From contig MWCT01000001.1 of assembly GCA_002070185.1 (NCBI GenBank), positions 1-64,000 on the forward strand: DNA of 64,000 nucleotides, read 5' to 3'. Under the pieces are notes generated by a model, which was given only the letters and a program-made list of their open reading frames with translations, ran no database searches and had not been told where the DNA came from. Of this stretch, positions 1 through 64,000 are shown piece after piece. The translations under genes were made by a program, and so were the position numbers. How positions within the stretch are numbered: the first letter of the stretch is position 1; the number at the start of each line of letters is the position of its first letter. The stretch is from a candidate division BRC1 bacterium ADurb.Bin183. Its GTDB lineage: Bacteria > Sumerlaeota > Sumerlaeia > MWCT01.

Positions 1-570
1 CGGATTGACACAAACAGCTATCAATTTGCTCTTCATCCGCACCGATATCCTGCCTCCCCTCCTGATAAAGGATCTGTAGAGGTCCGGGGAAACGAAAATT
101 CGGGTAAAGTCATTGACCACCAGCTCTTTCTCGCCTTTTGGCAGTTCATTCTTCACCACTTGTAACAATCTGTTCGTCAGTGCGCCCTCTACCCCTATCA
201 CAGTGTGTTTTTTGATTACATCCGAATCGTAGTCATCCACAGAGAAACAACCGACGATGCCCGTTTGAAAATGACCGCCCAGCCGTTGGGAATAGGCGTA
301 AAAAACAGGTTGGTCTTCTTCGACAAGCGCCCCATTTTTGATAAGCGCCTCCAGATTTTCCGCCGCCTTTTGATAAACCGCCGCGCTGTAAGGCTCCGTT
401 CCGGCGGGGAGCCCTATCTCCGCGCGCACCACATGTATAAAGGATTGCGGGTTATCTTTCCCGATTTCCATAGATTGCTTGTAATCCACCACATCATAAG
501 GAGGCGAGGCGATGAGCGAAGCCCGTTGGGGAACGGGACGCCATGCCTTAAAGGGACGAATAATCGCCAT
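1..570 (-). CDS. DUF1015 family protein, N-terminal part, runs off the left edge
   Basis: Reading leftward from ATG at 570, the first 122 codons match what I know of the DUF1015 family: an early PFKAWRP stretch, LIASPPYDVV, a DNPQSFIHV segment, then QTGIVGCFSVDDY and IKKH. The function of the family is unknown to me. A GGAAAGG ribosome binding site lies just upstream of the start. Family members are usually about 400 residues, so at least half would lie outside the window. After IKKH (around position 204) the frame stays open to the edge, but the residues no longer follow the family pattern (normally LTREEKE and a DR..H motif). Arginine codons also switch from CGN to mostly AGA/AGG. The last 68 codons may therefore belong to foreign or misjoined DNA. 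The DUF1015 call is firm only for 205-570. Confidence 0.75.
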   Translation of the reverse strand, partial: MAIIRPFKAWRPVPQRASLIASPPYDVVDYKQSMEIGKDNPQSFIHVVRAEIGLPAGTEPYSAAVYQKAAENLEALIKNGALVEEDQPVFYAYSQRLGGHFQTGIVGCFSVDDYDSDVIKKHTVIGVEGALTNRLLQVVKNELPKGEKELVVNDFTRIFVSPDLYRSFIRRGGRISVRMKSKLIAVCVNP

Positions 571-719
571 TTTTTTAACCTTTCCGTAAATATTTAAAAC
601 GAGTTTTGCTACTCGTTTATAAACATCAAATTCAAGAAAAACCTTTTCGCTCGATGAATTTCCTTGCAAAAATCTTACCCCTAAATATCATACATGTTAG
701 AAAATCGGGAGAAAAAGCA

Positions 720-1157
720 ATGTTAAATTTTTATCTTTTTTGGGGGCTTACACTCCTTGCCGCCTCCGCTTCGGCATGCGCGCAAAAGTCTCCGCTAAAA
801 GATGACGCTCCCGCTACACCCACCGCCGCTATACGCACCTTTGAAAAGACCGACGACGGCAAGAGCGTCCGTCTAAAAATCGGCGAGGAATTTCAAATTC
901 AACTCAAAGGCGTCCCAACCGCCGGCTACACATGGAAAATAATGGAGATGGACACGGCTCGATTGAGGCTCATATCGGAAAGCCAAAAATCATTGACGCC
1001 CGTTGGCATGGTGGGCGGGTCGTCCCTCTTCATCTGGAGGCTTTCCCCGCAGACCGCCGGCAAAAGCCGTCTTGTCCTGAAAAATTTCCGCTCATGGGAG
1101 GGCGCCGACAAAGCGGTTGAGACCTTTACTTTAACAATCCATGCGGAAAAGAATTGA
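720..1157 (+). CDS. Chagasin-like (I42) cysteine protease inhibitor, lipoprotein
   Basis: A 145-residue product starting at ATG 720. An upstream in-frame start at 606 would bury the signal peptide, so I reject it. The N terminus is a short hydrophobic segment ending in a lipobox (SASAC), so the protein is probably lipid-anchored in the envelope. The rest is a small beta domain with the three loop signatures of chagasin-type inhibitors: VPTAGYTW (NPTTG-like loop), GMVGGSS (central glycine loop) and NFRSWEG (RPW-like loop). Family members block papain-like proteases by inserting these loops into the active-site cleft. The target is unknown; it could be secreted host or competitor proteases or the cell's own. 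It lies 57 bases ahead of the glycosidase gene and may be cotranscribed with it. Confidence 0.8.
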   Translation: MLNFYLFWGLTLLAASASACAQKSPLKDDAPATPTAAIRTFEKTDDGKSVRLKIGEEFQIQLKGVPTAGYTWKIMEMDTARLRLISESQKSLTPVGMVGGSSLFIWRLSPQTAGKSRLVLKNFRSWEGADKAVETFTLTIHAEKN

Positions 1158-1214
1158 CATCAAAAAGACCTTTGCTCTTTTCTAAATGTAAATACATTTA
1201 AGGAGGATTTTGTC

Positions 1215-2783
1215 TTGAAAAACTTTTTATTTCGAGGTATCATCGCAATATGTTTTGCGGCGATGTTTTTCTCTCAAAACGCGGGGGCGGATTGGGAAAC
1301 CATATCTGCCGGCATTGATTATCAGAAGTTCACCGAGGCGGGCAACACGCTCGTCTATGTTGCGCGGATGCTCAGCGGAAATCAAAATTGCGCATTTGAC
1401 ACTATGATCGCTGGCGGATATCTCAAATCGGCAAACGTCGCATACGGACGCGAAACAGTCAGCGGCATGGTCTCGCGCTATAACGACGGGCTTAACGATT
1501 ATTACTGGAAAACATGGGGCAAACGCAACGACATCATCGCCGCCGTCAACGGCGACTACTGGGAGCGCGAATCTTATCCCAGCGGACCTTGGTCGGGCTA
1601 TCCCCTGGGCGGACAGGTTCAAAGCGGTTGGTTCATTCGCCGGTATGGCGGCTTTAGCGGCAGTTCCGGCGTTTTTGTCAACGCTTGGGGCGTGCCCAAA
1701 ATCGGCGGCGACGTCTGGAATGGCGAGAACTCCTCAGCCCGGCAGAAAATCGTTTTCGCCGATTCGTCTGAAGCCATTATTACAAACATCAACCTACCGC
1801 GCGGTTCCGAAGATCTCATCGTTTATACCCGCCACAACGGACCCCATACTCAAACCGACAACAGCGGCGTGGAAGTCGTGCTGGAACTCAATACCCCCAG
1901 CTTCCCCTATGCTTACGGCGCCCCCTCCAATTCATGCACAGGAACCATAAAGGAAATCCGCGACGGTCAAGGCTCGACCTACATCCCCTACGACCAAATT
2001 GTCCTTTCCGGCTCCGGCTCATACGCAACAACGTTAAGAAATAAATGCGTATTGGGGCAGACTATCTCCATCTTCTTAACCATTCGCGACTACGGTTTTA
2101 GTGGCAGGACGCCCAAACACCCCGCTCAGGATTGGACAAGCTGTTATGGCAGCATTGGATGCGACCGCGAAATACTCATCGACAGTCAGGTCACCAACCT
2201 CCCCTCGCCCGATACGCTCAAACGTGCCCGCACCGCCTTTGCATACAATGCCACATACACCTTCCTTGTGGTTGTGGATGAATTCATGAACAACGGCTCT
2301 TATGGCATGAACTTTCAGGAACTTGCCGAATTCTGCCGCGACCGCTTGTCTGCAACCCATGCCGCCTCCGTTGACGGCGGCGGCTCTTCATGCATGTGGA
2401 TTAAAGGAAAGGGCATTGTGAATGTCCCCTCCGACGGCAGCGAACGCGCCACCTATAACGGCATGATGTTCGTCAATCTTCTGCCCGCCACATACTCCAC
2501 TGCGTTTAGCGAAGGAACGCCGGTTACGAACAACAAAGGCACCCTCCTTTATCTCGGTCCCGGCACAAACTTTTCCTATCGCGCCAGCCTTCCGCGGGGA
2601 CAAACCGGAACCATCCTTTCCCACATGAAAAATATTTCCCCAACAGAAAGCATTAACATGAACGGCGTGTATGCCAAAGGACAATACTGGTGGAAATGGA
2701 GCGTCAACGGAATGGAAGGTTGGACGCGAGAGGATGACTTGCAGGATATTACTTCAATTGAAAATTGGGAAATATTTAATTGA
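1215..2783 (+). CDS. Secreted phosphodiester glycosidase (NAGPA/DUF2233-like) with C-terminal SH3-like domain
   Basis: 522 residues from TTG 1215, preceded by a perfect AGGAGG at 1201-1206. A signal peptide ends in NAGA-DW. The middle of the protein has the phosphodiester glycosidase fold signatures: an AAVNGDYW segment near residue 110 and a late DGGGSS followed by a PSDGSERATYNGMMFV segment around residues 390-425. In this family these residues form the active site that splits sugar phosphodiesters, as in the lysosomal uncovering enzyme. The last 90 residues (GTLLYLGPGTNFSYRASLPRGQ onward to WWKWSVNGMEGWT) resemble a bacterial SH3 domain, suggesting wall or matrix binding. The substrate is unknown; teichoic-acid-like or capsular phosphodiesters are inferences. 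Its stop overlaps the next gene's start. Confidence 0.85.
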   Translation: MKNFLFRGIIAICFAAMFFSQNAGADWETISAGIDYQKFTEAGNTLVYVARMLSGNQNCAFDTMIAGGYLKSANVAYGRETVSGMVSRYNDGLNDYYWKTWGKRNDIIAAVNGDYWERESYPSGPWSGYPLGGQVQSGWFIRRYGGFSGSSGVFVNAWGVPKIGGDVWNGENSSARQKIVFADSSEAIITNINLPRGSEDLIVYTRHNGPHTQTDNSGVEVVLELNTPSFPYAYGAPSNSCTGTIKEIRDGQGSTYIPYDQIVLSGSGSYATTLRNKCVLGQTISIFLTIRDYGFSGRTPKHPAQDWTSCYGSIGCDREILIDSQVTNLPSPDTLKRARTAFAYNATYTFLVVVDEFMNNGSYGMNFQELAEFCRDRLSATHAASVDGGGSSCMWIKGKGIVNVPSDGSERATYNGMMFVNLLPATYSTAFSEGTPVTNNKGTLLYLGPGTNFSYRASLPRGQTGTILSHMKNISPTESINMNGVYAKGQYWWKWSVNGMEGWTREDDLQDITSIENWEIFN

Positions 2784-3646
2784 TTGTTAAATGCCGACAA
2801 TGCGGAGAATTAATCTTTTTCAAGGATGAGCAGGCGGGGCAAACAGCGCCATGCACCGTCTGCCATTCTCCTATTTTGCTGCCCTCAAAAAAAATAATAC
2901 TTCCCCCGGAGGAAACCGCAGATATTGAACCTGCAAAAACCGAGCCGGAAAAAGAAGGCGAAACCGCGTCCGCCGATGACAACCTTGATGAAATTCCACC
3001 GCAAGAGCTCCCGGAACAAAAAGGCGCTCCATCGCATCTGCCGCCGACGTTTATTACAGCCCCTCTGCCGCCTCCCCGAATGGAACCGGAAATCCCTCTG
3101 CCTGAAGATGAATTAGCAGGCATAATTCCCCGCTCGGAAGTGGTTCTCGAACTCAAATCGCCGGACGCCCTCAAAACAGAAGAAACCGACAAACCGCCGC
3201 CGCCGCCTATGGCGCCCTGCCCCTTTTGCAGCGCCTTGCTGAACATTCCCGTTGACCCCCGCATTGTCAAATTTCCCTGCCCTAAATGCAACAAGCCGCT
3301 AACCCTTTTGCGCTCGCTAAAAGGGGCAAGAGTTGCCCCCGCAACCCAAATCCAAGAATCGCCCATTATCTACGCCGGCGAGGGCGTCTGCATTTGCGGC
3401 TTATGCAAAAAGCCGGTCGAAGTCAGCAATGCCGATGAACGACAAATCACCTGCCTCCATTGCATGTCCCGACTCTCCGTCCCTCAGCGCGTCACATGCC
3501 CCGATTGCGATGGCAGAAACACAGTCTTCAAAATCCCCAGAAAAGCCCTTATCCTTGCCGGGATCGCCAGCGAGCCCAAAGGTCCGTATTACCATTGCAA
3601 CTCCTGCGGACGTAAATTCGCCATTCAATTTCCCTCCGCATTATAA
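2780..3646 (+). CDS. Cytoplasmic multi-zinc-ribbon protein
   Basis: 288 residues from a TTG start that overlaps the preceding TGA stop in the four bases TTGA, indicating translational coupling. No signal peptide or membrane segment is present. Four zinc-ribbon-like CxxC pairs are visible: CRQC with CTVC near residues 5-31, CPFC with CPKC near 147-172, CGLC with CLHC near 210-230, and CPDC with CNSC near 241-276. Between the first and second ribbons lies a long acidic, proline-rich linker (residues 45-145). Such zinc-finger/linker proteins are often found in large-genome environmental bacteria, with no defined role. Possible roles are nucleic-acid or protein binding. The tight coupling with an exported glycosidase is unexplained. 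Confidence 0.6.
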   Translation: MIVKCRQCGELIFFKDEQAGQTAPCTVCHSPILLPSKKIILPPEETADIEPAKTEPEKEGETASADDNLDEIPPQELPEQKGAPSHLPPTFITAPLPPPRMEPEIPLPEDELAGIIPRSEVVLELKSPDALKTEETDKPPPPPMAPCPFCSALLNIPVDPRIVKFPCPKCNKPLTLLRSLKGARVAPATQIQESPIIYAGEGVCICGLCKKPVEVSNADERQITCLHCMSRLSVPQRVTCPDCDGRNTVFKIPRKALILAGIASEPKGPYYHCNSCGRKFAIQFPSAL

Positions 3647-3764
3647 GGAAATGGGAGCCTGTTGAATACGCCAACTTTTCGGATGATTCCGCCTCTTTCC
3701 CATTGACCCGAAAATAGTTTCGGTAGTAGGAAAGGGGTTTTATTTTCTTGAAAGGATAAACCCC

Positions 3765-4976
3765 ATGGCTTCAAAAAATATTAATGTGGATTTTGCCTTG
3801 ATAAAAAAATTGGCGGATAAACATACGGACGCCATGATTTCCTTTCTGCGCGATATCGTTGCAATCCCCTCTTTCAGCGCCGGCGAAAAAGCCGTTGCCC
3901 TGCGCATTAAAAAGGAAATGCTCAAAGTCGGTTTTGAAAAGGTTTTCATTGACGATTACGGCTCAGTTATCGGGCGCATCGGAAAAGGCTCGCCCTGCCT
4001 CGTCTATGACGGGCACATTGACACCGTCGGCGTGGCAGACCCGAAGGCTTGGGCGTTCGACCCCTTCAAAGGCAAGGTGGAAAATGGTTTTGTCTGGGGA
4101 CGCGGCGCCTCCGATAACAAAGCCGCGCCGGTTGTGCAGATATATGGATTGAAAATATTGAAGGAACTGCTCGGCAAAAAATTCCCCGGCACGGTTTATG
4201 TTGTGGGGAGCGTGCAGGAAGAAGCCTGCGACGGACTTGCGCTTGGACACGCATTGCAACATTCCATCAAACAAAAAGCGGACGCCGTTGTTCTGGGCGA
4301 GTGCACCGGCTGCGCCATCTATCGCGGACATCGCGGACGCATGGAGATTTTGGTTTCCACATCGGGCGTCTCCAGTCACGCATCCGCCCCGGAGCGCGGC
4401 GTTAACGCCGTTTATAAAATGGCGCCGATTATTAAAGAAATTGAAGAGCTCAACAACCGTCTAAAAAGCGACCCCTTTCTTGACAAAGGCACAATCGCCG
4501 TCACCAAAATCGAATGCGACACCGATTCCATTAACTGCGTGCCTTACGCCTGCCGCATTTATATTGACCGCCGTCTGACCAAAGGCGAAACGAAGGCGCT
4601 CGCCATTAGCCAAATTAAAAAACTCCCATCCGCCAAAGGCGCAAAGGTGGAGGTGTTGAAATTTGACGACCCCTCCTACACAGGTAAAACGCTTGTCACG
4701 GAAAAATATTATCCCACTTGGGTTCTGCCGGAAAGGCACAAACTAGTTCAGAGCGCCGCCGCCGCTTATCGCTCTCTTTTTAACTGCGACCCCAAAATTG
4801 ACAAATGGACCTTCAGCACCAACGGCATTTCCAGCATGGGGCAGCTGGGCATCCCCACCATCGGCTTCGGTCCCAGCGAGGAGCGTTTTGCCCATACCAA
4901 TCAAGATAAATGCGCCATAGAAGACTTGCGCATCGCCTGCGCCTTCTACGCCGCCTTGCCGCTGTTTGTGGAATGA
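3765..4976 (+). CDS. M20 family metallo-hydrolase, YgeY-like
   Basis: 403 residues from ATG 3765, with GAAAGGA upstream. The catalytic zinc motifs of the M20 peptidase/deacylase clan are clear: YDGHIDTVG near residue 83, WGRGASDNK near 112, VQEEACDG near 152 and GFGPSEERFAHTNQD near the C terminus. The DPKAWAFDPFKG segment after the first motif is characteristic of the YgeY group, named in some genomes as a selenium-metabolism-linked hydrolase. The reaction is hydrolysis of an amide or peptide bond in a small substrate, in the cytoplasm. I see no selenium-related genes next to it, so the selenium link is not supported here. It stands alone between two short gaps. A small inverted repeat (3708-3723) lies upstream. 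Confidence 0.85.
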   Translation: MASKNINVDFALIKKLADKHTDAMISFLRDIVAIPSFSAGEKAVALRIKKEMLKVGFEKVFIDDYGSVIGRIGKGSPCLVYDGHIDTVGVADPKAWAFDPFKGKVENGFVWGRGASDNKAAPVVQIYGLKILKELLGKKFPGTVYVVGSVQEEACDGLALGHALQHSIKQKADAVVLGECTGCAIYRGHRGRMEILVSTSGVSSHASAPERGVNAVYKMAPIIKEIEELNNRLKSDPFLDKGTIAVTKIECDTDSINCVPYACRIYIDRRLTKGETKALAISQIKKLPSAKGAKVEVLKFDDPSYTGKTLVTEKYYPTWVLPERHKLVQSAAAAYRSLFNCDPKIDKWTFSTNGISSMGQLGIPTIGFGPSEERFAHTNQDKCAIEDLRIACAFYAALPLFVE

Positions 4977-5019
4977 ATTGAAATCCGTTTTTGGGCGTTT
5001 GCCGTCGCCAGCGCAACCA

Positions 5020-5871
5020 TCACGGCGCATAGGCGCGGCGGAGAGGGATTTTTAAGCGGTCAAACGGCTTATAATTTTCCACGCTTCCCACGCGGGCAAG
5101 GCGGATCCATTTCCTCAAAACCTTCCCGCCCGAATCGCTGAAATACTCCGTCAAATAGCCCACTCCGCTTTTGTTCGATGAAAAATATTTCAGCCCGATA
5201 ATCTTGCCCGCATCGTCCCGCACCCATTCGATGAATATGACCGAATGCCCGGACCTATTGTTCCGGCTCAAATCCATAAAATCGCCGGCGCGCGCCTCTT
5301 CCCAGTCTTCAATCTTTTTGCCAAGCCCGTAATATTCAATGCCTTTTTGCGGACTGTCCCCGCTGCCTTCGATGAACCAGATTTGCAGCAGATTGAAAAG
5401 GTCATAAAAAGACATGCCGTTGAAATCATCCGGATCCATGCCTTTCTGCATATTTCGCAGCTGCATTGCCCGCACAAAAATCTCAAAGGTCAGCCCGCAG
5501 CAATAACTGCATCGGGTGTTATTGGGATGCGCCTTTGCCAGAATGCGCCCTTTGTAATAAAGATTCTGCGTTACGCCAAGGTAAAGGTCATATTCCGGCG
5601 CCTTGATGCAGCGATAAGGATAAGAGCCGTCCTTCGGATACGCCTCAATCACACGCAGGACGTAAGGGTTGAGCGCGCCCTCCGCGTCGTCCTCCACCGG
5701 CTCCGTTTGATTAGCCAGATATTTATCCACCGGTGAAAAATTCCGTCCGTCCACCGGATAACGCCCGCGGCGGTAATATTCATTTGCGTCGGAATGCTTC
5801 CAATACATCCGGCACCCGCTGAGCTGCGCCGCCGCTAAAAGAATAAAAAGAAGCCCGCGCCATTTTTTCAT
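5020..5871 (-). CDS. Cys/His envelope lipoprotein, NlpC/P60- or CHAP-like (paralogue of the 34.6 kb gene)
   Basis: 283 residues with a lipoprotein signal ending in lipobox LSGC at residue 20. I do not recognise a named family. The core contains a TRCSYCCGLTFEIF segment (about residue 128) and a later ARAGDFMDLSRNNRSGHSVIF segment (about 198-218). A Cys at the start of a helix followed by an AGDF strand and a GHSVIF strand is the layout of NlpC/P60 and CHAP cysteine peptidases/amidases. So a wall- or envelope-cleaving role is a reasonable inference, but not shown. The product at 34559-35635 shares the same ordered motifs (YPKDGSYPY, CxxC/S-G-hT, WxxAR.GDF, SGHSVIF). It is the last gene of a minus-strand run behind the ACT gene. 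Confidence 0.6.
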   Translation of the reverse strand: MKKWRGLLFILLAAAQLSGCRMYWKHSDANEYYRRGRYPVDGRNFSPVDKYLANQTEPVEDDAEGALNPYVLRVIEAYPKDGSYPYRCIKAPEYDLYLGVTQNLYYKGRILAKAHPNNTRCSYCCGLTFEIFVRAMQLRNMQKGMDPDDFNGMSFYDLFNLLQIWFIEGSGDSPQKGIEYYGLGKKIEDWEEARAGDFMDLSRNNRSGHSVIFIEWVRDDAGKIIGLKYFSSNKSGVGYLTEYFSDSGGKVLRKWIRLARVGSVENYKPFDRLKIPLRRAYAP

Positions 5872-5907
5872 TTTTATGTCCTTGTGTCTGAAAATTATTT
5901 TTTGAGC

Positions 5908-6345
5908 TTACGCCATGTTCAGCGCCTTGAGGTCTTCGCGGGAAACAACAACCACGCCGGATTCTTGAAATGCGGCTACGGCTTTTTCGGAATCGTCGAA
6001 CCGAAGGGCGATATAAGCGCGCTCGCCGCGCGTCCCCAGCGAATAAAGATACTCCACATTCAGATTCTTCTTTCCGATAACATTCAAAACCTTAGCCAGA
6101 CCGCCCGGACGGTCGGTTGTGTCCACAATGACGATATCGGTCTTGACCGCTGTGATGCCGCCCTCTTTCAAGACATCCACCGCCTTGTCCACATCATCCA
6201 CAATCAGGCGCACCACCCCAAAATCGCTGGTGTCCGCCAGCGTCGCCGTGCGGATGTTGATCGCCGCATTGGCAAGGAGGTTAGCGACCTCCGCCAGCCG
6301 CCCCTGCTTATTTTCTAAAAAGATGGACAACTGTTGAACGTTCAT
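5908..6345 (-). CDS. Tandem ACT-domain protein
   Basis: 145 residues made of two ACT domains. The first (residues 3-67) begins with QLSIFLENKQGRLAEVANLL; the second (70-137) has VDTTDRPGGLAKVLNVIGKKN. ACT domains bind amino acids or related acids and regulate metabolic enzymes. A perfect AGGAGG lies before the start. It directly follows the phenylacetate-CoA ligase gene with a 20-base gap. This ACT-plus-ligase pairing is common in bacteria and archaea, where the ACT protein is presumed to sense aromatic acids or their amino-acid precursors. No catalytic domain is present. Confidence 0.85.
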   Translation of the reverse strand: MNVQQLSIFLENKQGRLAEVANLLANAAINIRTATLADTSDFGVVRLIVDDVDKAVDVLKEGGITAVKTDIVIVDTTDRPGGLAKVLNVIGKKNLNVEYLYSLGTRGERAYIALRFDDSEKAVAAFQESGVVVVSREDLKALNMA

Positions 6346-6365
6346 AGAATAATCCTCCTTTGGAT

Positions 6366-7664
6366 TTAAATTTTCCGCTCATCAAAAACGCGCTTTGCCT
6401 TGCCCATGCTCCGTTCAAGACTCTTCGGCTCCACCAGTTTGATGCGGGGCGAAAGCGCCAGAACGCCCTGAATCTCCTTTTGAATCTTTGCCGCGAGCGC
6501 CTCCAGTTTTTTCACCTCATCGGAAAAAACCTTCTCGCTGACCTCTACATGAATTTCCATATCATCCAGCGCGCCGTCGCGTCTTAGATAAATGATATAA
6601 TGCGGCTCTACGCCTTCTATATCCATCAAAATGCTCTCTATCTGGCTGGGGAAAACATTCACGCCGCGGATGATGAGCATGTCGTCCGTGCGCCCTGTGA
6701 TGCGCTCCATGCGGATGTGCGTCCGCCCGCAGGGACAGGGGGCGTCCAGAAGCGCCGTGATATCCCCCGTGCGATAGCGGATGGCGGGGAAGCCCTCCTT
6801 TGTCAGCGTTGTGATAACAAGCTCGCCTCTCTGTCCCGGCGGCAACGGCTCGCCGGTTTCGTGATTGATGACCTCCGGCAAAAAGTGATCGTCAAAGATG
6901 TGCAGCCCCTTTTGTTCAAGACATTCATTTGCCACGCCCGGACCGATTATTTCTGAAAGTCCGTAGATATCTGTCGCCTTGATGTTCAGATTATGCTCGA
7001 TTTTTTCGCGCATTCCCTCCGACCAAGGCTCTGCGCCAAGCACGCCGTATTTCAACGGCAGCTTTTTGAAATCCACGCCCTCCGCGCCGCCCTCTTCCGC
7101 CAGATGAAGGCTATAGGATGGCGTGCAAGTTATCAACGTGGTGCCGAAATCCTGCAGATAAATCAACTGCCGTTTTGTCTGACCGCTAGAGGCGGGAAGC
7201 ACTGCGCAGCCCATCCGCTCTCCGCCGTAATGGATGCCCAGACCGCCTGTGAACATGCCATAGCCATAAGCGTTCTGAATGATGGAATCCGGCGTTGCGC
7301 CTCCGCAGGCGAGCGCCCGCGCCATCACCTCCGCCCAGATTTCAATATCTTTTTTCGTATATCCGACCGCCGTCGGTTTGCCGGTTGTGCCGCTTGAGGA
7401 ATGAACGCGGACAACCTCTTTCATCGGCACGCAGAAAAGTCCATAGGGATAATTTTCGCGCATATCCGCCTTCGTCAAATAAGGAAGCAGCCTTAAGTCA
7501 TCAAGCGATTTGATATCCTCCGGTTTGATGCCCGCCTTTTCCATCTTGGCGCGGTAAGCGGGCTGCCGCTCATAAACATATTTCACCTGTTTTTTCAAAA
7601 GCTCGAGCTGGAGTTCCCTCCTCTGCCCGACCGGCATTGTTTCCGCATCGGGATTCCAGATCAT
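6366..7664 (-). CDS. paaK: Phenylacetate-CoA ligase family protein
   Basis: 432 residues from ATG 7664, chosen over an upstream in-frame start because a GAAGGAGGGGG site sits just before it and the length then matches the family. The adenylate-forming signature [15 protein letters not shown] lies near residue 95. Further conserved pieces are a DIYGLSE segment near 235, YRTGD near 300 and PCPCGRTH near 315, as in PaaK enzymes. The reaction is ATP-dependent activation of an aryl acid to its CoA thioester, releasing AMP and pyrophosphate. Classical PaaK serves aerobic phenylacetate breakdown, but no other paa genes are nearby. In lineages with the ACT partner the true substrate may be phenylacetate, indoleacetate or another aromatic amino-acid product. 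Confidence 0.9.
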
Positions 7665-7791
7665 AATGCCCCCTCCTTCTTTTTGCGAGAATCTTTGTCC
7701 AATATCAAAAAGACGATAATGACCCCCGCGTTCTTTCCGCAAGCTTTTTTCAACGGGCGGTTTTTTTTACGGATGAATTTTTTGCGGTTGT

Positions 7792-8337
7792 TTATTTTTG
7801 GTAAAAGACAAGGCGGGTATCGCCGTATAACTTTTCGCGCATCAGGCGCAGGGCTCCGTAAACGGGCTGAAGCGTTTCTTTTTTCCTAACCTCGGCAATG
7901 ACTAAAAGTTCCGCCAAGAAGGACTCGCTCTGCCCAAGACGAATCAAACTTTCATGTGCCAAACCGGTATCGTAGGGAGGTCCAAGAAATATAACGGCGT
8001 CAACGTCCCGCCGCGCCAGAGTCGGGATAACCTTCAAGACATCGCCCTGCACAATCTCCGCTCTGTCCGCAAATCCGCACTTGCGCGCGTTCTCCCGAAT
8101 AATCCGGATGCACGCGTGATTTTTCTCCACAAAAAGGGCGCGCTCCGCCCCGCGGCTCAACGCCTCCAGCCCCACAGCGCCATTGCCCGCAAAAAAATCG
8201 CAAAAATAAATTCCGGGCAGCCGCCCCGATATAATCTCAAATAGCGACGCCTTCACGCGAGCCGCAAGCGGACGCGTTCCCCCGCCCGGTTTTGTGGAAA
8301 GCGTCAGCCCCTTTTTATCCCCGCCCACAATCCGCAT
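7792..8337 (-). CDS. rsmD: 16S rRNA guanine-N2 methyltransferase RsmD-like
   Basis: 181 residues starting MRIVGGDKKG, typical for RsmD, which methylates G966 of 16S rRNA using S-adenosylmethionine. The SAM-binding motif DFFAGNGAVGLEALSRGA is near residue 46. The oddity is motif IV: the family has DPPY or NPPY, whereas this protein reads FLGPPYDTG, with glycine in place of the catalytic acid or amide. Both remaining motifs and the C terminus look intact, so it is not an obvious pseudogene. Either the activity is lost or altered, or the consensus is relaxed here. It starts nine bases after the hpt stop, so the two are probably one transcript. Confidence 0.85.
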   Translation of the reverse strand: MRIVGGDKKGLTLSTKPGGGTRPLAARVKASLFEIISGRLPGIYFCDFFAGNGAVGLEALSRGAERALFVEKNHACIRIIRENARKCGFADRAEIVQGDVLKVIPTLARRDVDAVIFLGPPYDTGLAHESLIRLGQSESFLAELLVIAEVRKKETLQPVYGALRLMREKLYGDTRLVFYQK

Positions 8338-8346
8338 GATTTTGTT

Positions 8347-8889
8347 CTATGAATAAATTTCAGGTTTGAGCACGCCGATGCAGCGCAGATTCCGATACTT
8401 CTCGTTATAATCCAAACCATAACCCACCACAAAAACATCGGGTATTTTGAACCCGATATATTTGATGGGTATCTCGTGCCGTCGCTTTTTCTTTTCCTTC
8501 CAGAGCAGGGCGCAGATTTCCACAGAAGCGGGCGAATGCACATCCAGAAGGTCCTTCACCACTTTTAGCGTTGTGCCCGAATCGTAAATATCCTCAATCA
8601 AAAGAACATGCTTGCCTTTTAACGGCACTGTAACATCTTTTGTGATAATCACCTGTCCGGTGGAATATATCTGCGCTCCATAGCTGGACGCCCCGACAAG
8701 GTCGTAGGCGTGGGGTATGCGCACCTCGCGGGTCAAATCGGCAAGGAAGACAACGCCCCCTTTCAGGATGCTGACCAGCACAAGGTTTTTCCCTTTGTAA
8801 TTTTTTTCTATCTCCCGCGCCAGTTCTTGAATGCGGCGCAAAATTTGCTCCTCTGTAAAAAGAGTTTCCTGCAAATCATTTTGAAGCAT
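8347..8889 (-). CDS. hpt: Hypoxanthine phosphoribosyltransferase
   Basis: 180 residues with the PRPP-binding motif VLLIEDIYDSGTTLK near residue 100 and the N-terminal VSILKGGVVFLADL segment that binds pyrophosphate. The enzyme salvages hypoxanthine and guanine to IMP and GMP in the cytoplasm. The VGASSYG flexible-loop segment is present near residue 66. The end (VVGYGLDYNEKYRNLRCIGVL) is the usual Hpt C terminus, so the gene is complete. It is the likely first gene of the hpt-rsmD pair. Confidence 0.93.
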   Translation of the reverse strand: MLQNDLQETLFTEEQILRRIQELAREIEKNYKGKNLVLVSILKGGVVFLADLTREVRIPHAYDLVGASSYGAQIYSTGQVIITKDVTVPLKGKHVLLIEDIYDSGTTLKVVKDLLDVHSPASVEICALLWKEKKKRRHEIPIKYIGFKIPDVFVVGYGLDYNEKYRNLRCIGVLKPEIYS

Positions 8890-8933
8890 GGGAATGCCTC
8901 TCTTGTTTTTTTGGCATTAAATATCCGGTTATC

Positions 8934-9491
8934 TTATTTTTTGATAAACCGTCCCATCGGCGTGTAATTCTGACGATGGACAATTTTGTCATCGCGAAAG
9001 CGGAGAATAACGCCCCGGCTGAAATAATTCCACGTCTCCTCCAGAGCGCCGTCCAAGGCGGTCACCTCTTTCACATCCTCCGGGTCGCCATACTGGCAGA
9101 TGGTCAGAGTTTTGTCCGTGAGCGGAATCTGGCGATATTGTTCGCTGCTATCAAAAATAAACTCGGCGTTATTTTTTAGATAAATCCAGGATTGATTTAG
9201 ATTATTCTTAACGCGGGGGTCTCGCAGGCGTGTGTCCACATCAAGGTAACGCTGCGGCTTTCCGTCGCTCGTCCACCAGAGCCGAATAAAATCCGGTCGC
9301 CCATATTGATAAAAAACGTCTTTTTTTGAATTGGCGATCGCCTCAAGATTGGGAAAGTCCTTTTCAGGGTTTGCCACATTTACAGAAAAGTTCAAATCCA
9401 GATTAATCCCCTGTTCCTCGCGGCAGGCGGGAAGCATCATAAGCGCCGCAAGCAAAAGGCAAAGGATTAAAAATGGTAGGTATTTTTTCAT
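8934..9491 (-). CDS. Lipoprotein of unknown function
   Basis: About 185 residues if started at ATG 9491; two earlier in-frame starts (9506, 9521) are possible and no ribosome binding site decides. The N terminus MKKYLPF followed by a leucine-rich stretch ends in lipobox LPAC, so the mature protein is membrane-anchored in the envelope. The mature part is about 160 residues with no cysteines beyond the lipobox and repeated aromatic pieces (YGRPDFIRLWW, ETWNYFSRGVILRFRDD). The short strand ending in FRDDKIV resembles the last strand of BamE/SmpA-like outer-membrane lipoproteins, but the similarity is too weak to name. It follows the coiled-coil gene by about 80 bases. Confidence 0.65.
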   Translation of the reverse strand: MKKYLPFLILCLLLAALMMLPACREEQGINLDLNFSVNVANPEKDFPNLEAIANSKKDVFYQYGRPDFIRLWWTSDGKPQRYLDVDTRLRDPRVKNNLNQSWIYLKNNAEFIFDSSEQYRQIPLTDKTLTICQYGDPEDVKEVTALDGALEETWNYFSRGVILRFRDDKIVHRQNYTPMGRFIKK

Positions 9492-9569
9492 TAGAAACAG
9501 GAACATGCGGGCATCGGGCAAAAAAAATCCGCCAGAAACGCGCCTCGCTCCCCAGTTTATTTGCTTTGT

Positions 9570-9833
9570 TTATTCAAGGATTTGAGAGAGTTGCTTCACC
9601 AGGTCTTCGCGCTCTTGGCTTGCCTTATTCAGCGTTTCCAGTTTCTCTTCCAAGCCGAGTATTTTTTCTTCGAGGGTTTGAATCTGATGCTGCTGCTCTT
9701 TGATGACCTCGTTTTTTTCCTCCATCTTTTCCTTTATCATCGCAATCAGCTGCTCATTTGTCATGGGAACGGAGGCTTTCTTTTCCTCTTCCGGTGCCAT
9801 ATCCATTCTCCTTTTTTTATTCTTTGAACTCAT
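9570..9833 (-). CDS. Small coiled-coil protein
   Basis: 87 residues, very rich in Lys and Glu, with no signal peptide. Residues 25-85 form a continuous heptad-like coiled coil (TNEQLIAMIKEKMEEKNEV, then QIQTLEEKILGLEEKLETL). No family assigned. A start with AAAGGAGAAT upstream supports translation. It sits between tRNA-Ser and the lipoprotein gene. Confidence 0.55.
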   Translation of the reverse strand: MSSKNKKRRMDMAPEEEKKASVPMTNEQLIAMIKEKMEEKNEVIKEQQHQIQTLEEKILGLEEKLETLNKASQEREDLVKQLSQILE

Positions 9834-9908
9834 GATTTTTTGACGCCCGGCTCGGCTCTAAAAGGCGCCACGGCTTTCATCTCCTTGAAAATTTTCCGGA
9901 AAATATGG

Positions 9909-10001
9909 TGGCGGAGAGGCCGGGATTCGAACCCGGGGTAGAGGTCAACCCCCTACAACTGCTTAGCAGGCAGCTGCCTTCAGCCGCTCGGCCACCTCTC
10001 C
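9909..10001 (-). tRNA. tRNA-Ser (anticodon GCU)
   Basis: A full cloverleaf folds on the minus strand: acceptor GGAGAGG/CCTCTCC, anticodon stem GCTGC/GCAGT with loop CTGCTAA, so the anticodon is GCT. A long variable arm typical of tRNA-Ser (GTAGGGGGTTGACCTCTAC) and the GGTTCGAATCC T-loop are present. The CCA end is encoded in the gene. It reads serine codons AGC and AGU. Confidence 0.95.
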
Positions 10002-10095
10002 ATATTTTCCTTTTGATTTTTTCCTTTACTCACACAAACTATTAGATTTATTTACCATTTGATATTTCGATTGCAAGTAAAAAAACAAAAAAGGC

Positions 10096-10731
10096 TTGAT
10101 TCTGAAAAGTGTTTTGATTCAGGTTAATAGCAAGAACGAAGAGGCGACGCTGGAAAAGTCGCAAAATCGCAAAATAGATTTATGCGCCTTGATTAAAAAA
10201 TTAGAGCCTATGATGGAGCGCGAACGGTTCTTGCACAGCTTGGGCGCCTATCATACCATGCTCCTTTTGGCGGAACGTTTCGGTCTTGATAGCCAAACGG
10301 CGGCTGTGGCGGGGTTGCTCCATGACTGCGCTCGAATCGCCGCGCAGGAGGACAGCGAACGTATATTGGACGGGGGCGCGGTTCCCATATCCGCCGAGGA
10401 TATGCCGTTCCCTAAAATCTGGCACGCCCGGCTCGGCGCTGCGATGGCAAGGTCGGTATTCGGCATCGTTGACGAATCTATCGCGGAAGCCATCCGCATC
10501 CACCCGACCGGCGCCCCGGACATGTCCCCGCTCGCCATAGCCCTCTTCATCGCCGATTATATCGAGCCGACGCGCTCTTTTGAAAAAGTGGCGGATTTTC
10601 GGAAACTGGCGTTTGCCGACCCTCAAAACGCCTTCCGAGCCATCTTGAAAAACAAGACGGAGCATATCCGCAAAAAAAGAAAAACCCTCCATCCCGATGC
10701 TTTGCGCGCGATGGAGTTTTATTTAACTTAA
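10096..10731 (+). CDS. yqeK: YqeK-like HD-domain nucleotide hydrolase
   Basis: 211 residues from a TTG at 10096; a start a little downstream is possible because the first 35 residues are outside the conserved domain. The HD-domain pattern of YqeK is visible: RFLHSLGAYHTM near residue 44, GLLHDCAR near 73, HARLGAAMA near 108 and ALFIADYIEPTR near 150. YqeK proteins hydrolyse diadenosine tetraphosphate symmetrically and use a metal held by the His/Asp residues. It precedes rsfS by 13 bases, the usual nadD-yqeK-rsfS order, although no nadD is present here. Confidence 0.85.
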   Translation: MILKSVLIQVNSKNEEATLEKSQNRKIDLCALIKKLEPMMERERFLHSLGAYHTMLLLAERFGLDSQTAAVAGLLHDCARIAAQEDSERILDGGAVPISAEDMPFPKIWHARLGAAMARSVFGIVDESIAEAIRIHPTGAPDMSPLAIALFIADYIEPTRSFEKVADFRKLAFADPQNAFRAILKNKTEHIRKKRKTLHPDALRAMEFYLT

Positions 10732-10744
10732 TTAAGGAGGCAGT

Positions 10745-11125
10745 TTGAGAACAAAAACAAAAGCGCAGAAAATGGCGCGCATCGCCGATGCAAAAAAAGC
10801 GGAAAATATCATTGTTCTTGATGTGCGCAATATCTGCAATTATACGGATTACTTCATTCTGGCGACAGGGCAGACCTCCAATCATCTGCAGGCAATATGC
10901 GGCGAAATTGTGAAAGAGTTCAAAAAATTGGAGGTCGAACTGCTGGGGCTGGACGGAATCAACGCCCCCTATTGGCGCGTCCTTGATTATGGCGACGTTA
11001 TCTTCCACTGCTTCACAGAAGATACCCGCCGATACTATAATCTGGAACGCCTCTGGGCAGACGCCGATAAAGTCGAATGGGAAAAGAAAACCAGAGTCTC
11101 AAAAAAAGAAGAAGCAAAAAAATAA
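10745..11125 (+). CDS. rsfS: Ribosomal silencing factor RsfS (Iojap family)
   Basis: 126 residues from TTG 10745, with AAGGAGG ten bases upstream. Conserved RsfS blocks: VLDVRNICNYTDYFILATG near residue 23, SNHLQAICGEI, WRVLDYGDVIFHCF near 79 and the ending YYNLERLWADA. The protein binds ribosomal protein uL14 and keeps the subunits apart under starvation. It forms a pair with yqeK upstream. Confidence 0.93.
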   Translation: MRTKTKAQKMARIADAKKAENIIVLDVRNICNYTDYFILATGQTSNHLQAICGEIVKEFKKLEVELLGLDGINAPYWRVLDYGDVIFHCFTEDTRRYYNLERLWADADKVEWEKKTRVSKKEEAKK

Positions 11126-11196
11126 AGACGCCTTCTTTTCGCCATTAACGGTTTCTTGGTTTTTTAAATTTCTTATATCTCAGGAAGAGGTGCATA

Positions 11197-11865
11197 ATGC
11201 CAAAAAAGAAAAAAGACCCAACTAAAAAAGACGAGCAGACGGTGGATTACAAAATTGGCGAAACGCTCGTCGAACCCACTGTCGGCGTATGCCAGCTGGA
11301 GGGCATCCGGCGCATCAACATGGACGGCAAAGAGGAAAATTATTACATCTTCAAAGCGCAAAACGCGCGCGTTCTCGTCCCCAAATCCCAACTCCATAAA
11401 CGCGGCATCCGCGCTCCCATGACAAAGGAAGATGTCAAAAAAATATTTGCCTTCCTCAAAATCCCCGTCTCGCCCACGCGCAGCGACGCCCGCATCCAAT
11501 ACATGAGCTACCGCAACGTTATGAAAAGCGGCGACCCTCAAAAAATCACAAAACTCCTCCGCGACCTTTACACGCTCGACCAGCTGGATGAACTCAAAGG
11601 AAAAGAACGCGAAATCATGGATCAGGCGCGCCGCTTCCTATGCGATGAAATCGCCTTCGTCCGCGAAGCCTCAAAGACAAGCATCATGGAGCGAATCAAC
11701 GAAAGCTTAAGAACGATGTATAAGAAAAAAGTCCAGAAAGAACGCGAAAAGGCAAAGAAACAGGCATCAACCCCCAGCGCCGCCAATATGGACGACCTCG
11801 CATTCAAGGAGGATGAGGAGTTCGCCATACCTGAACCGGATGAAGAACCCGAAAGCGTTATCTAA
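11197..11865 (+). CDS. carD: CarD/CdnL-family RNA polymerase-binding regulator
   Basis: 222 residues from ATG 11197 with AGGAAGAGG upstream. The N-terminal CarD/TRCF RID Tudor-like domain is clear (YKIGETLVEPTVGVCQLEGIRR, then YYIFKAQNARVLVP). A helical C-terminal part follows (KLLRDLYTLDQLDELKGKERE, ARRFLCDEIAFVREAS), and the last 40 residues are acidic. CdnL/CarD binds the RNA polymerase beta subunit and stabilises the open promoter complex, mainly at rRNA promoters. The C terminus is longer than average and its role is unknown. It is convergent with maf, the two stops overlapping by four bases. Confidence 0.88.
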   Translation: MPKKKKDPTKKDEQTVDYKIGETLVEPTVGVCQLEGIRRINMDGKEENYYIFKAQNARVLVPKSQLHKRGIRAPMTKEDVKKIFAFLKIPVSPTRSDARIQYMSYRNVMKSGDPQKITKLLRDLYTLDQLDELKGKEREIMDQARRFLCDEIAFVREASKTSIMERINESLRTMYKKKVQKEREKAKKQASTPSAANMDDLAFKEDEEFAIPEPDEEPESVI

Positions 11866-12524
11866 AACAACTCTTCCCTATAAGGATAGCGGAGGCGCGC
11901 CAGTTCCCGCTGGTGCGCCTCAATATTTATAAACTGCCCCAAAAGCCGAAGCAAAAGCCCCAGCGGCAACCCCACCACATTGAAATAATCTCCCTCAATA
12001 TGATGAACAAGGCTTTTCCCCGCGCCTTGAATCCCATACGCCCCCGCCTTGTCCAACGACTCGCCGCCCGCAAGATACTTCTCCATCGTGCCCCGCCTGA
12101 ATCGTTTGAAAAAAACGCGTGTCCGCTCCGAATCAACGGCAGCCGTTTCCGTTCCGCCCACTGCCACCGCCACACCGGTTATAACATCATGCGCCTGACC
12201 GCGCAACATTTCCAACATCCGGCGCGCATCTTCCCTGCCGCGCGGCTTGCCCAGAACTTCCCCGTTCAGGCAGACAATTGTATCCGCCCCGATGACAAGC
12301 CCGCCCTTCCACCGTGAACGCCCCGCCACCTCTTTTGCCTTTGCAAGCGCCGCCTTCATGGCATACTCCCGCTCGCCCTTAAACGGTATTGCCGATTCGT
12401 CCACGCCGCTGGCATCCGTTTCGAACACAAAACCAAGCCGCGCAAGAAGCTCTATCCTGCGCGGCGAAACTGAAGCCAATATAATGGGCGGCGCGCCCGC
12501 CTGTTCTTCTATTTTAAAAATCAC
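11862..12524 (-). CDS. maf: Maf-like nucleoside triphosphate pyrophosphatase
   Basis: 220 residues with the Maf landmarks: IILASVSPRRIELL near residue 14, SGVDES near 38, GADTIVCLNGEVLGKP near 80, DVITGVAV and a C-terminal GAYGIQGAGKSLVHHIEGD followed by NVVGLPL. Maf/YhdE enzymes hydrolyse dTTP, UTP and modified nucleotides to the monophosphate plus pyrophosphate, as a house-cleaning activity. The start overlaps the stop of the LPP20-like gene upstream by four bases, so the two are translationally coupled. The C terminus runs about 20 residues past the usual end. Confidence 0.92.
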   Translation of the reverse strand: MIFKIEEQAGAPPIILASVSPRRIELLARLGFVFETDASGVDESAIPFKGEREYAMKAALAKAKEVAGRSRWKGGLVIGADTIVCLNGEVLGKPRGREDARRMLEMLRGQAHDVITGVAVAVGGTETAAVDSERTRVFFKRFRRGTMEKYLAGGESLDKAGAYGIQGAGKSLVHHIEGDYFNVVGLPLGLLLRLLGQFINIEAHQRELARLRYPYREELF

Positions 12525-13279
12525 TTGACCGCTTCCCTGATGTCCGGATGTTCCAGCAACAAATCCACCTCAACCGTGCCATCGCTATTAAAGCGGCGGT
12601 CAACCATTCTGGCATCCCGCACAATCCCTTCCACGCGATTGCGGATGCGGTCGCTTTTCACCATAAAATCCTCAACGGTCATAGTTGACGAAATCTGCGC
12701 GCCCTTCAAAGCCTCCATCAACTGACGCTGGGCGTCCTGTTTTGCGGCGCGCTCCGCCATCAGCCGCCGGCGCACCACCTCCGCTTTGTTGGGGGGAAGT
12801 TCTTTATATAGTGTGCGGAGATTCAAGCGCATCTTCACCTCGCATTCGCCGCTTTCAAACTCCTTTTCTGCTACAACTTCCGCGCCGACTAAAAAAGCCT
12901 CGAACCGTTTAATCATCTCGCCGCTTTTCTCATAATCAGACGGATAAAAATCTTTTTTCATCGGCAGCCCCGCAGTATCCAGCTGCGCCTGTTCCGCCAG
13001 ATTACGCATGGCATCCAGACGGGCAGCCCGTTTTGCCATCAGACGAGCCTGCGAAGCGTTTGCAGCTTTGGCGGGCGGCTTGCCCCGACCAACGGCAACA
13101 ATATCCTCATCCGCCCAAGACATATCCGCTGCCTGCGGCGCCGTCAGCGCCGTTTGTGCGGTTTCCGCCGCGCCCACGCCCGTAGCCATCAAATGCACCG
13201 GCATAGCCTTGTGGCAGCCGCTTGCCGCCAGCATCAGAACCAGCCCCAAAACCAGCAGACCTGCTTTAAAAAATTTCAT
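12521..13279 (-). CDS. LPP20-like lipoprotein, distal copy
   Basis: 252 residues with a lipoprotein signal ending in lipobox AASGC. The mature part carries two repeats of an LPP20-type module. The first starts QARLMAKRAARLDAMRNLAE (about residue 77); the second starts RRLMAERAAKQDAQRQLMEAL (about residue 172) and continues through EDFMVKSDRIRNRVEGIV to the ending GTVEVDLLLEHPDI. LPP20 proteins are outer-membrane lipoproteins with structural or flagella-associated roles in some groups, but no function is established here. It is a divergent tandem copy of the gene at 13407-14231, from which it is separated by a terminator, and overlaps maf by four bases. Confidence 0.8.
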   Translation of the reverse strand: MKFFKAGLLVLGLVLMLAASGCHKAMPVHLMATGVGAAETAQTALTAPQAADMSWADEDIVAVGRGKPPAKAANASQARLMAKRAARLDAMRNLAEQAQLDTAGLPMKKDFYPSDYEKSGEMIKRFEAFLVGAEVVAEKEFESGECEVKMRLNLRTLYKELPPNKAEVVRRRLMAERAAKQDAQRQLMEALKGAQISSTMTVEDFMVKSDRIRNRVEGIVRDARMVDRRFNSDGTVEVDLLLEHPDIREAVK

Positions 13280-13305
13280 TAAATTTACCTCGCTCTATTT
13301 CTTAG

Positions 13306-13341
13306 AAAAACACACCGCGCAGGAGGTTTTCTCCCGCGCGG
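13306..13341 (-). terminator. Rho-independent terminator of the upstream LPP20-like gene
   Basis: On the minus strand a hairpin with a near-perfect 11-base stem (13315-13325 paired with 13331-13341, one A/C mismatch, GC-rich) and a five-base loop is followed by a GTGTG spacer and TTTTT at 13306-13310. It lies between the two LPP20-like genes, so transcripts from the proximal copy should end here before the distal copy. Confidence 0.75.
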
Positions 13342-13406
13342 CAGAACCATAAGGCGCATCGGCGGCTCGCGCCCCTTTCCTCATGCGGTGTTATCAACTT
13401 CTCAAA

Positions 13407-14231
13407 TCACCTGACGACTTGCGTGATATCCGGATGCTCCAAAACCATGTCCACCTCAACGGTTCCATCGGAATTGAAGCGTCGGTCAACCACTCTTGCG
13501 CCGCGGACGATTCCCTCCACGCGGCTGCGGATGCTGTCATTTTTCGCCATAAAATCCTCAACGGTTGTGGTTGATGTAATATGAACGCCTTTGAGGGATT
13601 CCAATAGCTGGCGATAACAATCCAGTTTGGCGGCGCGCTCCGCCATCAGGCGCGCCTGTGCGGGAGACACCAGCCCGCCGCTTGATTTGGGCGCCGCCGG
13701 AGGCGGCATTTGCGGAGTCGGCGCTCTGCCCGCCGGAATAATTTTGGAAAGCGGATGCAGATTCAGCCGTTTTTTCACTTCATAAGTGCCGTCCTCCATT
13801 TCCCTTTCGTCAACGTTTTCCGCGCCGGCGATAAAAGCGTCCACCTGCGTGCGAATCTCATCGTTCTCCGTCATAAAATTTCTTACGGTGGTATCGGAAT
13901 TTATCCGAACACCCTGAACCTGCTCAGCCAGATTGCGCAGGGCGTCCAATTCGGCGGCTTTTTTTGCCATCAGCCGACCTTGCGCGGCGCTGATGGCGTT
14001 GGCGGGCGGAACGCCCTGTCCAATGGCAACAATGTCGCCCTCCGCCCATGACATATCCACGTCCTCTCTTAGGGCAGGCGGAGGCGGCGGGGGGGCAGGC
14101 GCTTCGAATGATGCTTCTCCCGCGCCCGTCCCAGTTACCTTCAAATAAACCGGCACAGGTTTGCGGCAGCCAACTGCCGCCAGCGCCATAACCGCCATAA
14201 GAACAAGCAAACTCCACTTGGCAATTTTCAT
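13407..14231 (-). CDS. LPP20-like lipoprotein, proximal copy
   Basis: 274 residues. Lipobox AAVGC follows a hydrophobic signal. After a proline-rich linker (residues 43-53) come two LPP20-type modules, starting QGRLMAKKAAELDALRNLAEQ near residue 82 and QARLMAERAAKLDCYRQLLES near residue 191, both followed by the TTxxFMxxND module. The ending GTVEVDMVLEHPDI matches its neighbour at 12521-13279 almost residue for residue. Roles in envelope integrity are plausible but not shown. The start faces ftsK across a 288-base divergent intergenic region. Confidence 0.8.
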   Translation of the reverse strand: MKIAKWSLLVLMAVMALAAVGCRKPVPVYLKVTGTGAGEASFEAPAPPPPPPALREDVDMSWAEGDIVAIGQGVPPANAISAAQGRLMAKKAAELDALRNLAEQVQGVRINSDTTVRNFMTENDEIRTQVDAFIAGAENVDEREMEDGTYEVKKRLNLHPLSKIIPAGRAPTPQMPPPAAPKSSGGLVSPAQARLMAERAAKLDCYRQLLESLKGVHITSTTTVEDFMAKNDSIRSRVEGIVRGARVVDRRFNSDGTVEVDMVLEHPDITQVVR

Positions 14232-14519
14232 ATTTAATTTCCTCTCTTTCTTTATCTCATTTCAAACCTGGTATAATCCTCAGATTGACCGCCTGCGGTC
14301 AAGAGAAATACTCACAACCGCAAAACCGCCAAAATCGCTGCCTCTATTATCAAAAAGACTCTGTGCATCTTTCCAAAGTTTGATTCCGCCCGCGCCGAAT
14401 TTTAAAATTTTGTAAAAAACTACTTGCGCCGACTCATCTGGAGATTTTATTAATATATGTCTTTATTTCAAAACTTTTTTCCCTGCTCCTGTTGTATTAT
14501 GTTGTAAGCGGACGCTCCG
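14232..14519. other. Divergent intergenic region between LPP20-like gene and ftsK
   Basis: 288 bases holding the divergent promoters of the LPP20-like gene and ftsK. I see no tRNA, repeat or clear operator. The right half is AT-rich, and the last 20 bases before the ftsK ATG contain only a weak ribosome binding site (GTAAGCGG). Promoter elements cannot be assigned with confidence. Confidence 0.4.
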
Positions 14520-16874
14520 ATGGCAAAAGGACAAATTAAGACACCCGCAAGCGGCTCTGCCGTTTCTTTACCTTACAGCCGTTTTATCGCCGGCGGCGTT
14601 ATCTTCCTTTTGGGATTATTTCTATTCCTTATCTCAACTTTCACATGGAACGACGCGATTCTATTCGGTTCGCTGGGAGGGGCGATTCGCGAAAAATACT
14701 TCTTATGCTTCGGGCGGATTTCCTCCATCATCCTGCCCCTCTTGCTGATGCTCTGGTCTATCCGCACGGTTTTTGTCAGCGGCTTCAAACACAAAGAAAT
14801 CAAATTCCTTGCTATTTTTGTTTTCATTTTAATGCTTTGCGCCATCCTGACGCTTCCATTTTATCGCAACGCCGATTCCATACTCGCGCTGAAATGGGGC
14901 GGGATTGCGGGGGGCTTCTTGACCCGCAGCCACGGGCTGGGATTCCCGCAACATATCGGCATTGTCGGCAGTCTTATCCTTTTTCTTGCGCTCTTCATCC
15001 CCTCGCTCCTCCTTTCAACAGACATGCTTTTTTACAAGCAAATCAAGGCGTTCCTCGAATGGCGAAAAAAACGAAAAGCGCAAGCCGAGGCGTTCAAAAC
15101 AAGCGAGGTAAAAATCGTCCGACCCGCAACCGAAAAAACGGCAAAAAGTTCGCCTGTCATCCAAAAACCCGAGCCCGCCCCTGAACCTAAAAAAGAAGAG
15201 CCCAAGCCCAAACCTGAGCCTGTTATTCAAATTCCTAAAAAGATAACGTCGGTGATTGCGGAGCCCGTTAAAGAAAAACCGACGCCGGCGCCCGCTCCAA
15301 GGAAAATCTCCGACGGTTACAAACTGCCCTCTGTCTCCCTTTTGCAGGACGCCCCGCCGATTGTGGGCGACATCTCCGAAGAAGAAATCCGCGAGAATTG
15401 CGAGATACTTGAAAAAACCCTCGCCAATTTCGGCATCGAGGTCAAAGTCATTCAAGTCACCCAAGGACCTGTGGTCACCCTCTACGCCATGAAGCCGGCG
15501 CCGGGCGTCAAAGTCAACCGCATCGTCAGCCTTGAAAATGACCTTGCAATGGCGCTCCGCGCCATCAAGGTGCGCATACAGGCGCCCATCCCCGGCAAGG
15601 ACTCCGTCGGCATCGAAGTCCCCAACCGCAAGGAACAAGGCGTTTACCTCAAGGAAATCCTCACCTGCGAAAAAATGCACAAGGCGCGCTCGCCTCTTGC
15701 CTTCTGCCTCGGCAAAACCATCTCCGGCGAACCTTTCATCGGCGACCTTGCAAAAATGCCGCATCTCCTAATCGCCGGCGCCACAGGTTCCGGAAAAAGC
15801 GTCTGCCTCAATTCGCTCATCGCCTCCCTCCTTTTCCGCCAGACGCCCGACCGCGTCAAATTCATGCTTATAGACCCAAAACGCGTGGAGATGAGCGTCT
15901 ATCAAGCCATCCCGCATCTTATGGCGCCCGTCCTGTGCGAGCCGCGCAAAGCCGCCGCCGCTCTGGGCTGGGCGGTCGAACACATGGAAGATCGCTATAA
16001 AGTTCTCGCAGAGGTCGGCGTCCGCAACATTGACAGCTACAACGCCCTTGCCACTTCCGACCAGCCCCATAAAAAGCTCATGGGGCGCGAAGTCAAATAT
16101 ATGCCCCACATCGTCATCGTCATTGACGAGCTCGCCGACCTTATGATGATCGCCCGCAATGAGGTCGAAGAATTCGTCATCCGCCTCGCCCAGCTCTCGC
16201 GCGCCGTCGGCATCCATCTCGTCATCGCCACACAGCGCCCGTCCGTCAACGTTATCACCGGCATCATCAAAGCGAATTTCCCCTCCCGCATCGCCTTTCA
16301 GGTCTCCTCAAAAGTGGACTCGCGCACCATCATTGACATGAACGGCGCGGAAACGCTCCTCGGGCGCGGCGACATGCTCTTCACTCACGCCGGCGCCCCC
16401 AAACCCATCCGCATTCAGGGCGCTTTCGTTTCTGAGGAAGAAATCGAAGCCCTTGCCGATTTCATCCGCGCACAGGAAAAAGCCATCTATATGAAAGAGG
16501 ATTTCAAAGAGATTGAAAAACCCAAAAAAGGCGAAAGCGCGGAAGGCGACGATGACTTGGTTGATTTGCCCGAATCGCCGGATAATGCCTCCGATGAGGA
16601 GCTTTATAAGCGCGCCCTTGAACTGGTGCTGCGAAGGCGCAAACCCTCTGTTAGCATGATTCAGCGCTGCATGAAAATCGGCTATGCGCGCGCCGGACGC
16701 CTCATGGACATGATGGAGGAGGCGGGCATTGTCGGGCCCTATCAGGGCAGCAAACCCCGCGATCTGCTCGTTGACCCGGACGCCGAGCTCGAAAAACTCG
16801 GTCTCTCCAAATCGCCCGAAGATGACTTCCCCGACGAAGGCGAAACAGAAGAAGAACTTGACGACAGCAAATAA
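14520..16874 (+). CDS. ftsK: FtsK/SpoIIIE-family DNA translocase
   Basis: 784 residues. Four N-terminal membrane helices (about 22-42, 68-88, 95-113, 143-165) are followed by a Pro/Lys/Glu-rich linker (170-270), the alpha and beta motor domains (280-650) and a gamma winged-helix domain (about 697-757, ELVLRRRKPSVSMIQRCMKI). The Walker A motif GATGSGKSV is near residue 420 and the Walker B IVIVIDELADL near 530; the ATQRPSVNVITGIIKANFPSRIAF block confirms the family. The protein is anchored at the division septum and pumps chromosomal DNA toward dif, reading KOPS sequences through gamma. The start is the ATG at 14520. It is followed by argH. Confidence 0.95.
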   Translation: MAKGQIKTPASGSAVSLPYSRFIAGGVIFLLGLFLFLISTFTWNDAILFGSLGGAIREKYFLCFGRISSIILPLLLMLWSIRTVFVSGFKHKEIKFLAIFVFILMLCAILTLPFYRNADSILALKWGGIAGGFLTRSHGLGFPQHIGIVGSLILFLALFIPSLLLSTDMLFYKQIKAFLEWRKKRKAQAEAFKTSEVKIVRPATEKTAKSSPVIQKPEPAPEPKKEEPKPKPEPVIQIPKKITSVIAEPVKEKPTPAPAPRKISDGYKLPSVSLLQDAPPIVGDISEEEIRENCEILEKTLANFGIEVKVIQVTQGPVVTLYAMKPAPGVKVNRIVSLENDLAMALRAIKVRIQAPIPGKDSVGIEVPNRKEQGVYLKEILTCEKMHKARSPLAFCLGKTISGEPFIGDLAKMPHLLIAGATGSGKSVCLNSLIASLLFRQTPDRVKFMLIDPKRVEMSVYQAIPHLMAPVLCEPRKAAAALGWAVEHMEDRYKVLAEVGVRNIDSYNALATSDQPHKKLMGREVKYMPHIVIVIDELADLMMIARNEVEEFVIRLAQLSRAVGIHLVIATQRPSVNVITGIIKANFPSRIAFQVSSKVDSRTIIDMNGAETLLGRGDMLFTHAGAPKPIRIQGAFVSEEEIEALADFIRAQEKAIYMKEDFKEIEKPKKGESAEGDDDLVDLPESPDNASDEELYKRALELVLRRRKPSVSMIQRCMKIGYARAGRLMDMMEEAGIVGPYQGSKPRDLLVDPDAELEKLGLSKSPEDDFPDEGETEEELDDSK

Positions 16875-17037
16875 TTCATCCATGAATTCTTCATTATTAG
16901 TTATCTCTAAATAAAATTTTTTGCGGTATAATTATTTTGAATGAGCGGATTGTTAATAATTGGATGAAGCAAGCCGTGTATGATTCGATAACCAAGTAGA
17001 ATTCAAAATATTATTTTCGATGGAGTAAATTGCATTA

Positions 17038-18591
17038 ATGACCGAAAAAGAAAATTTTTCAAGCCAGGTCTGGGGCGGACGCATGGAGTCCGAGCCCTCT
17101 ATGATGAATGTTTATTTCTGCGCCGGGCGCGACCCATTCCCCAAACCTGCTGCTGATGAACTCCTCATCCCTTACGACATCTGGCTCAACAAGGTACATT
17201 GCCTCATGCTGCACAAACAAAAAATCATCAGCCGCGCGGACGCCTCCGCCATTCTTTTTGCTCTTGACGAAATCGCCCAGCAATACCGAGCCGGCGAGTT
17301 CCACGTGGACAAAGACAAAGAGGATGTACATATCAGCATCGAATCCCGCGTTGCCGAACTCGCAGGCGAAAAAGCCGCCGGACAGCTCCACACCGGACGC
17401 AGCCGCAACGACCAAGCCGCCGCCGACTGCCGCCTCTATGCCCGCGACCGCCTCCTCGAATTTTACAGCCGCCTCCTCAAACTCGTGGAAACGCTTCTTA
17501 ATACAGCCGCTCAACACTTCAAAACACCCATGCCCGGATTCACCCACTATCAACCCGCCGCCATCACCACATTCGGGCATCTCCTGCTCTCACATGCGCA
17601 GGCGTTCAAGCGCGACCTCACGCGGCTCGGCATGACTTACGAACAATGGAACACCTCGCCACTGGGCGCCGCTGCCGGCTTTGGCACATCATGGAACCTC
17701 GACCGCGAATATACCGCGCGCCTGCTCGGTTTCACCGCCGTTCAGGAAAACTCGCTCGACTGCATCTCCACCCGATGGGAGTTCGAAACGCAAATCGCTT
17801 TAAACATCTGCCTCTTCATGAACCATCTCTCAACGCTGGCGCAGGACATCATCATCCTCTCCATGCAACCGCGTCCGATGATTCGCATAGACGACACTCA
17901 CGTCACCGGCTCATCTATCATGCCCCAAAAACGAAATCCTGATTTTGCCGAAGTCACACGCGCCAAAGCCGCCTTCTGCCACGGCATCGCCATGACGCTC
18001 CTCTCCCTTTCCAAAGGCGCGCTCTCCGGATACAACCGCGACTCCCAATGGACTAAATACGCTATGATAGACCTCTTTGACGAGGTGCGATGGGCGCCTA
18101 TCGTTTTCACTGAGGTCCTCGCAAGCCTCAAGGTCAATAAAGACGAAATGCGCGCCCGATGCACGGAGGATTTCATCACAGCCGTGGATATCGCCGACTA
18201 TATTGCACAGGAAAAAAACATACCCTTCCGCGCCGCATATAAAGCCGTCTCGGAGGCGATCCTTGATTCCGAGTCCGCATCCAAGAAAAAAGGGAACTGC
18301 CGCGAGATAAGCCTGGATGCTCTCAACCGCCGCCTTATGAAACTGGGGAGAATCAACCCCAAATTGCGCAAATCGGAATGGGCGCTTCTATCCGCCGCAG
18401 GCGCGCCCCAGCGGCTAATTGAGCGGAAAAAACACATCGGCGCACCCGCGCCGGAAGCCGCCGCCAAAAATCACCAGACGCTCCAGAAAAATCTCCGCAC
18501 CAAACAAATCTGGTATTCCCACAAAGTCAAACAGCAGGAAGCCGTCCACAAGCTCCTTCAAGAGGAAATCGCCAAAGTCATAAAAAAATAG
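17038..18591 (+). CDS. argH: Argininosuccinate lyase
   Basis: 517 residues. Fumarase-superfamily motifs are intact: TGRSRNDQ near residue 119, GFTHYQPA near 165, and the flexible signature loop GSSIMPQKRNPD near residue 290, which carries the catalytic serine. The enzyme splits argininosuccinate to arginine and fumarate, the last step of arginine synthesis. The family is usually about 460 residues. Here the last 55 residues form an extra Lys/Gln-rich helical tail (NHQTLQKNLRTKQIW to IAKVIKK). The gene is alone on its strand; argF and argD are 34 kb away. The ribosome binding site is weak and distant. Confidence 0.92.
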   Translation: MTEKENFSSQVWGGRMESEPSMMNVYFCAGRDPFPKPAADELLIPYDIWLNKVHCLMLHKQKIISRADASAILFALDEIAQQYRAGEFHVDKDKEDVHISIESRVAELAGEKAAGQLHTGRSRNDQAAADCRLYARDRLLEFYSRLLKLVETLLNTAAQHFKTPMPGFTHYQPAAITTFGHLLLSHAQAFKRDLTRLGMTYEQWNTSPLGAAAGFGTSWNLDREYTARLLGFTAVQENSLDCISTRWEFETQIALNICLFMNHLSTLAQDIIILSMQPRPMIRIDDTHVTGSSIMPQKRNPDFAEVTRAKAAFCHGIAMTLLSLSKGALSGYNRDSQWTKYAMIDLFDEVRWAPIVFTEVLASLKVNKDEMRARCTEDFITAVDIADYIAQEKNIPFRAAYKAVSEAILDSESASKKKGNCREISLDALNRRLMKLGRINPKLRKSEWALLSAAGAPQRLIERKKHIGAPAPEAAAKNHQTLQKNLRTKQIWYSHKVKQQEAVHKLLQEEIAKVIKK

Positions 18592-18629
18592 TTTTCGGCG
18601 GGTCGTTCCGATTCGTTTCCCATCCAGCC

Positions 18630-20954
18630 TCAACGCAGGCGGACAAGGATAAAATCATTAAAGGCAATAGTCAGATTGCGGCGTGTTTCCTCAAAGCTTT
18701 TAGAGGCTCGCGCGCCGGGCTCGGCTATGAATTCCAGAATATTTGCCCCGTCTTTTGTCTCCAGCATCAACTCGATTGTCAAATTGTTGTTATCAAAACT
18801 ATAATCCTTGCCAATAAAATATTCCCCAACCTTGACGCCGTTCAGGTTCACCTGCAGCGTTCGGTCTATCTTGTAACTTTTGACATTCGCTCTCAATAAC
18901 ACTTGCCCCGCGCCTTTGGTATGAATTTCCATAGAGGCTTTATCTTTTATCCACCTGCCCCATGTTTCCGGCGCATACCACCCCTCGCCGTGAACCTGAA
19001 CAAGATGCGGCGGCTCCGATTCCTCCACGCGAACATCTCCCATAAATATCACAAAAGGATTGTCGTCTTTCCTGTCGGTTTTGAATGATGCCGCAATCGG
19101 CTCCGGCGACTCCAACAAGATAGTGGCAACGCCTTCGCCCTCTGACTGCACCCAGAATGTCCCCGACGTGGCATTGTCAAGCTCCGCACCCATCCGCATG
19201 GGAAGGCTGAACTCACCCAGTTTGATTCCGCGCTGCTTGACCAAAAGCGTTCGAGGCGCATCCAGTGCCTCCGCCTGAAAAAAGATTTTAACTCTTTGCC
19301 GTTTTTCTGAAAAAACATTCAGATGCGCAACGGTATTCATGAGATATTTACCAGATTCACGCGGAAGGAATCCGTTTCCACACCCTATGGCAATCGGCGA
19401 ATTGGCTCCGAAATCATGGTCAATTTCATAAATTACACTTCGCCAGCCATACCAGTGATGACCATTATCCGGCGCAAGGCGAAATTTGAAAAACAAAAAA
19501 TCCCTGTCCCGTCCAAGCGCCCTTATGCGATAATAATCAGATTGGATATCAGACCACACAACATATCGGATATTATTTTTTATATAATAATTATAATCAA
19601 GACGATCAGCCGACCACACATAAATTGAGTTCTTTTCCTTTATTTTTGAATAATATTGATCTGTCGGGAGCGAGAAAATTATCCCTTCGCCTGGCTTGAT
19701 ATGCTCTTGTATCCATTTGCCGGCTATCTTGTGCATATCATGAAAATGGACATGTTTCCAGAGAAAACCATATCGTGTTTGGAGACGCCATGAATTCTGG
19801 TTTGAAAAAGCCCCCAACAGGAAAAATAAAACAATACATGCACAATAGGCGGGAATTCGCATATACCCCAAGAAGCGTATAATACTCTTTTTCTCAAATC
19901 TCGCCGCCGCTGACCCTAAAAAATTTTCAATACCATCGAACGATGCGCCAATTAGAATCGCAAAAAAAGGCGCAAGATAAACATAATGTCTTTCCGCCGA
20001 GGGATGCACCCTTTTATATTTCATGATGGAAAGCCCCAGCACGTTTATTGCTAAAACAAACAAGACCTTGAAAAAAAAGATGTCGCGGGATTTTTGTCGA
20101 AAACACAAACACAGGACAAAACCTATCCCAAAAATAATTTTATACATCCAGCAGAGATAGGCGGAATCCGCCCCCAGTTGATATACCAACAAATTGATAT
20201 TTTTTAAAAGTATCGCGCCTAATTCAGCCATGCCATAATTTTTTCCAAAACGTTCGGATAAAACCTTGCTCGCCCAGCCCATTGTTCCTGACGGTATCAG
20301 AATATACCTTGCCGCGACAGATATAGTCCCAATGACTGTCAAAATTACCATATCACGCCATTTGCGAGTTGACGCGTAAAAAAGAAAAATCACTGGATAG
20401 AAAAACCCAGCCTCAAGGCGGACCCACAACGATACGGCAATTACTATCGCAATTAACCAAGACGGCTTTTTTTCTACATAAAGCCACATTGTTAATACAC
20501 TCAAACACATGAAAAGCGGTTCCGACAGAACAGCAAGGGCATTGGTCAGCCATCCAAGGCTCGTGAACGACAAAAGAGCTGCCGCATAAAGCCCGCATCG
20601 TCTTGATATGCGCTTAATGGCAATATCATACACGAGAACGATGGTTATGGTTGTTGAGGCAAGTGAGAGAATTTTGCCTCCCAAATAACCGCTGCGGAAT
20701 ATCAGCGCTAAAATGTATAGAAGAAAAGTGAAAAGAAAATGCGCCTCTCTGCCGAAAAAGGAATGCCCCCAATAACCGTCTCGGATAGCTTTATCTGCAT
20801 AATTCACATAATTGAATGCATCTTCTGGAGCATCGGGAACATACATGATAAATGCTATCTTGAATATTATTCCAAGAAAAAGAATGAGAAGAAAAACACG
20901 GTCTCTTAAAATCGAGTTTTTTTTCAACGCTGTTTCATTTTTGATTTCCGTCAA
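18630..20954 (-). CDS. GT-C membrane glycosyltransferase (PMT/ArnT-like) with C-terminal beta domain
   Basis: About 774 residues from a TTG at 20954, preceded by AAAGGACAGG. An in-frame TTG at 20993 would overlap tonB by 26 bases and has no such site. The N-terminal half is a polytopic membrane domain with ten or more helices. Its first outside loop has an acidic PDAPEDAF motif, as in GT39/ArnT enzymes that take sugars from polyprenyl-phosphate donors. The last 300 residues are soluble and beta-rich (for example QVLLRANVKSYKI, NLTIELMLETKDGANILEF), resembling a carbohydrate-binding module. The acceptor could be protein or lipid. It is the distal gene of the parA-parB-exbB-exbD-tonB run. Confidence 0.75.
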   Translation of the reverse strand: MTEIKNETALKKNSILRDRVFLLILFLGIIFKIAFIMYVPDAPEDAFNYVNYADKAIRDGYWGHSFFGREAHFLFTFLLYILALIFRSGYLGGKILSLASTTITIVLVYDIAIKRISRRCGLYAAALLSFTSLGWLTNALAVLSEPLFMCLSVLTMWLYVEKKPSWLIAIVIAVSLWVRLEAGFFYPVIFLFYASTRKWRDMVILTVIGTISVAARYILIPSGTMGWASKVLSERFGKNYGMAELGAILLKNINLLVYQLGADSAYLCWMYKIIFGIGFVLCLCFRQKSRDIFFFKVLFVLAINVLGLSIMKYKRVHPSAERHYVYLAPFFAILIGASFDGIENFLGSAAARFEKKSIIRFLGYMRIPAYCACIVLFFLLGAFSNQNSWRLQTRYGFLWKHVHFHDMHKIAGKWIQEHIKPGEGIIFSLPTDQYYSKIKEKNSIYVWSADRLDYNYYIKNNIRYVVWSDIQSDYYRIRALGRDRDFLFFKFRLAPDNGHHWYGWRSVIYEIDHDFGANSPIAIGCGNGFLPRESGKYLMNTVAHLNVFSEKRQRVKIFFQAEALDAPRTLLVKQRGIKLGEFSLPMRMGAELDNATSGTFWVQSEGEGVATILLESPEPIAASFKTDRKDDNPFVIFMGDVRVEESEPPHLVQVHGEGWYAPETWGRWIKDKASMEIHTKGAGQVLLRANVKSYKIDRTLQVNLNGVKVGEYFIGKDYSFDNNNLTIELMLETKDGANILEFIAEPGARASKSFEETRRNLTIAFNDFILVRLR

Positions 20955-20967
20955 CGACCTGTCCTTT

Positions 20968-21795
20968 CTACGGAGAATAATCAAAATTGGCAAGGATGGT
21001 TATCGAAGACTCCTTGAACGAATCCGGCAGCGGCCCAAGAAAGCCTGTCTGCTCGACAGCCTCCAAGGCGAACTTATCCAAATCCCGCTGTCCGGTCGAA
21101 CGGACAACGCGTATATCATAAATGCGCCCTTCGCGGTCCACGCGAAACTCCACCGCGCAGTAAATTCCCTCATAGCGCTGCGAGCGCATCAGTTTGAAAT
21201 TCCCCTCAATCTTTTGCTGCGCCATCAAAAGATAATAATTTGGAATCTTGTCGCTTGCTGTTATTTTAAGCGGCAGCTGGTCGGCAACCGGCACATTCGG
21301 CTGCGGGGCGGGCGCTTGGCGCGCTGTTTGCTGCGGGCGAGGATGGAACGAAGGCTGGGACGGCAGAGGGGGCCAAGGCGTTCTGGCGGGCGGCGGCGTT
21401 CGCGCGGGCGCTGTGCTCGGCGACGGCGTCTTTTTCGGCGCAGGCGGCTCTTTGGGGACTTTTTTTTCTGTGGGCTTTTCTATGACTTTCTTCGGCTCCG
21501 GTTTAGGTTCGGGTTTCGGTTCTTGCTTTGGTTTGGGCGGTTCCGGCTTAGGCGGTTCAGGCTTGGGCTCTTCTTTTTTAACCTGAGGAGCGGGCGTCTT
21601 TACCGGTTCCTTCGGCGGCGCCGGCGTCATAACGTGTTTTGGTTTTTCATCTTTCGGAGGCGGGTTGACAAACTTCACCTGCATGGCATTGGCGGGTTTG
21701 AGCCGGATAAATTTCACCTGAATGGCGGATAATATCAAAAACGCCGCCGCAACTGCTATATGAAAAATTAAAGAAAAAATTATCGTTTTGTTCAT
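20968..21795 (-). CDS. TonB/TolA-like energy transducer
   Basis: About 275 residues from ATG 21795 with GGAAGA upstream; a TTG 15 bases earlier is possible. One N-terminal membrane helix (MNKTIIFSLIFHIAVAAAFL) is followed by a long Pro/Lys-rich spacer (PKPEPPKPEPPKPKQEPKPE type) and a C-terminal TonB/TolA globular domain with RYEGIYCAVEFRVDREGRI and a final beta strand ILANFDY. TonB and TolA carry proton-motive force from ExbBD/TolQR to outer-membrane receptors or Tol-Pal. The spacer length and the preceding exbB/exbD genes support either. No tolB or pal lies nearby, so Tol versus Ton is undecided. Confidence 0.88.
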   Translation of the reverse strand: MNKTIIFSLIFHIAVAAAFLILSAIQVKFIRLKPANAMQVKFVNPPPKDEKPKHVMTPAPPKEPVKTPAPQVKKEEPKPEPPKPEPPKPKQEPKPEPKPEPKKVIEKPTEKKVPKEPPAPKKTPSPSTAPARTPPPARTPWPPLPSQPSFHPRPQQTARQAPAPQPNVPVADQLPLKITASDKIPNYYLLMAQQKIEGNFKLMRSQRYEGIYCAVEFRVDREGRIYDIRVVRSTGQRDLDKFALEAVEQTGFLGPLPDSFKESSITILANFDYSP

Positions 21796-21842
21796 GCCGG
21801 TCTTCCACAACAGCCAATAAACTGCATTCTGCGGATATCCGC

Positions 21843-22268
21843 CTACTTTTCCACTGCCGGCTCCGTCACCAGACCCACGCCTGTCACGCCCGCCTTCTGA
21901 ACGGCGTTCAGGACCTTTGCCACAATTTCATAAGGCACGGTCTTGTCCGCCTCAATCAGGACATCCAGATTCTTTTTCCTTTCATACATTGCTTTTATTT
22001 GAACCGTCAAGTCGCTTATCGTTACGCGTTTGTCGTCAATATAAATCCGTTCCTCTTCTCCGCGCTCCGGCGCCTTGCGAACCACAACCGTTATTGAATC
22101 CTTCGGTTTCAAGTTTGTTGCCTTGACTTCCGGCAAATCTAATTCCATCCCGTGCTTCAAGGTCGGGGCAATCAGCATAAAGGCGATTAACAAATTAAAT
22201 GTCATATCCATAAAGGAAGTCAAGTTGATGCTTCCCATCTTCTCCAAATTTGTTCGCCTTCTCTTCAT
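21843..22268 (-). CDS. ExbD/TolR-family biopolymer transport protein
   Basis: 141 residues with the ExbD/TolR layout: short cytoplasmic N terminus, a single helix with a membrane Asp (SFMDMTFNLLIAFMLIAP) and a periplasmic domain. The conserved acidic residue in the helix is needed for proton use in the family. The end YEIVAKVLNAVQKAGVTGVGLVTEP is the typical C-terminal fold. The start follows the exbB stop by four bases, so the two are translated together. Confidence 0.92.
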   Translation of the reverse strand: MKRRRTNLEKMGSINLTSFMDMTFNLLIAFMLIAPTLKHGMELDLPEVKATNLKPKDSITVVVRKAPERGEEERIYIDDKRVTISDLTVQIKAMYERKKNLDVLIEADKTVPYEIVAKVLNAVQKAGVTGVGLVTEPAVEK

Positions 22269-22272
22269 TCGT

Positions 22273-23058
22273 CTAACCCTTGGAATTCCTCCTCAGCACA
22301 TTCTTCTGGATGATGTTCGACACCTCATGCCCAAAGGCGTCCATTCGCCGTTCCAAGTCCTGAACTACGCTGTAAAAATATGCATAAGCGATAACCGCAG
22401 GAATAGCCGCAATGAGCCCAGCAACAGTTGTCATAAGCGCGGTTGATACGCCCGGAGCCAAACTACCAACAGCCGCCGTGCCCTCTTTCGCAACCACCTG
22501 AAAGGCGCCCAATATACCCCAGACTGTCCCAAACAAACCAATCAGCGGGCTTACATTTGCAATGCCAAGAAGCAACCCCAGCTTATCCTCAAGCCTATGA
22601 ATTTCTTTCGATGCGGCGATCTCTATCGCCCTTTCCACATTCTCCTTAGAATTGGCTATTTTGGCGTCAAGTGACAAACCTTTCTCGTTCTGATACCAGT
22701 TCACCATTTCCATTTCCAGATAGGCCTCCCGCAGAACCTGAGCCAATGGACTATCCTGATAACCGCCTGCCAATTGAAAGGAATGAAGAAGGTTGCCTTC
22801 GCCGCCCATGCATCGCTCTAGAAATATCTTCGTTTGGCTCTTTGCCAGATGTAGATATAAGGCTTTATATGCAATCACGCCCCACGAAAGAATGCTTCCT
22901 ATCGCCGTAGCAATCAGGCAAATCATACCTACCAAGTCGTTATCCTTGACAGCCTGAATAACATCTGCCGCTAACCATGTAAAGCGGGATTGCAGGACAA
23001 TCGGCGTGGCGGGCACCAGCGGAGCCAAACGCGACAACGCTGCAGTAAAGTATATCAT
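22273..23058 (-). CDS. ExbB/TolQ/MotA-family proton channel protein
   Basis: 261 residues with three membrane segments (about 43-63, 163-185, 200-225) and the family block PLIGLFGTVWGILGAF followed by APGVSTALMTTVAGLIAAIPAVIAYAYFY. ExbB/TolQ assembles with ExbD/TolR into the proton-driven motor that energises TonB/TolA. It begins seven bases after the parB stop, extending the parAB operon. This linkage of chromosome partition and Ton/Tol genes is a layout I recall from several environmental phyla, but the functional connection is unclear. Confidence 0.92.
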   Translation of the reverse strand: MIYFTAALSRLAPLVPATPIVLQSRFTWLAADVIQAVKDNDLVGMICLIATAIGSILSWGVIAYKALYLHLAKSQTKIFLERCMGGEGNLLHSFQLAGGYQDSPLAQVLREAYLEMEMVNWYQNEKGLSLDAKIANSKENVERAIEIAASKEIHRLEDKLGLLLGIANVSPLIGLFGTVWGILGAFQVVAKEGTAAVGSLAPGVSTALMTTVAGLIAAIPAVIAYAYFYSVVQDLERRMDAFGHEVSNIIQKNVLRRNSKG

Positions 23059-23065
23059 CTTGACG

Positions 23066-23962
23066 CTAATCCCCTTGAGTAATTCCCAGAATTTCTAATA
23101 TCCTGTCCATATCATCCAAATTCGAATAAGATATAACTATCTTTCCGGCGGTTTTGCTTGCAGGACGTATCTGAACGCGAGTCCCAAGCGCTCCCATCAT
23201 CCTCTCTTCTATCTCGCAAATATCCGCCGGACGGCTCGGCGGCTTTTTTTTGCCGGCGATTGATTTTTTCTCTTTCAATTCGCGGGCGATGGCTTCTGTC
23301 TGGCGCACGGAGAGATCTTTTTCGACTATCTGCGCCCAGAGTTTTGCCTGCAGCCGCCGGTCGTCAATGGTCAAAAGCGCTCTAGCATGACCCGAGGTTA
23401 ACCGCCCCACCTCCAAATCTTCTATGATTGTCGGCGGCAATTTCAAAAGCCGCAAGCTGTTTGCCACCGTCGAGCGCTCTTTGCCGACTCGCGCCGCCGC
23501 CTCCTCCTGCGTCAAACCAAACTTGACGATGAGTTCCTCATAACCCTTTGCCTCTTCTATCGGATTCAGATTTTCGCGTTGAAGGTTTTCTATCAAGGCA
23601 AGTTCAAGACATTGCTCATCCGTCGCATGTATGACCAGACATGGTATCTGGGTAAGACCCGCCAATTTTGCGGCGCGAAGTCTTCGCTCCCCCGCCACAA
23701 GCTGGAAGCCCTGCCCGATTGATTTGACAAGGATGGGCTGAAGGACTCCGCGCTCTTTGATAGATGCGGACATCTCCGCAAGTTTTTCATCGTCAAAAGA
23801 GCGGCGCGGTTGATAGGGATTGGTTTTGATTGAGGCAATGGCGATATTTTTTAGGCTCGTGCTCAAATCTGCAGCGGAGGCGTCGGGCGCCGCCGCTTTC
23901 GCCGTATATGGGAACAGAGTATCCAAACCGCGTCCAAGGGCTTTTTTCTTGGGAGAAGTCAC
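23066..23962 (-). CDS. parB: Chromosome partition protein ParB
   Basis: 298 residues. ParB/Spo0J layout: N-terminal GLGRGLDTLF-like LGRGLD motif, the ParB CTPase box with ERRLRAAKLAGL (residues 100-120), the LENLQRENLNPIEEAKGYEEL segment, a helix-turn-helix (GLTQEEAAARVGKERSTVANSLRLLKLP, residues about 150-180) and a C-terminal dimerisation domain. ParB binds parS and loads as a CTP-dependent clamp to condense the origin region. It overlaps parA by four bases. A perfect parS lies 850 bases upstream at 24826. Confidence 0.96.
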   Translation of the reverse strand: MTSPKKKALGRGLDTLFPYTAKAAAPDASAADLSTSLKNIAIASIKTNPYQPRRSFDDEKLAEMSASIKERGVLQPILVKSIGQGFQLVAGERRLRAAKLAGLTQIPCLVIHATDEQCLELALIENLQRENLNPIEEAKGYEELIVKFGLTQEEAAARVGKERSTVANSLRLLKLPPTIIEDLEVGRLTSGHARALLTIDDRRLQAKLWAQIVEKDLSVRQTEAIARELKEKKSIAGKKKPPSRPADICEIEERMMGALGTRVQIRPASKTAGKIVISYSNLDDMDRILEILGITQGD

Positions 23963-24813
23963 TGCATAACCTCCTGAGATGCTTCTGCCGCCGGGTTTTC
24001 CGTCGGTTGTGTGATTTCTGGCGGCTTTTTGAAATTTTCAATTTTTTTGATTACTTCCTCGCAGAAATTCATATAGCACTGCGCCCCAACAGAATTATTA
24101 TCATACAAGATAATGGGCCTGCCAAAACTGGGCGCCTCGCTTAAGCGGATGTTTCGGGCAATAAACGTTTGAAAGACCGCATCGCCAAAATGCGATTGGA
24201 CATCTTCTGCCACCTGCCGCGCAAGATTCGTCCGACCGTCATACATCGTGATAAGCAGCCCCAAAAGGTCGAGGTCGGGATTAAACGATGAGCGAATGCG
24301 GCGATACGTTTCCATCAGAAGCGATAAACCCTCTAAGGCGTAATATTCGCATTGCACCGGCACAAGGAGGGCATCCGCCGCCGTCAGGGTGTTTATTGTC
24401 AAAAGCCCAAGCGAAGGCGGCGCATCAATGATGATATAATCAAAGCGCAATTTAACCGATTGAATCACATGGCGCAACCGACGCTCCTTGTCATCAACGC
24501 CGAGGAGGTCCATTTCCGCGCCGATAATCTGGATATTGGAGGGCAGAAGCCACAACTGCGGCATCAGCGGATTGAGCATAATGGATTCCGGCGAAAGCGT
24601 AGAGCCGAGCAGCAGGTCATAAACAGTCATTGGAAGCGCGTGTTTATCCACCCCCAGACCGCTTGTGGCGTTTCCCTGCGGGTCCATATCAACAAGGAGG
24701 GTGCGGCGTCCCTTATGAGCCAGACATGCCGCCAGATTAATGGAGGTTGTCGTCTTGCCGACACCCCCTTTTTGGTTGGCAATCGCAATAGTAAAAGACA
24801 TGGCACAGTCCAT
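23959..24813 (-). CDS. parA: Chromosome partition ATPase ParA (Soj)
   Basis: 284 residues. Deviant Walker A motif NQKGGVGKTT near residue 14, Walker A-prime VDMDPQGN near 43 and Walker B YIIIDAPPSLGLLT near 125. ParA dimers bind DNA when ATP-bound and pull ParB-parS complexes apart. Two Met starts, at 24813 and 24801, are possible; neither has a strong binding site. The parS site ends 13 bases upstream of the first start, so ParB binding could repress the operon, as in Bacillus-like systems. Confidence 0.96.
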   Translation of the reverse strand: MDCAMSFTIAIANQKGGVGKTTTSINLAACLAHKGRRTLLVDMDPQGNATSGLGVDKHALPMTVYDLLLGSTLSPESIMLNPLMPQLWLLPSNIQIIGAEMDLLGVDDKERRLRHVIQSVKLRFDYIIIDAPPSLGLLTINTLTAADALLVPVQCEYYALEGLSLLMETYRRIRSSFNPDLDLLGLLITMYDGRTNLARQVAEDVQSHFGDAVFQTFIARNIRLSEAPSFGRPIILYDNNSVGAQCYMNFCEEVIKKIENFKKPPEITQPTENPAAEASQEVMQ

Positions 24814-24825
24814 TAAAAAACGGAA

Positions 24826-24841
24826 TGTTTCACGTGAAACA
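24826..24841. promoter_or_regulatory. parS centromere site (perfect 16-base palindrome)
   Basis: TGTTTCACGTGAAACA matches the bacterial parS consensus at all 16 positions. It sits in the parA leader, upstream of the parAB genes it serves, and should be the binding site of the ParB encoded next door. This supports a chromosomal origin-proximal location for the window. Confidence 0.95.
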
Positions 24842-24861
24842 ATTTCATTCCTATATACTTG

Positions 24862-24876
24862 AAGACTAATAGTCTT
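24862..24876. repeat. Short inverted repeat in the parA-lipoprotein intergenic region
   Basis: AAGACTAATAGTCTT is a perfect inverted repeat of seven bases around a central A, followed on the plus strand by a run of Ts. It could be an operator or a weak terminator; nothing in it decides. Confidence 0.4.
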
Positions 24877-24995
24877 ACTTTTTTCGCTTTCAAGATAAAA
24901 ATGATTTGATTTGCATTTTTTTGAAAAAAGGGCACTTGACTAAATTTTTCCCGCATTTATTCGTAATTAAACTATTTTATTTACGGATAATCGCC

Positions 24996-25646
24996 ATGAT
25001 GAAATATTTTTTTACGCCGTTTTTATTCCTGCTTTTAGGTTGCGCCGCATATCGCACAAAAATCACAATTGCCGAAACTCGGGATATTCTGTCGCAATCG
25101 GAAAAATATAATGTCCGCGAATATGCGTCCGATTATTATGATATCGCCATCAATCACATCAACTCCGCCGAAAACATGCTGAAACGAAACCGCCCCAAAG
25201 AAGGGCTTGCCTCAGCCGAGGCGGCGCTCTTAAAGGCGCGCGAGGCTTTTGATACAGCCATCCGCTCCCAAGCCGCGCTCCTGCTAAAAAAAGCGCGCGA
25301 TGCCCGCGGCTCCGCTACGGCAAACGCCGCCCAAACAATGCACGCCGAATCCTTTGCCCTCATCGAAAATTATAACAAAGATGCGGAGCAGGCTTATGTC
25401 GCCGGAAAATTCGAAGAATCCATCCGCGCGTCCGAACTCGCCCTGTATCATTCTAATATTATATCAGAGATTAACAAAGAAGAAGTCCGATTAAAAATTG
25501 AACAAATTAATAAAAAAATGGAATCATTTAACGGCTCCGACGATGAAAAACTGAAAATTAGCAAAAATCTTGAAGAGGCAGAACGCCTAAACAATCTCGG
25601 TCAATATTCTCAGGCGCTTAATTTATTGCGAGCGCTTGATAACTAA
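24996..25646 (+). CDS. DUF4398-like coiled-coil lipoprotein
   Basis: About 216 residues from ATG 24996; a longer version from 24906 would place 30 unusual residues before the signal. The lipobox is LLGCAAY. The mature protein is nearly all helix, with TPR-like/DUF4398 features: DYYDIAINHINSAENMLKRN, AEAALLKAREAFDTAIRSQ and ending EEAERLNNLGQYSQALNLL. Such lipoproteins are envelope-associated, of unknown function. It stands alone between parS and proS. Confidence 0.7.
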   Translation: MMKYFFTPFLFLLLGCAAYRTKITIAETRDILSQSEKYNVREYASDYYDIAINHINSAENMLKRNRPKEGLASAEAALLKAREAFDTAIRSQAALLLKKARDARGSATANAAQTMHAESFALIENYNKDAEQAYVAGKFEESIRASELALYHSNIISEINKEEVRLKIEQINKKMESFNGSDDEKLKISKNLEEAERLNNLGQYSQALNLLRALDN

Positions 25647-25690
25647 GTTGTTTAATTTGTATATACATATTTATCCCACGGAGGTATCTC

Positions 25691-27145
25691 ATGGCACGCA
25701 AAGGCGAAGAAAAGGAATTTGTTAAAGAACTCACCCCTAAAAACGTGGACTTCTCTCAATGGTATGTGGATGTCATTCGCAAAACCGATATGGCTGATTA
25801 TACAACACTTAAAGGGTGCATGGTAATTAAGCCCTATGGCTATGCGCTCTGGGAAAACATCCGCGACCAGCTGGACATGCGCATCAAGGCAACAGGACAC
25901 AAAAACGCTTATTTCCCTCTTTTTGTCCCGGAAAGTCTTTTAACTCTTGAGGCTGAACATGTGGAGGGCTTCGCCCCGGAGGTCGCATGGGTTACGCACG
26001 GCGGCAACGAGCCGCTTGAGGAGCGCCTTGCCATCCGCCCCACCTCTGAGGCGATTATCTGCTCCATCTATGCCAAATGGGTTCAATCCTACCGCGACCT
26101 CCCCATCCTCATCAATCAATGGGCGAACGTTGTCCGATGGGAAAAGGTTACCCGCCTTTTCTTGCGCACCACAGAATTTCTCTGGCAGGAAGGGCACACC
26201 TGCCACCGCACGCTTGAAGAGGCTCAGGCTGAAACGGAAAAGATGCTCGGTGTCTATAAAGAATTTGCGGAAAACGCCCTTGCCATGCCTGTCATCCACG
26301 GAGAGAAAACCGACAGCGAAAAATTCGCCGGCGCGCAAAAGACGTATACCATCGAGGCTCTTATGGCAGACGGCAAGGCTTTGCAGGCGGGCACCTCCCA
26401 CAACCTCGGACAGCACTTTGCCAAGGTTTTCGGCATAAAATTCCTCGATGAGGACCAATCTGAAAAATACGTCTGGCAAACCTCATGGGGCGTCTCGACC
26501 CGTCTTGTCGGCGGCGTTGTCATGACGCACGGCGACGACAGCGGGCTGATGCTGCCCCCTGTGATTGCGCCCATTCAGGCGGTCTTTGTCCCCATCTATT
26601 TCAGCTCCTCGCTTGAGGCAGTGAACGACAAAATCCGCGAGCTGGGAGAAAAGCTCTCGCGTTTCCGCGTTGAGCTGGATCTGCGGGAAACGCAAACGGC
26701 AGGGTGGAAGTTCAACGAATGGGAGATGAAGGGCGTGCCGCTGCGCATAGAGGTGGGACCGAAGGATATACAAAAAAAACAGGCGGTCATTGTCCGCCGC
26801 GATACCCGCGAAAAAATATTCGTCCCCGAAGAGCAACTCGCCGAAAAGGTTGAGCTGCTCCTCAAAGAGATTCAGCATAATCTATATAACCGCGCGCTCG
26901 CCTTCCGCAACGAGCACACAACGCGCACGGATAATTATGAAGAGTTCAAAGACGTCCTTGAAAATAAAAAAGGCTTTATTATCAGCGGCTGGTGCGGCTC
27001 TCCCGCCTGCGAGCAGAAGGTGAAAGAGGAGACCAAAGCCACGATTCGCTGCATTCCTATGGAGGGACGCGAGCCGGAGGGCGCCGTCTGCGTCGCCTGC
27101 GGCAAACCCGCGCCCAGCAAGGTTTATTTTGCACGGTCGTATTGA
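25691..27145 (+). CDS. proS: Prolyl-tRNA synthetase, eukaryote/archaeal type
   Basis: 484 residues, a class II synthetase that charges tRNA-Pro. Motif 2 and 3 pieces are visible: RPTSEAIICSIYAKW, NQWANVVRWEKVTRLFLRTTEFLWQEGHT near residues 150-175 and SWGVSTRLVGGVVMTHGDD near 270. The short length, lack of the editing domain inserted in the long bacterial form, and the zinc-binding C terminus (CGSPACEQK, later CVACGKP, final Tyr) mark it as the archaeal/eukaryotic type, which occurs in many but not all bacterial phyla. The start follows GGAGGTATCTC. It converges on the VapBC-like pair seven bases away. Confidence 0.94.
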   Translation: MARKGEEKEFVKELTPKNVDFSQWYVDVIRKTDMADYTTLKGCMVIKPYGYALWENIRDQLDMRIKATGHKNAYFPLFVPESLLTLEAEHVEGFAPEVAWVTHGGNEPLEERLAIRPTSEAIICSIYAKWVQSYRDLPILINQWANVVRWEKVTRLFLRTTEFLWQEGHTCHRTLEEAQAETEKMLGVYKEFAENALAMPVIHGEKTDSEKFAGAQKTYTIEALMADGKALQAGTSHNLGQHFAKVFGIKFLDEDQSEKYVWQTSWGVSTRLVGGVVMTHGDDSGLMLPPVIAPIQAVFVPIYFSSSLEAVNDKIRELGEKLSRFRVELDLRETQTAGWKFNEWEMKGVPLRIEVGPKDIQKKQAVIVRRDTREKIFVPEEQLAEKVELLLKEIQHNLYNRALAFRNEHTTRTDNYEEFKDVLENKKGFIISGWCGSPACEQKVKEETKATIRCIPMEGREPEGAVCVACGKPAPSKVYFARSY

Positions 27146-27152
27146 TTTTGGC

Positions 27153-27542
27153 TTACTGATTAGCTTCAGAAAATAATCGCAGCCCCGGGAGGATCTTCTT
27201 AATCAGGGAGAAATGTTTATCGTAAGACCATAACTCAAGATTGTTCTTGATCGCCACAGTCGCAATAAGGACGTCCTGAAAAGGCGCGGTTATTCCGTGC
27301 GTTCGCAATTTTTGAAGATTGATTCCAAGTTCATCCCATATTTCCTCATTAATAAGAACCGGGACAAACTCATCCAGTATTCGTATCAATTCTTTCAAGT
27401 TTTTTTCAGATTTAGCGCCATAAAGAATCTCCGATCGCGTCACTCCGCAAATAGCAACGTCTCCGGATGTAAGGATTTTTTCAACTATGCTTGTAGGCGT
27501 TCGCAGATAGGAAACAAGTATCGTGGCGTCCGTCAGAATCAT
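27153..27542 (-). CDS. vapC: PIN-domain toxin, VapC-like
   Basis: 129 residues. PIN signature: an early ILTDATILVSYL with the first acid, an SEILYGA segment near residue 37 with the second acid, PFQDVLIATVAI near 83 and LELWSYDKHFSLI near 100. PIN toxins are metal-dependent ribonucleases. The start overlaps the antitoxin-like gene by four bases, the usual operon arrangement of type II systems. Position just after proS is incidental, as they are convergent. Confidence 0.85.
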   Translation of the reverse strand: MILTDATILVSYLRTPTSIVEKILTSGDVAICGVTRSEILYGAKSEKNLKELIRILDEFVPVLINEEIWDELGINLQKLRTHGITAPFQDVLIATVAIKNNLELWSYDKHFSLIKKILPGLRLFSEANQ

Positions 27543-27766
27543 AACAGGCTTGCCTCTCGCAGTCGCATGACAGAATCCGCATCAACATAATCCCTGCCTG
27601 CAGCGGCTCGGAGTCTGGAAAATTTTCTGTTGCCCCTTATTTCTTCTTCAACGACAAGGATCTCCACATCTCTCCCAATCCAGCGGGAAAGCTCGGGAAT
27701 CTGAATTGTGTCTGATTCGATTCTTGTTTTAATCCGAATTGATTTCTCGTGATTTTTGCTTTTCAT
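27539..27766 (-). CDS. vapB: Antitoxin of the VapBC-like pair
   Basis: 75 residues, small and charged, with a SIRIKTRIESDTIQIPELSRWIGRDVEILV N-terminal half of the size and pattern expected for an antitoxin with an AbrB- or Phd-like DNA-binding domain; the exact fold is not clear. It overlaps the toxin gene by four bases and comes first, as is usual. It should bind and neutralise the PIN toxin and repress its own promoter. Confidence 0.7.
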   Translation of the reverse strand: MKSKNHEKSIRIKTRIESDTIQIPELSRWIGRDVEILVVEEEIRGNRKFSRLRAAAGRDYVDADSVMRLREASLL

Positions 27767-27864
27767 TTCTTTTCAGCCGCTTTAATTATTCGAAATATCT
27801 ATAAGATATATATAAAGGAATGGCTATTGCCGTGTCAACCGCCAAGCAAAGAAAATGAGTCTCA

Positions 27865-29433
27865 TCACGCAAAAAGATACTGGACGCCCCGGACGGGGAG
27901 GGCAAGATCTCGCGCGTCGTTTACCGCTTGGTAGGTTTTTTCCATCTCAATATTGATTTCAATGCAGTCTCCGCTGACATCTCCGATGGGGATGTTGATA
28001 TCCTCGCAGGTGTTGTCGAAATAATGCGGAGCGCCGCCGTTGATGCGGCATAATCCCGGATTGAGGTCGTCAAAACATCGCGGATTAATCAGCAGCCGCA
28101 AAAACTGCGCGCCTTTTTTGGGGCGCAATAAAAGGCATCCGCGCTTGGACATCCATCGGTGGCTCGGCGAGCCGTCCGGCTTTTTCTCCAATGGATAAAA
28201 ACCTTCGCTAAAATTTATATTCGGCGCTTCCAGCGATATGTTTTCCCGTTGGAATTTAGAAAAGTATTTTGCATAACGCCGCTCGTCGCCGCCGTTGATG
28301 CCCGGCGCAAAACCGCAATAGCGGCAGACCGCCGTGGGATTCCACCCGTGAATCGTCCGGCGCAGATTGCGGTAGGGGAGACCGTTCCAGATTTCGCGCC
28401 AGTCTTGCGCGTTAAGGTTTCCCATTTTTTCAACGACCACACAGCAGGGAAAAACGTCGCCGTTCGCCGCAAAGTAGGCGTCGTTCCAAGGATAAAAACA
28501 TTTTTGAATTGCGATGTCATTGGCAAATCGAAGACTTTCAAAAACCTTCCTAACGGTTTTTGCGGCTCCTTTTCTTTTTGCATAAAGAAGCCCGGTTTTA
28601 ATCATCCTTGTATAATATTTGATGCGCCCAGCAACGCCTCGGCGGCGCTCCGCCCCTTCAAAAATAAGACTTCGAAAAGAAGGCGGCACGTTTAAATCAA
28701 TCCCAGCGCGGGCTGCCAATGCCAGGGCTTGCAAAAAAGCCGGGGAGACCAGCTCCGGTGAATTTTTCAGCGGTTGTTCGGACATTTTTTCCCGCCATGA
28801 CGCGGAAGAAGCCGGCTCCTCAACTCCCGCCAGCGTCATAACAAAAATTGCCCGCGCGCCGTATTTATCCGCAAGCCGCACCAGTTCGGGAAGGTCACCG
28901 ATATTCTGCCTCATCGCCACAAAATTAAATCTAAGCAAAAAATTTTTTGCCTTTGGCTCGTTTTGAAAAACCTCACGGCATTTCTTTATCCGCTCAAGAA
29001 TCTCAATCATCCAACTCCATTTGATGTGCGGGCGCACGAACTCAAACGTCTCTGCGCGCGCGCCGTCTATCGAGAGGCAAAGGCGCATCCCGCCGCGAAC
29101 AATCTTTTCTAAAAGGGCGTCATTTTTCAGAAGAATGCCATTGGTTGTCGTATGGACTTCGATATTTCGCTTAAGGCAATCCTCAAAAATCTTCTCGAAA
29201 TTTTTTGCAAGGAGCGGCTCGCCGTAGCCGATTAAATCCAAGGAGGTCGCGCCATCCAAAACCTGCGCCTCAATTTTCCGATAAATTTCATCGGGCATAT
29301 CCATCCCGAAATTGCTGTAATAATGACGGCAGTGAATGCATCGGGTATTGCACCTATCTGTCGGCTCAATCCAGATGTGGCTTGGATTGTCGCGCGCCGT
29401 TTCATTAAATTGTTTGTTATGCATTTTTTTCAA
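27865..29433 (-). CDS. Radical SAM/SPASM-domain protein
   Basis: 522 residues. The 4Fe-4S radical SAM motif is CNTRCIHC (C28, C32, C35). A SPASM-like C-terminal cluster region is present (QKCFYPWNDAYFAANGDVFPCCVV, then CRYCGFAPG), followed by a further beta-rich tail of about 110 residues with no cysteine cluster. Enzymes of this class modify peptides or metabolites by radical chemistry; the substrate is unknown. The start is a TTG with an ATG three codons later and a poor ribosome binding site. The gene is immediately downstream of the URO-D-like gene with a 15-base gap, so the two are probably cotranscribed. Confidence 0.8.
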   Translation of the reverse strand: MKKMHNKQFNETARDNPSHIWIEPTDRCNTRCIHCRHYYSNFGMDMPDEIYRKIEAQVLDGATSLDLIGYGEPLLAKNFEKIFEDCLKRNIEVHTTTNGILLKNDALLEKIVRGGMRLCLSIDGARAETFEFVRPHIKWSWMIEILERIKKCREVFQNEPKAKNFLLRFNFVAMRQNIGDLPELVRLADKYGARAIFVMTLAGVEEPASSASWREKMSEQPLKNSPELVSPAFLQALALAARAGIDLNVPPSFRSLIFEGAERRRGVAGRIKYYTRMIKTGLLYAKRKGAAKTVRKVFESLRFANDIAIQKCFYPWNDAYFAANGDVFPCCVVVEKMGNLNAQDWREIWNGLPYRNLRRTIHGWNPTAVCRYCGFAPGINGGDERRYAKYFSKFQRENISLEAPNINFSEGFYPLEKKPDGSPSHRWMSKRGCLLLRPKKGAQFLRLLINPRCFDDLNPGLCRINGGAPHYFDNTCEDINIPIGDVSGDCIEINIEMEKTYQAVNDARDLALPVRGVQYLFA

Positions 29434-29448
29434 CGTTGGCGGAACGCT

Positions 29449-30573
29449 TTATTGACGAACCTCCCGCAAGGCGGCAAGGTAGCCGCGGGTGTTTGTGCCG
29501 GGAAGGAGCGTGTTGGAGGAGGCGAATATCCACCTGCCTCCCGAGCGCAAGGCATTGCGCAGACGGCGCGCCTCGTTCACGATTTCCCGCTCGGCGCCGT
29601 TCAATAGGAGCGAGCCGCAGGCAAGCCCGCCCCACAATACAAGCTGCGGTCGGCGCCGCCGCAATTCAATCAAATCCATCCCAGCGTCAATATCAATCTC
29701 GCCATAGGCGTCCGCGCCTGCTTCCTCAAAAAGCAAATCCTCCATCGCGCGAATATTGCCGTCCGTGCGGAAAATATAAAATCCATCGCGGCTGTGAGCG
29801 GAGGCAATGATTTTTTTCAAACCGGGAAGGGCAACCTCGCGAAATAGGGCAGGGGAGTAAAGCGGACCTGAATTCGCCGCCAAATCTCCGCCTCCGTTGA
29901 AAACCCGCACGCCCATCTCCGCCTGTTTTCGTATGGCGTCCACGTCCCGCTCGGCAACAAAATCCAGATATTCGCGAACAAGTCCCGCATCTTCCAAAAG
30001 CAGCATCAGCCAATCGGCGCGCATCGGTATGGCAAAGAAACTCGCGCCAGCGACGCATCGTTCGTTTCCGAATATTTCTATCAGCCATTTTAAAAGCGCC
30101 CAATATCCGCCGTCATAATTTTGTCCGTTATCTTCGCGCAATGTTTTTCGTATTTTGGCGCGCAGGGCGTTTGTGTTAACGCCGCATTCCGCGCGCGCAA
30201 GGCTGAACGTCTGCGAGCGGGGTTCGTATGAGCGGACATATTCGCCGTCCTCATTCCGATAAAGAAAAGCAAACTCGTCCAGCCGGCGGACTGGCGTCTC
30301 CCAGAGAAACCATGGCGCGGCGACCATATCCATATCGAGCGCGCGGACAAATGCGGCGTAATCCTCTTTCCATCGCCCGATAAAATCTTCATAAGCTGAC
30401 GCGCCCGCAAGGCGGCTCTGCGCCTCATGATAATGGACGTCGGAGGCAAAGCCCAATGCTGAGCGTCCCAGAATTTCCGATACGACCGCCCCCGCAACCG
30501 ACTGCTCAAAAACCGGAACCTTGTCGGGGATGCCGCCTTGAAATGTCAGCAAAATCCTCTCGCGCCCGTTCAT
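29449..30573 (-). CDS. Uroporphyrinogen decarboxylase-like (URO-D superfamily) protein
   Basis: 374 residues starting MNGRERILLTFQGGIPDKVPV, the usual opening of URO-D superfamily proteins. Members split into true decarboxylases and cobalamin-linked methyltransferases (MtaA/CmuA group). The FRTDGNI segment near residue 268 stands where methyltransferases carry the HxC zinc ligand, so this looks like the HxDGN-type subgroup, not a classic methyl-corrinoid enzyme. Substrate unknown. Upstream of the SPASM gene; the shared operon suggests a joint pathway, which is an inference. Confidence 0.78.
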   Translation of the reverse strand: MNGRERILLTFQGGIPDKVPVFEQSVAGAVVSEILGRSALGFASDVHYHEAQSRLAGASAYEDFIGRWKEDYAAFVRALDMDMVAAPWFLWETPVRRLDEFAFLYRNEDGEYVRSYEPRSQTFSLARAECGVNTNALRAKIRKTLREDNGQNYDGGYWALLKWLIEIFGNERCVAGASFFAIPMRADWLMLLLEDAGLVREYLDFVAERDVDAIRKQAEMGVRVFNGGGDLAANSGPLYSPALFREVALPGLKKIIASAHSRDGFYIFRTDGNIRAMEDLLFEEAGADAYGEIDIDAGMDLIELRRRRPQLVLWGGLACGSLLLNGAEREIVNEARRLRNALRSGGRWIFASSNTLLPGTNTRGYLAALREVRQ

Positions 30574-30686
30574 AAAAATTCTTTCTCGGCAAAAAACTTG
30601 ACCCGCATGTTTTTATCATCATATGTAAAACCTACTTTATTAAATCTTGAGAGCCGCCAACTCTTTTTCAATATATTTGTTTCGCA

Positions 30687-32126
30687 ATGAAATCTTTTGC
30701 AAAACATTTTAAAATTGTTTTCGAAAAGCTCTTCTTTGGATTCAGCAGCCTGCCGCCGCCATCAGCCCCGACATCAGTCAAGCGCCGCAGCGGCATCATG
30801 GCTTGTTTGGAGGAGGGCATCTACGCCCAGATTTGGCTCACGCTGACATGCGGAAAATTCCTTGTGGATTTGGCGCTCCTCTTCGGCGCCTCCGCTATCC
30901 ATTTCAGCCTCATCAACGGACTCCCCTTCATGGCGGCGACTGCCCAGCTGGCGGGCGCGTATCTGGTCAGCCGAACCGGCTCGAGAAAGCGCGTCATAAT
31001 CCCCACCGCATTCATCACGCGCCAGCTCTGGTGGCTCATCCTCATTCTCATCATTGTGCCGATAGAAAACTCCGTAAAAATCTGGACGCTCATTGCGCTT
31101 TTGAGTTTTGGCAACGTTTTAGGTCAGATAAGCGGCAATGCTTGGCTCGCATGGATTGGGGATCTGATTCCGGATCAACTGCGGGGGCGCGTCATCTCCG
31201 CCCGCAACGGCATCCTTATTCTGGTCGCCCTTGCCGCGGACTTCATCTTTTCGCAGATGCGCGAATATTTTGGCTCGGAGGGGCGCGTGAATTATCTCCT
31301 CATCTGCTTTGGCGTTGCGGCGTTTTTCGGGTTGAAGAGCATCTTTGCCTTTAAAAATCAATGGGAGCCGCGTCCGCATCCCGCTCCCGCCCCTCAATTG
31401 AGCGACCTGATTCGTCAGAGTTTCCGCAGCCGCCCCATACGAAAACTCCTCTACGCGCTTTTACTCTGGAACTCCGCAGTCGGAGTGGCGACCTCTTTTT
31501 GGACGCCGCACATGATTGTCAATCTCAAGATGTCCTTCACCTCTATCTTCACATACACGATGATAGTCACCATCTGCACATTTCTCATGTCCCGCTTTGT
31601 CTGGGGCGCGGTGATAGACCGCGCAGGCACGCTGACTGTTGTGCTCTTCTGCGCCTCTATCATCACCACCATTCCCATTTTCTGGCTCTTTATTTCGGCG
31701 GATGATTTATCGCTCCTTTGGTGCGAAGCGGTCGTGAACGGCATGATGTGGAGCGGTTTCAACGTGGCGATTTTCAACCTGCCTTATTTTTTGCTTCCAA
31801 AGGAAAACCGAGGATATTTTCTTGCAGTGCTTGCCGCCGGTTCCGGTCTGGCGCTGGGCATCGGCGCCGTAGCGGGCGGCGTTGTCGCGCAGATTTTCAG
31901 CTCGCTAAAGTTTGAATTGTTCGGCATGACTTATATCAATTATCACATCACCTTTGTTCTATCAGCGGTTTTGCGCGGCTCTTGTCTTTTCCTTTTGAGA
32001 AAAATTCCCGACACCCGCAGCCGCGGTCTGATTTTCATGTTTCAAGTCATCGGCGACGGCATGACGCGCGTCTTGACCAACCCGCGCCTCATTCTGACAT
32101 CCGCCGCCCCGCGCAGCAAAAAATAA
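30687..32126 (+). CDS. Major facilitator superfamily transporter
   Basis: 479 residues with about 12 membrane helices. The MFS loop 2-3 motif is present in the form VSRTGSRKRVII after the second helix. Substrate not identifiable. It is transcribed divergently from the URO-D-like gene over a 113-base gap and ends in a good terminator, so it is probably a single-gene unit. Confidence 0.82.
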   Translation: MKSFAKHFKIVFEKLFFGFSSLPPPSAPTSVKRRSGIMACLEEGIYAQIWLTLTCGKFLVDLALLFGASAIHFSLINGLPFMAATAQLAGAYLVSRTGSRKRVIIPTAFITRQLWWLILILIIVPIENSVKIWTLIALLSFGNVLGQISGNAWLAWIGDLIPDQLRGRVISARNGILILVALAADFIFSQMREYFGSEGRVNYLLICFGVAAFFGLKSIFAFKNQWEPRPHPAPAPQLSDLIRQSFRSRPIRKLLYALLLWNSAVGVATSFWTPHMIVNLKMSFTSIFTYTMIVTICTFLMSRFVWGAVIDRAGTLTVVLFCASIITTIPIFWLFISADDLSLLWCEAVVNGMMWSGFNVAIFNLPYFLLPKENRGYFLAVLAAGSGLALGIGAVAGGVVAQIFSSLKFELFGMTYINYHITFVLSAVLRGSCLFLLRKIPDTRSRGLIFMFQVIGDGMTRVLTNPRLILTSAAPRSKK

Positions 32127-32129
32127 AAC

Positions 32130-32153
32130 GCCGAATTGGTCGGCTGTTTTTTT
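32130..32153 (+). terminator. Rho-independent terminator after the MFS gene
   Basis: A hairpin with a five-base stem (GCCGA/TCGGC) and ATTGG loop, followed by TG and seven Ts. It lies 4 bases past the transporter stop codon. Confidence 0.7.
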
Positions 32154-32235
32154 AACTCTTTTTTAATTGACCGCAACCTTTGCATTCATATATTGACTAT
32201 TATTTAACGTTGAATAAAATGTTTTGGAGGGTGAG

Positions 32236-34467
32236 ATGTATTTATTAGACAATCTTTCCAATGAGGACAAAAGCCTCGTGCAGGAGGCGGAGGTCGCCAT
32301 CAAGGCGTATCTTGACGCTGAACTGAAATCAGGACAGATTGAGCAAGGCTATTATCAGTTCGCCGTTCAGAACGTCATACCCAATCTGATTGATTGGCTT
32401 GGCGATCCGGATATTGATAAGTATTCTCCGCAGCTCAAAGATGGCATCCGCGACGCCATCCATGCAAAAAAGTGGGCGGACATCACGAATGCTTACGTTT
32501 CCGAAATCAAATTCGGCACCGGAGGCATCCGCGGAAAAATGGCTTTCGACAAAGAGTCCATCCTTCGTATGCAAAAGGAAGGCATCGGCGCCCGCATCCT
32601 CAAAGGACCAAACACCTTCAATGACAAAGTCGTACTTCTCAAATCCGTCGGCGTCGCCCGCTACATGAAAGAAAAAGGGTTGAAGAGCATCGTCCTCGGA
32701 TACGACAGCCGCGTGCGCGGGCAAGACCTCGCCGCCTTGATTGCCAAACTCTTCCTCGGCTATGGCATCACCGTTTATTTCTTTGATGAAGCTTGCCCCT
32801 ACCCCGAAGTCACCTTTGCCGTGCCCAATCTCCGCGCCGATGCGGGTATCCTCATCAGCGCCTCCCATAATGATTACCGCTATAACGGCTATAAACTTTC
32901 ATGCGGAAACGGCTCCCAGTTCGACCCGAAAGAGCGCGACGAGATTTACGAAAAATACATCAAGCCCGCAACAATCGCGCAGGTCATTCTCCGCGAATTC
33001 AAGGACGCCGAAAAAGACCAGCTCTGGTTCCTCGGCGGCGCCGAACCGCTCCCCGGTTTTGATTATTTCGGACGCGAAGACCATCTTATCAATATGCACG
33101 AACGCCACGTGAAACACGTCATGAGTTTCCTCCTCCAGCCGGATATGATTAAGAACCAAAAAAACCCGCTTAACATCGCCTATTGCGCCTTCAACGGCGC
33201 AGGTCGAAAAGCCGTTCCCTCTATCCTCGGCGGCACAGGATTTGGCAAGCCCATGATAATCAAGGCAATGGATGAACTCAACGGGCTTTTCCCCGCCTTT
33301 TGTTCAGAGCCGGGCAAGGAACAGCAGCCCGACCCCGGCGATTGGCGCTCGGCGGATATCGCCATGGCTTCCTTCAAAAAGGAATATCCAAACGATGCGG
33401 ATAAAATGGATATTCTCATCGGCACAGACCCCGATGCCGACCGCTGCGGCGTCATCGTCAAAGTGCCCCAGAATCAACGCCATATTTACGACGGCAAGGA
33501 CTACGCCCTCCTCCCCGCAGACGACGCATGGAGTCTTGTCGTCTGGTATCGCCTCAAATACGAAATAGACAAATACGGCGCCATCCAAGATGCCGATAAA
33601 AAATTCATCGTCCAGTCCCACACCACCTCCGACGCTATGGTCAGGCTTGCCCTGAAGCACGGGCTCGGCGTTGTGCGCACATGGGTCGGTTTCGCCATGC
33701 TCTCCGCCGGCGTCCGCCACTTCTGGGAAAAACTACCCGTTCCGAAACTCTCCCACGGCAGACTGTCGCCTGAGCAGGAAAAATGCGACCCTGTTATAAT
33801 GGAGTGCCTCAACATGACCTCTGAACGCTCCATCAACATCGCGGCGATGGAACAATCCAACGGCTTTTCGCTTTTGGGAGGCGCCCCGAAGGATAAGTTT
33901 TCGCTGGGCGAGGGCGGTCATGTCCGCGACAAGGACGGCACCATCGCCGGTCTTCTCGTTGCGGAAATCGCCGCATGGGCAAAGGAGCACAACACCTCGC
34001 TCATCGAAATTCTTGATAAGGAAATCTACCTCGACCCTGCAATTGGGCTCATCATAAATCATTACGAGCCCGCGCCTCTTGACGGCGAGTATGAAGGTCT
34101 TGCCGGCTACACAAAGAAAAAGAACATCCTCATCAAAGCGGATGAACTGCATCAAAAGGCAAAAGAGGGCAAATTCGAAATCTGCGGATTCAAAGCAACC
34201 TCCACCTACATTTACAAAACCGGCAAATACGACGGCGTGAATTGGAAAGGCTTCCCCGACGAGGGCATCCGTTTTTATTTCAACAACGACCCTTACACAT
34301 ACCTGACCATTCGCCCGTCGGGCACATCCAACGCCCTGCGTTTCCATTTTCAAGTCAATGGCGGCGTTGTTCCAGAGGCGGATTTGATTGCCCGCAAAAA
34401 AGAGGTCCGCGATAAAGCGGCGGAGACTGTTCGCGTCCTGCGCGAAATCATCGGCGCAACGGAATAA
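32236..34467 (+). CDS. Phosphoglucomutase/phosphomannomutase family protein, enlarged
   Basis: About 743 residues from ATG 32236, with GGAGG five bases upstream. Active-site serine loop ILISASHNDYRYNGYKLS near residue 210, metal-binding loop GTDPDADRCG near 397, sugar loop SLGEGGHVRD near 558 and phosphate loop RPSGTSNALR near 697 are all intact. The usual family size is 450-600, so this is long: about 90 extra N-terminal residues plus insertions. The closest layout is the PGM2/phosphopentomutase-like group. It interconverts sugar 1- and 6-phosphates (or ribose phosphates) in the cytoplasm. A 15-base-stem inverted repeat follows the stop. Confidence 0.88.
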   Translation: MYLLDNLSNEDKSLVQEAEVAIKAYLDAELKSGQIEQGYYQFAVQNVIPNLIDWLGDPDIDKYSPQLKDGIRDAIHAKKWADITNAYVSEIKFGTGGIRGKMAFDKESILRMQKEGIGARILKGPNTFNDKVVLLKSVGVARYMKEKGLKSIVLGYDSRVRGQDLAALIAKLFLGYGITVYFFDEACPYPEVTFAVPNLRADAGILISASHNDYRYNGYKLSCGNGSQFDPKERDEIYEKYIKPATIAQVILREFKDAEKDQLWFLGGAEPLPGFDYFGREDHLINMHERHVKHVMSFLLQPDMIKNQKNPLNIAYCAFNGAGRKAVPSILGGTGFGKPMIIKAMDELNGLFPAFCSEPGKEQQPDPGDWRSADIAMASFKKEYPNDADKMDILIGTDPDADRCGVIVKVPQNQRHIYDGKDYALLPADDAWSLVVWYRLKYEIDKYGAIQDADKKFIVQSHTTSDAMVRLALKHGLGVVRTWVGFAMLSAGVRHFWEKLPVPKLSHGRLSPEQEKCDPVIMECLNMTSERSINIAAMEQSNGFSLLGGAPKDKFSLGEGGHVRDKDGTIAGLLVAEIAAWAKEHNTSLIEILDKEIYLDPAIGLIINHYEPAPLDGEYEGLAGYTKKKNILIKADELHQKAKEGKFEICGFKATSTYIYKTGKYDGVNWKGFPDEGIRFYFNNDPYTYLTIRPSGTSNALRFHFQVNGGVVPEADLIARKKEVRDKAAETVRVLREIIGATE

Positions 34468-34517
34468 CAGCCTTGACAGGCTCCCGCCCCTGAAAATTAT
34501 AAATCGTCTAATCTTTG

Positions 34518-34554
34518 CATTTTGGGTCGAATAGCGAACATTCGACCCAAAATG
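34518..34554. terminator. Long perfect inverted repeat between phosphomutase and the Cys/His paralogue
   Basis: Stem 34518-34532 pairs with 34540-34554 without a mismatch (15 pairs), around a seven-base loop AGCGAAC. It stands 50 bases after the phosphomutase stop and just before the next start. It lacks a long T-run, so it may be an imperfect terminator, an attenuator or a protein-binding site. Confidence 0.6.
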
Positions 34555-34558
34555 GCTT

Positions 34559-35635
34559 TTGGACTGGGCAAGGTTGAACTCAGTAAGATTTTCATATAAA
34601 CTTTATTTCTTATTCATTGCGCCGGCTATACTGTTTCATGCAATGCCGCGGGCGGCGTTTGCCGCTCCCGCCGTTTCCATTTCCTTGCCCAGTGTCCCCG
34701 AGCGCGTGGAACCCAACACGCCTTTCGCCATAACCGTGCAATACCAGATGGACCTATGGAAAGAAGGCTTGCGCGGACGCGTCTTTCTTGAAATGCGCAA
34801 CGCCGACACATCCGACCTCATCTCGCTCCAGCACCTTGATAACAACCGAACCGGTTATCAGGGTCCCGAAGGCAGCGTTCAGTTCACATGCAGCGTCGCC
34901 GACGCCTATGAGCGCATTTATTTCATCGCCTATATCTCGCCCATCGAATTCAACCCATACGTCATTGCCGAGATTCTCAAATATCCCCGCGACGGCTCTT
35001 ATCCCTATGAATGGGCGGGCAACGGCGTCACGCACGATATCAAATATCTCGGCACAACAATAATCACAGACAATCAGGCGGGCAACGCCTGCTACTGCAG
35101 CGGCATCACGTATCAGGTCTTTATGGACGCTTGGGAAAATTACAACGCGGCAAAGGGCGTCAACCCCGCCTCCATCTGGGGCATAACAGCCGCACAGATG
35201 AAAACCTTCCGCCTAATATGGTATATCGCGCTCGGGCGCGACTCCTACCCAGGTCCCGCCAAGGCGATGACGGATTATAAATGCGGATACCAAATAACCG
35301 ACTGGGATCATGCGCGGCAGGGCGACTTTGTCCAGATATGGCGATTAGGCGTGCAAGATTCCGGTCATTCCGTCATCTTTGACAAATGGATTCGCAACAA
35401 ATCAGGTGAAAAAACATCCATCCGCTACTGGTCAACGCAGACCAGCACCAACGGCATCAACTATAATTCGGAAAAATATTCCAATTTAAAACTTGAAGAA
35501 ACCACCATCTCCCGCGCCATCAAACCGCCCGACGATGATGATTGGAAAAACCGCTATGCTGATATTAGCACACAAAGCGCGCCCACCCGCGTCGGCGGCG
35601 CCCTCGTCTCCGGTTGCGCCTTGACGTTTTATTAA
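34559..35635 (+). CDS. Secreted Cys/His protein, NlpC/P60- or CHAP-like (paralogue of the 5 kb gene)
   Basis: 358 residues with a signal peptide (cleavage near RAAFA-AP). Two TTG starts are possible, 34559 and 34574; neither has a clear ribosome binding site. An N-terminal beta-rich domain of about 90 residues (SVPERVEPNTPFAITVQYQM and onward) precedes the shared domain, which carries YPRDGSYPY, CYCSGITYQVF near residue 180, then WDHARQGDFVQIW and SGHSVIFDKW near 265-280. The protein at 5020-5871 has the same ordered motifs but is a lipoprotein without the extra domain. A cysteine amidase or peptidase is inferred from the Cys and GHSVIF layout. Substrate unknown; both copies are probably in the envelope or outside. 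Confidence 0.6.
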   Translation: MDWARLNSVRFSYKLYFLFIAPAILFHAMPRAAFAAPAVSISLPSVPERVEPNTPFAITVQYQMDLWKEGLRGRVFLEMRNADTSDLISLQHLDNNRTGYQGPEGSVQFTCSVADAYERIYFIAYISPIEFNPYVIAEILKYPRDGSYPYEWAGNGVTHDIKYLGTTIITDNQAGNACYCSGITYQVFMDAWENYNAAKGVNPASIWGITAAQMKTFRLIWYIALGRDSYPGPAKAMTDYKCGYQITDWDHARQGDFVQIWRLGVQDSGHSVIFDKWIRNKSGEKTSIRYWSTQTSTNGINYNSEKYSNLKLEETTISRAIKPPDDDDWKNRYADISTQSAPTRVGGALVSGCALTFY

Positions 35636-35660
35636 AAAAGGTTTTCTGACGCCCGAAAAA

Positions 35661-36426
35661 ATGACGCCTAATACTAAATATCGTATTTATGTAGATGAGG
35701 TGGGAAATCCCGATCTGAACAGCTCGGATAATCCCAATCACAGGTTTCTTAGCCTGACCGGCATCATTATTCAATTGGATTATGTTCAAAAAACCATTTA
35801 TCCAGAAATGGAAGATTTAAAGAATCGTTACTTTTTTTCCCATCCTGACGAACCGATAATTCTTCATCGAAAAGAAATTTTGAATGCCTATCCGCCTTTT
35901 GATGTATTGAGAATGTTTCAATAAGGAACTGCTTGTCTTGCTCGAGAAATGGAATTATACCGTTCTTACCGTGTGTTTGGACAAAAAACACCATCGAGAT
36001 ACATACGCGGTCTGGCGGTATGATCCCTATCATTACTGTCTTGCCATTTTATTGGAGCGATACCGTTTTTTTCTTCAGCGCAACAACTCGGTGGGAGATG
36101 TCATGGCAGAATCAAGAGGCGGAAAAGAGGATATGCGCCTCAAACGTTCTTTCCACAAGCTTTGGGAAAACGGAACCGATTATGTTCACCCTGAAGATTT
36201 CCAGAAGACACTGACCAGCCGCGAGCTGAAAGTAAAACCGAAAAGCGCTAATATCGCCGGATTGCAACTGGCTGATTTGATTGCTCATCCCAGCCGCTTA
36301 GAAGTGCTCAGGGATAATCATTTTATAGATAAACCGTTGCCGCCTTTCGGAGAAAAGATCATCAACATTCTCGCAGCCAAATATGATTGTGTTAAGGGAA
36401 AATTTTATGGAAAGAAAATGATTTGA
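35661..36426 (+). pseudogene. DUF3800-family gene with a single-base frameshift
   Basis: Two frames read one protein. From ATG 35661 the first part (RIYVDEVGNPDLNSSDNPN, then SLTGIIIQL) runs 87 codons and stops at the TAA at 35922. Shifting by one base near 35914-35920 continues smoothly as FNKELLVLLEKWNYTVLTV to the stop at 36424, ending with the family-typical GLQLADLIAHP. Removing one T from the TTT in the GTTTCAATAAGG stretch restores one open frame of about 255 codons. DUF3800 proteins have a conserved acidic residue early (YVDE) and a late LADL motif; their function is unknown, sometimes linked to mobile or defence contexts. The cause may be a true pseudogene, a sequencing error or frameshifting. 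Confidence 0.75.
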
Positions 36427-36436
36427 TAATTAAAAT

Positions 36437-36471
36437 GGGGCCGTTTCCGGCCCCACGATGGTTAAACCATC
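36437..36471. repeat. Two adjacent hairpins after the DUF3800 gene
   Basis: GGGGCCG and CGGCCCC pair around TTTC (36437-36454), followed two bases later by GATGGT and ACCATC around TAA (36457-36471). No T-run follows. They could act as a weak terminator. Confidence 0.5.
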
Positions 36472-36617
36472 CACCTTCGTAACAACGAATTAACTGTTTA
36501 TCCATCGCGGGAGGCTGCCGTGTCAACATTAAAGTGCATTTTATCCGCTGTTTTTTTCATCATTGACTCTTACTCCATCTGTTAATAACAACTTACTATT
36601 CTCATGACTATTATATC

Positions 36618-38912
36618 TTGATGAAAAAAACCGCTTTTATATTTATAGCGCTTCCCGCTCTCTTGTTTCTGCCTGCTGTGATTTTTAACCACATGCCTTT
36701 TTTTATGGATATTGCTGCGTATTTTTACCCGTTGCGGTGCGCGGCGGCAAGGCAGATCGCGCAAGGGCGGCTGCCGCTCTGGGCGTCCTCCGTCTGTGCG
36801 GGGATGCCGCTTTTGGCTAATCCGCAGATTGCCGCGCTGTATCCGCCCAACTGGCTCTTTTTTGCGCTGCCGCGGGGCGGGATGTTCACGGCACTGTTTA
36901 TGCTCCATGTTTATCTTTTAGGGCTGGGGACTTTTTTCTGGCTGAGGGCGCGGCGGTTTCCGGCGGATGCGGCGCTGGGCGCGGCGCTGCTTGTTCAAGC
37001 AAGCGGGGCAACGTGGGCGCATGTCGCATTTGGTTCGTATCTCTTTGCGATGGGGCTTGCCCCGTGGCTTTTTTTCATGCAGGAGCAGCTCTGGCGGACG
37101 CGGCGCGCCATATACTTTTCCGGCATGGCTGTTGTTGCGGCGCTGCTGATTTTATGCGGGGCTATACAGGCGGCTTATTATGCCTTTCTGCTTTTAATTC
37201 TATCATCACTCCTTCGCATGATTGAGACGCGTTTTTCGCGGCGCGCCCTGTTCATGTTGCCGTCTGCCATCGCTGCCATTGCGCTGGGCGCGGGGCTTGC
37301 GGCGGTTCAGCTGTTGCCGACCCGCGAATTTGTGGCGCAGACCGCGCGCGCGGGCAATCTGCCCATGAGCGCCATAAAGGTCGGTTCGCTCACATTCCGG
37401 CGGCTCCTTGAGGCGCATCTGGGCTGCGGGACTTTTCCGCAGGACACGGGCGACGCCGCTTACATCGGCGCGGCTGGACTTTTCCTCATCCTTTGGGGCG
37501 CGCTCGCATCGGGACGGCGCCGCCGAATCAGCGACATCATATTCTGGCTGGGGTTTTTGTCGCTTGGCGTCTGGCGTCTATCCGGAATTTATGCCCGATT
37601 GCTGCCCGGCTTCGGCGGTTTTCATGACCCGCGCCGCATTCTGGCGCTTGCGCCGCTTGCCGCCGCGCCGCTCCTTGCGCGGGGTTTTTTAAGCCTTCGG
37701 TTAAAATCGAATTTCCCCATGCCCGCCCGATTGCTCTTTTTATTTCTTGCCGTGTTTACTGTATTTTTTCTCTGGGCGGGCAAGGAAGAGCCGACGCGGC
37801 AGCTCTGGCGCGCGCTTGGATTTATCCCCAATCTTTCGTTTGGAAACAGCGTCATATTGTCCGCATGTCTTTTGGGCGCGCTCTTCATCTTGACTTTTCT
37901 TCTCCAAAAAAAAAGGCGAATCTTTTTTGCCGGGCTGCTCTGCCTTTCTATTTTTGAAATTTTGAATTACAGCTTCTGCCGCATTGATACGAAGTTTGCG
38001 CCTGAAGCATCGTTCCGTCCGCGAACGCTAATGCCACAATCCAAGATTCCGCCCGACCTGCCGCAATCGCCCGTCCGAATTTTTTCCTACGATGCCTCGA
38101 TGAATTATTCTTACGATTACATCCGCGCCGCCGATTCGCGTATGCCCAACATTGCCGCCCTTGAGGGCGTCAGCGATTTTCAGGGCTATGAGCCGCTGCG
38201 CTCCATCCGCTACACAAGGTTTCTTTCCATTGTCAACCAACCGCAGCGTCTGCTCTATGGCGCGCATTTCGGCATCCTGCGCCAGATACACTCGCCGCTC
38301 ATTGAGCGCATGGGCATCACGCACGCCTTCGGAAAAATTCCCCTCCCTGAAAATTCCGCTCCGTCAACACTGCCGGGCAAGTGGGCGGAGATTGGGGAGG
38401 GCGTTTACGAATACATCCCGCGCCCTGCTCGGTTTGTGTTTGTTCCTTGTCCGCTCCTTGTGGATACGCCCGATCAAGCGGCGGAAGCGCTTCTATTGGA
38501 GACGCGCATCGGGGAGATTAGCGTAGTAATCGAATCGTCCGGCGAAAAACAGGCGCGCGCATTTCCAAAGGATGAACCCTCAACGGCATCCATCCGGATT
38601 CGGACGCTTGCCGAGGGATGGGCGGATGTTGACGTTGCGGCATCAAGCGGGGGGTATCTTGTGTTTCGCGAGGGTTGGGCGCCCGGCTGGCGCGTCCACG
38701 TTGACAACCGTCCCGCATCAAATCTCTGCGCGGATTTGATGTTCCAATCTGTCCGCATCGAAAAAGGCGCGCATCGCGTCGAATGGCGCTACCGCCCCGC
38801 CTCATTCTTTATCGGAATCATTATTTCCTTTATTTCTATAATCATCGCTGCCATGCTCCCGTTTTATTTGCGGAGAAAACATGAAATACCTCAAAATAAA
38901 TTCCAAAGATGA
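36618..38912 (+). CDS. YfhO-like polytopic membrane protein
   Basis: 764 residues, a large membrane protein with about 12 helices in the first 450 residues and a soluble C-terminal part before a last helix. Features shared with the YfhO family: an early MPFFMDIAAYFYPLR segment, ARQIAQGRLPLWASSVCAGMPLLANPQ (residues 48-75), and the C-terminal YLVFREGWAPGWRVHVDN followed by the final helix. Family members are implicated in glycosylation of lipoteichoic acid or glycolipid modification. The last 32 bases of the gene overlap the DUF6259 gene start, so the two are coupled. Confidence 0.85.
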   Translation: MMKKTAFIFIALPALLFLPAVIFNHMPFFMDIAAYFYPLRCAAARQIAQGRLPLWASSVCAGMPLLANPQIAALYPPNWLFFALPRGGMFTALFMLHVYLLGLGTFFWLRARRFPADAALGAALLVQASGATWAHVAFGSYLFAMGLAPWLFFMQEQLWRTRRAIYFSGMAVVAALLILCGAIQAAYYAFLLLILSSLLRMIETRFSRRALFMLPSAIAAIALGAGLAAVQLLPTREFVAQTARAGNLPMSAIKVGSLTFRRLLEAHLGCGTFPQDTGDAAYIGAAGLFLILWGALASGRRRRISDIIFWLGFLSLGVWRLSGIYARLLPGFGGFHDPRRILALAPLAAAPLLARGFLSLRLKSNFPMPARLLFLFLAVFTVFFLWAGKEEPTRQLWRALGFIPNLSFGNSVILSACLLGALFILTFLLQKKRRIFFAGLLCLSIFEILNYSFCRIDTKFAPEASFRPRTLMPQSKIPPDLPQSPVRIFSYDASMNYSYDYIRAADSRMPNIAALEGVSDFQGYEPLRSIRYTRFLSIVNQPQRLLYGAHFGILRQIHSPLIERMGITHAFGKIPLPENSAPSTLPGKWAEIGEGVYEYIPRPARFVFVPCPLLVDTPDQAAEALLLETRIGEISVVIESSGEKQARAFPKDEPSTASIRIRTLAEGWADVDVAASSGGYLVFREGWAPGWRVHVDNRPASNLCADLMFQSVRIEKGAHRVEWRYRPASFFIGIIISFISIIIAAMLPFYLRRKHEIPQNKFQR

Positions 38913-40905
38913 TCTCGTTACTATCCAATCCGAATACCTTTCGGCAAAGTTCCGGACGGGAAAAAATTTTGCCCTTTTAGAATTTCGCCATCCGGAGGGC
39001 GCGCAAATTTTCGCCCCCGCGCCTGAAGGCTGCGAATTTTGGAAGCTGCGCCTCATCGGTCCCGACGGCACGTCCCCGGAAATCACAAACAAACAAGCGG
39101 AATTCAAAGGCGCGGTCGTCCTTAAGTCCAACCCCCGCGAAACCATTCTCCAATTCAAATGGGCTATTCTCCTTGCGCCTAAAAAAGAGGCGGGCGTTTT
39201 TGTTGAGGGCAGGTTCTCCAGAACAGAAATACGCACCTTCTGGCGCATCAGAGTTGAACTCCTTGAAGGCTGGAGCGTGCAACGGGCGGATTTTCCCATC
39301 ATACCCAATATCCAGCCCGATGAGCGTCTCAAGCTTGCCGCGCCCTTTGGTTGGGGCGTTGAGTATCCCGTGAAGGCGGGCTTGCGCTATGAGGGAACAT
39401 ATCCCTCATGCATCGTCGCAATGCAGTTCGTGGCGCTGTATCAGGAGGGGCACGGTTTATACATTGCCGCGCATGATGCGCAAGCAAACCACAAAGATTT
39501 CTCCGTCATATCCGAGAAACCCGCCTCCGCCTGCCTCAAAATTTCACACACACCGCCGCTGCCCGTCAAAACCGGGGGGATTTTTGAACTGCCCTATGAT
39601 ATTGTTCTCGGCGGATATGAAGGCGCTTATTTTGAAGCGGCGCAAATTTACAAGGAATTTTCCTATATCACGCCGTGGGGGAAGGCGGGACGCCTCTCGC
39701 GGCGGCGCATCCCCGACTGGCTCAAGGAGACCGACCTCTGGCTGCGCCCCGATGGCTCCGCCGCCGATAATCTTAAAGCAACCAAAAAAGCGATGGACTT
39801 TTTCGCCGTCCCGACTGCGCTCCACTGGTATCGCTGGCATGAAATCCCTTACGATACAAACTATCCCGATTACTTCCCTGCTTTGGCTGGGTTTGCCGAA
39901 GGGATAAAAGAATTGCAAAAAAAAGGCGCGCATATCGTCCCCTATATCAACGGACGCCTCTGGGATCCCGCCGCGGTTTCATGGAAAAAAGAAGGCGCAG
40001 CTAACGCGGCGGCTCGCTCAAACGAGGGGCTTTGTTATACGGAAATCTACGGCTCGCGCGTCCCCAATAACGTCATGTGCCCATACACCGAACTCTGGCA
40101 ACAAAAGATGGCGCAAGTCGTCCGCAAAATGCTCCTATCGTTCAATGTGGATGGTGTTTATATTGACCAAATCTGCGCGGCAAAGGCGGAGCTCTGCTAT
40201 AATCCCGCTCACGGACATCCCATCGGCGGCGGATGTTTCTGGCACGAAGGCTATCGCAAACTCCTGAAAAACATCCGCGAAAATCTCCCGCCCGAGGTCA
40301 TCCTCACAACGGAGGAAAACGCCGAATGTTGGATAGACCTCTTTGACGCCCTGTTGCTCGTCAATACGCCGATGGACCAAGAAATCATCCCGCTCTTTCT
40401 TGCCGTCTATTCAGGCAGGGTTATTAATTACGGCTTTCTCTATTACTCCGCAGATGAGCCCTCAAACGCGTTATCATTTCGATTCAAGTTGGCGCAGAAT
40501 TTTATCTACGGCTCGCAACTGGGGTGGGTTCGTCCCACAAACATCATGGCAAAGGGCGCCGAACGCGAAGCGGCTTTCCTGAAAAAACTTATTCAAGCCC
40601 GCAGGGAAGCGCGCGATTTTATTCTTTCCGGCGAATTTCTCGGCTTGCCGGAAGTTGGCGGCGATAATCCGCCCGTTATTGTTGACGGCAATTGCGCATT
40701 CGGCGGGACATATTCTAAAAAGCCCCCTTCCGTTATTGCCTCGGCGTGGCGCTCCGAACGCGGCGAATTGGGCATGCTGGTTGTCAACCACACTCCGCAT
40801 GTGCGCAATGTTGAAATCACGCCCCCCGCTTCCAGCGGCGCCGCTGGTCAAAAAATTCCTTTGACCATGCCGACGCTCAGCGCAAAATTCATCAGATGTA
40901 AATGA
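38881..40905 (+). CDS. DUF6259-like putative glycoside hydrolase
   Basis: 674 residues with no signal peptide. The middle third reads like a TIM-barrel glycosidase of the DUF6259/GH36-related type: LHWYRWHEIPYDTNYPDYFP near residue 320, HIVPYINGRLWD near 352, FNVDGVYIDQICAAKAELCY near 425 and VILTTEENAECW near 477. The Asp in GVYIDQI and the Glu in TTEENAE are where a catalytic acid pair would be expected. The N-terminal third is beta-rich and the C-terminal third an all-beta domain. Substrate unknown. The gene starts inside the YfhO-like gene. Confidence 0.7.
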   Translation: MKYLKINSKDDLVTIQSEYLSAKFRTGKNFALLEFRHPEGAQIFAPAPEGCEFWKLRLIGPDGTSPEITNKQAEFKGAVVLKSNPRETILQFKWAILLAPKKEAGVFVEGRFSRTEIRTFWRIRVELLEGWSVQRADFPIIPNIQPDERLKLAAPFGWGVEYPVKAGLRYEGTYPSCIVAMQFVALYQEGHGLYIAAHDAQANHKDFSVISEKPASACLKISHTPPLPVKTGGIFELPYDIVLGGYEGAYFEAAQIYKEFSYITPWGKAGRLSRRRIPDWLKETDLWLRPDGSAADNLKATKKAMDFFAVPTALHWYRWHEIPYDTNYPDYFPALAGFAEGIKELQKKGAHIVPYINGRLWDPAAVSWKKEGAANAAARSNEGLCYTEIYGSRVPNNVMCPYTELWQQKMAQVVRKMLLSFNVDGVYIDQICAAKAELCYNPAHGHPIGGGCFWHEGYRKLLKNIRENLPPEVILTTEENAECWIDLFDALLLVNTPMDQEIIPLFLAVYSGRVINYGFLYYSADEPSNALSFRFKLAQNFIYGSQLGWVRPTNIMAKGAEREAAFLKKLIQARREARDFILSGEFLGLPEVGGDNPPVIVDGNCAFGGTYSKKPPSVIASAWRSERGELGMLVVNHTPHVRNVEITPPASSGAAGQKIPLTMPTLSAKFIRCK

Positions 40906-41051
40906 CGCCATTTTTAAAACGCCGGCGATGCGCCGTCTTATCGCTTCGCTTTTTTCAACACAAATTGCTTGCAAAGGTTTTTTGTCGGGTGATAGAGAAT
41001 TGATTTGTTTTTTGGATTTGATATTTTGACGTTTCTAATATTTCTTTTTGC

Positions 41052-41130
41052 GGTGGGTATAGCTCAGCTTGGTTAGAGCGCCAGATTGTGGCTCTGGAGG
41101 TCGAGGGTTCGAGTCCCTTTACCCACCCCA
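41052..41130 (+). tRNA. tRNA-His (anticodon GUG)
   Basis: Cloverleaf with acceptor GTGGGTA/TACCCAC, anticodon stem CCAGA/TCTGG and loop TTGTGGC, so anticodon GTG. The extra G at position -1 paired with C73, diagnostic for tRNA-His, is present, and CCA is encoded. tRNA-Arg follows 9 bases later. Confidence 0.95.
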
Positions 41131-41139
41131 AATCTTTTA

Positions 41140-41215
41140 GCGCCCGTAGCTCAGGGGATAGAGCGCCAGCCTCCGGAGCTGGGTGTCGGACGTTCAAATC
41201 GTCTCGGGCGCGCCA
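41140..41215 (+). tRNA. tRNA-Arg (anticodon CCG)
   Basis: Cloverleaf with acceptor GCGCCCG/CGGGCGC, anticodon stem CCAGC/GCTGG, loop CTCCGGA, anticodon CCG, encoded CCA. It reads CGG codons. Same transcript as tRNA-His by spacing. Confidence 0.95.
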
Positions 41216-41257
41216 TCTCTCCCTGCGATTTTCCTCAAACTTTTTTATCTGCTTTTG

Positions 41258-42514
41258 CTATTCGGCGAAGGGTTTAATCTGTTCTGCTATTTTGCTCCAC
41301 GTATCGTTTTTCGTGACGAAAACCTTGCCTTTGATCGCGCCGTCAGGTCCTATGATGACAAAGCTTGGCACCTTGAACATTTTGAATTTTTCGAGCAAGG
41401 CGCCGGTTGCCAGCTGGTTGGCATCTAAGGCAAGCGGAATAAATTTGCCAAAAAGCTCTGTTGCGCTTCTTTCAGTGGCTAACATCTCCTCGAGCCGCTT
41501 ATAGGCGAGCACGCGCGGGGCGTAGAACATGAGCAAGATGGGGCGTTTTTCGCGCAGACATTTTGACCATGCCTCATCGGTTGAGTTCAGCCATTCAATT
41601 CGTTGCGGCGTCACGCCCGGCAAGGAGGCTTCCTGCATCTGGGCGGTCGAGCCGATAGCGGCGGGACCAGTCAAATCGCTCGTCCAAGGAGAGTCCGGAA
41701 GCGGCACATCCTCCGGGCTCATCTGAATAGAAAGATTATCCGCATAGCAGATTTCCACAGGTGCTGTGGACTTCGTATATTTGAGCATGCTTGTCACCAT
41801 GATGCCCGCTTGCAGCCGCGTCAGCGTCGGCTCATATATCGGCGAAAAACTGGTATAATGGCTGTCAATGGCGCAATATATTCTTTCCTGTCCCTCAAAA
41901 ATAATCTGAAGCCTGTGCCAACCGGGCTTGAAGTCCTTGTATTCGCTCAGAGAAACCCATTTGTGATCCACCGGTTCTGCTTTGTTTATGGCATCATTAG
42001 AATAGGAATAAAAAATCTTTATTCCGTTCTCGATGCCAAAGCGATAGATTTGCAGTCCGGCGCCTTCTGACGGTGGAACCATAGCAAGAACCGCCATCGA
42101 GTAAGGAACGTCGCTAAGATCTTCCGGCAGGAAAAAATCCGCTTGGTAAAGCGAGCGTCCGTGATCGCCGAGTTCCCGGCGGTCAAAGACGGTCTTGTTC
42201 ACCACGCCGCGCATCTGACTTTCGATTTTGGTGGTATCTGTAGGCTTTTGAATCGAGATTCGCAATCCGTATCGCTTGCATTCCGTGGCGGCGCGCCCGC
42301 TTAATATCCCCTGCGGCGCCCATTGCGAGGCGAAATCAAACACTTGTGTGTTTTCGTTCGTCGAGCGATGAGTCATCTGCAGGTTTTCCGGAAATAGCCC
42401 ATTGTCAAAATTATCCCATGAAATTACGCGATACTGTGCATTTGCAGGGCGCGGCAAAAAAGCGATTATTAAAAGCAGTGCGGACAACACCACTAAAAGC
42501 TTTCCTTTTTGCAT
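41258..42514 (-). CDS. Secreted LamG-like plus thioredoxin-like protein lacking CxxC
   Basis: 418 residues with signal peptide (cleavage PANA-QY). Residues about 25-260 form a beta-rich, concanavalin-like domain (WDNFDNGLFPENLQM, later GWHRLQIIFEGQERIYCAID). After a linker, the C-terminal 125 residues resemble a thioredoxin-like fold: RPILLMFYAPRVLAYKRLEEML, then IPLALDANQLA and FKVPSFVIIGPDGAIKG. The active-site position that normally reads WCxxC is FYAPRVLAY, so it cannot do disulfide exchange. A binding or structural role is likely. It converges with tRNA-Arg. Confidence 0.7.
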   Translation of the reverse strand: MQKGKLLVVLSALLLIIAFLPRPANAQYRVISWDNFDNGLFPENLQMTHRSTNENTQVFDFASQWAPQGILSGRAATECKRYGLRISIQKPTDTTKIESQMRGVVNKTVFDRRELGDHGRSLYQADFFLPEDLSDVPYSMAVLAMVPPSEGAGLQIYRFGIENGIKIFYSYSNDAINKAEPVDHKWVSLSEYKDFKPGWHRLQIIFEGQERIYCAIDSHYTSFSPIYEPTLTRLQAGIMVTSMLKYTKSTAPVEICYADNLSIQMSPEDVPLPDSPWTSDLTGPAAIGSTAQMQEASLPGVTPQRIEWLNSTDEAWSKCLREKRPILLMFYAPRVLAYKRLEEMLATERSATELFGKFIPLALDANQLATGALLEKFKMFKVPSFVIIGPDGAIKGKVFVTKNDTWSKIAEQIKPFAE

Positions 42515-42686
42515 AACTCCCTTTCTCCTTTTAAAATATCAAATTTCCTTATATTGCGATTTCCTTTCCATGTCAAGTGTTATGTTTTTAAAAGGTTTGG
42601 GAATCGTAAAAGATAAGAAAACAAACAAGTAAGTAAATGCCGTTTTTGATATAATCAGACACTCGATTGAGAAAAATTTTTCGATA

Positions 42687-42716
42687 TTGATTTTGATTGC
42701 AAGCCTCAGGTATAGA
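42687..42716 (+). promoter_or_regulatory. pgk: Possible pgk promoter
   Basis: TTGATT at 42687-42692 and TATAGA at 42711-42716, with an 18-base spacer, lie 63 bases before the pgk start. A good but not unique match to a sigma-70 promoter. Confidence 0.4.
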
Positions 42717-42778
42717 GTTAGTGTTTTATAGATTTTTGTTAAAATTATAAAATTTTTAAAGAAATAAGGAGAAACATC

Positions 42779-44047
42779 ATGGCAAAGAAAACTATTGCCG
42801 ACGTCAACGTTGCGGGAAAAACGGTTCTCATGCGCGTGGATTTTAACGTCCCCATCAAGGGCGGCAAGGTGACAAACGACCGGCGCATTGTGCAGGCGCT
42901 GCCCAGCATTAAACGCATTCTTGACCAAAACGCAAAACTCGTTCTGATGAGCCATCTGGGACGACCGGCGGAAAAAGGCTTTGAGGCGGAATTTTCCGCC
43001 AAACCTGCCGCCGATAGGCTGGCGGAACTTTTGAACAAACCCGTTCAGCTCGGTCCGCCGGAAGTTGTCGGCGCGGCGCTGGAGCAAATGGTTGCAAACA
43101 TGAAACCGGGCGACGTCCTTCTCATGGAGAACCTGCGTTTTTGCGCGGGCGAAACCATGCCCGATAAAGCAAAAAAAAATCCCGATAAAAAACTCACCCC
43201 AGAACAACAGCAAATTCATGACGATTTTGTTGCCGCTATTGCCAAACTTGGCGAGGCTTATGTCAACGACGCATTCGGGACATGCCATCGCAAACATGCC
43301 AGCATGTATGGTCTGGCTAAGGCGATCCAAAAAAAAGGCGGTCCCGCCGTTGCGGGCTTCCTTGTTGAAAAGGAAATCAAATACCTTGAAGAAGCCCTCA
43401 AAACCCCCAAAGCCCCCTTTGTGGCAGTGCTTGGCGGCGCCAAAGTTTCCGATAAAATCAAACTCATTTCCAAACTTCTCTCAAAAGTGGATCGCATCCT
43501 CATCGGCGGAGCCATGGCTTACACCCTGCTCAAGGCAAAGGGCGTCCAGATAGGCAAAAGCCTCTTGGAGGCGGAGCAGGTGGAAGAAATGAAAAAACTT
43601 CTCGCCGAAGCGGGCGATAAAATTATGCTGCCCTGCGACCATGTGGCAACAGACTCCTTTGACGCCAAAGCAAAAATGGCGGGCGAACCGATCGCCATTG
43701 CCGATATCAACATCCCGGAAAACCTCCTTGGCATGGATATCGGACAGAAAACCATCAAGGCATTTAGCGATGTTGTCGCCGCGGCAAAGACCATCGTTTG
43801 GAATGGACCGATGGGCGTGTTTGAACTTCCCGCTTATGCGGCAGGCACAAAAGCAATTGCCGCAGCTGTTGCAAAGGCAACGGATGGCGGCGGCATCAGC
43901 GTTATCGGCGGCGGCGATTCAGCGGCGGCTGTGGAAGAGATGGGGCTTGAAAATAAAATGACGCACGTCTCTACCGGCGGCGGCGCCAGCCTTAAATACC
44001 TTGAAGGCAATCCCATGCCTCCGATAGAAGTATTAGATGAAAAATAA
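42779..44047 (+). CDS. pgk: Phosphoglycerate kinase
   Basis: 422 residues with the family blocks VLMRVDFNVP (residue 17), LVLMSHLGRP (near 52), LLMENLRFCAGE (near 115), YVNDAFGTCHRKHAS (near 160), PFVAVLGGAKVSDK (near 213) and the C-terminal GGGDSAAAVEEMGL nucleotide motif. It transfers phosphate between 1,3-bisphosphoglycerate and ADP in glycolysis. AAGGAGA precedes the ATG. A Lys-rich insertion (KAKKNPDKKLTPEQQQ, near 126-141) is slightly unusual. Confidence 0.97.
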   Translation: MAKKTIADVNVAGKTVLMRVDFNVPIKGGKVTNDRRIVQALPSIKRILDQNAKLVLMSHLGRPAEKGFEAEFSAKPAADRLAELLNKPVQLGPPEVVGAALEQMVANMKPGDVLLMENLRFCAGETMPDKAKKNPDKKLTPEQQQIHDDFVAAIAKLGEAYVNDAFGTCHRKHASMYGLAKAIQKKGGPAVAGFLVEKEIKYLEEALKTPKAPFVAVLGGAKVSDKIKLISKLLSKVDRILIGGAMAYTLLKAKGVQIGKSLLEAEQVEEMKKLLAEAGDKIMLPCDHVATDSFDAKAKMAGEPIAIADINIPENLLGMDIGQKTIKAFSDVVAAAKTIVWNGPMGVFELPAYAAGTKAIAAAVAKATDGGGISVIGGGDSAAAVEEMGLENKMTHVSTGGGASLKYLEGNPMPPIEVLDEK

Positions 44048-44074
44048 GCCATAACGGCTCGAAAGGCGGATATT

Positions 44075-45172
44075 ATGAAACGTTTTTTTCTTCTGATTGC
44101 GGCGGCTTTGTTTATTTTTGCCTGCGCGAATCTTTTCGCCCAAACATCCCCAACCCCCGCCCTTTTAAAGGCGTCCTCCTCTTCAAACACCGGAATGTTA
44201 TACTACGATGCCACAAACTTCACAATCGAAGGCAAGGGATGGAAGGACACGGGAGGCGCTTATCAACGCCTCCCTAAAAAGGCAAAAGGCAAAGTTCCCC
44301 CCGCCGTCTGGGATCTCAGTTTGAACACTGCGGGCATCTGCGTCCGTTTTGTCACCAATTCCAAAACTATTGCGGCTGTGTGGGACGGCGGCGATGCGAT
44401 GAATCACATGGCAGCCACCGGCAACAGCGGTCTTGACCTTTATCGAAAAGATGGAAAAGATTGGATATTCTGCGGCGTGGGTCGTCCTAAACCGACCCTC
44501 ACAACGGCAACGCTGACGCGCGACCCCCTTTCCGGAGAAACGCAGGAATTTCTCCTTTATCTTCCCCTCTACCACAAAGTTGACGAACTTAAAATCGGCG
44601 TGGAAAAAAACGCGTTTATTGCGCCCGCGCCAGAACGCCCCGTGGCAACGCGCCTGCCCATCGTATTTTATGGCACGTCCATCACGCAGGGCGGTTGCGC
44701 CTCGAGGGCGGGAATGTGCCACCCTGCGATCTTGGGACGCTGGCTCGACAGGGCGGTTATTAACCTCGGTTTTTCTGGAGCGGGCAAAATGGAGCCCGCC
44801 TTGGCGGAGCTTGTGAGCGAACTTGACGCCTGCCTTTATGTGCTTGAGACGCTGCCAAATATGACAAATGATTTGGTGAAGGAGCGCGTTGAGCCGTTTG
44901 TTCTCACACTGAGAAAAGCTCATCCCAAAACCCCGATACTCCTCGTAGCGCACCCCAATTTTCCGGATAATTCAGAACGAAATACTCTATTGAAGGAAAT
45001 ATTTGACAAACTCAGAAAGGATGGGATAGATAATCTTTATTATCTGCCATCGGAAAAACAGCTGGGCTCGCGCGAAAACGGCACTGTGGATGGCGTCCAC
45101 CCAACCGACCTCGGTTTCTTCCAAATGGCAACCGTCTATGAGCCGGTTTTGAGGGGCATCCTTTCCAAATAA
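44075..45172 (+). CDS. SGNH/GDSL-like secreted hydrolase
   Basis: 365 residues with a signal peptide (cleavage near NLFA-QT). An N-terminal beta domain (about 30-180) is followed by the SGNH fold: block I IVFYGTSITQGGCASR near residue 195, block II LGFSGAGKM near 225 and the terminal DGVHPTDLGF with the Asp and His of the catalytic pair near 350. An Asn expected for block III is not clear. Members deacylate carbohydrates or lipids; the N-terminal domain, similar to that of some acetylxylan-type esterases, suggests polysaccharide deacetylation. It follows pgk by 27 bases. Confidence 0.8.
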   Translation: MKRFFLLIAAALFIFACANLFAQTSPTPALLKASSSSNTGMLYYDATNFTIEGKGWKDTGGAYQRLPKKAKGKVPPAVWDLSLNTAGICVRFVTNSKTIAAVWDGGDAMNHMAATGNSGLDLYRKDGKDWIFCGVGRPKPTLTTATLTRDPLSGETQEFLLYLPLYHKVDELKIGVEKNAFIAPAPERPVATRLPIVFYGTSITQGGCASRAGMCHPAILGRWLDRAVINLGFSGAGKMEPALAELVSELDACLYVLETLPNMTNDLVKERVEPFVLTLRKAHPKTPILLVAHPNFPDNSERNTLLKEIFDKLRKDGIDNLYYLPSEKQLGSRENGTVDGVHPTDLGFFQMATVYEPVLRGILSK

Positions 45173-45203
45173 ATGGCATATCCTTTAATTAAGGAGGTTT
45201 CCC

Positions 45204-46319
45204 ATGCCAGATGAAAAAAGGATTTTGATTATAGACGATGAACCGTTGATGGTGAACAGTCTGGCGGACCTGCTTAATTATGGCGATTATATCATAGACC
45301 GCGCTTATTCCGGCAAGGATGGCATCGAACATATCAAAACCGCCCATTACTCTCTTGTCATCACCGACCTGCGCATGAAAGACATCAGCGGTTTTGATGT
45401 GATTGATTACATCAAATCGCATTCCCCCACAACCGTTATTATTATCATCACAGGTCATGCCTCCACAGAATCCGCCATACAGGCGCTTCAACTGGGCGCA
45501 TTTGATTATGTGACAAAGCCCTTTGATTTTGACCTTATCCGCAACGCTGTCGAGAAGGCTTTCGATAAAATCGAAGCGGAAAACCTCCGGGATGAAATGA
45601 TCCACATGATTACACATGATATAAAAATCCCGCTCACCTCTATTATCGGATTTGCCGGACTGATTTTTGACCGCCAGACAGGCGATATGACCACCGGCGC
45701 ACATCATTATGTCGGCTCCATCAATGCCAACGCCCAAAAAATTCTCTCCCTAATAGATAACTTTCTTGCCTCCTGCAAAATAAAAACGGGAAAGCTTGCC
45801 ATCTATGAAAGCGATGTGAATGTTGATATTTTGGTTAAAGACCTTGTGGAAATTATGATGTATGCCATTGAAAAACGCAATATTTCATTAAAAACGGAAA
45901 TCCAGCATGACCTGCCCGTTATCAGCGGCGACAATAATCTTCTTTTCAGAGCCTTTGGAAATATTCTCAATAATGCAGTCAAATACACGCCCGATGACGG
46001 CAGGATTGAAATCCGCGTCCGCTCCGTCTCGGCAGAAAATTCCCCCCTCTGGAAGCCGTCATTAGAGTTTTCTGTTTCGAACACAGGACCCGGAATCCCA
46101 GCAGACGAACTCTCCGACGTATTTGATCGCTATCAACGCTGTTCATCTTCTATCATGGGAAACAAAAATGGCAAAAGTGTTCGCGGCATTGAAGGCTCTG
46201 GGCTTGGGCTTTTTGTGGTCAAGCATGTTGTCCAAGCGCACAAAGGCGTCGTCAGCGTTGACAGCATCGCCGGACAAATAACTACCTTCTCTATACACCT
46301 CCCATTGAAACAGGAATAA
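45204..46319 (+). CDS. Response regulator-histidine kinase hybrid
   Basis: 371 residues, soluble. An N-terminal receiver domain (residues 5-120) has acidic DDE at 11-13, phospho-acceptor D55 in VITDLRM and K105 in VTKPF. A coiled helix leads to the HisKA domain with phosphorylatable H138 in THDIKIPLTS, and a HATPase domain ends the protein (NNAVKYTP, NTGPGIP, GIEGSGLGLFV). Autophosphorylation should be at H138, with the input set by the receiver. No partner regulator is next to it. AAGGAGG lies upstream of the ATG. Confidence 0.9.
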   Translation: MPDEKRILIIDDEPLMVNSLADLLNYGDYIIDRAYSGKDGIEHIKTAHYSLVITDLRMKDISGFDVIDYIKSHSPTTVIIIITGHASTESAIQALQLGAFDYVTKPFDFDLIRNAVEKAFDKIEAENLRDEMIHMITHDIKIPLTSIIGFAGLIFDRQTGDMTTGAHHYVGSINANAQKILSLIDNFLASCKIKTGKLAIYESDVNVDILVKDLVEIMMYAIEKRNISLKTEIQHDLPVISGDNNLLFRAFGNILNNAVKYTPDDGRIEIRVRSVSAENSPLWKPSLEFSVSNTGPGIPADELSDVFDRYQRCSSSIMGNKNGKSVRGIEGSGLGLFVVKHVVQAHKGVVSVDSIAGQITTFSIHLPLKQE

Positions 46320-46347
46320 AGAAGTTTATTTTTTAAAAAGGTATATC

Positions 46348-47139
46348 ATGGAAAGCAACCAAAACGCCTTTGAACGGCTGATAGATATCATGAAGCGGCT
46401 CATTGAACCGGGAGGCTGCCCTTGGGACAGGGAACAAACCCATGAATCGCTGAAGCCCTATCTTATCGAGGAATCTTACGAGGTTTGCGAAGCAATAGAC
46501 CGCGGCGACTTTGACGACCTGAAAGAGGAACTGGGCGATGTGGCGCTGCAAATTGTCTTTCATGCCGAACTGGCAAGACGCGCCGGTCGGTTCGATATCC
46601 ACGACGTCCTCAATGGCATCTGCAACAAGCTCGTCTCCCGCCATCCCCATGTTTTCAGCAATGGCGGCGCCAAGACATCCACCGAAGTCCTCGCCCGCTG
46701 GGAAGAAATAAAAAAAGTGGAAAAAAGCGCAAAGAAAAAAGATAGAAAACCCTCTGTTCTCGACGGCATCCCCCGCGAAATGCCCGCCCTTGCCTATGCC
46801 TGCCGCATCCAAGAACGCGCCGCCAATGTCGGATTTGACTGGGACAAGACGGAGGATGTCAGGGCAAAGGTGATTGAGGAATGGCAGGAATTGGAAGAGG
46901 CGCTGAAAAGCGGCGATGCTGAGATGATAGATGAGGAATTTGGAGACCTCCTTTTTGCCATTGTAAATTATTCCCGGTTTGTGGGAATAAACCCGGAGCA
47001 ATCCCTCCGCAAGACCATCATGAAATTCCAAGATCGCTTTCGCCACATCGAAAAAAGGGCGGAGGAACAAGCAAAAAAAATTTCCGAAATGACTCTTTCA
47101 GAAATGGACGTTTTCTGGAACGAGGCTAAAAAAATATAA
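46348..47139 (+). CDS. mazG: MazG nucleoside triphosphate pyrophosphohydrolase
   Basis: 263 residues with two MazG repeats. The first has PWDREQTHESLKPYLIEESYEVCEAI near residue 25 and EELGDVALQIVFHAELA near 60; the second has VKIEEWQELEEAL-like EEWQELEEALKSGDAEMIDEEFGDLLFAIV near 175. These acidic helices bind Mg2+ and hydrolyse NTPs to NMP and pyrophosphate. The family limits mutagenic or excess nucleotides. It is the last gene before the gene-free oriC candidate. Confidence 0.93.
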   Translation: MESNQNAFERLIDIMKRLIEPGGCPWDREQTHESLKPYLIEESYEVCEAIDRGDFDDLKEELGDVALQIVFHAELARRAGRFDIHDVLNGICNKLVSRHPHVFSNGGAKTSTEVLARWEEIKKVEKSAKKKDRKPSVLDGIPREMPALAYACRIQERAANVGFDWDKTEDVRAKVIEEWQELEEALKSGDAEMIDEEFGDLLFAIVNYSRFVGINPEQSLRKTIMKFQDRFRHIEKRAEEQAKKISEMTLSEMDVFWNEAKKI

Positions 47140-47255
47140 CGCGCGGTATTAATATTTATCTTAATATAATATATATATAATATGATTAATAATAATATAG
47201 CCTGTGGAAATGTGAATAACTGGTTGCAGATTACTCAAACTATTTGCGTTAAGTC

Positions 47256-47294
47256 TGTGGATAAAAGGTCATAATTTTCCACAAATTATCCACA
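47256..47294. promoter_or_regulatory. Pair of exact DnaA boxes in opposite orientation
   Basis: TGTGGATAA at 47256-47264 (minus) and TTATCCACA at 47286-47294 (plus), with a near-match TTTTCCACA at 47275-47283 between them. The face-to-face layout is typical of DnaA assembly regions. Confidence 0.8.
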
Positions 47295-47449
47295 GGGGCT
47301 TGCTCTATGAAAATATTAATAACGTATATGGCGAATTTATCCACCGAACTAAAAGTAACCTGTGGAAAAATTTCATTTGTGAAACATGAATGTAACTCCC
47401 CATGAATGAACAGTCTCAAAAAAACAGGCAACCAATAAACACGGGATAT

Positions 47450-47470
47450 TTATCCACAGGTTTATCCACA
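47450..47470 (+). promoter_or_regulatory. Tandem exact DnaA boxes, 12-base repeat spacing
   Basis: TTATCCACA at 47450-47458 and again at 47462-47470, both plus strand, three bases apart. Tandem boxes favour cooperative DnaA loading. Confidence 0.8.
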
Positions 47471-47709
47471 GGTATAATATCGGTAACATTTATGCCCTTA
47501 AATACCTGTATTTATATTTAAATATAATAAAATCAAATGTTTATGATTTTGGTAAATGAATTTAAAAGATAGAGAAAAAGAAAGATATCCACAGGTCTGG
47601 CGTTGTTGCTTGAATGATGAAGAGCGAACATTTATATCATCATAACTGAATAGTTTTCAGAAATGAACACATAATATGGAGCCTCGAAAAAATGATTATA
47701 TAAATATCT

Positions 47710-47718
47710 TTATCCACA
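47710..47718 (+). promoter_or_regulatory. Distal exact DnaA box
   Basis: TTATCCACA about 80 bases before the J-domain gene start. A one-mismatch box, ATATCCACA, lies upstream at 47585. Confidence 0.75.
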
Positions 47719-47790
47719 GAGGATAAAAATTGACAGTAATTGAAACCATGAATTAAAAGAAACCTGTATTTTTTGATAATAAAAAGGATT

Positions 47791-48558
47791 ATGGCAGCAG
47801 AACCCACATATTATGAAATCCTCGGTGTAACGCCGAACGCCTCAGAAAAAGATATAAAAGAGGCTTATTACAAACGGGCGCGGGATCTCCACCCCGATAA
47901 GGCAAGAAACGAGGATGAAAAAAAGAAAAATGAGGCGCTTTTCGCCGATGTATCTAAAGCATATAATGTTCTCAAAGATAAAACCCGCCGCGAAGAATAT
48001 AACCATTCCATAGGCGCTTCATCCGCTTCAACCAGCGCCCCAAAGGGGAAAAGCGGAGCGGCAGCTCAACACAAAAAACCTGTGCCTTCGAAAAAAACAG
48101 AACCCGCGCGTTCAACGGAACGCACCGGCGAACGTTCGCAGATTGCAAAAAAATCTTTCACAAAGGGAATGCAGATTTTGAAATCCGGCGATGTTGAAAG
48201 AGCTGTGAAATATTTTGAGGCGGCTATTCAGAATGATGACAGCGAGGCGGTTTACTTTTATCGCCTTGCCCATGCGATGCTCCAGTCCAAAAAAAGTTTT
48301 ACGAAAAGCGTGGACTATTGCAAGCGCGCCGTAGAAATGGACCCCTATAACATGGAGTATAAACTCCTTCTCGGGGAAATCTATGAACGCGCCGGAGGGC
48401 TCAGCAGGGCAAAAGAACTCTACGAGGAGATTCTGAAATGGGATGCCACGCATGAAAAGGCGTTGAGCCGTCTCAAGATGCTCAGCGACAAATCCGGCAC
48501 GAAAGAAAAGAAATCGTTTTTTGCGGGGCTGTTTAAAAAATTAGGCGGCAAAAAATAA
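47791..48558 (+). CDS. J-domain/TPR protein
   Basis: About 255 residues from ATG 47791; AAAAGGATT precedes it. The N-terminal J domain has TYYEILGVTPNASEKDIKEAY and the HPD tripeptide (DLHPDKARNED, near residue 30) that stimulates Hsp70 ATPase. A low-complexity linker (75-115) follows, and the C-terminal half carries TPR-like repeats (VERAVKYFEAAIQNDDSEAVYF and the later KSVDYCKRAVEMDPYNMEYK). It lacks the G/F and zinc-finger domains of DnaJ. It should partner the dnaK-like gene 15 bases downstream. Confidence 0.85.
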   Translation: MAAEPTYYEILGVTPNASEKDIKEAYYKRARDLHPDKARNEDEKKKNEALFADVSKAYNVLKDKTRREEYNHSIGASSASTSAPKGKSGAAAQHKKPVPSKKTEPARSTERTGERSQIAKKSFTKGMQILKSGDVERAVKYFEAAIQNDDSEAVYFYRLAHAMLQSKKSFTKSVDYCKRAVEMDPYNMEYKLLLGEIYERAGGLSRAKELYEEILKWDATHEKALSRLKMLSDKSGTKEKKSFFAGLFKKLGGKK

Positions 48559-48573
48559 TACATAAATAATACT

Positions 48574-50385
48574 ATGGGCGGATTCATCGGCATAGACCTC
48601 GGCACAACAAACTCAGTCGTCGCCTTTTTAGACGGCGACAAACCGACGGTTATTGTCAACGAGGAAGGCGGAAGAACAACGCCATCGGTCGTCTTGTATC
48701 GCAGCGGAGGAGAAGTCATCGTCGGCGAACTCGCCCGACGCCAGCTTGTCCTGAATCCATCCAGCACCATCAGCTCCGTAAAAAGATTCATCGGAAGAAG
48801 ACTAGACGAAATTGAAGAGCCGGCAAAACAAGTCCATTACAAACTTGTGGAAGATTACGAAAATGACAGAGTCCTCATAGACCTCGCCTGGAGAAAATTT
48901 TCACCCGAAGAGGTATCTGCGGAGATTCTCAAAAAACTCCATAAATACGCCGAAGATTATCTTAGCCAGCCAATTGAACAAGCGGTACTCACCATTCCCG
49001 CATATTTTAACGACAGCCAGCGCAACGCCACAAAAACCGCCGGCGAAAAAGCAGGATTAGATGTGATTCGCATCGTGAATGAGCCGACCGCTGCCGCGCT
49101 GGCTTATGGATTGAATAAGGATAAGGCGGAAAAAATTGCCGTCTTTGATTTTGGCGGAGGGACTTTTGATATCTCCATCCTCGAAATCAATGGCAATTTG
49201 TTCGAGGTTAAATCCACAAACGGCGACACCTTTCTCGGCGGCGACAACATAGACCATGCCATATTTGAATTCATACGCGCCGAGATTCAAAAGGAAACGG
49301 GCATTGACATCATCGGCGACATGAAAGCCGTTCAGCGCGTCCGTGAAGCCGCCGAAAAAGCCAAATGCGAACTCTCCATGATTCAATCAACCACAATCAG
49401 CTTGCCTTTTATCACATCGGATGAGGAAGGACCCAAACACTTCTCCCGCGATTTGACGCGCGAAGAATTTATTGGATTAAGCATGCCGATTTTGGAACGG
49501 CTGATTCCGCCCTGCCGCAACGCCCTTGAAGATGCGGGGCTGACGCCCGCCGATATTGACCAGATACTGCTGGTGGGAGGCTCCACGCGAATCCCAAAAG
49601 TGCAGGAAATGGCGGCAGAATTTTTCGGCAAGGCGCCGCGCAAGGATATCAACCCGGATGAAGTCGTGGCAATGGGCGCAGCTATTCAGGCGGCTGTTGT
49701 CACCGGAGCCATTCAAGAAGTTCTCCTATTGGATGTTACGCCCCTTTCGCTCGGCATCGAACTGGCGGATGACGTTTCTTCAACCCTTATACCGCGCAAT
49801 TCAAGCATCCCGACCACAGCCCTGAAAAAATTCACCACCGTTGTTGATAACCAAAAAAATGTGTTCATCCACGTTCTTCAGGGCGAACGCAAAAGGGCAA
49901 GCCAGAATCGAAGTCTCGGTCATTTTCGCCTGACAGAAATCGCTCAAGCGCCGCAAGGCGTTCCGGAAATAGAGGTAAAATTCAATATTGACGCCAATGG
50001 AATCCTCAACGTCAGCGCCACAGACCTAACCTCCGGAATGCAAAAAACCGCCAGAATTGAATCTTACAGGGCGGTTAAAACAGATGATACAGAAAGGCAT
50101 ATCGAAGAGGCTGCATCAAAGCAGGAAGAAGATAAACGATATCTGGAAAATCTGCATAAAAAAGAATTTGCCCGAAGGACTTTTAACGCCGTCTCCTTGT
50201 TTATCAAAGAAAATGAAATAGACCTTGAAACTGCCGATGTATCCGGCATGCAGGAAATCTTGTTAAGCTTGGAAACCGCTATCGAGGAAAACGACTTTGC
50301 CGCAATGGAACAATGGTCGAGGACGCTTATAGATATAGGCGACCGTTATGGCGACCGATTCCGTAAATATAAAATCACGTTTTAA
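48574..50385 (+). CDS. dnaK: Hsp70 chaperone, DnaK-like
   Basis: 603 residues. Signature 1 [13 protein letters not shown] at the start, signature 2 [15 protein letters not shown] near residue 190, signature 3 [14 protein letters not shown] near 330. The substrate-binding domain begins after the interdomain linker [14 protein letters not shown] near 385. The lid is short: DnaK is about 638 residues with a flexible Gly/Ala-rich tail, which is absent here. With its J-domain partner it forms a dedicated chaperone pair. No grpE is nearby, so it may be a second, specialised Hsp70. Confidence 0.93.
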
Positions 50386-50408
50386 TCCCCATAGAGTAAA
50401 GCAGGCTT

Positions 50409-51785
50409 ATGAACGGCGCAGATAAAAAAGTTATAGTTGTTGGCGTTGGACCCGTTCCGCGGGGCGGGGCTTTAACAAAGGTTTATGCGCCCGGCTTGCG
50501 CCTTTTTGCCTTTTCACAATACATCCACGAAGCGGGCTTCCGCGTTATTATGGGCGAGCGTATGTTTGAATCGGAACACAAAGAATCTACGGGCGAGCCG
50601 CTCCCGTGGGAAACGCGTCTGCTGTCTTTTGATGGCGACGAATGCGCGGATGCCATCGCCGAATGGGCGCAAAGAGAAAAACCGATTGCTATTGTCTCAA
50701 CAACGGATGTGATAAATCGAGCCGCCGCCCGCGCAAAAGTTCAGATAGAGCCCAAAAGCGCCGCGCCGCCGCTCTGGCTGGATATCAACGGACATCCGAT
50801 GGCGGAGCGCCAAGAGCTCAGCCGCGTCCATTCCAGCGATGCGGGATTGATTGAGCAATGGAAATATCTCATCCCCGCCCTTCTTGCGGGAGACCATTTT
50901 TCCGTGTGCTCAACGCCGCAAAAATACGCCCTCATCGGCGAACTCGGGGCGCTGGGCAGGTTGAATCAGTGGACGTCGGGATGCGACCTTGTTTCTGTGA
51001 TTCCGCCCGCGCCGGTTTTTCATGAGCAGCCGCCCGCCGCAAACACAAAGCCGCCAGAGATTATTTCCCAACTGAATGAAACAGATTTCATGCTTTTGTG
51101 GACGGGCGGGTTCAACACGTGGGTGGATGAGAAAACGCTTTTTGAAGGCGTTGAAAAGGCAATGAAACAAAACGCAAGTATACAATTTGTCCTGACAGGC
51201 GGGGCGATTCAGGGGCACGATGAACGCACTTTTAAAAAATTCAAAGCGCGGGTAGAAACATCGCCTTTTAAGGAGCGCTTTCGTTTTGCGGGATGGGTTT
51301 CGTTAGAAGACCTTGCCGCATATTATAAACGCGCAGAAAAAAAGGGGGCGGCGATAAACTGCGACCTATTCTCATACGAGGCGCTTTTGGGGTGTCGAAA
51401 CCGGCTCTTTTCGTGGGCGCGCTTTGGCGTTCCCATCATCACAACCGCGCTCTCTGAGATTACTTGTCTTTTGGCGGAGCGCAACCTTGCACAGACCTTT
51501 CCCGCTGAAAATGCGGACGCCCTTGCGAACGCGCTGCTCAAACTTGCAGGCGAGCCGGAGGCGGGGCGCAACATGGCAACACGCGCGAAAAAATTTTTTG
51601 ATGAAGAATACCAGTATAAAATTCTGACGACGCCGCTTATAGAGTGGCTTCAGAATCCGCAGCCGGCGCCGGACTCCGGCAGAAGGAATGAACTATACGA
51701 TGCGCAAGAAGCCTTGCTTGCGCCGCGCGAATCATGTTTGAAAAGAATTTTTCAGCGGCTTAAGAAAACGATTATGCCCTTTTGA
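50409..51785 (+). CDS. Glycosyltransferase (GT-B, family 4-like)
   Basis: 458 residues, no signal peptide. The C-terminal half is Rossmann-like with a donor-binding pattern: FMLLWTGGFNTWVDEKTLFEGVEKAM near residue 225, then FRFAGWVSLEDLAAYYKRA near 295 and CDLFSYEALLGCRNRLFSW near 320, where family members bind the sugar nucleotide. The N-terminal half begins VIVVGVGPVPRGGA, the acceptor domain. Product unknown; no sugar cluster nearby. It overlaps argF by 34 bases at the 3' ends. Confidence 0.78.
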   Translation: MNGADKKVIVVGVGPVPRGGALTKVYAPGLRLFAFSQYIHEAGFRVIMGERMFESEHKESTGEPLPWETRLLSFDGDECADAIAEWAQREKPIAIVSTTDVINRAAARAKVQIEPKSAAPPLWLDINGHPMAERQELSRVHSSDAGLIEQWKYLIPALLAGDHFSVCSTPQKYALIGELGALGRLNQWTSGCDLVSVIPPAPVFHEQPPAANTKPPEIISQLNETDFMLLWTGGFNTWVDEKTLFEGVEKAMKQNASIQFVLTGGAIQGHDERTFKKFKARVETSPFKERFRFAGWVSLEDLAAYYKRAEKKGAAINCDLFSYEALLGCRNRLFSWARFGVPIITTALSEITCLLAERNLAQTFPAENADALANALLKLAGEPEAGRNMATRAKKFFDEEYQYKILTTPLIEWLQNPQPAPDSGRRNELYDAQEALLAPRESCLKRIFQRLKKTIMPF

Positions 51786-52675
51786 GCGTGGAGGCGATTT
51801 TCCGCCTGATCAAAGACTATAGAATTTTTTGAATCAATGACATCGTCCGTGATTTCCTCGCCGCGGTGGGCTGGCATGTCGTGCATTATCCAGACGCCTG
51901 ATGGCGCGTTAGAGACAAGCGCTTTATTGACCTGATACGGAAAAAAGATTTTTTTGCGATTCTCCGCCTCCGATTCCTGTCCCATGCTCGCCCAAACGTC
52001 TGTGTATATAGCTTCTGCGTTTTTAACAGCATCTGCGGGATTTCGGAAAAAATTATAAGAGCCGCCCGATTTTTTGCACATATTTGCCGCTTTTTCAATT
52101 ATAGATTTTTGCGGCTCGAAGCCCTCCGGCGACGATACATTGATATGCGTGCCCAAAAGCGCGGAAAGCAGGATAAGCGAATGGCAGACGTTGTTGCCGT
52201 CGCCGATGTAAGAAAGTCTGAATCCCTCGAATTTTCCGCGATGTTCAAGGATGGTCATGAAATCGGCAAAAGCCTGACAGGGGTGTTCAACGTCGCACAG
52301 GGCGTTTATGACGGGGATGGATGCGTGGCGCGCCAGTTCGGCAACTGTCTGATTTTTAAAGACGCGCGCGAGGGCGATGTTGAACCATCGTTCGATATTT
52401 TTGGCAACGTCATAAACCGATTCGCGCTTGCCCAACCCGATATCGGATGGTTGCAGATAAACGGCATGTCCGCCGAGTTGAAACATCCCGACCTCAAAAG
52501 AGCAGCGCGTCCGCAACGACGGCTTTTCAAAAATCATAGCAAGGCAGCGTTTTTCTAAAAGCGGCGGAAAGTCGCCCTTTTTTACGCCCGCCTTTAATCT
52601 TTTTGCGATTTCAAAAATCTCCAGAGCTTCTTCTTTATTAACATCGCAGATGGAAATCATATCCCGCTTGGACAT
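51752..52675 (-). CDS. argF: Ornithine carbamoyltransferase
   Basis: About 307 residues from ATG 52675 (a GTG one codon earlier is possible), with AAGGGGG upstream. Carbamoyl-phosphate loop KPSLRTRCSFEVGM near residue 50 and the HPCQAFADF motif near 130 are intact, and DVWASMGQESE near 226 fits the ornithine site. The usual HCLP motif reads HDMPAHRGEE near residue 265, an aspartate where OTCs have cysteine. The enzyme makes citrulline from ornithine. It follows argD by 12 bases. Confidence 0.92.
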   Translation of the reverse strand: MSKRDMISICDVNKEEALEIFEIAKRLKAGVKKGDFPPLLEKRCLAMIFEKPSLRTRCSFEVGMFQLGGHAVYLQPSDIGLGKRESVYDVAKNIERWFNIALARVFKNQTVAELARHASIPVINALCDVEHPCQAFADFMTILEHRGKFEGFRLSYIGDGNNVCHSLILLSALLGTHINVSSPEGFEPQKSIIEKAANMCKKSGGSYNFFRNPADAVKNAEAIYTDVWASMGQESEAENRKKIFFPYQVNKALVSNAPSGVWIMHDMPAHRGEEITDDVIDSKNSIVFDQAENRLHAQKGIIVFLSR

Positions 52676-52687
52676 CACACCACCCCC

Positions 52688-53893
52688 TTAAATGGTTGAA
52701 AAAACTTCGTCCAGAATCTTCACGGCTTTGTCGCAATCCTCTTTTGAGACAATAAGCGGAGGCAGCATGCGTATGATAGTGTCGCATGTGCAGTTGGCAA
52801 GCAACCCTTTTTCCATGCATCGAGAAACAATATCCTTTCCCGGAATGGAGAGGGCGATGCCAATCATAAGACCCAATCCGCGCACGTCCTTGATGAAGCT
52901 ATATTTCGGCGCAAGGGCGCGGAGCTGGGCGCGGAAAAATTCCCCTGTTTCAGCGGCGCGCGCTGCAATTTTTTTATCGAACAACTCGGTGACAAAGGCA
53001 AGCGCAGCAGAGCAGACAAGCGGATTGCCGCCGAATGTATGGGCGTGTTTCCCCGGAGAAAATACATCAGAAAAAGGCGCGCGCGCAAGCAATGCGCCGA
53101 TTGGGACGCCGCCGCCCAGAGCCTTGGCAAGCGTTATAACATCCGGCGTTACGCCGAAATACTCATAAGCAAAATTCGTCCCGATGCGCCCCATTCCGCA
53201 CTGAACCTCGTCAAAGATGAGGACAAGGTCTTTCTCGTTGCAAAGGGCGCGCACCGCTTCCAAAAATTTTTTATCGGCGGGGATGATGCCGCCCTCGCCT
53301 TGAACCGGTTCCAAAATCACAGCGCAGGTTTTTTCATTCACAAGGGCGCGGACGGATTCGATGTTGTTGAATTCTGCAAAAACAAACCCTTCAAGAAGCG
53401 GCTCAAATCCCACCTGAACTTTGGATTGTCCGGTCGCGCTGATGGTTCCCATCGTCCGCCCATGAAAAGATTGCTTCATAGCAATAATGGAAAAACGGTC
53501 ATCGCGCTGATATTTGTTTTTGCTGTAAAGGCGGGCGAGTTTGATGGCGCCTTCGTTAGCCTCCGCGCCTGAATTGGCAAAAAAGCATTTATTAGCAAAG
53601 GAATTTTCCACAATCTTTTTAGCAAGGAGAATCTGCGGCTCGATTAAATAGATATTGGAACAGTGAATCAGAGTCGCGGCTTGTTTCTGAATTGCGGCAA
53701 CAATCGCCGGATGGCAATGCCCCAGATTATTGACGCTGATGCCGGAAAGAAAATCAAGGTATTCTTTACCATCCGAATCCCACACCCTGCAGCCCTCGCC
53801 GCGCGCGAGGCATATGGCGCGCTCGCCGTATGTATTCATCAGATATTTGCCCGCCGCGTCCTTTAATAATGCCGTTTCCATTAAAATTTTCAC
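52688..53893 (-). CDS. argD: Acetylornithine aminotransferase
   Basis: 401 residues, with GTG 53893 or ATG 53881 as start. Class III aminotransferase blocks: YLDFLSGISVNNLGHCHPAI near residue 45, GAEANEGAIKLAR near 105, FDEVQCGMGRIG near 220 and ITLAKALGGGVPIGA near 245 with the PLP-binding lysine. It converts N-acetylglutamate semialdehyde to N-acetylornithine, ahead of argF in the pathway. The two genes share an operon. Substrate preference (acetyl- versus succinylornithine) cannot be read. Confidence 0.94.
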   Translation of the reverse strand: MKILMETALLKDAAGKYLMNTYGERAICLARGEGCRVWDSDGKEYLDFLSGISVNNLGHCHPAIVAAIQKQAATLIHCSNIYLIEPQILLAKKIVENSFANKCFFANSGAEANEGAIKLARLYSKNKYQRDDRFSIIAMKQSFHGRTMGTISATGQSKVQVGFEPLLEGFVFAEFNNIESVRALVNEKTCAVILEPVQGEGGIIPADKKFLEAVRALCNEKDLVLIFDEVQCGMGRIGTNFAYEYFGVTPDVITLAKALGGGVPIGALLARAPFSDVFSPGKHAHTFGGNPLVCSAALAFVTELFDKKIAARAAETGEFFRAQLRALAPKYSFIKDVRGLGLMIGIALSIPGKDIVSRCMEKGLLANCTCDTIIRMLPPLIVSKEDCDKAVKILDEVFSTI

Positions 53894-54001
53894 AACCTCT
53901 TTTGAAATTTTTTTAGAATAAAGAAGAAAATAGTAGGCAAGCGGGCATGTAAACAGGCAAGAAAAAATTTTAATATTGTTTAGAATAAAAAGGAAAAATT
54001 T

Positions 54002-54817
54002 TTATTTTTTATCTTTTTTAAGCAAACCGCCGATGCCTTTGGCGGCGTCGCCGACCGAGTCTAAGACCTTTTCGCCGGCTTTGCCAACTGCCTCTGTTGC
54101 GCCGGAAAACGCCGCGCCTATCTGCTTGTCAAAGTCGGCGGGGAGGATGCCCTTGCCGGCGGAAAGGATGGACTTCACGATTTCCTTGAAGAAGGCGCCG
54201 ATGGCTTGCGGGATTTTCATCGGCTCTTTATTGCCGCCCAGATCATTCATCTCGATGCGGGGGATGGGAACGGCGAGGGATTTGCCGCCTGTGAATGGGG
54301 CAACGACACCGGCTTTTGTGCCTTCAAGAAGGATTTTTTCAATCTTGATTTTTTTATCGGATGCCGCCTGCTTTTCTTTCGGAGCCTCTTCTTTTTTCTC
54401 GCCCTGCAGACGCGAGGCGTTATCAATCAATTTAGAAATATTAGAGCCGCTGAGCTTCTGCTCAAGCGTCACGCTGGCGTTTTTCATCGAAATAAGTTTT
54501 ATCGTCGGCTCGTCGGTGCGGAAGGATTTGATATCGAGGGCGACATCTATTTTATCCGCGCTGAAAAGCTCCTTTCCGTCGAAACCCACCGGGTTGCCGA
54601 TGACAAACCCTTCGAGCGAAACCGCGCCCTTGAACGGGCTCAGGCTCACCTTCTTCAACTGCACATCCACTTGAAGGATATACGAGAGCGCCTCGATGAT
54701 ACCCTTGCGGGCGATTGCGTTCCGTCCGGCGTAAAGGAAAATTCCCCCGACAATTGCGACGATGGCGAGAACGACCGCGGCAATGCCTATGATTTTCAAA
54801 ATCTTATGTTTTTTCAT
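54002..54817 (-). CDS. AsmA-like membrane-anchored protein
   Basis: About 271 residues from ATG 54817, supported by GGAAAGGATTG. An earlier start at 54883 adds only unusual residues. An N-terminal membrane helix (ILKIIGIAAVVLAIVAIVGGIFLY) is followed by a beta-rich stretch with LKKVSLSPFKGAVSLEGFVIGNP, typical of AsmA/DUF748 repeats that line lipid-transfer bridges. A Lys/Glu-rich linker follows (RLQGEKKEEAPKEKQAA), and the end is a Gly/Ala-rich amphipathic segment. Much shorter than AsmA itself, so it may be an anchor or partner. Confidence 0.6.
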   Translation of the reverse strand: MKKHKILKIIGIAAVVLAIVAIVGGIFLYAGRNAIARKGIIEALSYILQVDVQLKKVSLSPFKGAVSLEGFVIGNPVGFDGKELFSADKIDVALDIKSFRTDEPTIKLISMKNASVTLEQKLSGSNISKLIDNASRLQGEKKEEAPKEKQAASDKKIKIEKILLEGTKAGVVAPFTGGKSLAVPIPRIEMNDLGGNKEPMKIPQAIGAFFKEIVKSILSAGKGILPADFDKQIGAAFSGATEAVGKAGEKVLDSVGDAAKGIGGLLKKDKK

Positions 54818-54977
54818 GAGACAATCCTTTCCGATAAAATGCGAATATGGGAATGCCAAAGAAGAATTATATGTCAAATGCAATAAATCAACAATATAAA
54901 AAGCGTTTCACTTGACGAACCATGGTTTGATTAGCAAAGTTTTCGTCAATAATTTAAAAAAAGGGAGGAACTACTGC

Positions 54978-56219
54978 ATGAAAAAATTATCGGTAATCAT
55001 GAGCGTTATACTTTTGGCGATTGCGCTTGTCGCCGTTGCCGCAACGGAGGATTCTATGGTAATACCAGGCGTTGAAATGCTGTTTCGAGACAGCGAAAAT
55101 CTGAAATTAATAGAAGGCAAACGCGTGGGATTAATCACCAATCCCACAGGCATTGACCGCAATTTCAATTCCACAATTGACCTTCTGGCGGGACATCCCG
55201 CTTGTAAATTGACCGCGCTCTTCGGACCCGAGCATGGCTTGCGCGGCGATTTCTTCGGCGGCGACAAGGTAGGCAACACCACGGATTCCAAAACGCAGGT
55301 CCCCATTTACAGTCTTTACGGAAGCGGCGCCAAAGCGCCCAAGCCGGAACACCTCAAACTTTTGGACGTCCTCATTTATGATATTCAGGATATTAATGTT
55401 CGCCCCTATACCTACATCTCAACGATGATGGCTTCGATGGAGGAGGCGGCAAAGGCGGGCAAGACATTCATCGTCCTCGACCGACCCGACCCGATGGGCG
55501 GCAATATCGTGGACGGACCCGTCCTTGATTTGAAATTCAAATCATTCATCGGATACTGGACGATTCCTTACACCTACGGCATGACGCCGGGAGAGCTGGC
55601 GCTTCTTTATAACGACGAGGCAAAACTGAACGCCGACATTCATGTGGTAAAAATGTCCGGATGGAAACGCGGCATGTTGTATAATGAAACCGGTATGCCT
55701 TGGGTGCCGCCCTCCACGCATATACCCCGCTGGGATACCTCCATCTATTGCGCCATCACAGGCGGCATGGGCGAATTGCACACCGTCAATGAAGGAGTTG
55801 GATATACGCTTCCCTTTGAGACGGTTGCCGCGCCTTGGATAGACGGCACGGCATTCACGGCGGAACTGAGCTCGCGCAACATCCCCGGCATGAAATTCCG
55901 CCCCATTTCATATAAACCCGCCTATTTCGAATTTAAAGATCAAAACTTGAGCGGCACGCATCTTTTCATCTCCAACCCCCGCGAGGTCAAACCCTTCCTC
56001 GCCGGACTGCATATCATGGACGCCATCAACAGAATGTATCCCGATAAAAAGATGTTTGAGGCGGGGGGAAGAGTGAGCGCCTTTAATAAAGCGATGGGAA
56101 CGGACCAGATCCGCCAGTGGCTCATGGAGAAAAAGCCCGTCATGGAAATATACGCCGAATATCAAAAAGGTTTGCAGGATTTTATGAAACGCCGCGAGAA
56201 ATATCTCCTCTACAAATAA
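54978..56219 (+). CDS. namZ: DUF1343/NamZ-like exo-N-acetylmuramidase
   Basis: 413 residues from ATG 54978, with GGGAGG at 54963. A signal peptide opens it. The DUF1343 family marks are LITNPTGIDRN near residue 45, ALFGPEHGLRGD near 75, LIYDIQDINVRPYTYISTMMA near 135, VLDRPDPMGG near 170 and WVPPSTHIP near 240. NamZ removes terminal N-acetylmuramic acid from peptidoglycan fragments. The signal peptide suggests periplasmic or secreted action, so it could feed muropeptide recycling or attack other bacteria. Family identity is strong; substrate is inferred. Confidence 0.85.
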   Translation: MKKLSVIMSVILLAIALVAVAATEDSMVIPGVEMLFRDSENLKLIEGKRVGLITNPTGIDRNFNSTIDLLAGHPACKLTALFGPEHGLRGDFFGGDKVGNTTDSKTQVPIYSLYGSGAKAPKPEHLKLLDVLIYDIQDINVRPYTYISTMMASMEEAAKAGKTFIVLDRPDPMGGNIVDGPVLDLKFKSFIGYWTIPYTYGMTPGELALLYNDEAKLNADIHVVKMSGWKRGMLYNETGMPWVPPSTHIPRWDTSIYCAITGGMGELHTVNEGVGYTLPFETVAAPWIDGTAFTAELSSRNIPGMKFRPISYKPAYFEFKDQNLSGTHLFISNPREVKPFLAGLHIMDAINRMYPDKKMFEAGGRVSAFNKAMGTDQIRQWLMEKKPVMEIYAEYQKGLQDFMKRREKYLLYK

Positions 56220-56220
56220 C

Positions 56221-56245
56221 CCTTCAATCAACCGCCGATTGAAGG
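56221..56245. terminator. Bidirectional hairpin between convergent genes
   Basis: CCTTCAATC and GATTGAAGG pair perfectly over nine bases around an AACCGCC loop. It lies between NamZ (+) and the DUF4129 gene (-), the position expected for a shared terminator. There is no long T-run on either strand. Confidence 0.55.
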
Positions 56246-56258
56246 TCAGGTAAAGGGT

Positions 56259-57881
56259 TTATTTGTCCGAGATGCGGGTGAGGGCGCAGAGCGATGTCCA
56301 AAATTTTTTGAGGGAAGGAATCTCTTCGTCGCCGACTTTCTCGCCGGAGTATTCGCTGAATGTGAATAAGCGCGCGATATACAAGGCGTGCTCCTCAAAG
56401 CCATCGAGCGCATCGGGTTTGCTCTTAACAAATTCAAAGGGCGTTTTATCAGCCGGACATGGCGAGCCATAATCATAGCACCAGGCAAGCATCGCCTCCC
56501 ACATATAGCGCACAAGGGCGTCCCCGTCGCGTCTCGCAGCCGCCGCGAAGGGATCCGCAAATTGTCTGAAGCGCGAGGCGGCTGGACGCTCTTTCAATTT
56601 TTTTGCCGCCTCTTTGCGCCGCGCGCCTTTGTCTTCTTTTTTTTGCCGTTGCTTTTTCAGGAAGACGCGCCGCGTTCCGCCCCATGCGGAAGTTATCATG
56701 AGGAAAAACATAGCCAACACCGCCGCCGCAGTTATCACAAAAATTATTTTTATGACCGCGCTAAATACCGCGCCAAAGGTTTCGTTGGCGGCTGCCGCAA
56801 GGAGAAGCGTGTTTCGATATTCCGGCTCGATGCCCGTGTTTCGCGCGATATATGATAGATAAGGGTCATTTAGCTTGTCAAGTATTTCATAGCGCTTGTC
56901 TAAAATTTGAAGGGCTTTTTCGCCATCGAGTTTTTCCGTCTGCAACGATTTACCGCCCGGGAGCGTTCCGTCCGATGAAAAAGGTTTTGCGGAATCGGGC
57001 AATCCGCCTTTGTGTTGCCAGCCGCGATAGACCGCTTGAATGCGCGTGCGCACATATAACCCAGAAACCGTTGGCGCCTGCGGCAGGAAAAATGCGGCGA
57101 CTATGGCGAGCGTTGTCGCGAGAAATCCCGCCGAAAGCCAGGGCAGCCCCACCCTATCCGGCAAAGCGACTCCCCGCTTTTCAAAATACGCCGCCAGACG
57201 GCTCAAATTGGAAAGGAAAAGCAGCGCAAAGGCGCACTACAAATAAACAAAAAGGAATATCCCCATACGCAGGCGCGATGCCGCATCCGCCCTGCCCAAC
57301 ACTTGAATTCCCGCTCCAAAAGCCGGTATAGCAAAAAGCGAAAAAATCAAGATGACTCGCCCCGGATGATTGCGAGGCAGGTTTTCCGCCAGCCCTTTTG
57401 CGTCGGATTTTTTCTCCTCTTGCGCCTTGCGTTTTTTTTGAAACATCTTTTTGGAAAGCACGCCGGTCTCCGCCGCCGCCATGTCCATCATCGGGTTATC
57501 TACCCAGCAGGCGCCTGCGATTTTGTGTCCCGTCCACCAAAGAATAATGAAAATCGTTTCGTTGACAAAAAAGACCAAAAGGGGCGGCGCGGGCAGGAGA
57601 TAGGCGTATGAAATATAAACGGCAAAGAGCGTGATTGCCGCTCCGAGCGCTGAGCCGTATGCCCGAGCATAGCCGCGCCCCAAAGCCCGCGACATCCGCT
57701 GCACCATGACGATTCCCAACGCAAAGGCGCAAACGGCAATGCGCAAACGATTTTCTCCGCCGGCAATAAACGCAAGCCGAATCTCAATCAGGTGCATCGT
57801 CAACGAAGACATCAGCCCCCAGATGCACAGAGGAATGAACAGGGCGGAAAATATTTTAGTAAAACCGGCGTCCTGTTGCAA
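56259..57881 (-). pseudogene. DUF4129-type membrane protein interrupted by an in-frame TAG
   Basis: Two pieces of one frame. 57881-57240 encodes 214 residues with about six membrane helices and ends MGIFLFVYL. A single TAG at 57237-57239 follows, and the same frame then resumes with CAFALLFLSNLSRLAAYF and runs to 56259, ending with the DUF4129 soluble domain (FRQFADPFAAAARRDGDALVRYM). The hydrophobic residues on both sides of TAG form one continuous membrane helix, so the TAG sits inside a coding sequence. The first piece starts with TTG after AAAGGAGGT inside the DUF58 gene end. TAG is used as an ordinary stop elsewhere (tonB, argH), so a recoded TAG is not the simplest view. Mutation from TGG, CAG or TAT/TAC, a sequencing error, or a start from TTG 57206 to make two proteins are the alternatives. 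Confidence 0.7.
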
Positions 57882-59226
57882 TCTCGCTCAACCTCCTTTC
57901 ATGCTCCAAATCAAAAACCTCGATGCCGGCTGGAATAAAAGCCTCAAAGGCGCGGTCGTGTGCCGCCGTATTCCGCACGATAAAAACCATGATGCGGTAG
58001 CCCAGAGCGCGCGTCTTAAGAACCGCCTCAATAAAGGCGTCGCCGCAATCGCCGGTCAAAATTGCCAGAACCTGCCGCCGCTCGATGCGCGGGATGGCAT
58101 CAAGGATGGCGTACTCGATACGCAAGCCGTCAGTGAGTTCGAGCCGCGCAAGATTTTCGTGGATAAGCGAAAATTGCTCTGAGGCGCGCCGGGCGGGGAT
58201 GAAAACCGGTTCAAGGCGGTCGTCAACGCGCCCCGCGCGGGCGGCTTCCAGCGCCTCGCCAAGGCTTTCCATCGAGCGCGCCTGCGCCAGCGTGATGCCG
58301 GGAATCCCGAGCGGGTCGCGTCCGTTGGAGAGCAGCCCCACAGACCAACCGCCCTCCCAGAGATAGCGGGCAATGGAGCACGCCGTTTCGAGCGCAGTCT
58401 CCTGCGTGGGGCGCGTGTCCTCCTGAATCCGTCCCGAAGCCCGCGCGAGCTGCTCCGCCATAATCCAAGAGTTTTTGTGAAAATCGAGAACGATTGTCGC
58501 GCCCGCCACCTCAATCGGGTCATAGACCTTGCTGAGCAGGCTGCCGGTGTGGGCGGTGGATTTCCAATGGATGCGTTTGAGTGAATCGCCGCGTTGATAT
58601 TCGCGGATTCCCCTGATGCGGGAGGGGTCGTCGAAAAGGCTGCGCTCAGCGCAGAAATCTCCCAACATGCGGCGCTGCCCGATTTGAAAGGATTCTATTT
58701 CTGTGTATTCGGGCAGAACGGTGACAAAATCGCGCTGCTTTTCCATGCGTGTCTTGCGGAAAAAACCGAAGATGTCGCCTGTTTCAATGACAACCGGTCC
58801 AATGCGGTGGCATCCGCGCCGCGTGAAAGAGACGCTGTAAAAAAGATGCGCGGTCTCGCCGGGGGCAAGATAGATGAGACGTTTTGTTGTCCCCTCGATG
58901 CGCATTTTTTCCGGCAGCGTTTCTTCGACATAAGCCCAGAGGATGGGGAACCAGTGCGGGTTGCGGATACGCGCCACAACTTTGACCGTTTCGCCGATGC
59001 GGATAACTTCATCGCTGACATGGCGCGCGCATTGCAGCGGCTTCATCCACAGGAGCGTCATAATGCGCGCCCCCGCCAGCAGAACATAAAAGGCATAAAC
59101 GCACAGGGAAAGGATTCCCATTTGCAGATAAAAAAAGAGCGCCGCCAGCCCCGCCGGAGCCAGTCCCCAAATCAGAATCGGAATAAAAAATTTCTTAAAC
59201 ACCTTAGCGTCTGCGCCTGCCCGCAA
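57856..59226 (-). CDS. DUF58-domain protein
   Basis: 456 residues. Two membrane helices near the start (residues 14-55) are followed by a beta domain (GETVKVVARIRNPHWFPILW) and the DUF58 core: RGIREYQRGDSLKRIHWKSTAHTG near residue 205, then a von Willebrand-like part, TIVLDFHKNSW. DUF58 proteins occur with MoxR ATPases and DUF4129/transglutaminase-like genes; here the DUF4129-type gene follows directly with a 26-base overlap but no MoxR gene is in the window. The start TTG at 59226 is uncertain; a GTG 24 bases later is also possible. Confidence 0.85.
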   Translation of the reverse strand: MRAGADAKVFKKFFIPILIWGLAPAGLAALFFYLQMGILSLCVYAFYVLLAGARIMTLLWMKPLQCARHVSDEVIRIGETVKVVARIRNPHWFPILWAYVEETLPEKMRIEGTTKRLIYLAPGETAHLFYSVSFTRRGCHRIGPVVIETGDIFGFFRKTRMEKQRDFVTVLPEYTEIESFQIGQRRMLGDFCAERSLFDDPSRIRGIREYQRGDSLKRIHWKSTAHTGSLLSKVYDPIEVAGATIVLDFHKNSWIMAEQLARASGRIQEDTRPTQETALETACSIARYLWEGGWSVGLLSNGRDPLGIPGITLAQARSMESLGEALEAARAGRVDDRLEPVFIPARRASEQFSLIHENLARLELTDGLRIEYAILDAIPRIERRQVLAILTGDCGDAFIEAVLKTRALGYRIMVFIVRNTAAHDRAFEAFIPAGIEVFDLEHERRLSEIATGRRFY

Positions 59227-59366
59227 TCATACCAATGAAAAGTCAAAAAACCATAACATTCGTCCGAACGGCGCGTCAATTGTTTCAACGATGTTAATTC
59301 GCTTGACCTCTTTTTTCCCTGAATTCATGATTCCCCATCTTTTATCATGAAAGGTTGGAAAGAAAT

Positions 59367-60389
59367 ATGAAAAAGCGTTTCACTGTTGGTGTATTGGTTA
59401 TCTTTATGTTATCGCTCTGCCTCATCGCCTCTGCGGTTACCGTTCCGGGGAGCACGGGCGAGGAGGAGCCGAAGGTTGACCCCGCAAAAGTTATTGCCAA
59501 GATTGGCGATAAAACCTTTACTGAGGGAGACCTGTCTAAGGAAATTGAAACACAGGGCAAAGCGATGAGAATCGGCAGCATCAACGACATTCCCAAAGAA
59601 GAGCGCGCCCAGTTCCGCAGAATGGTTCTCAATAACATGGTTGAAAAATGGCTCATACTCAACGCCGCCGCAGAAAAAAAACTCACCGCTTCTGAAGCCG
59701 AGGTTCAAAAAGAATTGAAAGAACTAAAAGGACGCTTCCCCGATGAGGCCGCCTTTCAGTCCGCCCTTCAACAGCAGAATATGAAGCAAAAGGATATCGA
59801 GGATAAAATCCGCGAAACCTTAACCATCAGAAAAGTTATGGAAAATGTGGCGGACACCACTGCCACCATCACAGAAGAACAACTGAAGGAATATTATGAC
59901 GAGGACACCGACCGCTTTAAACAAGAGGAAGAGGTCAAGGCAAGCCACATCCTTGTCAAAGTCGAAAAAGACGCAACGCCAGAGGAACGCGCCGCTGCTA
60001 AAAAGAAAATCGAGGAAATCCGAGATAAAATAACCAAAGGCGGAGACTTCGCCAAACTCGCCGCCGAATTCTCCGATTGCCCCTCCGGCAAGCGAGACGG
60101 CGGCAATCTCGACTGGTTTGGCAAAGGCAGAATGGTTCCCGAATTCGAGGCAGCCGCCTTCAAACTCAAACCCGGCGAATTGAGCGACATCGTTGAAACA
60201 TCGTTCGGATACCATATCATCAAAGTGACCGACAAGCGCGCCGAAAAAATACTCGGCTTTGATGAGGTCAAAGAAGACCTTCGCCAGGATTTAATCAACC
60301 GCGAAAAAGGCAAAAAGTTCATGGACTGGCTCAAAGGGCAAAAAGAAAAAGTAACGTTCATGAACCCCGAAGATAAGGAGACTAATTAA
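59367..60389 (+). CDS. PpiC/SurA-like parvulin peptidyl-prolyl isomerase
   Basis: About 340 residues from ATG 59367, with GGAAAGA upstream. It has a signal peptide without a lipobox (LIASAVTVPGS), so it is probably periplasmic. A SurA-N-like helical domain (residues about 40-180, GDKTFTEGDLSKEIETQGKA) leads to one parvulin domain (about 185-285) with EVKASHILVK, GGDFAKLAAEFSDCPSGKRDGGNLDWFGKGRMVPEFE and FGYHIIKVTDKR. It should fold or escort exported proteins. It lies ahead of the LolA/LolB-like gene and the MMPL gene. Confidence 0.9.
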   Translation: MKKRFTVGVLVIFMLSLCLIASAVTVPGSTGEEEPKVDPAKVIAKIGDKTFTEGDLSKEIETQGKAMRIGSINDIPKEERAQFRRMVLNNMVEKWLILNAAAEKKLTASEAEVQKELKELKGRFPDEAAFQSALQQQNMKQKDIEDKIRETLTIRKVMENVADTTATITEEQLKEYYDEDTDRFKQEEEVKASHILVKVEKDATPEERAAAKKKIEEIRDKITKGGDFAKLAAEFSDCPSGKRDGGNLDWFGKGRMVPEFEAAAFKLKPGELSDIVETSFGYHIIKVTDKRAEKILGFDEVKEDLRQDLINREKGKKFMDWLKGQKEKVTFMNPEDKETN

Positions 60390-60410
60390 CGCCTGCTTGG
60401 TCGGAGGATT

Positions 60411-61238
60411 ATGAGGCGTTTCCCCCACATTGCCGGACTTTTGTTCATGCTTCTGGCGGGTTGCTCCCTTTTTGCTAAAAAGCCGTTCAGCCCCATCAAG
60501 GAAAGCCACCCGCCAAACCTTGATGCCGCCGCCATCCAAGGCATTCTGGAAGGCAGATATGCGCCGCATCCGCGCCTTTGGGCGTCGGGGGAAATTATTC
60601 TCCGCGGCAAACAAATTCGCGGCAAAGAATTCTTCAACGCCACGCTCCTGTTTGAAGAGCCAGACCGCCTCCGCCTGCGCGGCTCCCGTCTGTTGGCTTC
60701 GACCCTTTTTGAATTTATCATGAACGGCGACAAGGCGGCGCTTGCATTCAACCACACAAAAGAGTGGATAGAGGGAACGCGGGAAGATTTCGAAAAACAT
60801 CCGGACGCCCTGCTTAATCTGAACCCGGTTATTCTTCCAAGCGCTCTCATGATTCAGCAAAGATTTCTGCGGATGCTTGCCGAGGGAAAAATCAACCGCT
60901 GGCAGAGCGCCCGGAATCAATACATTTTTGTCTCCGAAGAAGACGGAGGGCGCGAGGCGTTTCGGCTAAACGCCGGGGATCTGCTCGTTCGCGAAGCTGC
61001 TTTTTATGGGAAAGACGGACGCTTGAAGCTCCGTCTGACTTATAAGCGATATGGGATGTTTCTGGGAGAAACACTGCCGATGGAAGCAGAGGCACATTTT
61101 GTCTCCGCCGGCGTAACAGCGCAGGTTCGCATCAAGGAATATAAGTTCCCGCCGGAGTTCAAAGAAGCCGTTTTCCGAACCACTCCGGCGGAGGGCTTTA
61201 CGCGCCGTCCGGTGGGCAGCCTTGGCGGCGGCAGATAA
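60411..61238 (+). CDS. LolA/LolB-like (DUF4292-type) lipoprotein
   Basis: 275 residues with lipobox LLAGCSLF. The mature part is one beta-rich domain (LWASGEIILRGKQIRGKEFFNATLLFEEPDRLRL, MNGDKAALAFN) resembling the lipoprotein-carrier fold of LolA/LolB/DUF4292, which uses a beta half-barrel to hold lipid. It sits 21 bases after the foldase and 53 bases before the MMPL transporter, so lipid or lipoprotein handling in the envelope is a reasonable reading. Confidence 0.65.
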   Translation: MRRFPHIAGLLFMLLAGCSLFAKKPFSPIKESHPPNLDAAAIQGILEGRYAPHPRLWASGEIILRGKQIRGKEFFNATLLFEEPDRLRLRGSRLLASTLFEFIMNGDKAALAFNHTKEWIEGTREDFEKHPDALLNLNPVILPSALMIQQRFLRMLAEGKINRWQSARNQYIFVSEEDGGREAFRLNAGDLLVREAAFYGKDGRLKLRLTYKRYGMFLGETLPMEAEAHFVSAGVTAQVRIKEYKFPPEFKEAVFRTTPAEGFTRRPVGSLGGGR

Positions 61239-61291
61239 AGCTGCGGGCAACCTTAGCCGCAAACTCTATTTGTTCTTAATGGTTGGGGCGT

Positions 61292-63889
61292 ATGATGCAG
61301 AAGGCTTTGCGTTTTTTTTTCGCCTTCGTATTAAAACATCCAATGACCATTTTGGTCATTACGGGCGCGCTCACGATAGCATCCGCCATCTCCATTTTCT
61401 ATATCAACATCGAAACCGACATCACGGCGCTTCTGCCAACAAATTCAGCGGTTTCCGCATCCTTCCGCCGCGCCATTGCCACATATAAAACGCTTGATTT
61501 TACGCTTGTTGTCATCGAGGCGGATAAACCCGGCAAGGAAAGCCTTCTCATTGAGGCGGCGGACGCGCTTGCGCCCGCGCTGGATAACCCCGCCTATATC
61601 TATTCTGTGGATTACAAACTCGACCCGCGCCTTCGCGCCTATTACACAGAAGACCTTGAGGCGAAGCTTTCCTTGCTGCTGGAGTCAAAAGACTTTGAGG
61701 CGGGCATCTCCCATTTTGCGCCGGATACGCTTGAATCTTACATGCTTCGTCTGGCAAGCTATCTCAAAACGTTTCCTTTTCCCTATTTGCAGAACCGCCT
61801 TCTAAACGACCCTTTTGACATGGCGGTTATCTTTGCCAACCGCCTGATTGCGGGGCGCGTCCCGAGCCATTTCCCTATACGGAATGGTCATATCATTTCA
61901 GCGGACGGCAAGATGCTGCTGATGTTTTTGCGCCCGCTTGAGCCGCCGTCAGATTTGAAATTTTCCACCGCGCTCGTCGCCTTTCTCGACCGCGTACGCG
62001 ACGTGCTTATCAAAAAAGATCCGCGATATAAAGACCGTTTGACGGTCTCTTTTTACGGCAGCCACGTGGAAATGGTTGATAATACGCGCATCGTCCGGCG
62101 GGATTTAATAGAAACGCTTGTAACATCGCTTGTCGGCGTGCTTGCGCTTTTCTTCATCGTGTTCGGCAGAAAAAAGGCGCTCTTTTATGTAGGCATCCCG
62201 CTAATGACCGGCATCTTATGGACGCTGGGGCTGACCTATCTTGTGCTTGGACGGCTCACGGTTGTGACTTTTGCCTTCGGCGCAGTGTTGATTGGTCTCG
62301 GCATAGATTTTGGCATTCACATATATAACCGCTTTTTGGAGGAGCGCGGACGCCGCGACCAAAAATCCGTTTACAGGGCGCTCAATACGGCGCTTGTCAA
62401 AACGGGGGAAGGCACGCTCTTGGGCGCTATGACTACCGCGCTGGCGTTTTTTGGAATGTATTTCACATCTTTTCGCGGTTTTAGGGAATTCGGCTTTGTC
62501 GCCGGCTGCGGCATCCTATGCTGCCTGATATCCGTTTTTTTGCTCCTGCCGATTCTTATCCGATATCTTGCGCCGCACCGCGAGGAAATTAAAAAGCAGG
62601 ACACAGCCACGCTCGGGCTGCAGCGCCTTTACAAGGTCGTCTCTGAGTATCCGCGCATCATCGTGATTTTAGGGCTGGTAGCCAGCGTGTATTTTGCGTA
62701 TCAGGCGCGCTCGCTGCGATTCGATGAAAAATTCGGCGCCTTAAAACAGCCCATGCAAAACTATGAAGAACTGCGCCGCCGCATCGCCGAACGATTCGCC
62801 CTGCCCTCGCACAAGATAATCGCCGTTGTGTCGGACGCAACACTGCAAGGCGCGCTAGAAAAAAACGACCGTCTTTATGAAAATCTGGCTCGTCAAAAAC
62901 AATATAATATTCTTTCCTGCGACACGCTGCGAACCTTTTTGCCTTCAATTAAAACTCAGCGCGAATCCAAAAAAAATATTCGAGACACCATCGGAAACCG
63001 ATATGAACCGTTGAAAAAACGCATCCTTGCTCAAGCGCAACGAGCGGGGCTTTCTCCGGCGGCGCTGGAGCCATTCTTCGCGCGCCTGCAACGTTTAAAG
63101 GAATCGGCGGAAGATGAAACTCAATTCCTTGTCTATGAAGATATGCGCGACCCTTTTATGATACGCCTTGTTCAAGGATATCTGGTCAAAACCACGCGCC
63201 AGTATTCCGTTGTAACGCGTATTTATCCGCCGGAGGGTGTTTGGCAGACGGACGTCCCGCCCGCTTTTTTAAACGCATTAAAAGAGGGCGTTGGCGATGT
63301 GGATTTCACAGGGCTTGCCATTGTGACGCACGAGATTCAGGACATGGTCAAGCGCGACCTCGCCGCCATTATCCTCCTTGTGGCGGGCGCAATTTTTGTT
63401 GTGTTGCTTCTCTATTTTGGAAACCTTGCCAAAGCCTTGTTCGCCATTTTCCCGGTTTTGTTGGGCAGTCTCTGGATGCTGGGAACCGTCCAGATACTCG
63501 GCATAGAACTGAACTTCCTCAATGTTGTGGTTATGCCGATGATTATCGGCGTTGGCGTGGATAATAGCATCCACCTCGTTCAGCGATATTATGAGCGCTC
63601 AAGCGACGCCGGCGAAAAGAATGGCAGTCCCCATTTAGGCGACCTGCGCCGCGCAGTGGCGCGCACGGGGCGCGCTCTGGTGATGACCAGCCTGACAACA
63701 ATTGTCGGTTTTGGCTCGTTGGCTCTGGCGGATTTCAAAGGCGTGCGGGAGATGGGGCTCATATCCATACTCGGCATGGCGTACACCCTCATCGTATCGC
63801 TTGCGATTCTCCCGGCGCTTCTCATAATCTGGGGCGAACGCCACACCCTTTGGGACATTATCTCCCGAGACAACGGCGAAATTCGTTAA
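61292..63889 (+). CDS. MMPL/RND-superfamily transporter (HpnN-like)
   Basis: About 865 residues from ATG 61292 (a TTG at 61283 and a second ATG at 61295 are also possible). Two halves, each with a periplasmic domain and membrane helices, as in MMPL/RND proteins. The first half has one helix near residues 16-36, a large loop to about 265, and the block FGAVLIGLGIDFGIHIYNRFLEERG near 330; the second has NVVVMPMIIGVGVDNSIHLVQRYYE near 750. These GxGxDxxIH motifs with a membrane Asp are the proton relay. HpnN-type members move hopanoids or other lipids; no hopanoid genes are near. The adjacent LolA/LolB-like lipoprotein suggests lipid transport to the outer membrane. Confidence 0.88.
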   Translation: MMQKALRFFFAFVLKHPMTILVITGALTIASAISIFYINIETDITALLPTNSAVSASFRRAIATYKTLDFTLVVIEADKPGKESLLIEAADALAPALDNPAYIYSVDYKLDPRLRAYYTEDLEAKLSLLLESKDFEAGISHFAPDTLESYMLRLASYLKTFPFPYLQNRLLNDPFDMAVIFANRLIAGRVPSHFPIRNGHIISADGKMLLMFLRPLEPPSDLKFSTALVAFLDRVRDVLIKKDPRYKDRLTVSFYGSHVEMVDNTRIVRRDLIETLVTSLVGVLALFFIVFGRKKALFYVGIPLMTGILWTLGLTYLVLGRLTVVTFAFGAVLIGLGIDFGIHIYNRFLEERGRRDQKSVYRALNTALVKTGEGTLLGAMTTALAFFGMYFTSFRGFREFGFVAGCGILCCLISVFLLLPILIRYLAPHREEIKKQDTATLGLQRLYKVVSEYPRIIVILGLVASVYFAYQARSLRFDEKFGALKQPMQNYEELRRRIAERFALPSHKIIAVVSDATLQGALEKNDRLYENLARQKQYNILSCDTLRTFLPSIKTQRESKKNIRDTIGNRYEPLKKRILAQAQRAGLSPAALEPFFARLQRLKESAEDETQFLVYEDMRDPFMIRLVQGYLVKTTRQYSVVTRIYPPEGVWQTDVPPAFLNALKEGVGDVDFTGLAIVTHEIQDMVKRDLAAIILLVAGAIFVVLLLYFGNLAKALFAIFPVLLGSLWMLGTVQILGIELNFLNVVVMPMIIGVGVDNSIHLVQRYYERSSDAGEKNGSPHLGDLRRAVARTGRALVMTSLTTIVGFGSLALADFKGVREMGLISILGMAYTLIVSLAILPALLIIWGERHTLWDIISRDNGEIR

Positions 63890-64000
63890 CCATTCCGCTG
63901 CTCCCTCCGCCCTTGGTAAGGCGGGGAGATTAATACAGGCTCCATGCGGTGCGGTTGCCTGTGGAGACAAACGGTATAATCTGCACAATTTCGAGCCGCG
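63890..64000. other. Right-end intergenic stretch
   Basis: 111 bases after the MMPL gene stop. A GC-rich imperfect hairpin (CTCCCTCCGCC with GGCGGGGAG, about 63901-63928) may end transcription. I see no gene. Confidence 0.3.

Follow-up and report, generated by a model that had tools for sequence, protein, structure and literature searches.

A predicted chromosomal replication origin away from dnaA in a Candidatus Sumerlaeota bacterium

The question raised by this locus is whether a gene-free stretch of DNA rich in DnaA boxes, placed between mazG and a J-domain/dnaK gene pair, is the origin of chromosome replication (oriC) of a bacterium whose dnaA gene lies elsewhere, as an earlier note on this DNA had proposed. 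The window was the whole stretch of 64,000 nucleotides analyzed, positions 1-64000 of contig C1 in a 39-contig draft genome of 3.4 Mb (G000). Among named relatives, the best matches to its J-domain protein come from MAGs of Candidatus Sumerlaeota/BRC1. From its sequence, the region 47140-47793 is very probably the chromosomal oriC of this Candidatus Sumerlaeota bacterium, and its separation from dnaA probably took place within the phylum. The identities that had been given to the flanking genes hold, and the region between them was correctly described as free of genes, with 0 ORFs of at least 80 aa between the end of mazG at 47139 and the ATG of the J-domain gene at 47794. The layout is as follows:

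46348-47139, plus strand: mazG (TIGR00444 and PF03819), a gene that flanks the box cluster in three genera
47140-47793, no strand: predicted oriC, the whole mazG/J-domain intergenic region, based on box count against shuffles and on the same position in two other genera
47794-48558, plus strand: gene of a J-domain plus TPR protein (PF00226), whose pairing with dnaK is kept across the class
48574-50385, plus strand: dnaK/HSP70, flanking gene (PF00012, NF001413)

The DnaA boxes were counted by scanning for TTATCCACA. Five exact boxes (starts at 47256 on the minus strand and at 47286, 47450, 47462 and 47710 on the plus strand) and five with one mismatch (starts at 47211, 47275, 47337, 47361 and 47585) were found, in agreement with the five exact and several one-mismatch boxes reported earlier. 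These ten boxes with at most one mismatch occupy about 510 bp (47211-47719), to be compared with a mean of 0.33 and a maximum of 3 in 2000 dinucleotide-preserving shuffles of this intergenic DNA. The cluster is the densest one of exact boxes in the 3.4-Mb genome, which elsewhere shows at most two per 600 bp. Exact boxes number 88 genome-wide, and those of C1-C4 outside the cluster fall, all except three, within called ORFs. Apart from the two weak boxes described below, the boxes of the cluster are:

47256-47264, minus strand: exact DnaA box, from the box scan
47275-47294, plus strand: one-mismatch box TTTTCCACA plus exact box TTATCCACA, a pair kept in G001
47337-47369, both strands: two one-mismatch boxes, 47337 (plus) and 47361 (minus), from the box scan
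47450-47470, plus strand: two exact boxes in tandem, spaced with a 12-bp period; in G001 and G002 the pair is kept with at most two mismatches
47585-47593, plus strand: one-mismatch box ATATCCACA, from the box scan
47710-47718, plus strand: exact DnaA box, 76 bp upstream of the J-domain ATG, from the box scan

Concerning the distribution of boxes in the rest of the genome, TTATCCACA is in excess (88 occurrences versus 15 for the reversed word), and contig C4 (213 kb) contains 15 exact copies versus 4 outside the cluster in C1 (559 kb). A second box locus occurs on C4 (153834-154115), where a single box is followed by a tandem pair with a 12-bp period, flanked by a B12/radical-SAM-like gene and a ClpB-like gene. 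It has counterparts in G001 (C101:3941-4224, L205) and G002 (C200:18088-18369), and the distance from the single box to the pair is 261, 263 and 261 bp in the three genera, the intervening DNA being poorly conserved.

At the left edge of the cluster, beside the boxes rather than inside them and at the mazG end, lies a block that had been called almost pure A/T, a fair description, as 50 of its 53 positions are A or T. No other 53-bp stretch of the 1.45 Mb scanned (C1-C4) reaches 50 A/T. The elements next to it are:

47148-47200, no strand: A/T block of 50/53 A/T, predicted DNA-unwinding element, conserved in G001 and G002
47178-47198, plus strand: seven DnaA-trio-like triplets (TAA TAT GAT TAA TAA TAA TAT), top hit of the BUS search
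47203-47219, minus strand: two weak boxes that overlap and point the same way, ATTTCCACA (two mismatches) and TTATTCACA (one mismatch), kept in G001 and weaker in G002

From left to right, the order is thus A/T block, trio run at 47178-47198, AGCC, weak boxes at 47203-47219, and stronger boxes. The published search rules for BUS elements (PMC8287927) require three or more NAN triplets no farther than 16 bp from a box that has up to two mismatches, and are loose in A/T-rich DNA. Here, the search returned seven NAN motifs separated by a 12-bp spacer from the one-mismatch box at 47211-47219. The suggestion that the TAATAATAATAT run beside a box could serve as a DnaA-trio-like element is therefore consistent with these rules, and the run is conserved. 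For this predicted core, its conservation in two other genera is better evidence than the match to the BUS rules.

The conservation was seen in all three genera of the family (G000, G001 and G002), which carry a box cluster, an A/T block and a core of trios plus tandem boxes between mazG and the J-domain/dnaK genes. In G001 and G002 the core is found at the same place, with the A/T block, a TAATA-rich run, CCTGT(G/T)GA and a second weak box, and more boxes occur downstream of it, still between mazG and the J-domain gene. The cluster of G002 consists of four one-mismatch boxes and no exact one. The synteny of the three genera comprises mazG, J-domain, dnaK, glycosyltransferase, argF and argD genes, and this largely refutes the idea that the cluster is not a chromosomal origin but that of an integrated plasmid or phage. 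Plasmid origins can also carry box clusters with A/T repeats, and this is the point in favour of such an idea; nevertheless, the flanking genes are housekeeping ones, those examined include no replication initiator or integrase, and the probability left to it is close to nil.

Outside the family, the neighbourhood is kept in part. In G004, of another family of the same order, one contig contains mazG (18.8-19.5 kb), three exact boxes at 25.5 kb, including a pair with the 12-bp period, and parS at 52.6 kb, while the J-domain/dnaK pair is on a separate contig without boxes. Since G004 and the family of G000 both show them, mazG, box cluster and parS form a neighbourhood common to two families of the order; the J-domain/dnaK flank of the cluster was seen in the G000 family only. 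In the single contig of G007, J-domain/dnaK (847 kb) and mazG (1.76 Mb) are both far from parS (2.647 Mb), and so the mazG/J-domain position of the origin is not class-wide.

These data also bear on a possible role of the cluster for the J-domain/dnaK operon, as a promoter under DnaA control or as a site of DnaA titration (datA, DARS or DnaA-box-cluster type), with the origin elsewhere. The cluster is indeed directly upstream of this chaperone operon, a smaller conserved box locus is upstream of the ClpB-like gene on C4, and the GC skew at the cluster is not sharp. However, the J-domain/dnaK pair occurs across the class without boxes, the boxes of G004 accompany mazG and parS instead of J-domain/dnaK, the A/T block with the trio core lies on the mazG side, some 600 bp away from the start of the J-domain gene, and the genome offers no better cluster. 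A role of this kind is accordingly considered improbable. A promoter and terminator scan gave matches at chance level only.

The reading of the region as oriC is further related to the location of the partition genes, which lie in the same window:

23066-23962, minus strand: parB (Spo0J-like), TIGR00180 over cut-off
23959-24813, minus strand: parA (Soj-like ATPase), an ORF that lies directly between parS and parB, its ParA-type NCBIfam matches being below cut-off
24826-24841, no strand: parS, perfect palindrome TGTTTCACGTGAAACA, the sole site with at most two mismatches in 3.4 Mb

The parS site is directly upstream of parA and parB and 22 kb from the box cluster; in G004 the distance is 27 kb. 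In bacteria, parS usually lies close to the origin (PMC4091711). Around the parS sites extracted from other families, up to 1.5 kb away, no box cluster was found. The proposal of an oriC outside the dnaA neighbourhood is supported by the density of the boxes, the A/T element, the layout shared by three genera and the sole parS with parAB at 22 kb, and it is graded as very probable. A second ParB-family protein, also over the cut-off of TIGR00180, is encoded on C5 (198541-198996, L286); a single exact DnaA box lies some 1.1 kb upstream of it, and no parS is close by.

If the region 47140-47793 acts as oriC, DnaA produced from the unlinked dnaA gene would bind the boxes. Starting at the weak tandem pair (47203-47219), it would spread along the trio run (47178-47198) and open the A/T block (47148-47200), so that the helicase could be loaded; ParB bound to parS would afterwards move the duplicated origin.

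The GC skew is the weak point of the oriC reading. It was studied in C1-C4, complete, and in parts of other contigs, about 1.7 Mb or about half of the draft genome. A skew minimum at 47 kb had been anticipated for an origin at this position. Within 95 kb of the cluster, the strand-corrected 4-fold skew was -0.24 on the left and -0.07 on the right (permutation p = 0.0001), and the best strand-adjusted single breakpoint within C1:0-140 kb was at 50 kb, partly in line with this expectation; on the other hand, the swing is broad, the best breakpoint shifts to near 100 kb over 0-260 kb, and a sharper swing was found on another contig. To the right of the cluster, the skew of C1 remains close to zero up to about 190 kb; it is then positive up to 285 kb, past which it returns to negative values. 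Positive skew was also found in G001, in the 6 kb that adjoin its cluster on the mazG side. In G007, the sign of the sampled skew switches at around 2.6-3.0 Mb, broadly where its parS (2.647 Mb) is located, and no box cluster was found at 2.68-3.00 Mb. A search for dif gave no credible site (7-9 mismatches).

The sharper swing is a minus-to-plus switch of C3 at about 130-140 kb, where the strand-neutral 4-fold skew rises from -0.27 to +0.34, the strongest change point among the tested contigs. The switch falls in a stretch (C3:129000-146000) with large unusual ORFs, including one of 1393 aa and a primase-like one. It can be asked whether the true origin is located there, with other or few DnaA sites, as this is the sharpest GC-skew switch; nonetheless, neither a DnaA-box cluster nor a parS was found at it, and the large unusual ORFs could mark an insertion, an inversion or a misjoin. 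An origin on C3 thus seems slightly less probable even than a promoter or titration role of the cluster. Both the broad swing of C1 and the switch of C3 could come from rearrangement or misassembly.

Concerning dnaA itself, the earlier note had placed it, like dnaN, away from the cluster, and both were found on other contigs (dnaA on C19, dnaN on C2, with gyrB on C9), so the cluster adjoins neither of them. On C19, dnaA adjoins a pseudopilin-like gene; no box cluster was found within 1.5 kb of it, nor any clear skew signal. The DnaA protein is complete and standard, with the box-binding domain present, and its closest solved structure is 8btg over the full length. Among the dnaA loci of the class that were cut out for inspection, 0 of 29 had a box cluster. 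In G039, from another class of the phylum, the order is gyrB (minus), dnaA (plus), five one-mismatch boxes and dnaN (plus) (L064, 1-3514). From this layout and the 29 loci of the class, it seems reasonable to interpret that the dnaA-linked origin is likely older and that its loss is common to the class. The claim that the origin moved away from dnaA finds support in these data: with one outgroup as the basis, the separation looks derived and probably arose within the phylum.

A separate observation concerns a 1362-aa protein encoded on C2 (211918-216006; L100, 6918-11006), with TPR repeats, a C-terminal DnaA AAA+ domain (PF00308), no box-binding domain and an N-terminus that by eye resembles a CHC2-type zinc finger. 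Nearly every member of the class has relatives, 900-2100 aa in length, and the outgroup G039 has none at E<1e-60. One could imagine that the loss of the dnaA-linked origin, together with the gain of this giant TPR/DnaA-AAA+ protein and the ClpB-linked box locus, amounts to a new, chaperone-coupled circuit of initiation control, a speculation to which we attach a low probability.

The predicted oriC provides a concrete, testable origin for an uncultured phylum. It could anchor growth-rate (peak-to-trough) estimates and orient draft genomes, and it offers a contrast within one phylum between a dnaA-linked origin and origins without that link. It leaves the understanding of how origins work unchanged. 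No paper joining Sumerlaeota with a replication origin was found in the literature searched.

With respect to known systems, the neighbourhood rpmH-dnaA-dnaN-recF-gyrB of dnaA/dnaN-linked origins is matched by G039 as gyrB-dnaA-boxes-dnaN and was seen at none of the inspected dnaA loci of the class. The lack of dnaA/dnaN adjacency excludes the dnaA-linked subtype, not an oriC as such. The BUS, composed of DnaA boxes plus DnaA-trios, is known from Bacillus subtilis and related bacteria (PMC6669920, PMC8287927), and a survey of origins predicted such a core in 85% of them (PMC8287927). The region resembles the BUS of B. subtilis in its tandem boxes and in having three or more 3'-NAN-5' triplets no more than 16 bp away from a box (here seven, with a 12-bp spacer). 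It differs in that the boxes beside the trios are weak (one and two mismatches) and the trios are mostly AAT versus the common GAT, and opening is here predicted from the letters of the DNA. Bacterial oriC regions away from dnaA occur in E. coli and many others (review PMC4285127). As in that type, E. coli-type boxes are clustered in a short A/T-rich intergenic region, the unwinding element is on one side of the cluster and dnaA is elsewhere; the differences are the neighbours, mazG and J-domain/dnaK, and the location of dnaA, dnaN and gyrB on three other contigs. Origins away from dnaA have long been known, and the Sumerlaeota case adds a predicted example.

Follow-up and report, generated by a model that had tools for sequence, protein, structure and literature searches.

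The minus-strand gene at 57881-56259 of the window, as we call the whole stretch of 64,000 nucleotides analysed here, is interrupted by one in-frame TAG, which probably represents a recent private nonsense allele that is real in the cells. The original prediction described the interruption correctly, and the phenomenon is an ordinary one: one premature TAG in one gene of one assembly. We infer that the change is recent and has led to loss of function.

The minus-strand frame from 57881 to 56262 comprises 540 codons and is open save for the TAG at 57239-57237 (codon 215). Both translation and direct reading of the sequence bear out the claim that a lone TAG breaks the frame. Translation of 57881-56259 gives 214 codons, the TAG, 325 codons and a terminal TAA, and no further lesion follows the TAG. 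The 5′ part of the broken gene (57881-57240) begins with the TTG at 57881, which has a GGAGG about 10 nt upstream and is likely the start of the gene. This part shares 26 bases with the 3′ end of the upstream DUF58-like gene on the same strand (59226-57856). The 3′ part (57236-56259) has a weak DUF4129 match near its C-terminus. Residues 206-224 (MGIFLFVYL, the stop, and CAFALLFLS; mean hydropathy 2.34) form the hydropathy peak, no other part of the N-terminal half being as hydrophobic. Since this peak spans the TAG, the stop falls inside one predicted helix, in agreement with the original prediction. A structure model of the read-through protein was poor (mean pLDDT 50, pTM 0.24) and has residue 215 in a predicted helix of residues 200-235. 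When solved structures were searched with a profile, only weak matches emerged, the best of them to TRPC channels (positions 190-252, E 0.0027), which we take as a resemblance between hydrophobic helices.

Seven of 61 genomes (the window's own among them) match the read-through protein, and one of these seven matches is the window itself. Five relatives cover the site (L003 to L007); a further one (L008) is a C-terminal piece whose contig ends before it. All five have one uninterrupted frame, and none shows two separate genes with the same break. The relatives align over their full length, through the stop, with 38-60% identity, so that the open frame across the TAG is more than a product of chance. 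In the alignment column of the TAG, Trp is found in four of the five relatives (L003, L004, L005 and L006) and Tyr in one (L007), while Cys216, the residue directly after the TAG, is invariant. The earlier proposal of a point mutation or sequencing error is thus supported as the loss of one aromatic codon, whereas an origin from Gln (CAG) finds no support. Apart from the window's own, none of the 61 genomes belongs to the same species or genus. When the 39 genomes of the class were searched with a profile, the same seven genomes were found, plus a weak second match in one genome (G001); in these matches, three rows besides the one with the TAG contain stops, and the coordinates imply that matches extend upstream of the gene start. 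A search of the genome contigs with the 3′ half of the gene gave no match, and a search with the DUF58-like protein gave one relative.

The assignment of the protein to the DUF4129 type stands only in part. The window protein reaches 15.2 bits against DUF4129 (PF13559), which is below the gathering cut-off of 24.8, but the family is matched weakly by all six aligned members (the window and the five relatives) at E values up to 1, the best being 9.1e-6. By these scores the window protein would be at most a divergent relative of DUF4129. The upstream gene is similarly close to its threshold (22.7 bits versus a cut-off of 23.4 for DUF58). In the nearest named relative the DUF58-like protein is 71% identical over the best segment, and the intact partner comes directly after it. 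DUF58 and DUF4129 proteins often accompany MoxR-type ATPases and transglutaminase-like membrane proteins. The genome has four MoxR-type ATPase genes (C13, C1 at 245 kb, C5 and C7), none of them within the window. The DUF58-like and DUF4129-like proteins are presumably partners. The pair (56259-59226) is isolated, with neighbours on the other strand.

TAG is an ordinary stop codon in this genome. Selection of ORFs of at least 100 aa without large overlaps gave 54 ORFs in the window, and eight of these, the truncated frame included, terminate in TAG. Pfam domains are clearly recognised in six of the other seven (phosphoribosyltransferase, Maf, argininosuccinate lyase, ExbD, ExbB and ParB), and one is unmatched. 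The tonB-like ORF (20968-21810), named from its position after exbB/exbD and its proline-rich sequence without a family search, and the argininosuccinate lyase ORF (17038-18591) both end in TAG, which bears out the original view of TAG as a regular stop at these two genes (tonB and argH). As a separate observation, two adjoining lipoprotein-like ORFs on the minus strand of the window (12521-13279 and 13407-14231) have similar N-termini and perhaps represent a tandem duplication. Over 463 kb, 209 long ORFs end 31 times in TAG, 111 times in TAA and 67 times in TGA. A codon-model scan with a threshold of 0.15 did not list the site itself, while a dicodon model with looser thresholds did. The dicodon scan covered 673 stops flanked on either side by 60 or more open codons. 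The loose thresholds, a filter that lets through many gene junctions and antisense frames, were passed by 67 of them. Fourteen of these are TAG, including the site. Judged from translations and ORF overlaps, none of the 13 other TAG candidates in the 463 kb lies within a gene: six are junctions between genes (8349, 176167, 179347, 295686, 205327 and 414703), and seven lie under a longer ORF in another frame (211465, 424259, 89297, 180858, 347317, 360950 and 200633). Two of the junctions (176167 and 205327) are also overlain by a shorter ORF on the opposite strand. Three of the 53 TAA/TGA hits from the same scan were read. On the strength of the TAG-terminated genes and the 463-kb scan, we reject a genome-wide recoding of TAG.

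To the nearest relative, L003, the window is 62% identical before the stop and 58-59% identical after it. With L004, L005 and L006 as outgroups, the changes unique to the window and unique to L003 numbered 21/16, 23/13 and 27/19 before the TAG, and 32/25, 17/22 and 25/29 after it. With these three outgroups there is no clear excess of window-lineage changes after the stop. Together with the presence of only a single lesion, this fits a change that is either recent or not real. In the latter case the TAG would be a base error in the consensus, or a minority strain allele chosen by the assembler, and the gene would be intact in the cells. We regard this as possible but rather unlikely. It would agree with the presence of exactly one lesion, with no decay or rate change behind it, and with the nature of the source, a Sumerlaeota-like metagenome-assembled genome of 39 contigs with an estimated completeness of about 95%. 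However, none of the 13 other TAG candidates in the 463 kb was recognised as an interrupted gene, and such point errors are therefore infrequent here.

Much less probable is that the TAG is read through by a suppressor tRNA, as pyrrolysine or by leaky termination, and that the full-length protein is made. The frame on either side of the TAG is coding-like, with scores of 0.29 and 0.20 (2% quantile of the training ORFs: 0.22), and the sequence at the TAG can fold into a small hairpin, but this fold is unexceptional (z -1.29). Between 56200 and 57950 no Rfam family exceeded its gathering score, and the one sub-threshold match is far from the stop. The Rfam tRNA model detected 45 tRNAs, to all of which ARAGORN assigned a sense anticodon. 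The anticodon CUA was thus not found among the 45 tRNAs of an assembly that is about 95% complete and whose inventory also lacks tRNA-Trp (CCA). A pattern search for the CTA anticodon gave four matches (reversed control: 7 and 7), and none is a tRNA with that anticodon: three are at loci without any tRNA, and one lies within tRNA-Glu(CTC) off its anticodon. As for tRNA-Trp (CCA), which the organism must possess, the corresponding pattern gave 26 matches, none of which is tRNA-Trp by eye. Its absence from the 45 tRNAs is probably an assembly gap, given the estimated completeness. The genome encodes both RF1 (361 aa) and RF2 (346 aa) as full ORFs, distinguished by their characteristic motifs, and RF1 is intact. 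No PylS match exceeded the cut-off of 178.15; two matches scored 30.6 and 22.3 bits, and one of 14 control genomes was above the cut-off. Against readthrough also stand the relatives, none of which has a stop at the site, and the lack of any second gene with an internal TAG among the 13 other candidates. The original prediction had named readthrough as an option and suppressor or pyrrolysine tRNA genes as something to look for. The tRNA inventory, the intact RF1 and the PylS search all fail to support readthrough by such tRNAs, and on this evidence we reject a suppressor or pyrrolysine reading.

We give even less credence to the suggestion that the two halves are made as separate subunits, with translation of the second starting anew after the TAG. 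Downstream of the TAG there are in-frame TTG (57206 and 57164) and GTG (57152) codons. The TTG at 57206-57204, originally proposed as the restart, does exist, but the 20 bases before it contain no Shine-Dalgarno-like sequence. The TTG at 57164-57162 is preceded by a weak GGGGAG-like sequence and, of the in-frame restart candidates in the first 60 codons downstream of the TAG, is the least bad. The break falls, however, across a predicted membrane helix, and since the protein is fused in one frame in all five relatives and encoded by two genes in none, the split two-subunit protein was rejected. A regulated UAG readthrough of this one membrane-protein gene, by which a bacterium lacking a CUA suppressor tRNA would produce both a short and a long form of the protein, is very improbable.

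The nonsense substitution therefore remains the best explanation. In this lineage there would have been one gene of 540 codons, probably translated together with the preceding DUF58-like gene. A single substitution has probably turned a conserved aromatic codon, most likely for tryptophan, in the predicted transmembrane helix into TAG. RF1 would terminate translation at this TAG, leaving an N-terminal membrane fragment of 214 residues that lacks the C-terminal DUF4129-like region. The outcome would be a recent loss-of-function allele of the second protein of the DUF58/DUF4129-like pair. Loss of the gene would be unsurprising, because it was found in only 7 of the 39 genomes of the class at the sensitivity used.

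The finding has little importance beyond annotation. Gene callers will cut the gene in two, and the result should not be taken for two subunits or for stop-codon recoding. It also provides a small, clean negative test of UAG recoding in a Sumerlaeota-like genome. No literature on this gene was found among titles and the first parts of abstracts.

Compared with known systems, the case resembles UAG recoding, either as pyrrolysine (PylS/pylT) or as Gln (genetic code 15, crAss-like phages), in having an in-frame TAG that is flanked by coding sequence. It differs from these systems in that no CUA tRNA was found, RF1 is present, TAG ends normal genes and only one gene is affected. With a pseudogene caused by a nonsense mutation it shares the one in-frame stop, the intact frame in relatives and the use of TAG as a stop elsewhere in the genome; here there is a single lesion in one assembly of the species, so that fixation and functional loss are at most putative. 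An intact homologue is found in Candidatus Sumerlaeota bacterium LacPavin_0920_SED5_MAG_50_10 (JAPLSR010000331.1, L011 6289-7950), whose 553-aa ORF is the same as that of L003. There the gene likewise follows a DUF58-like gene and its product is 59-60% identical, but it has no internal stop and carries Trp at the site of the TAG.
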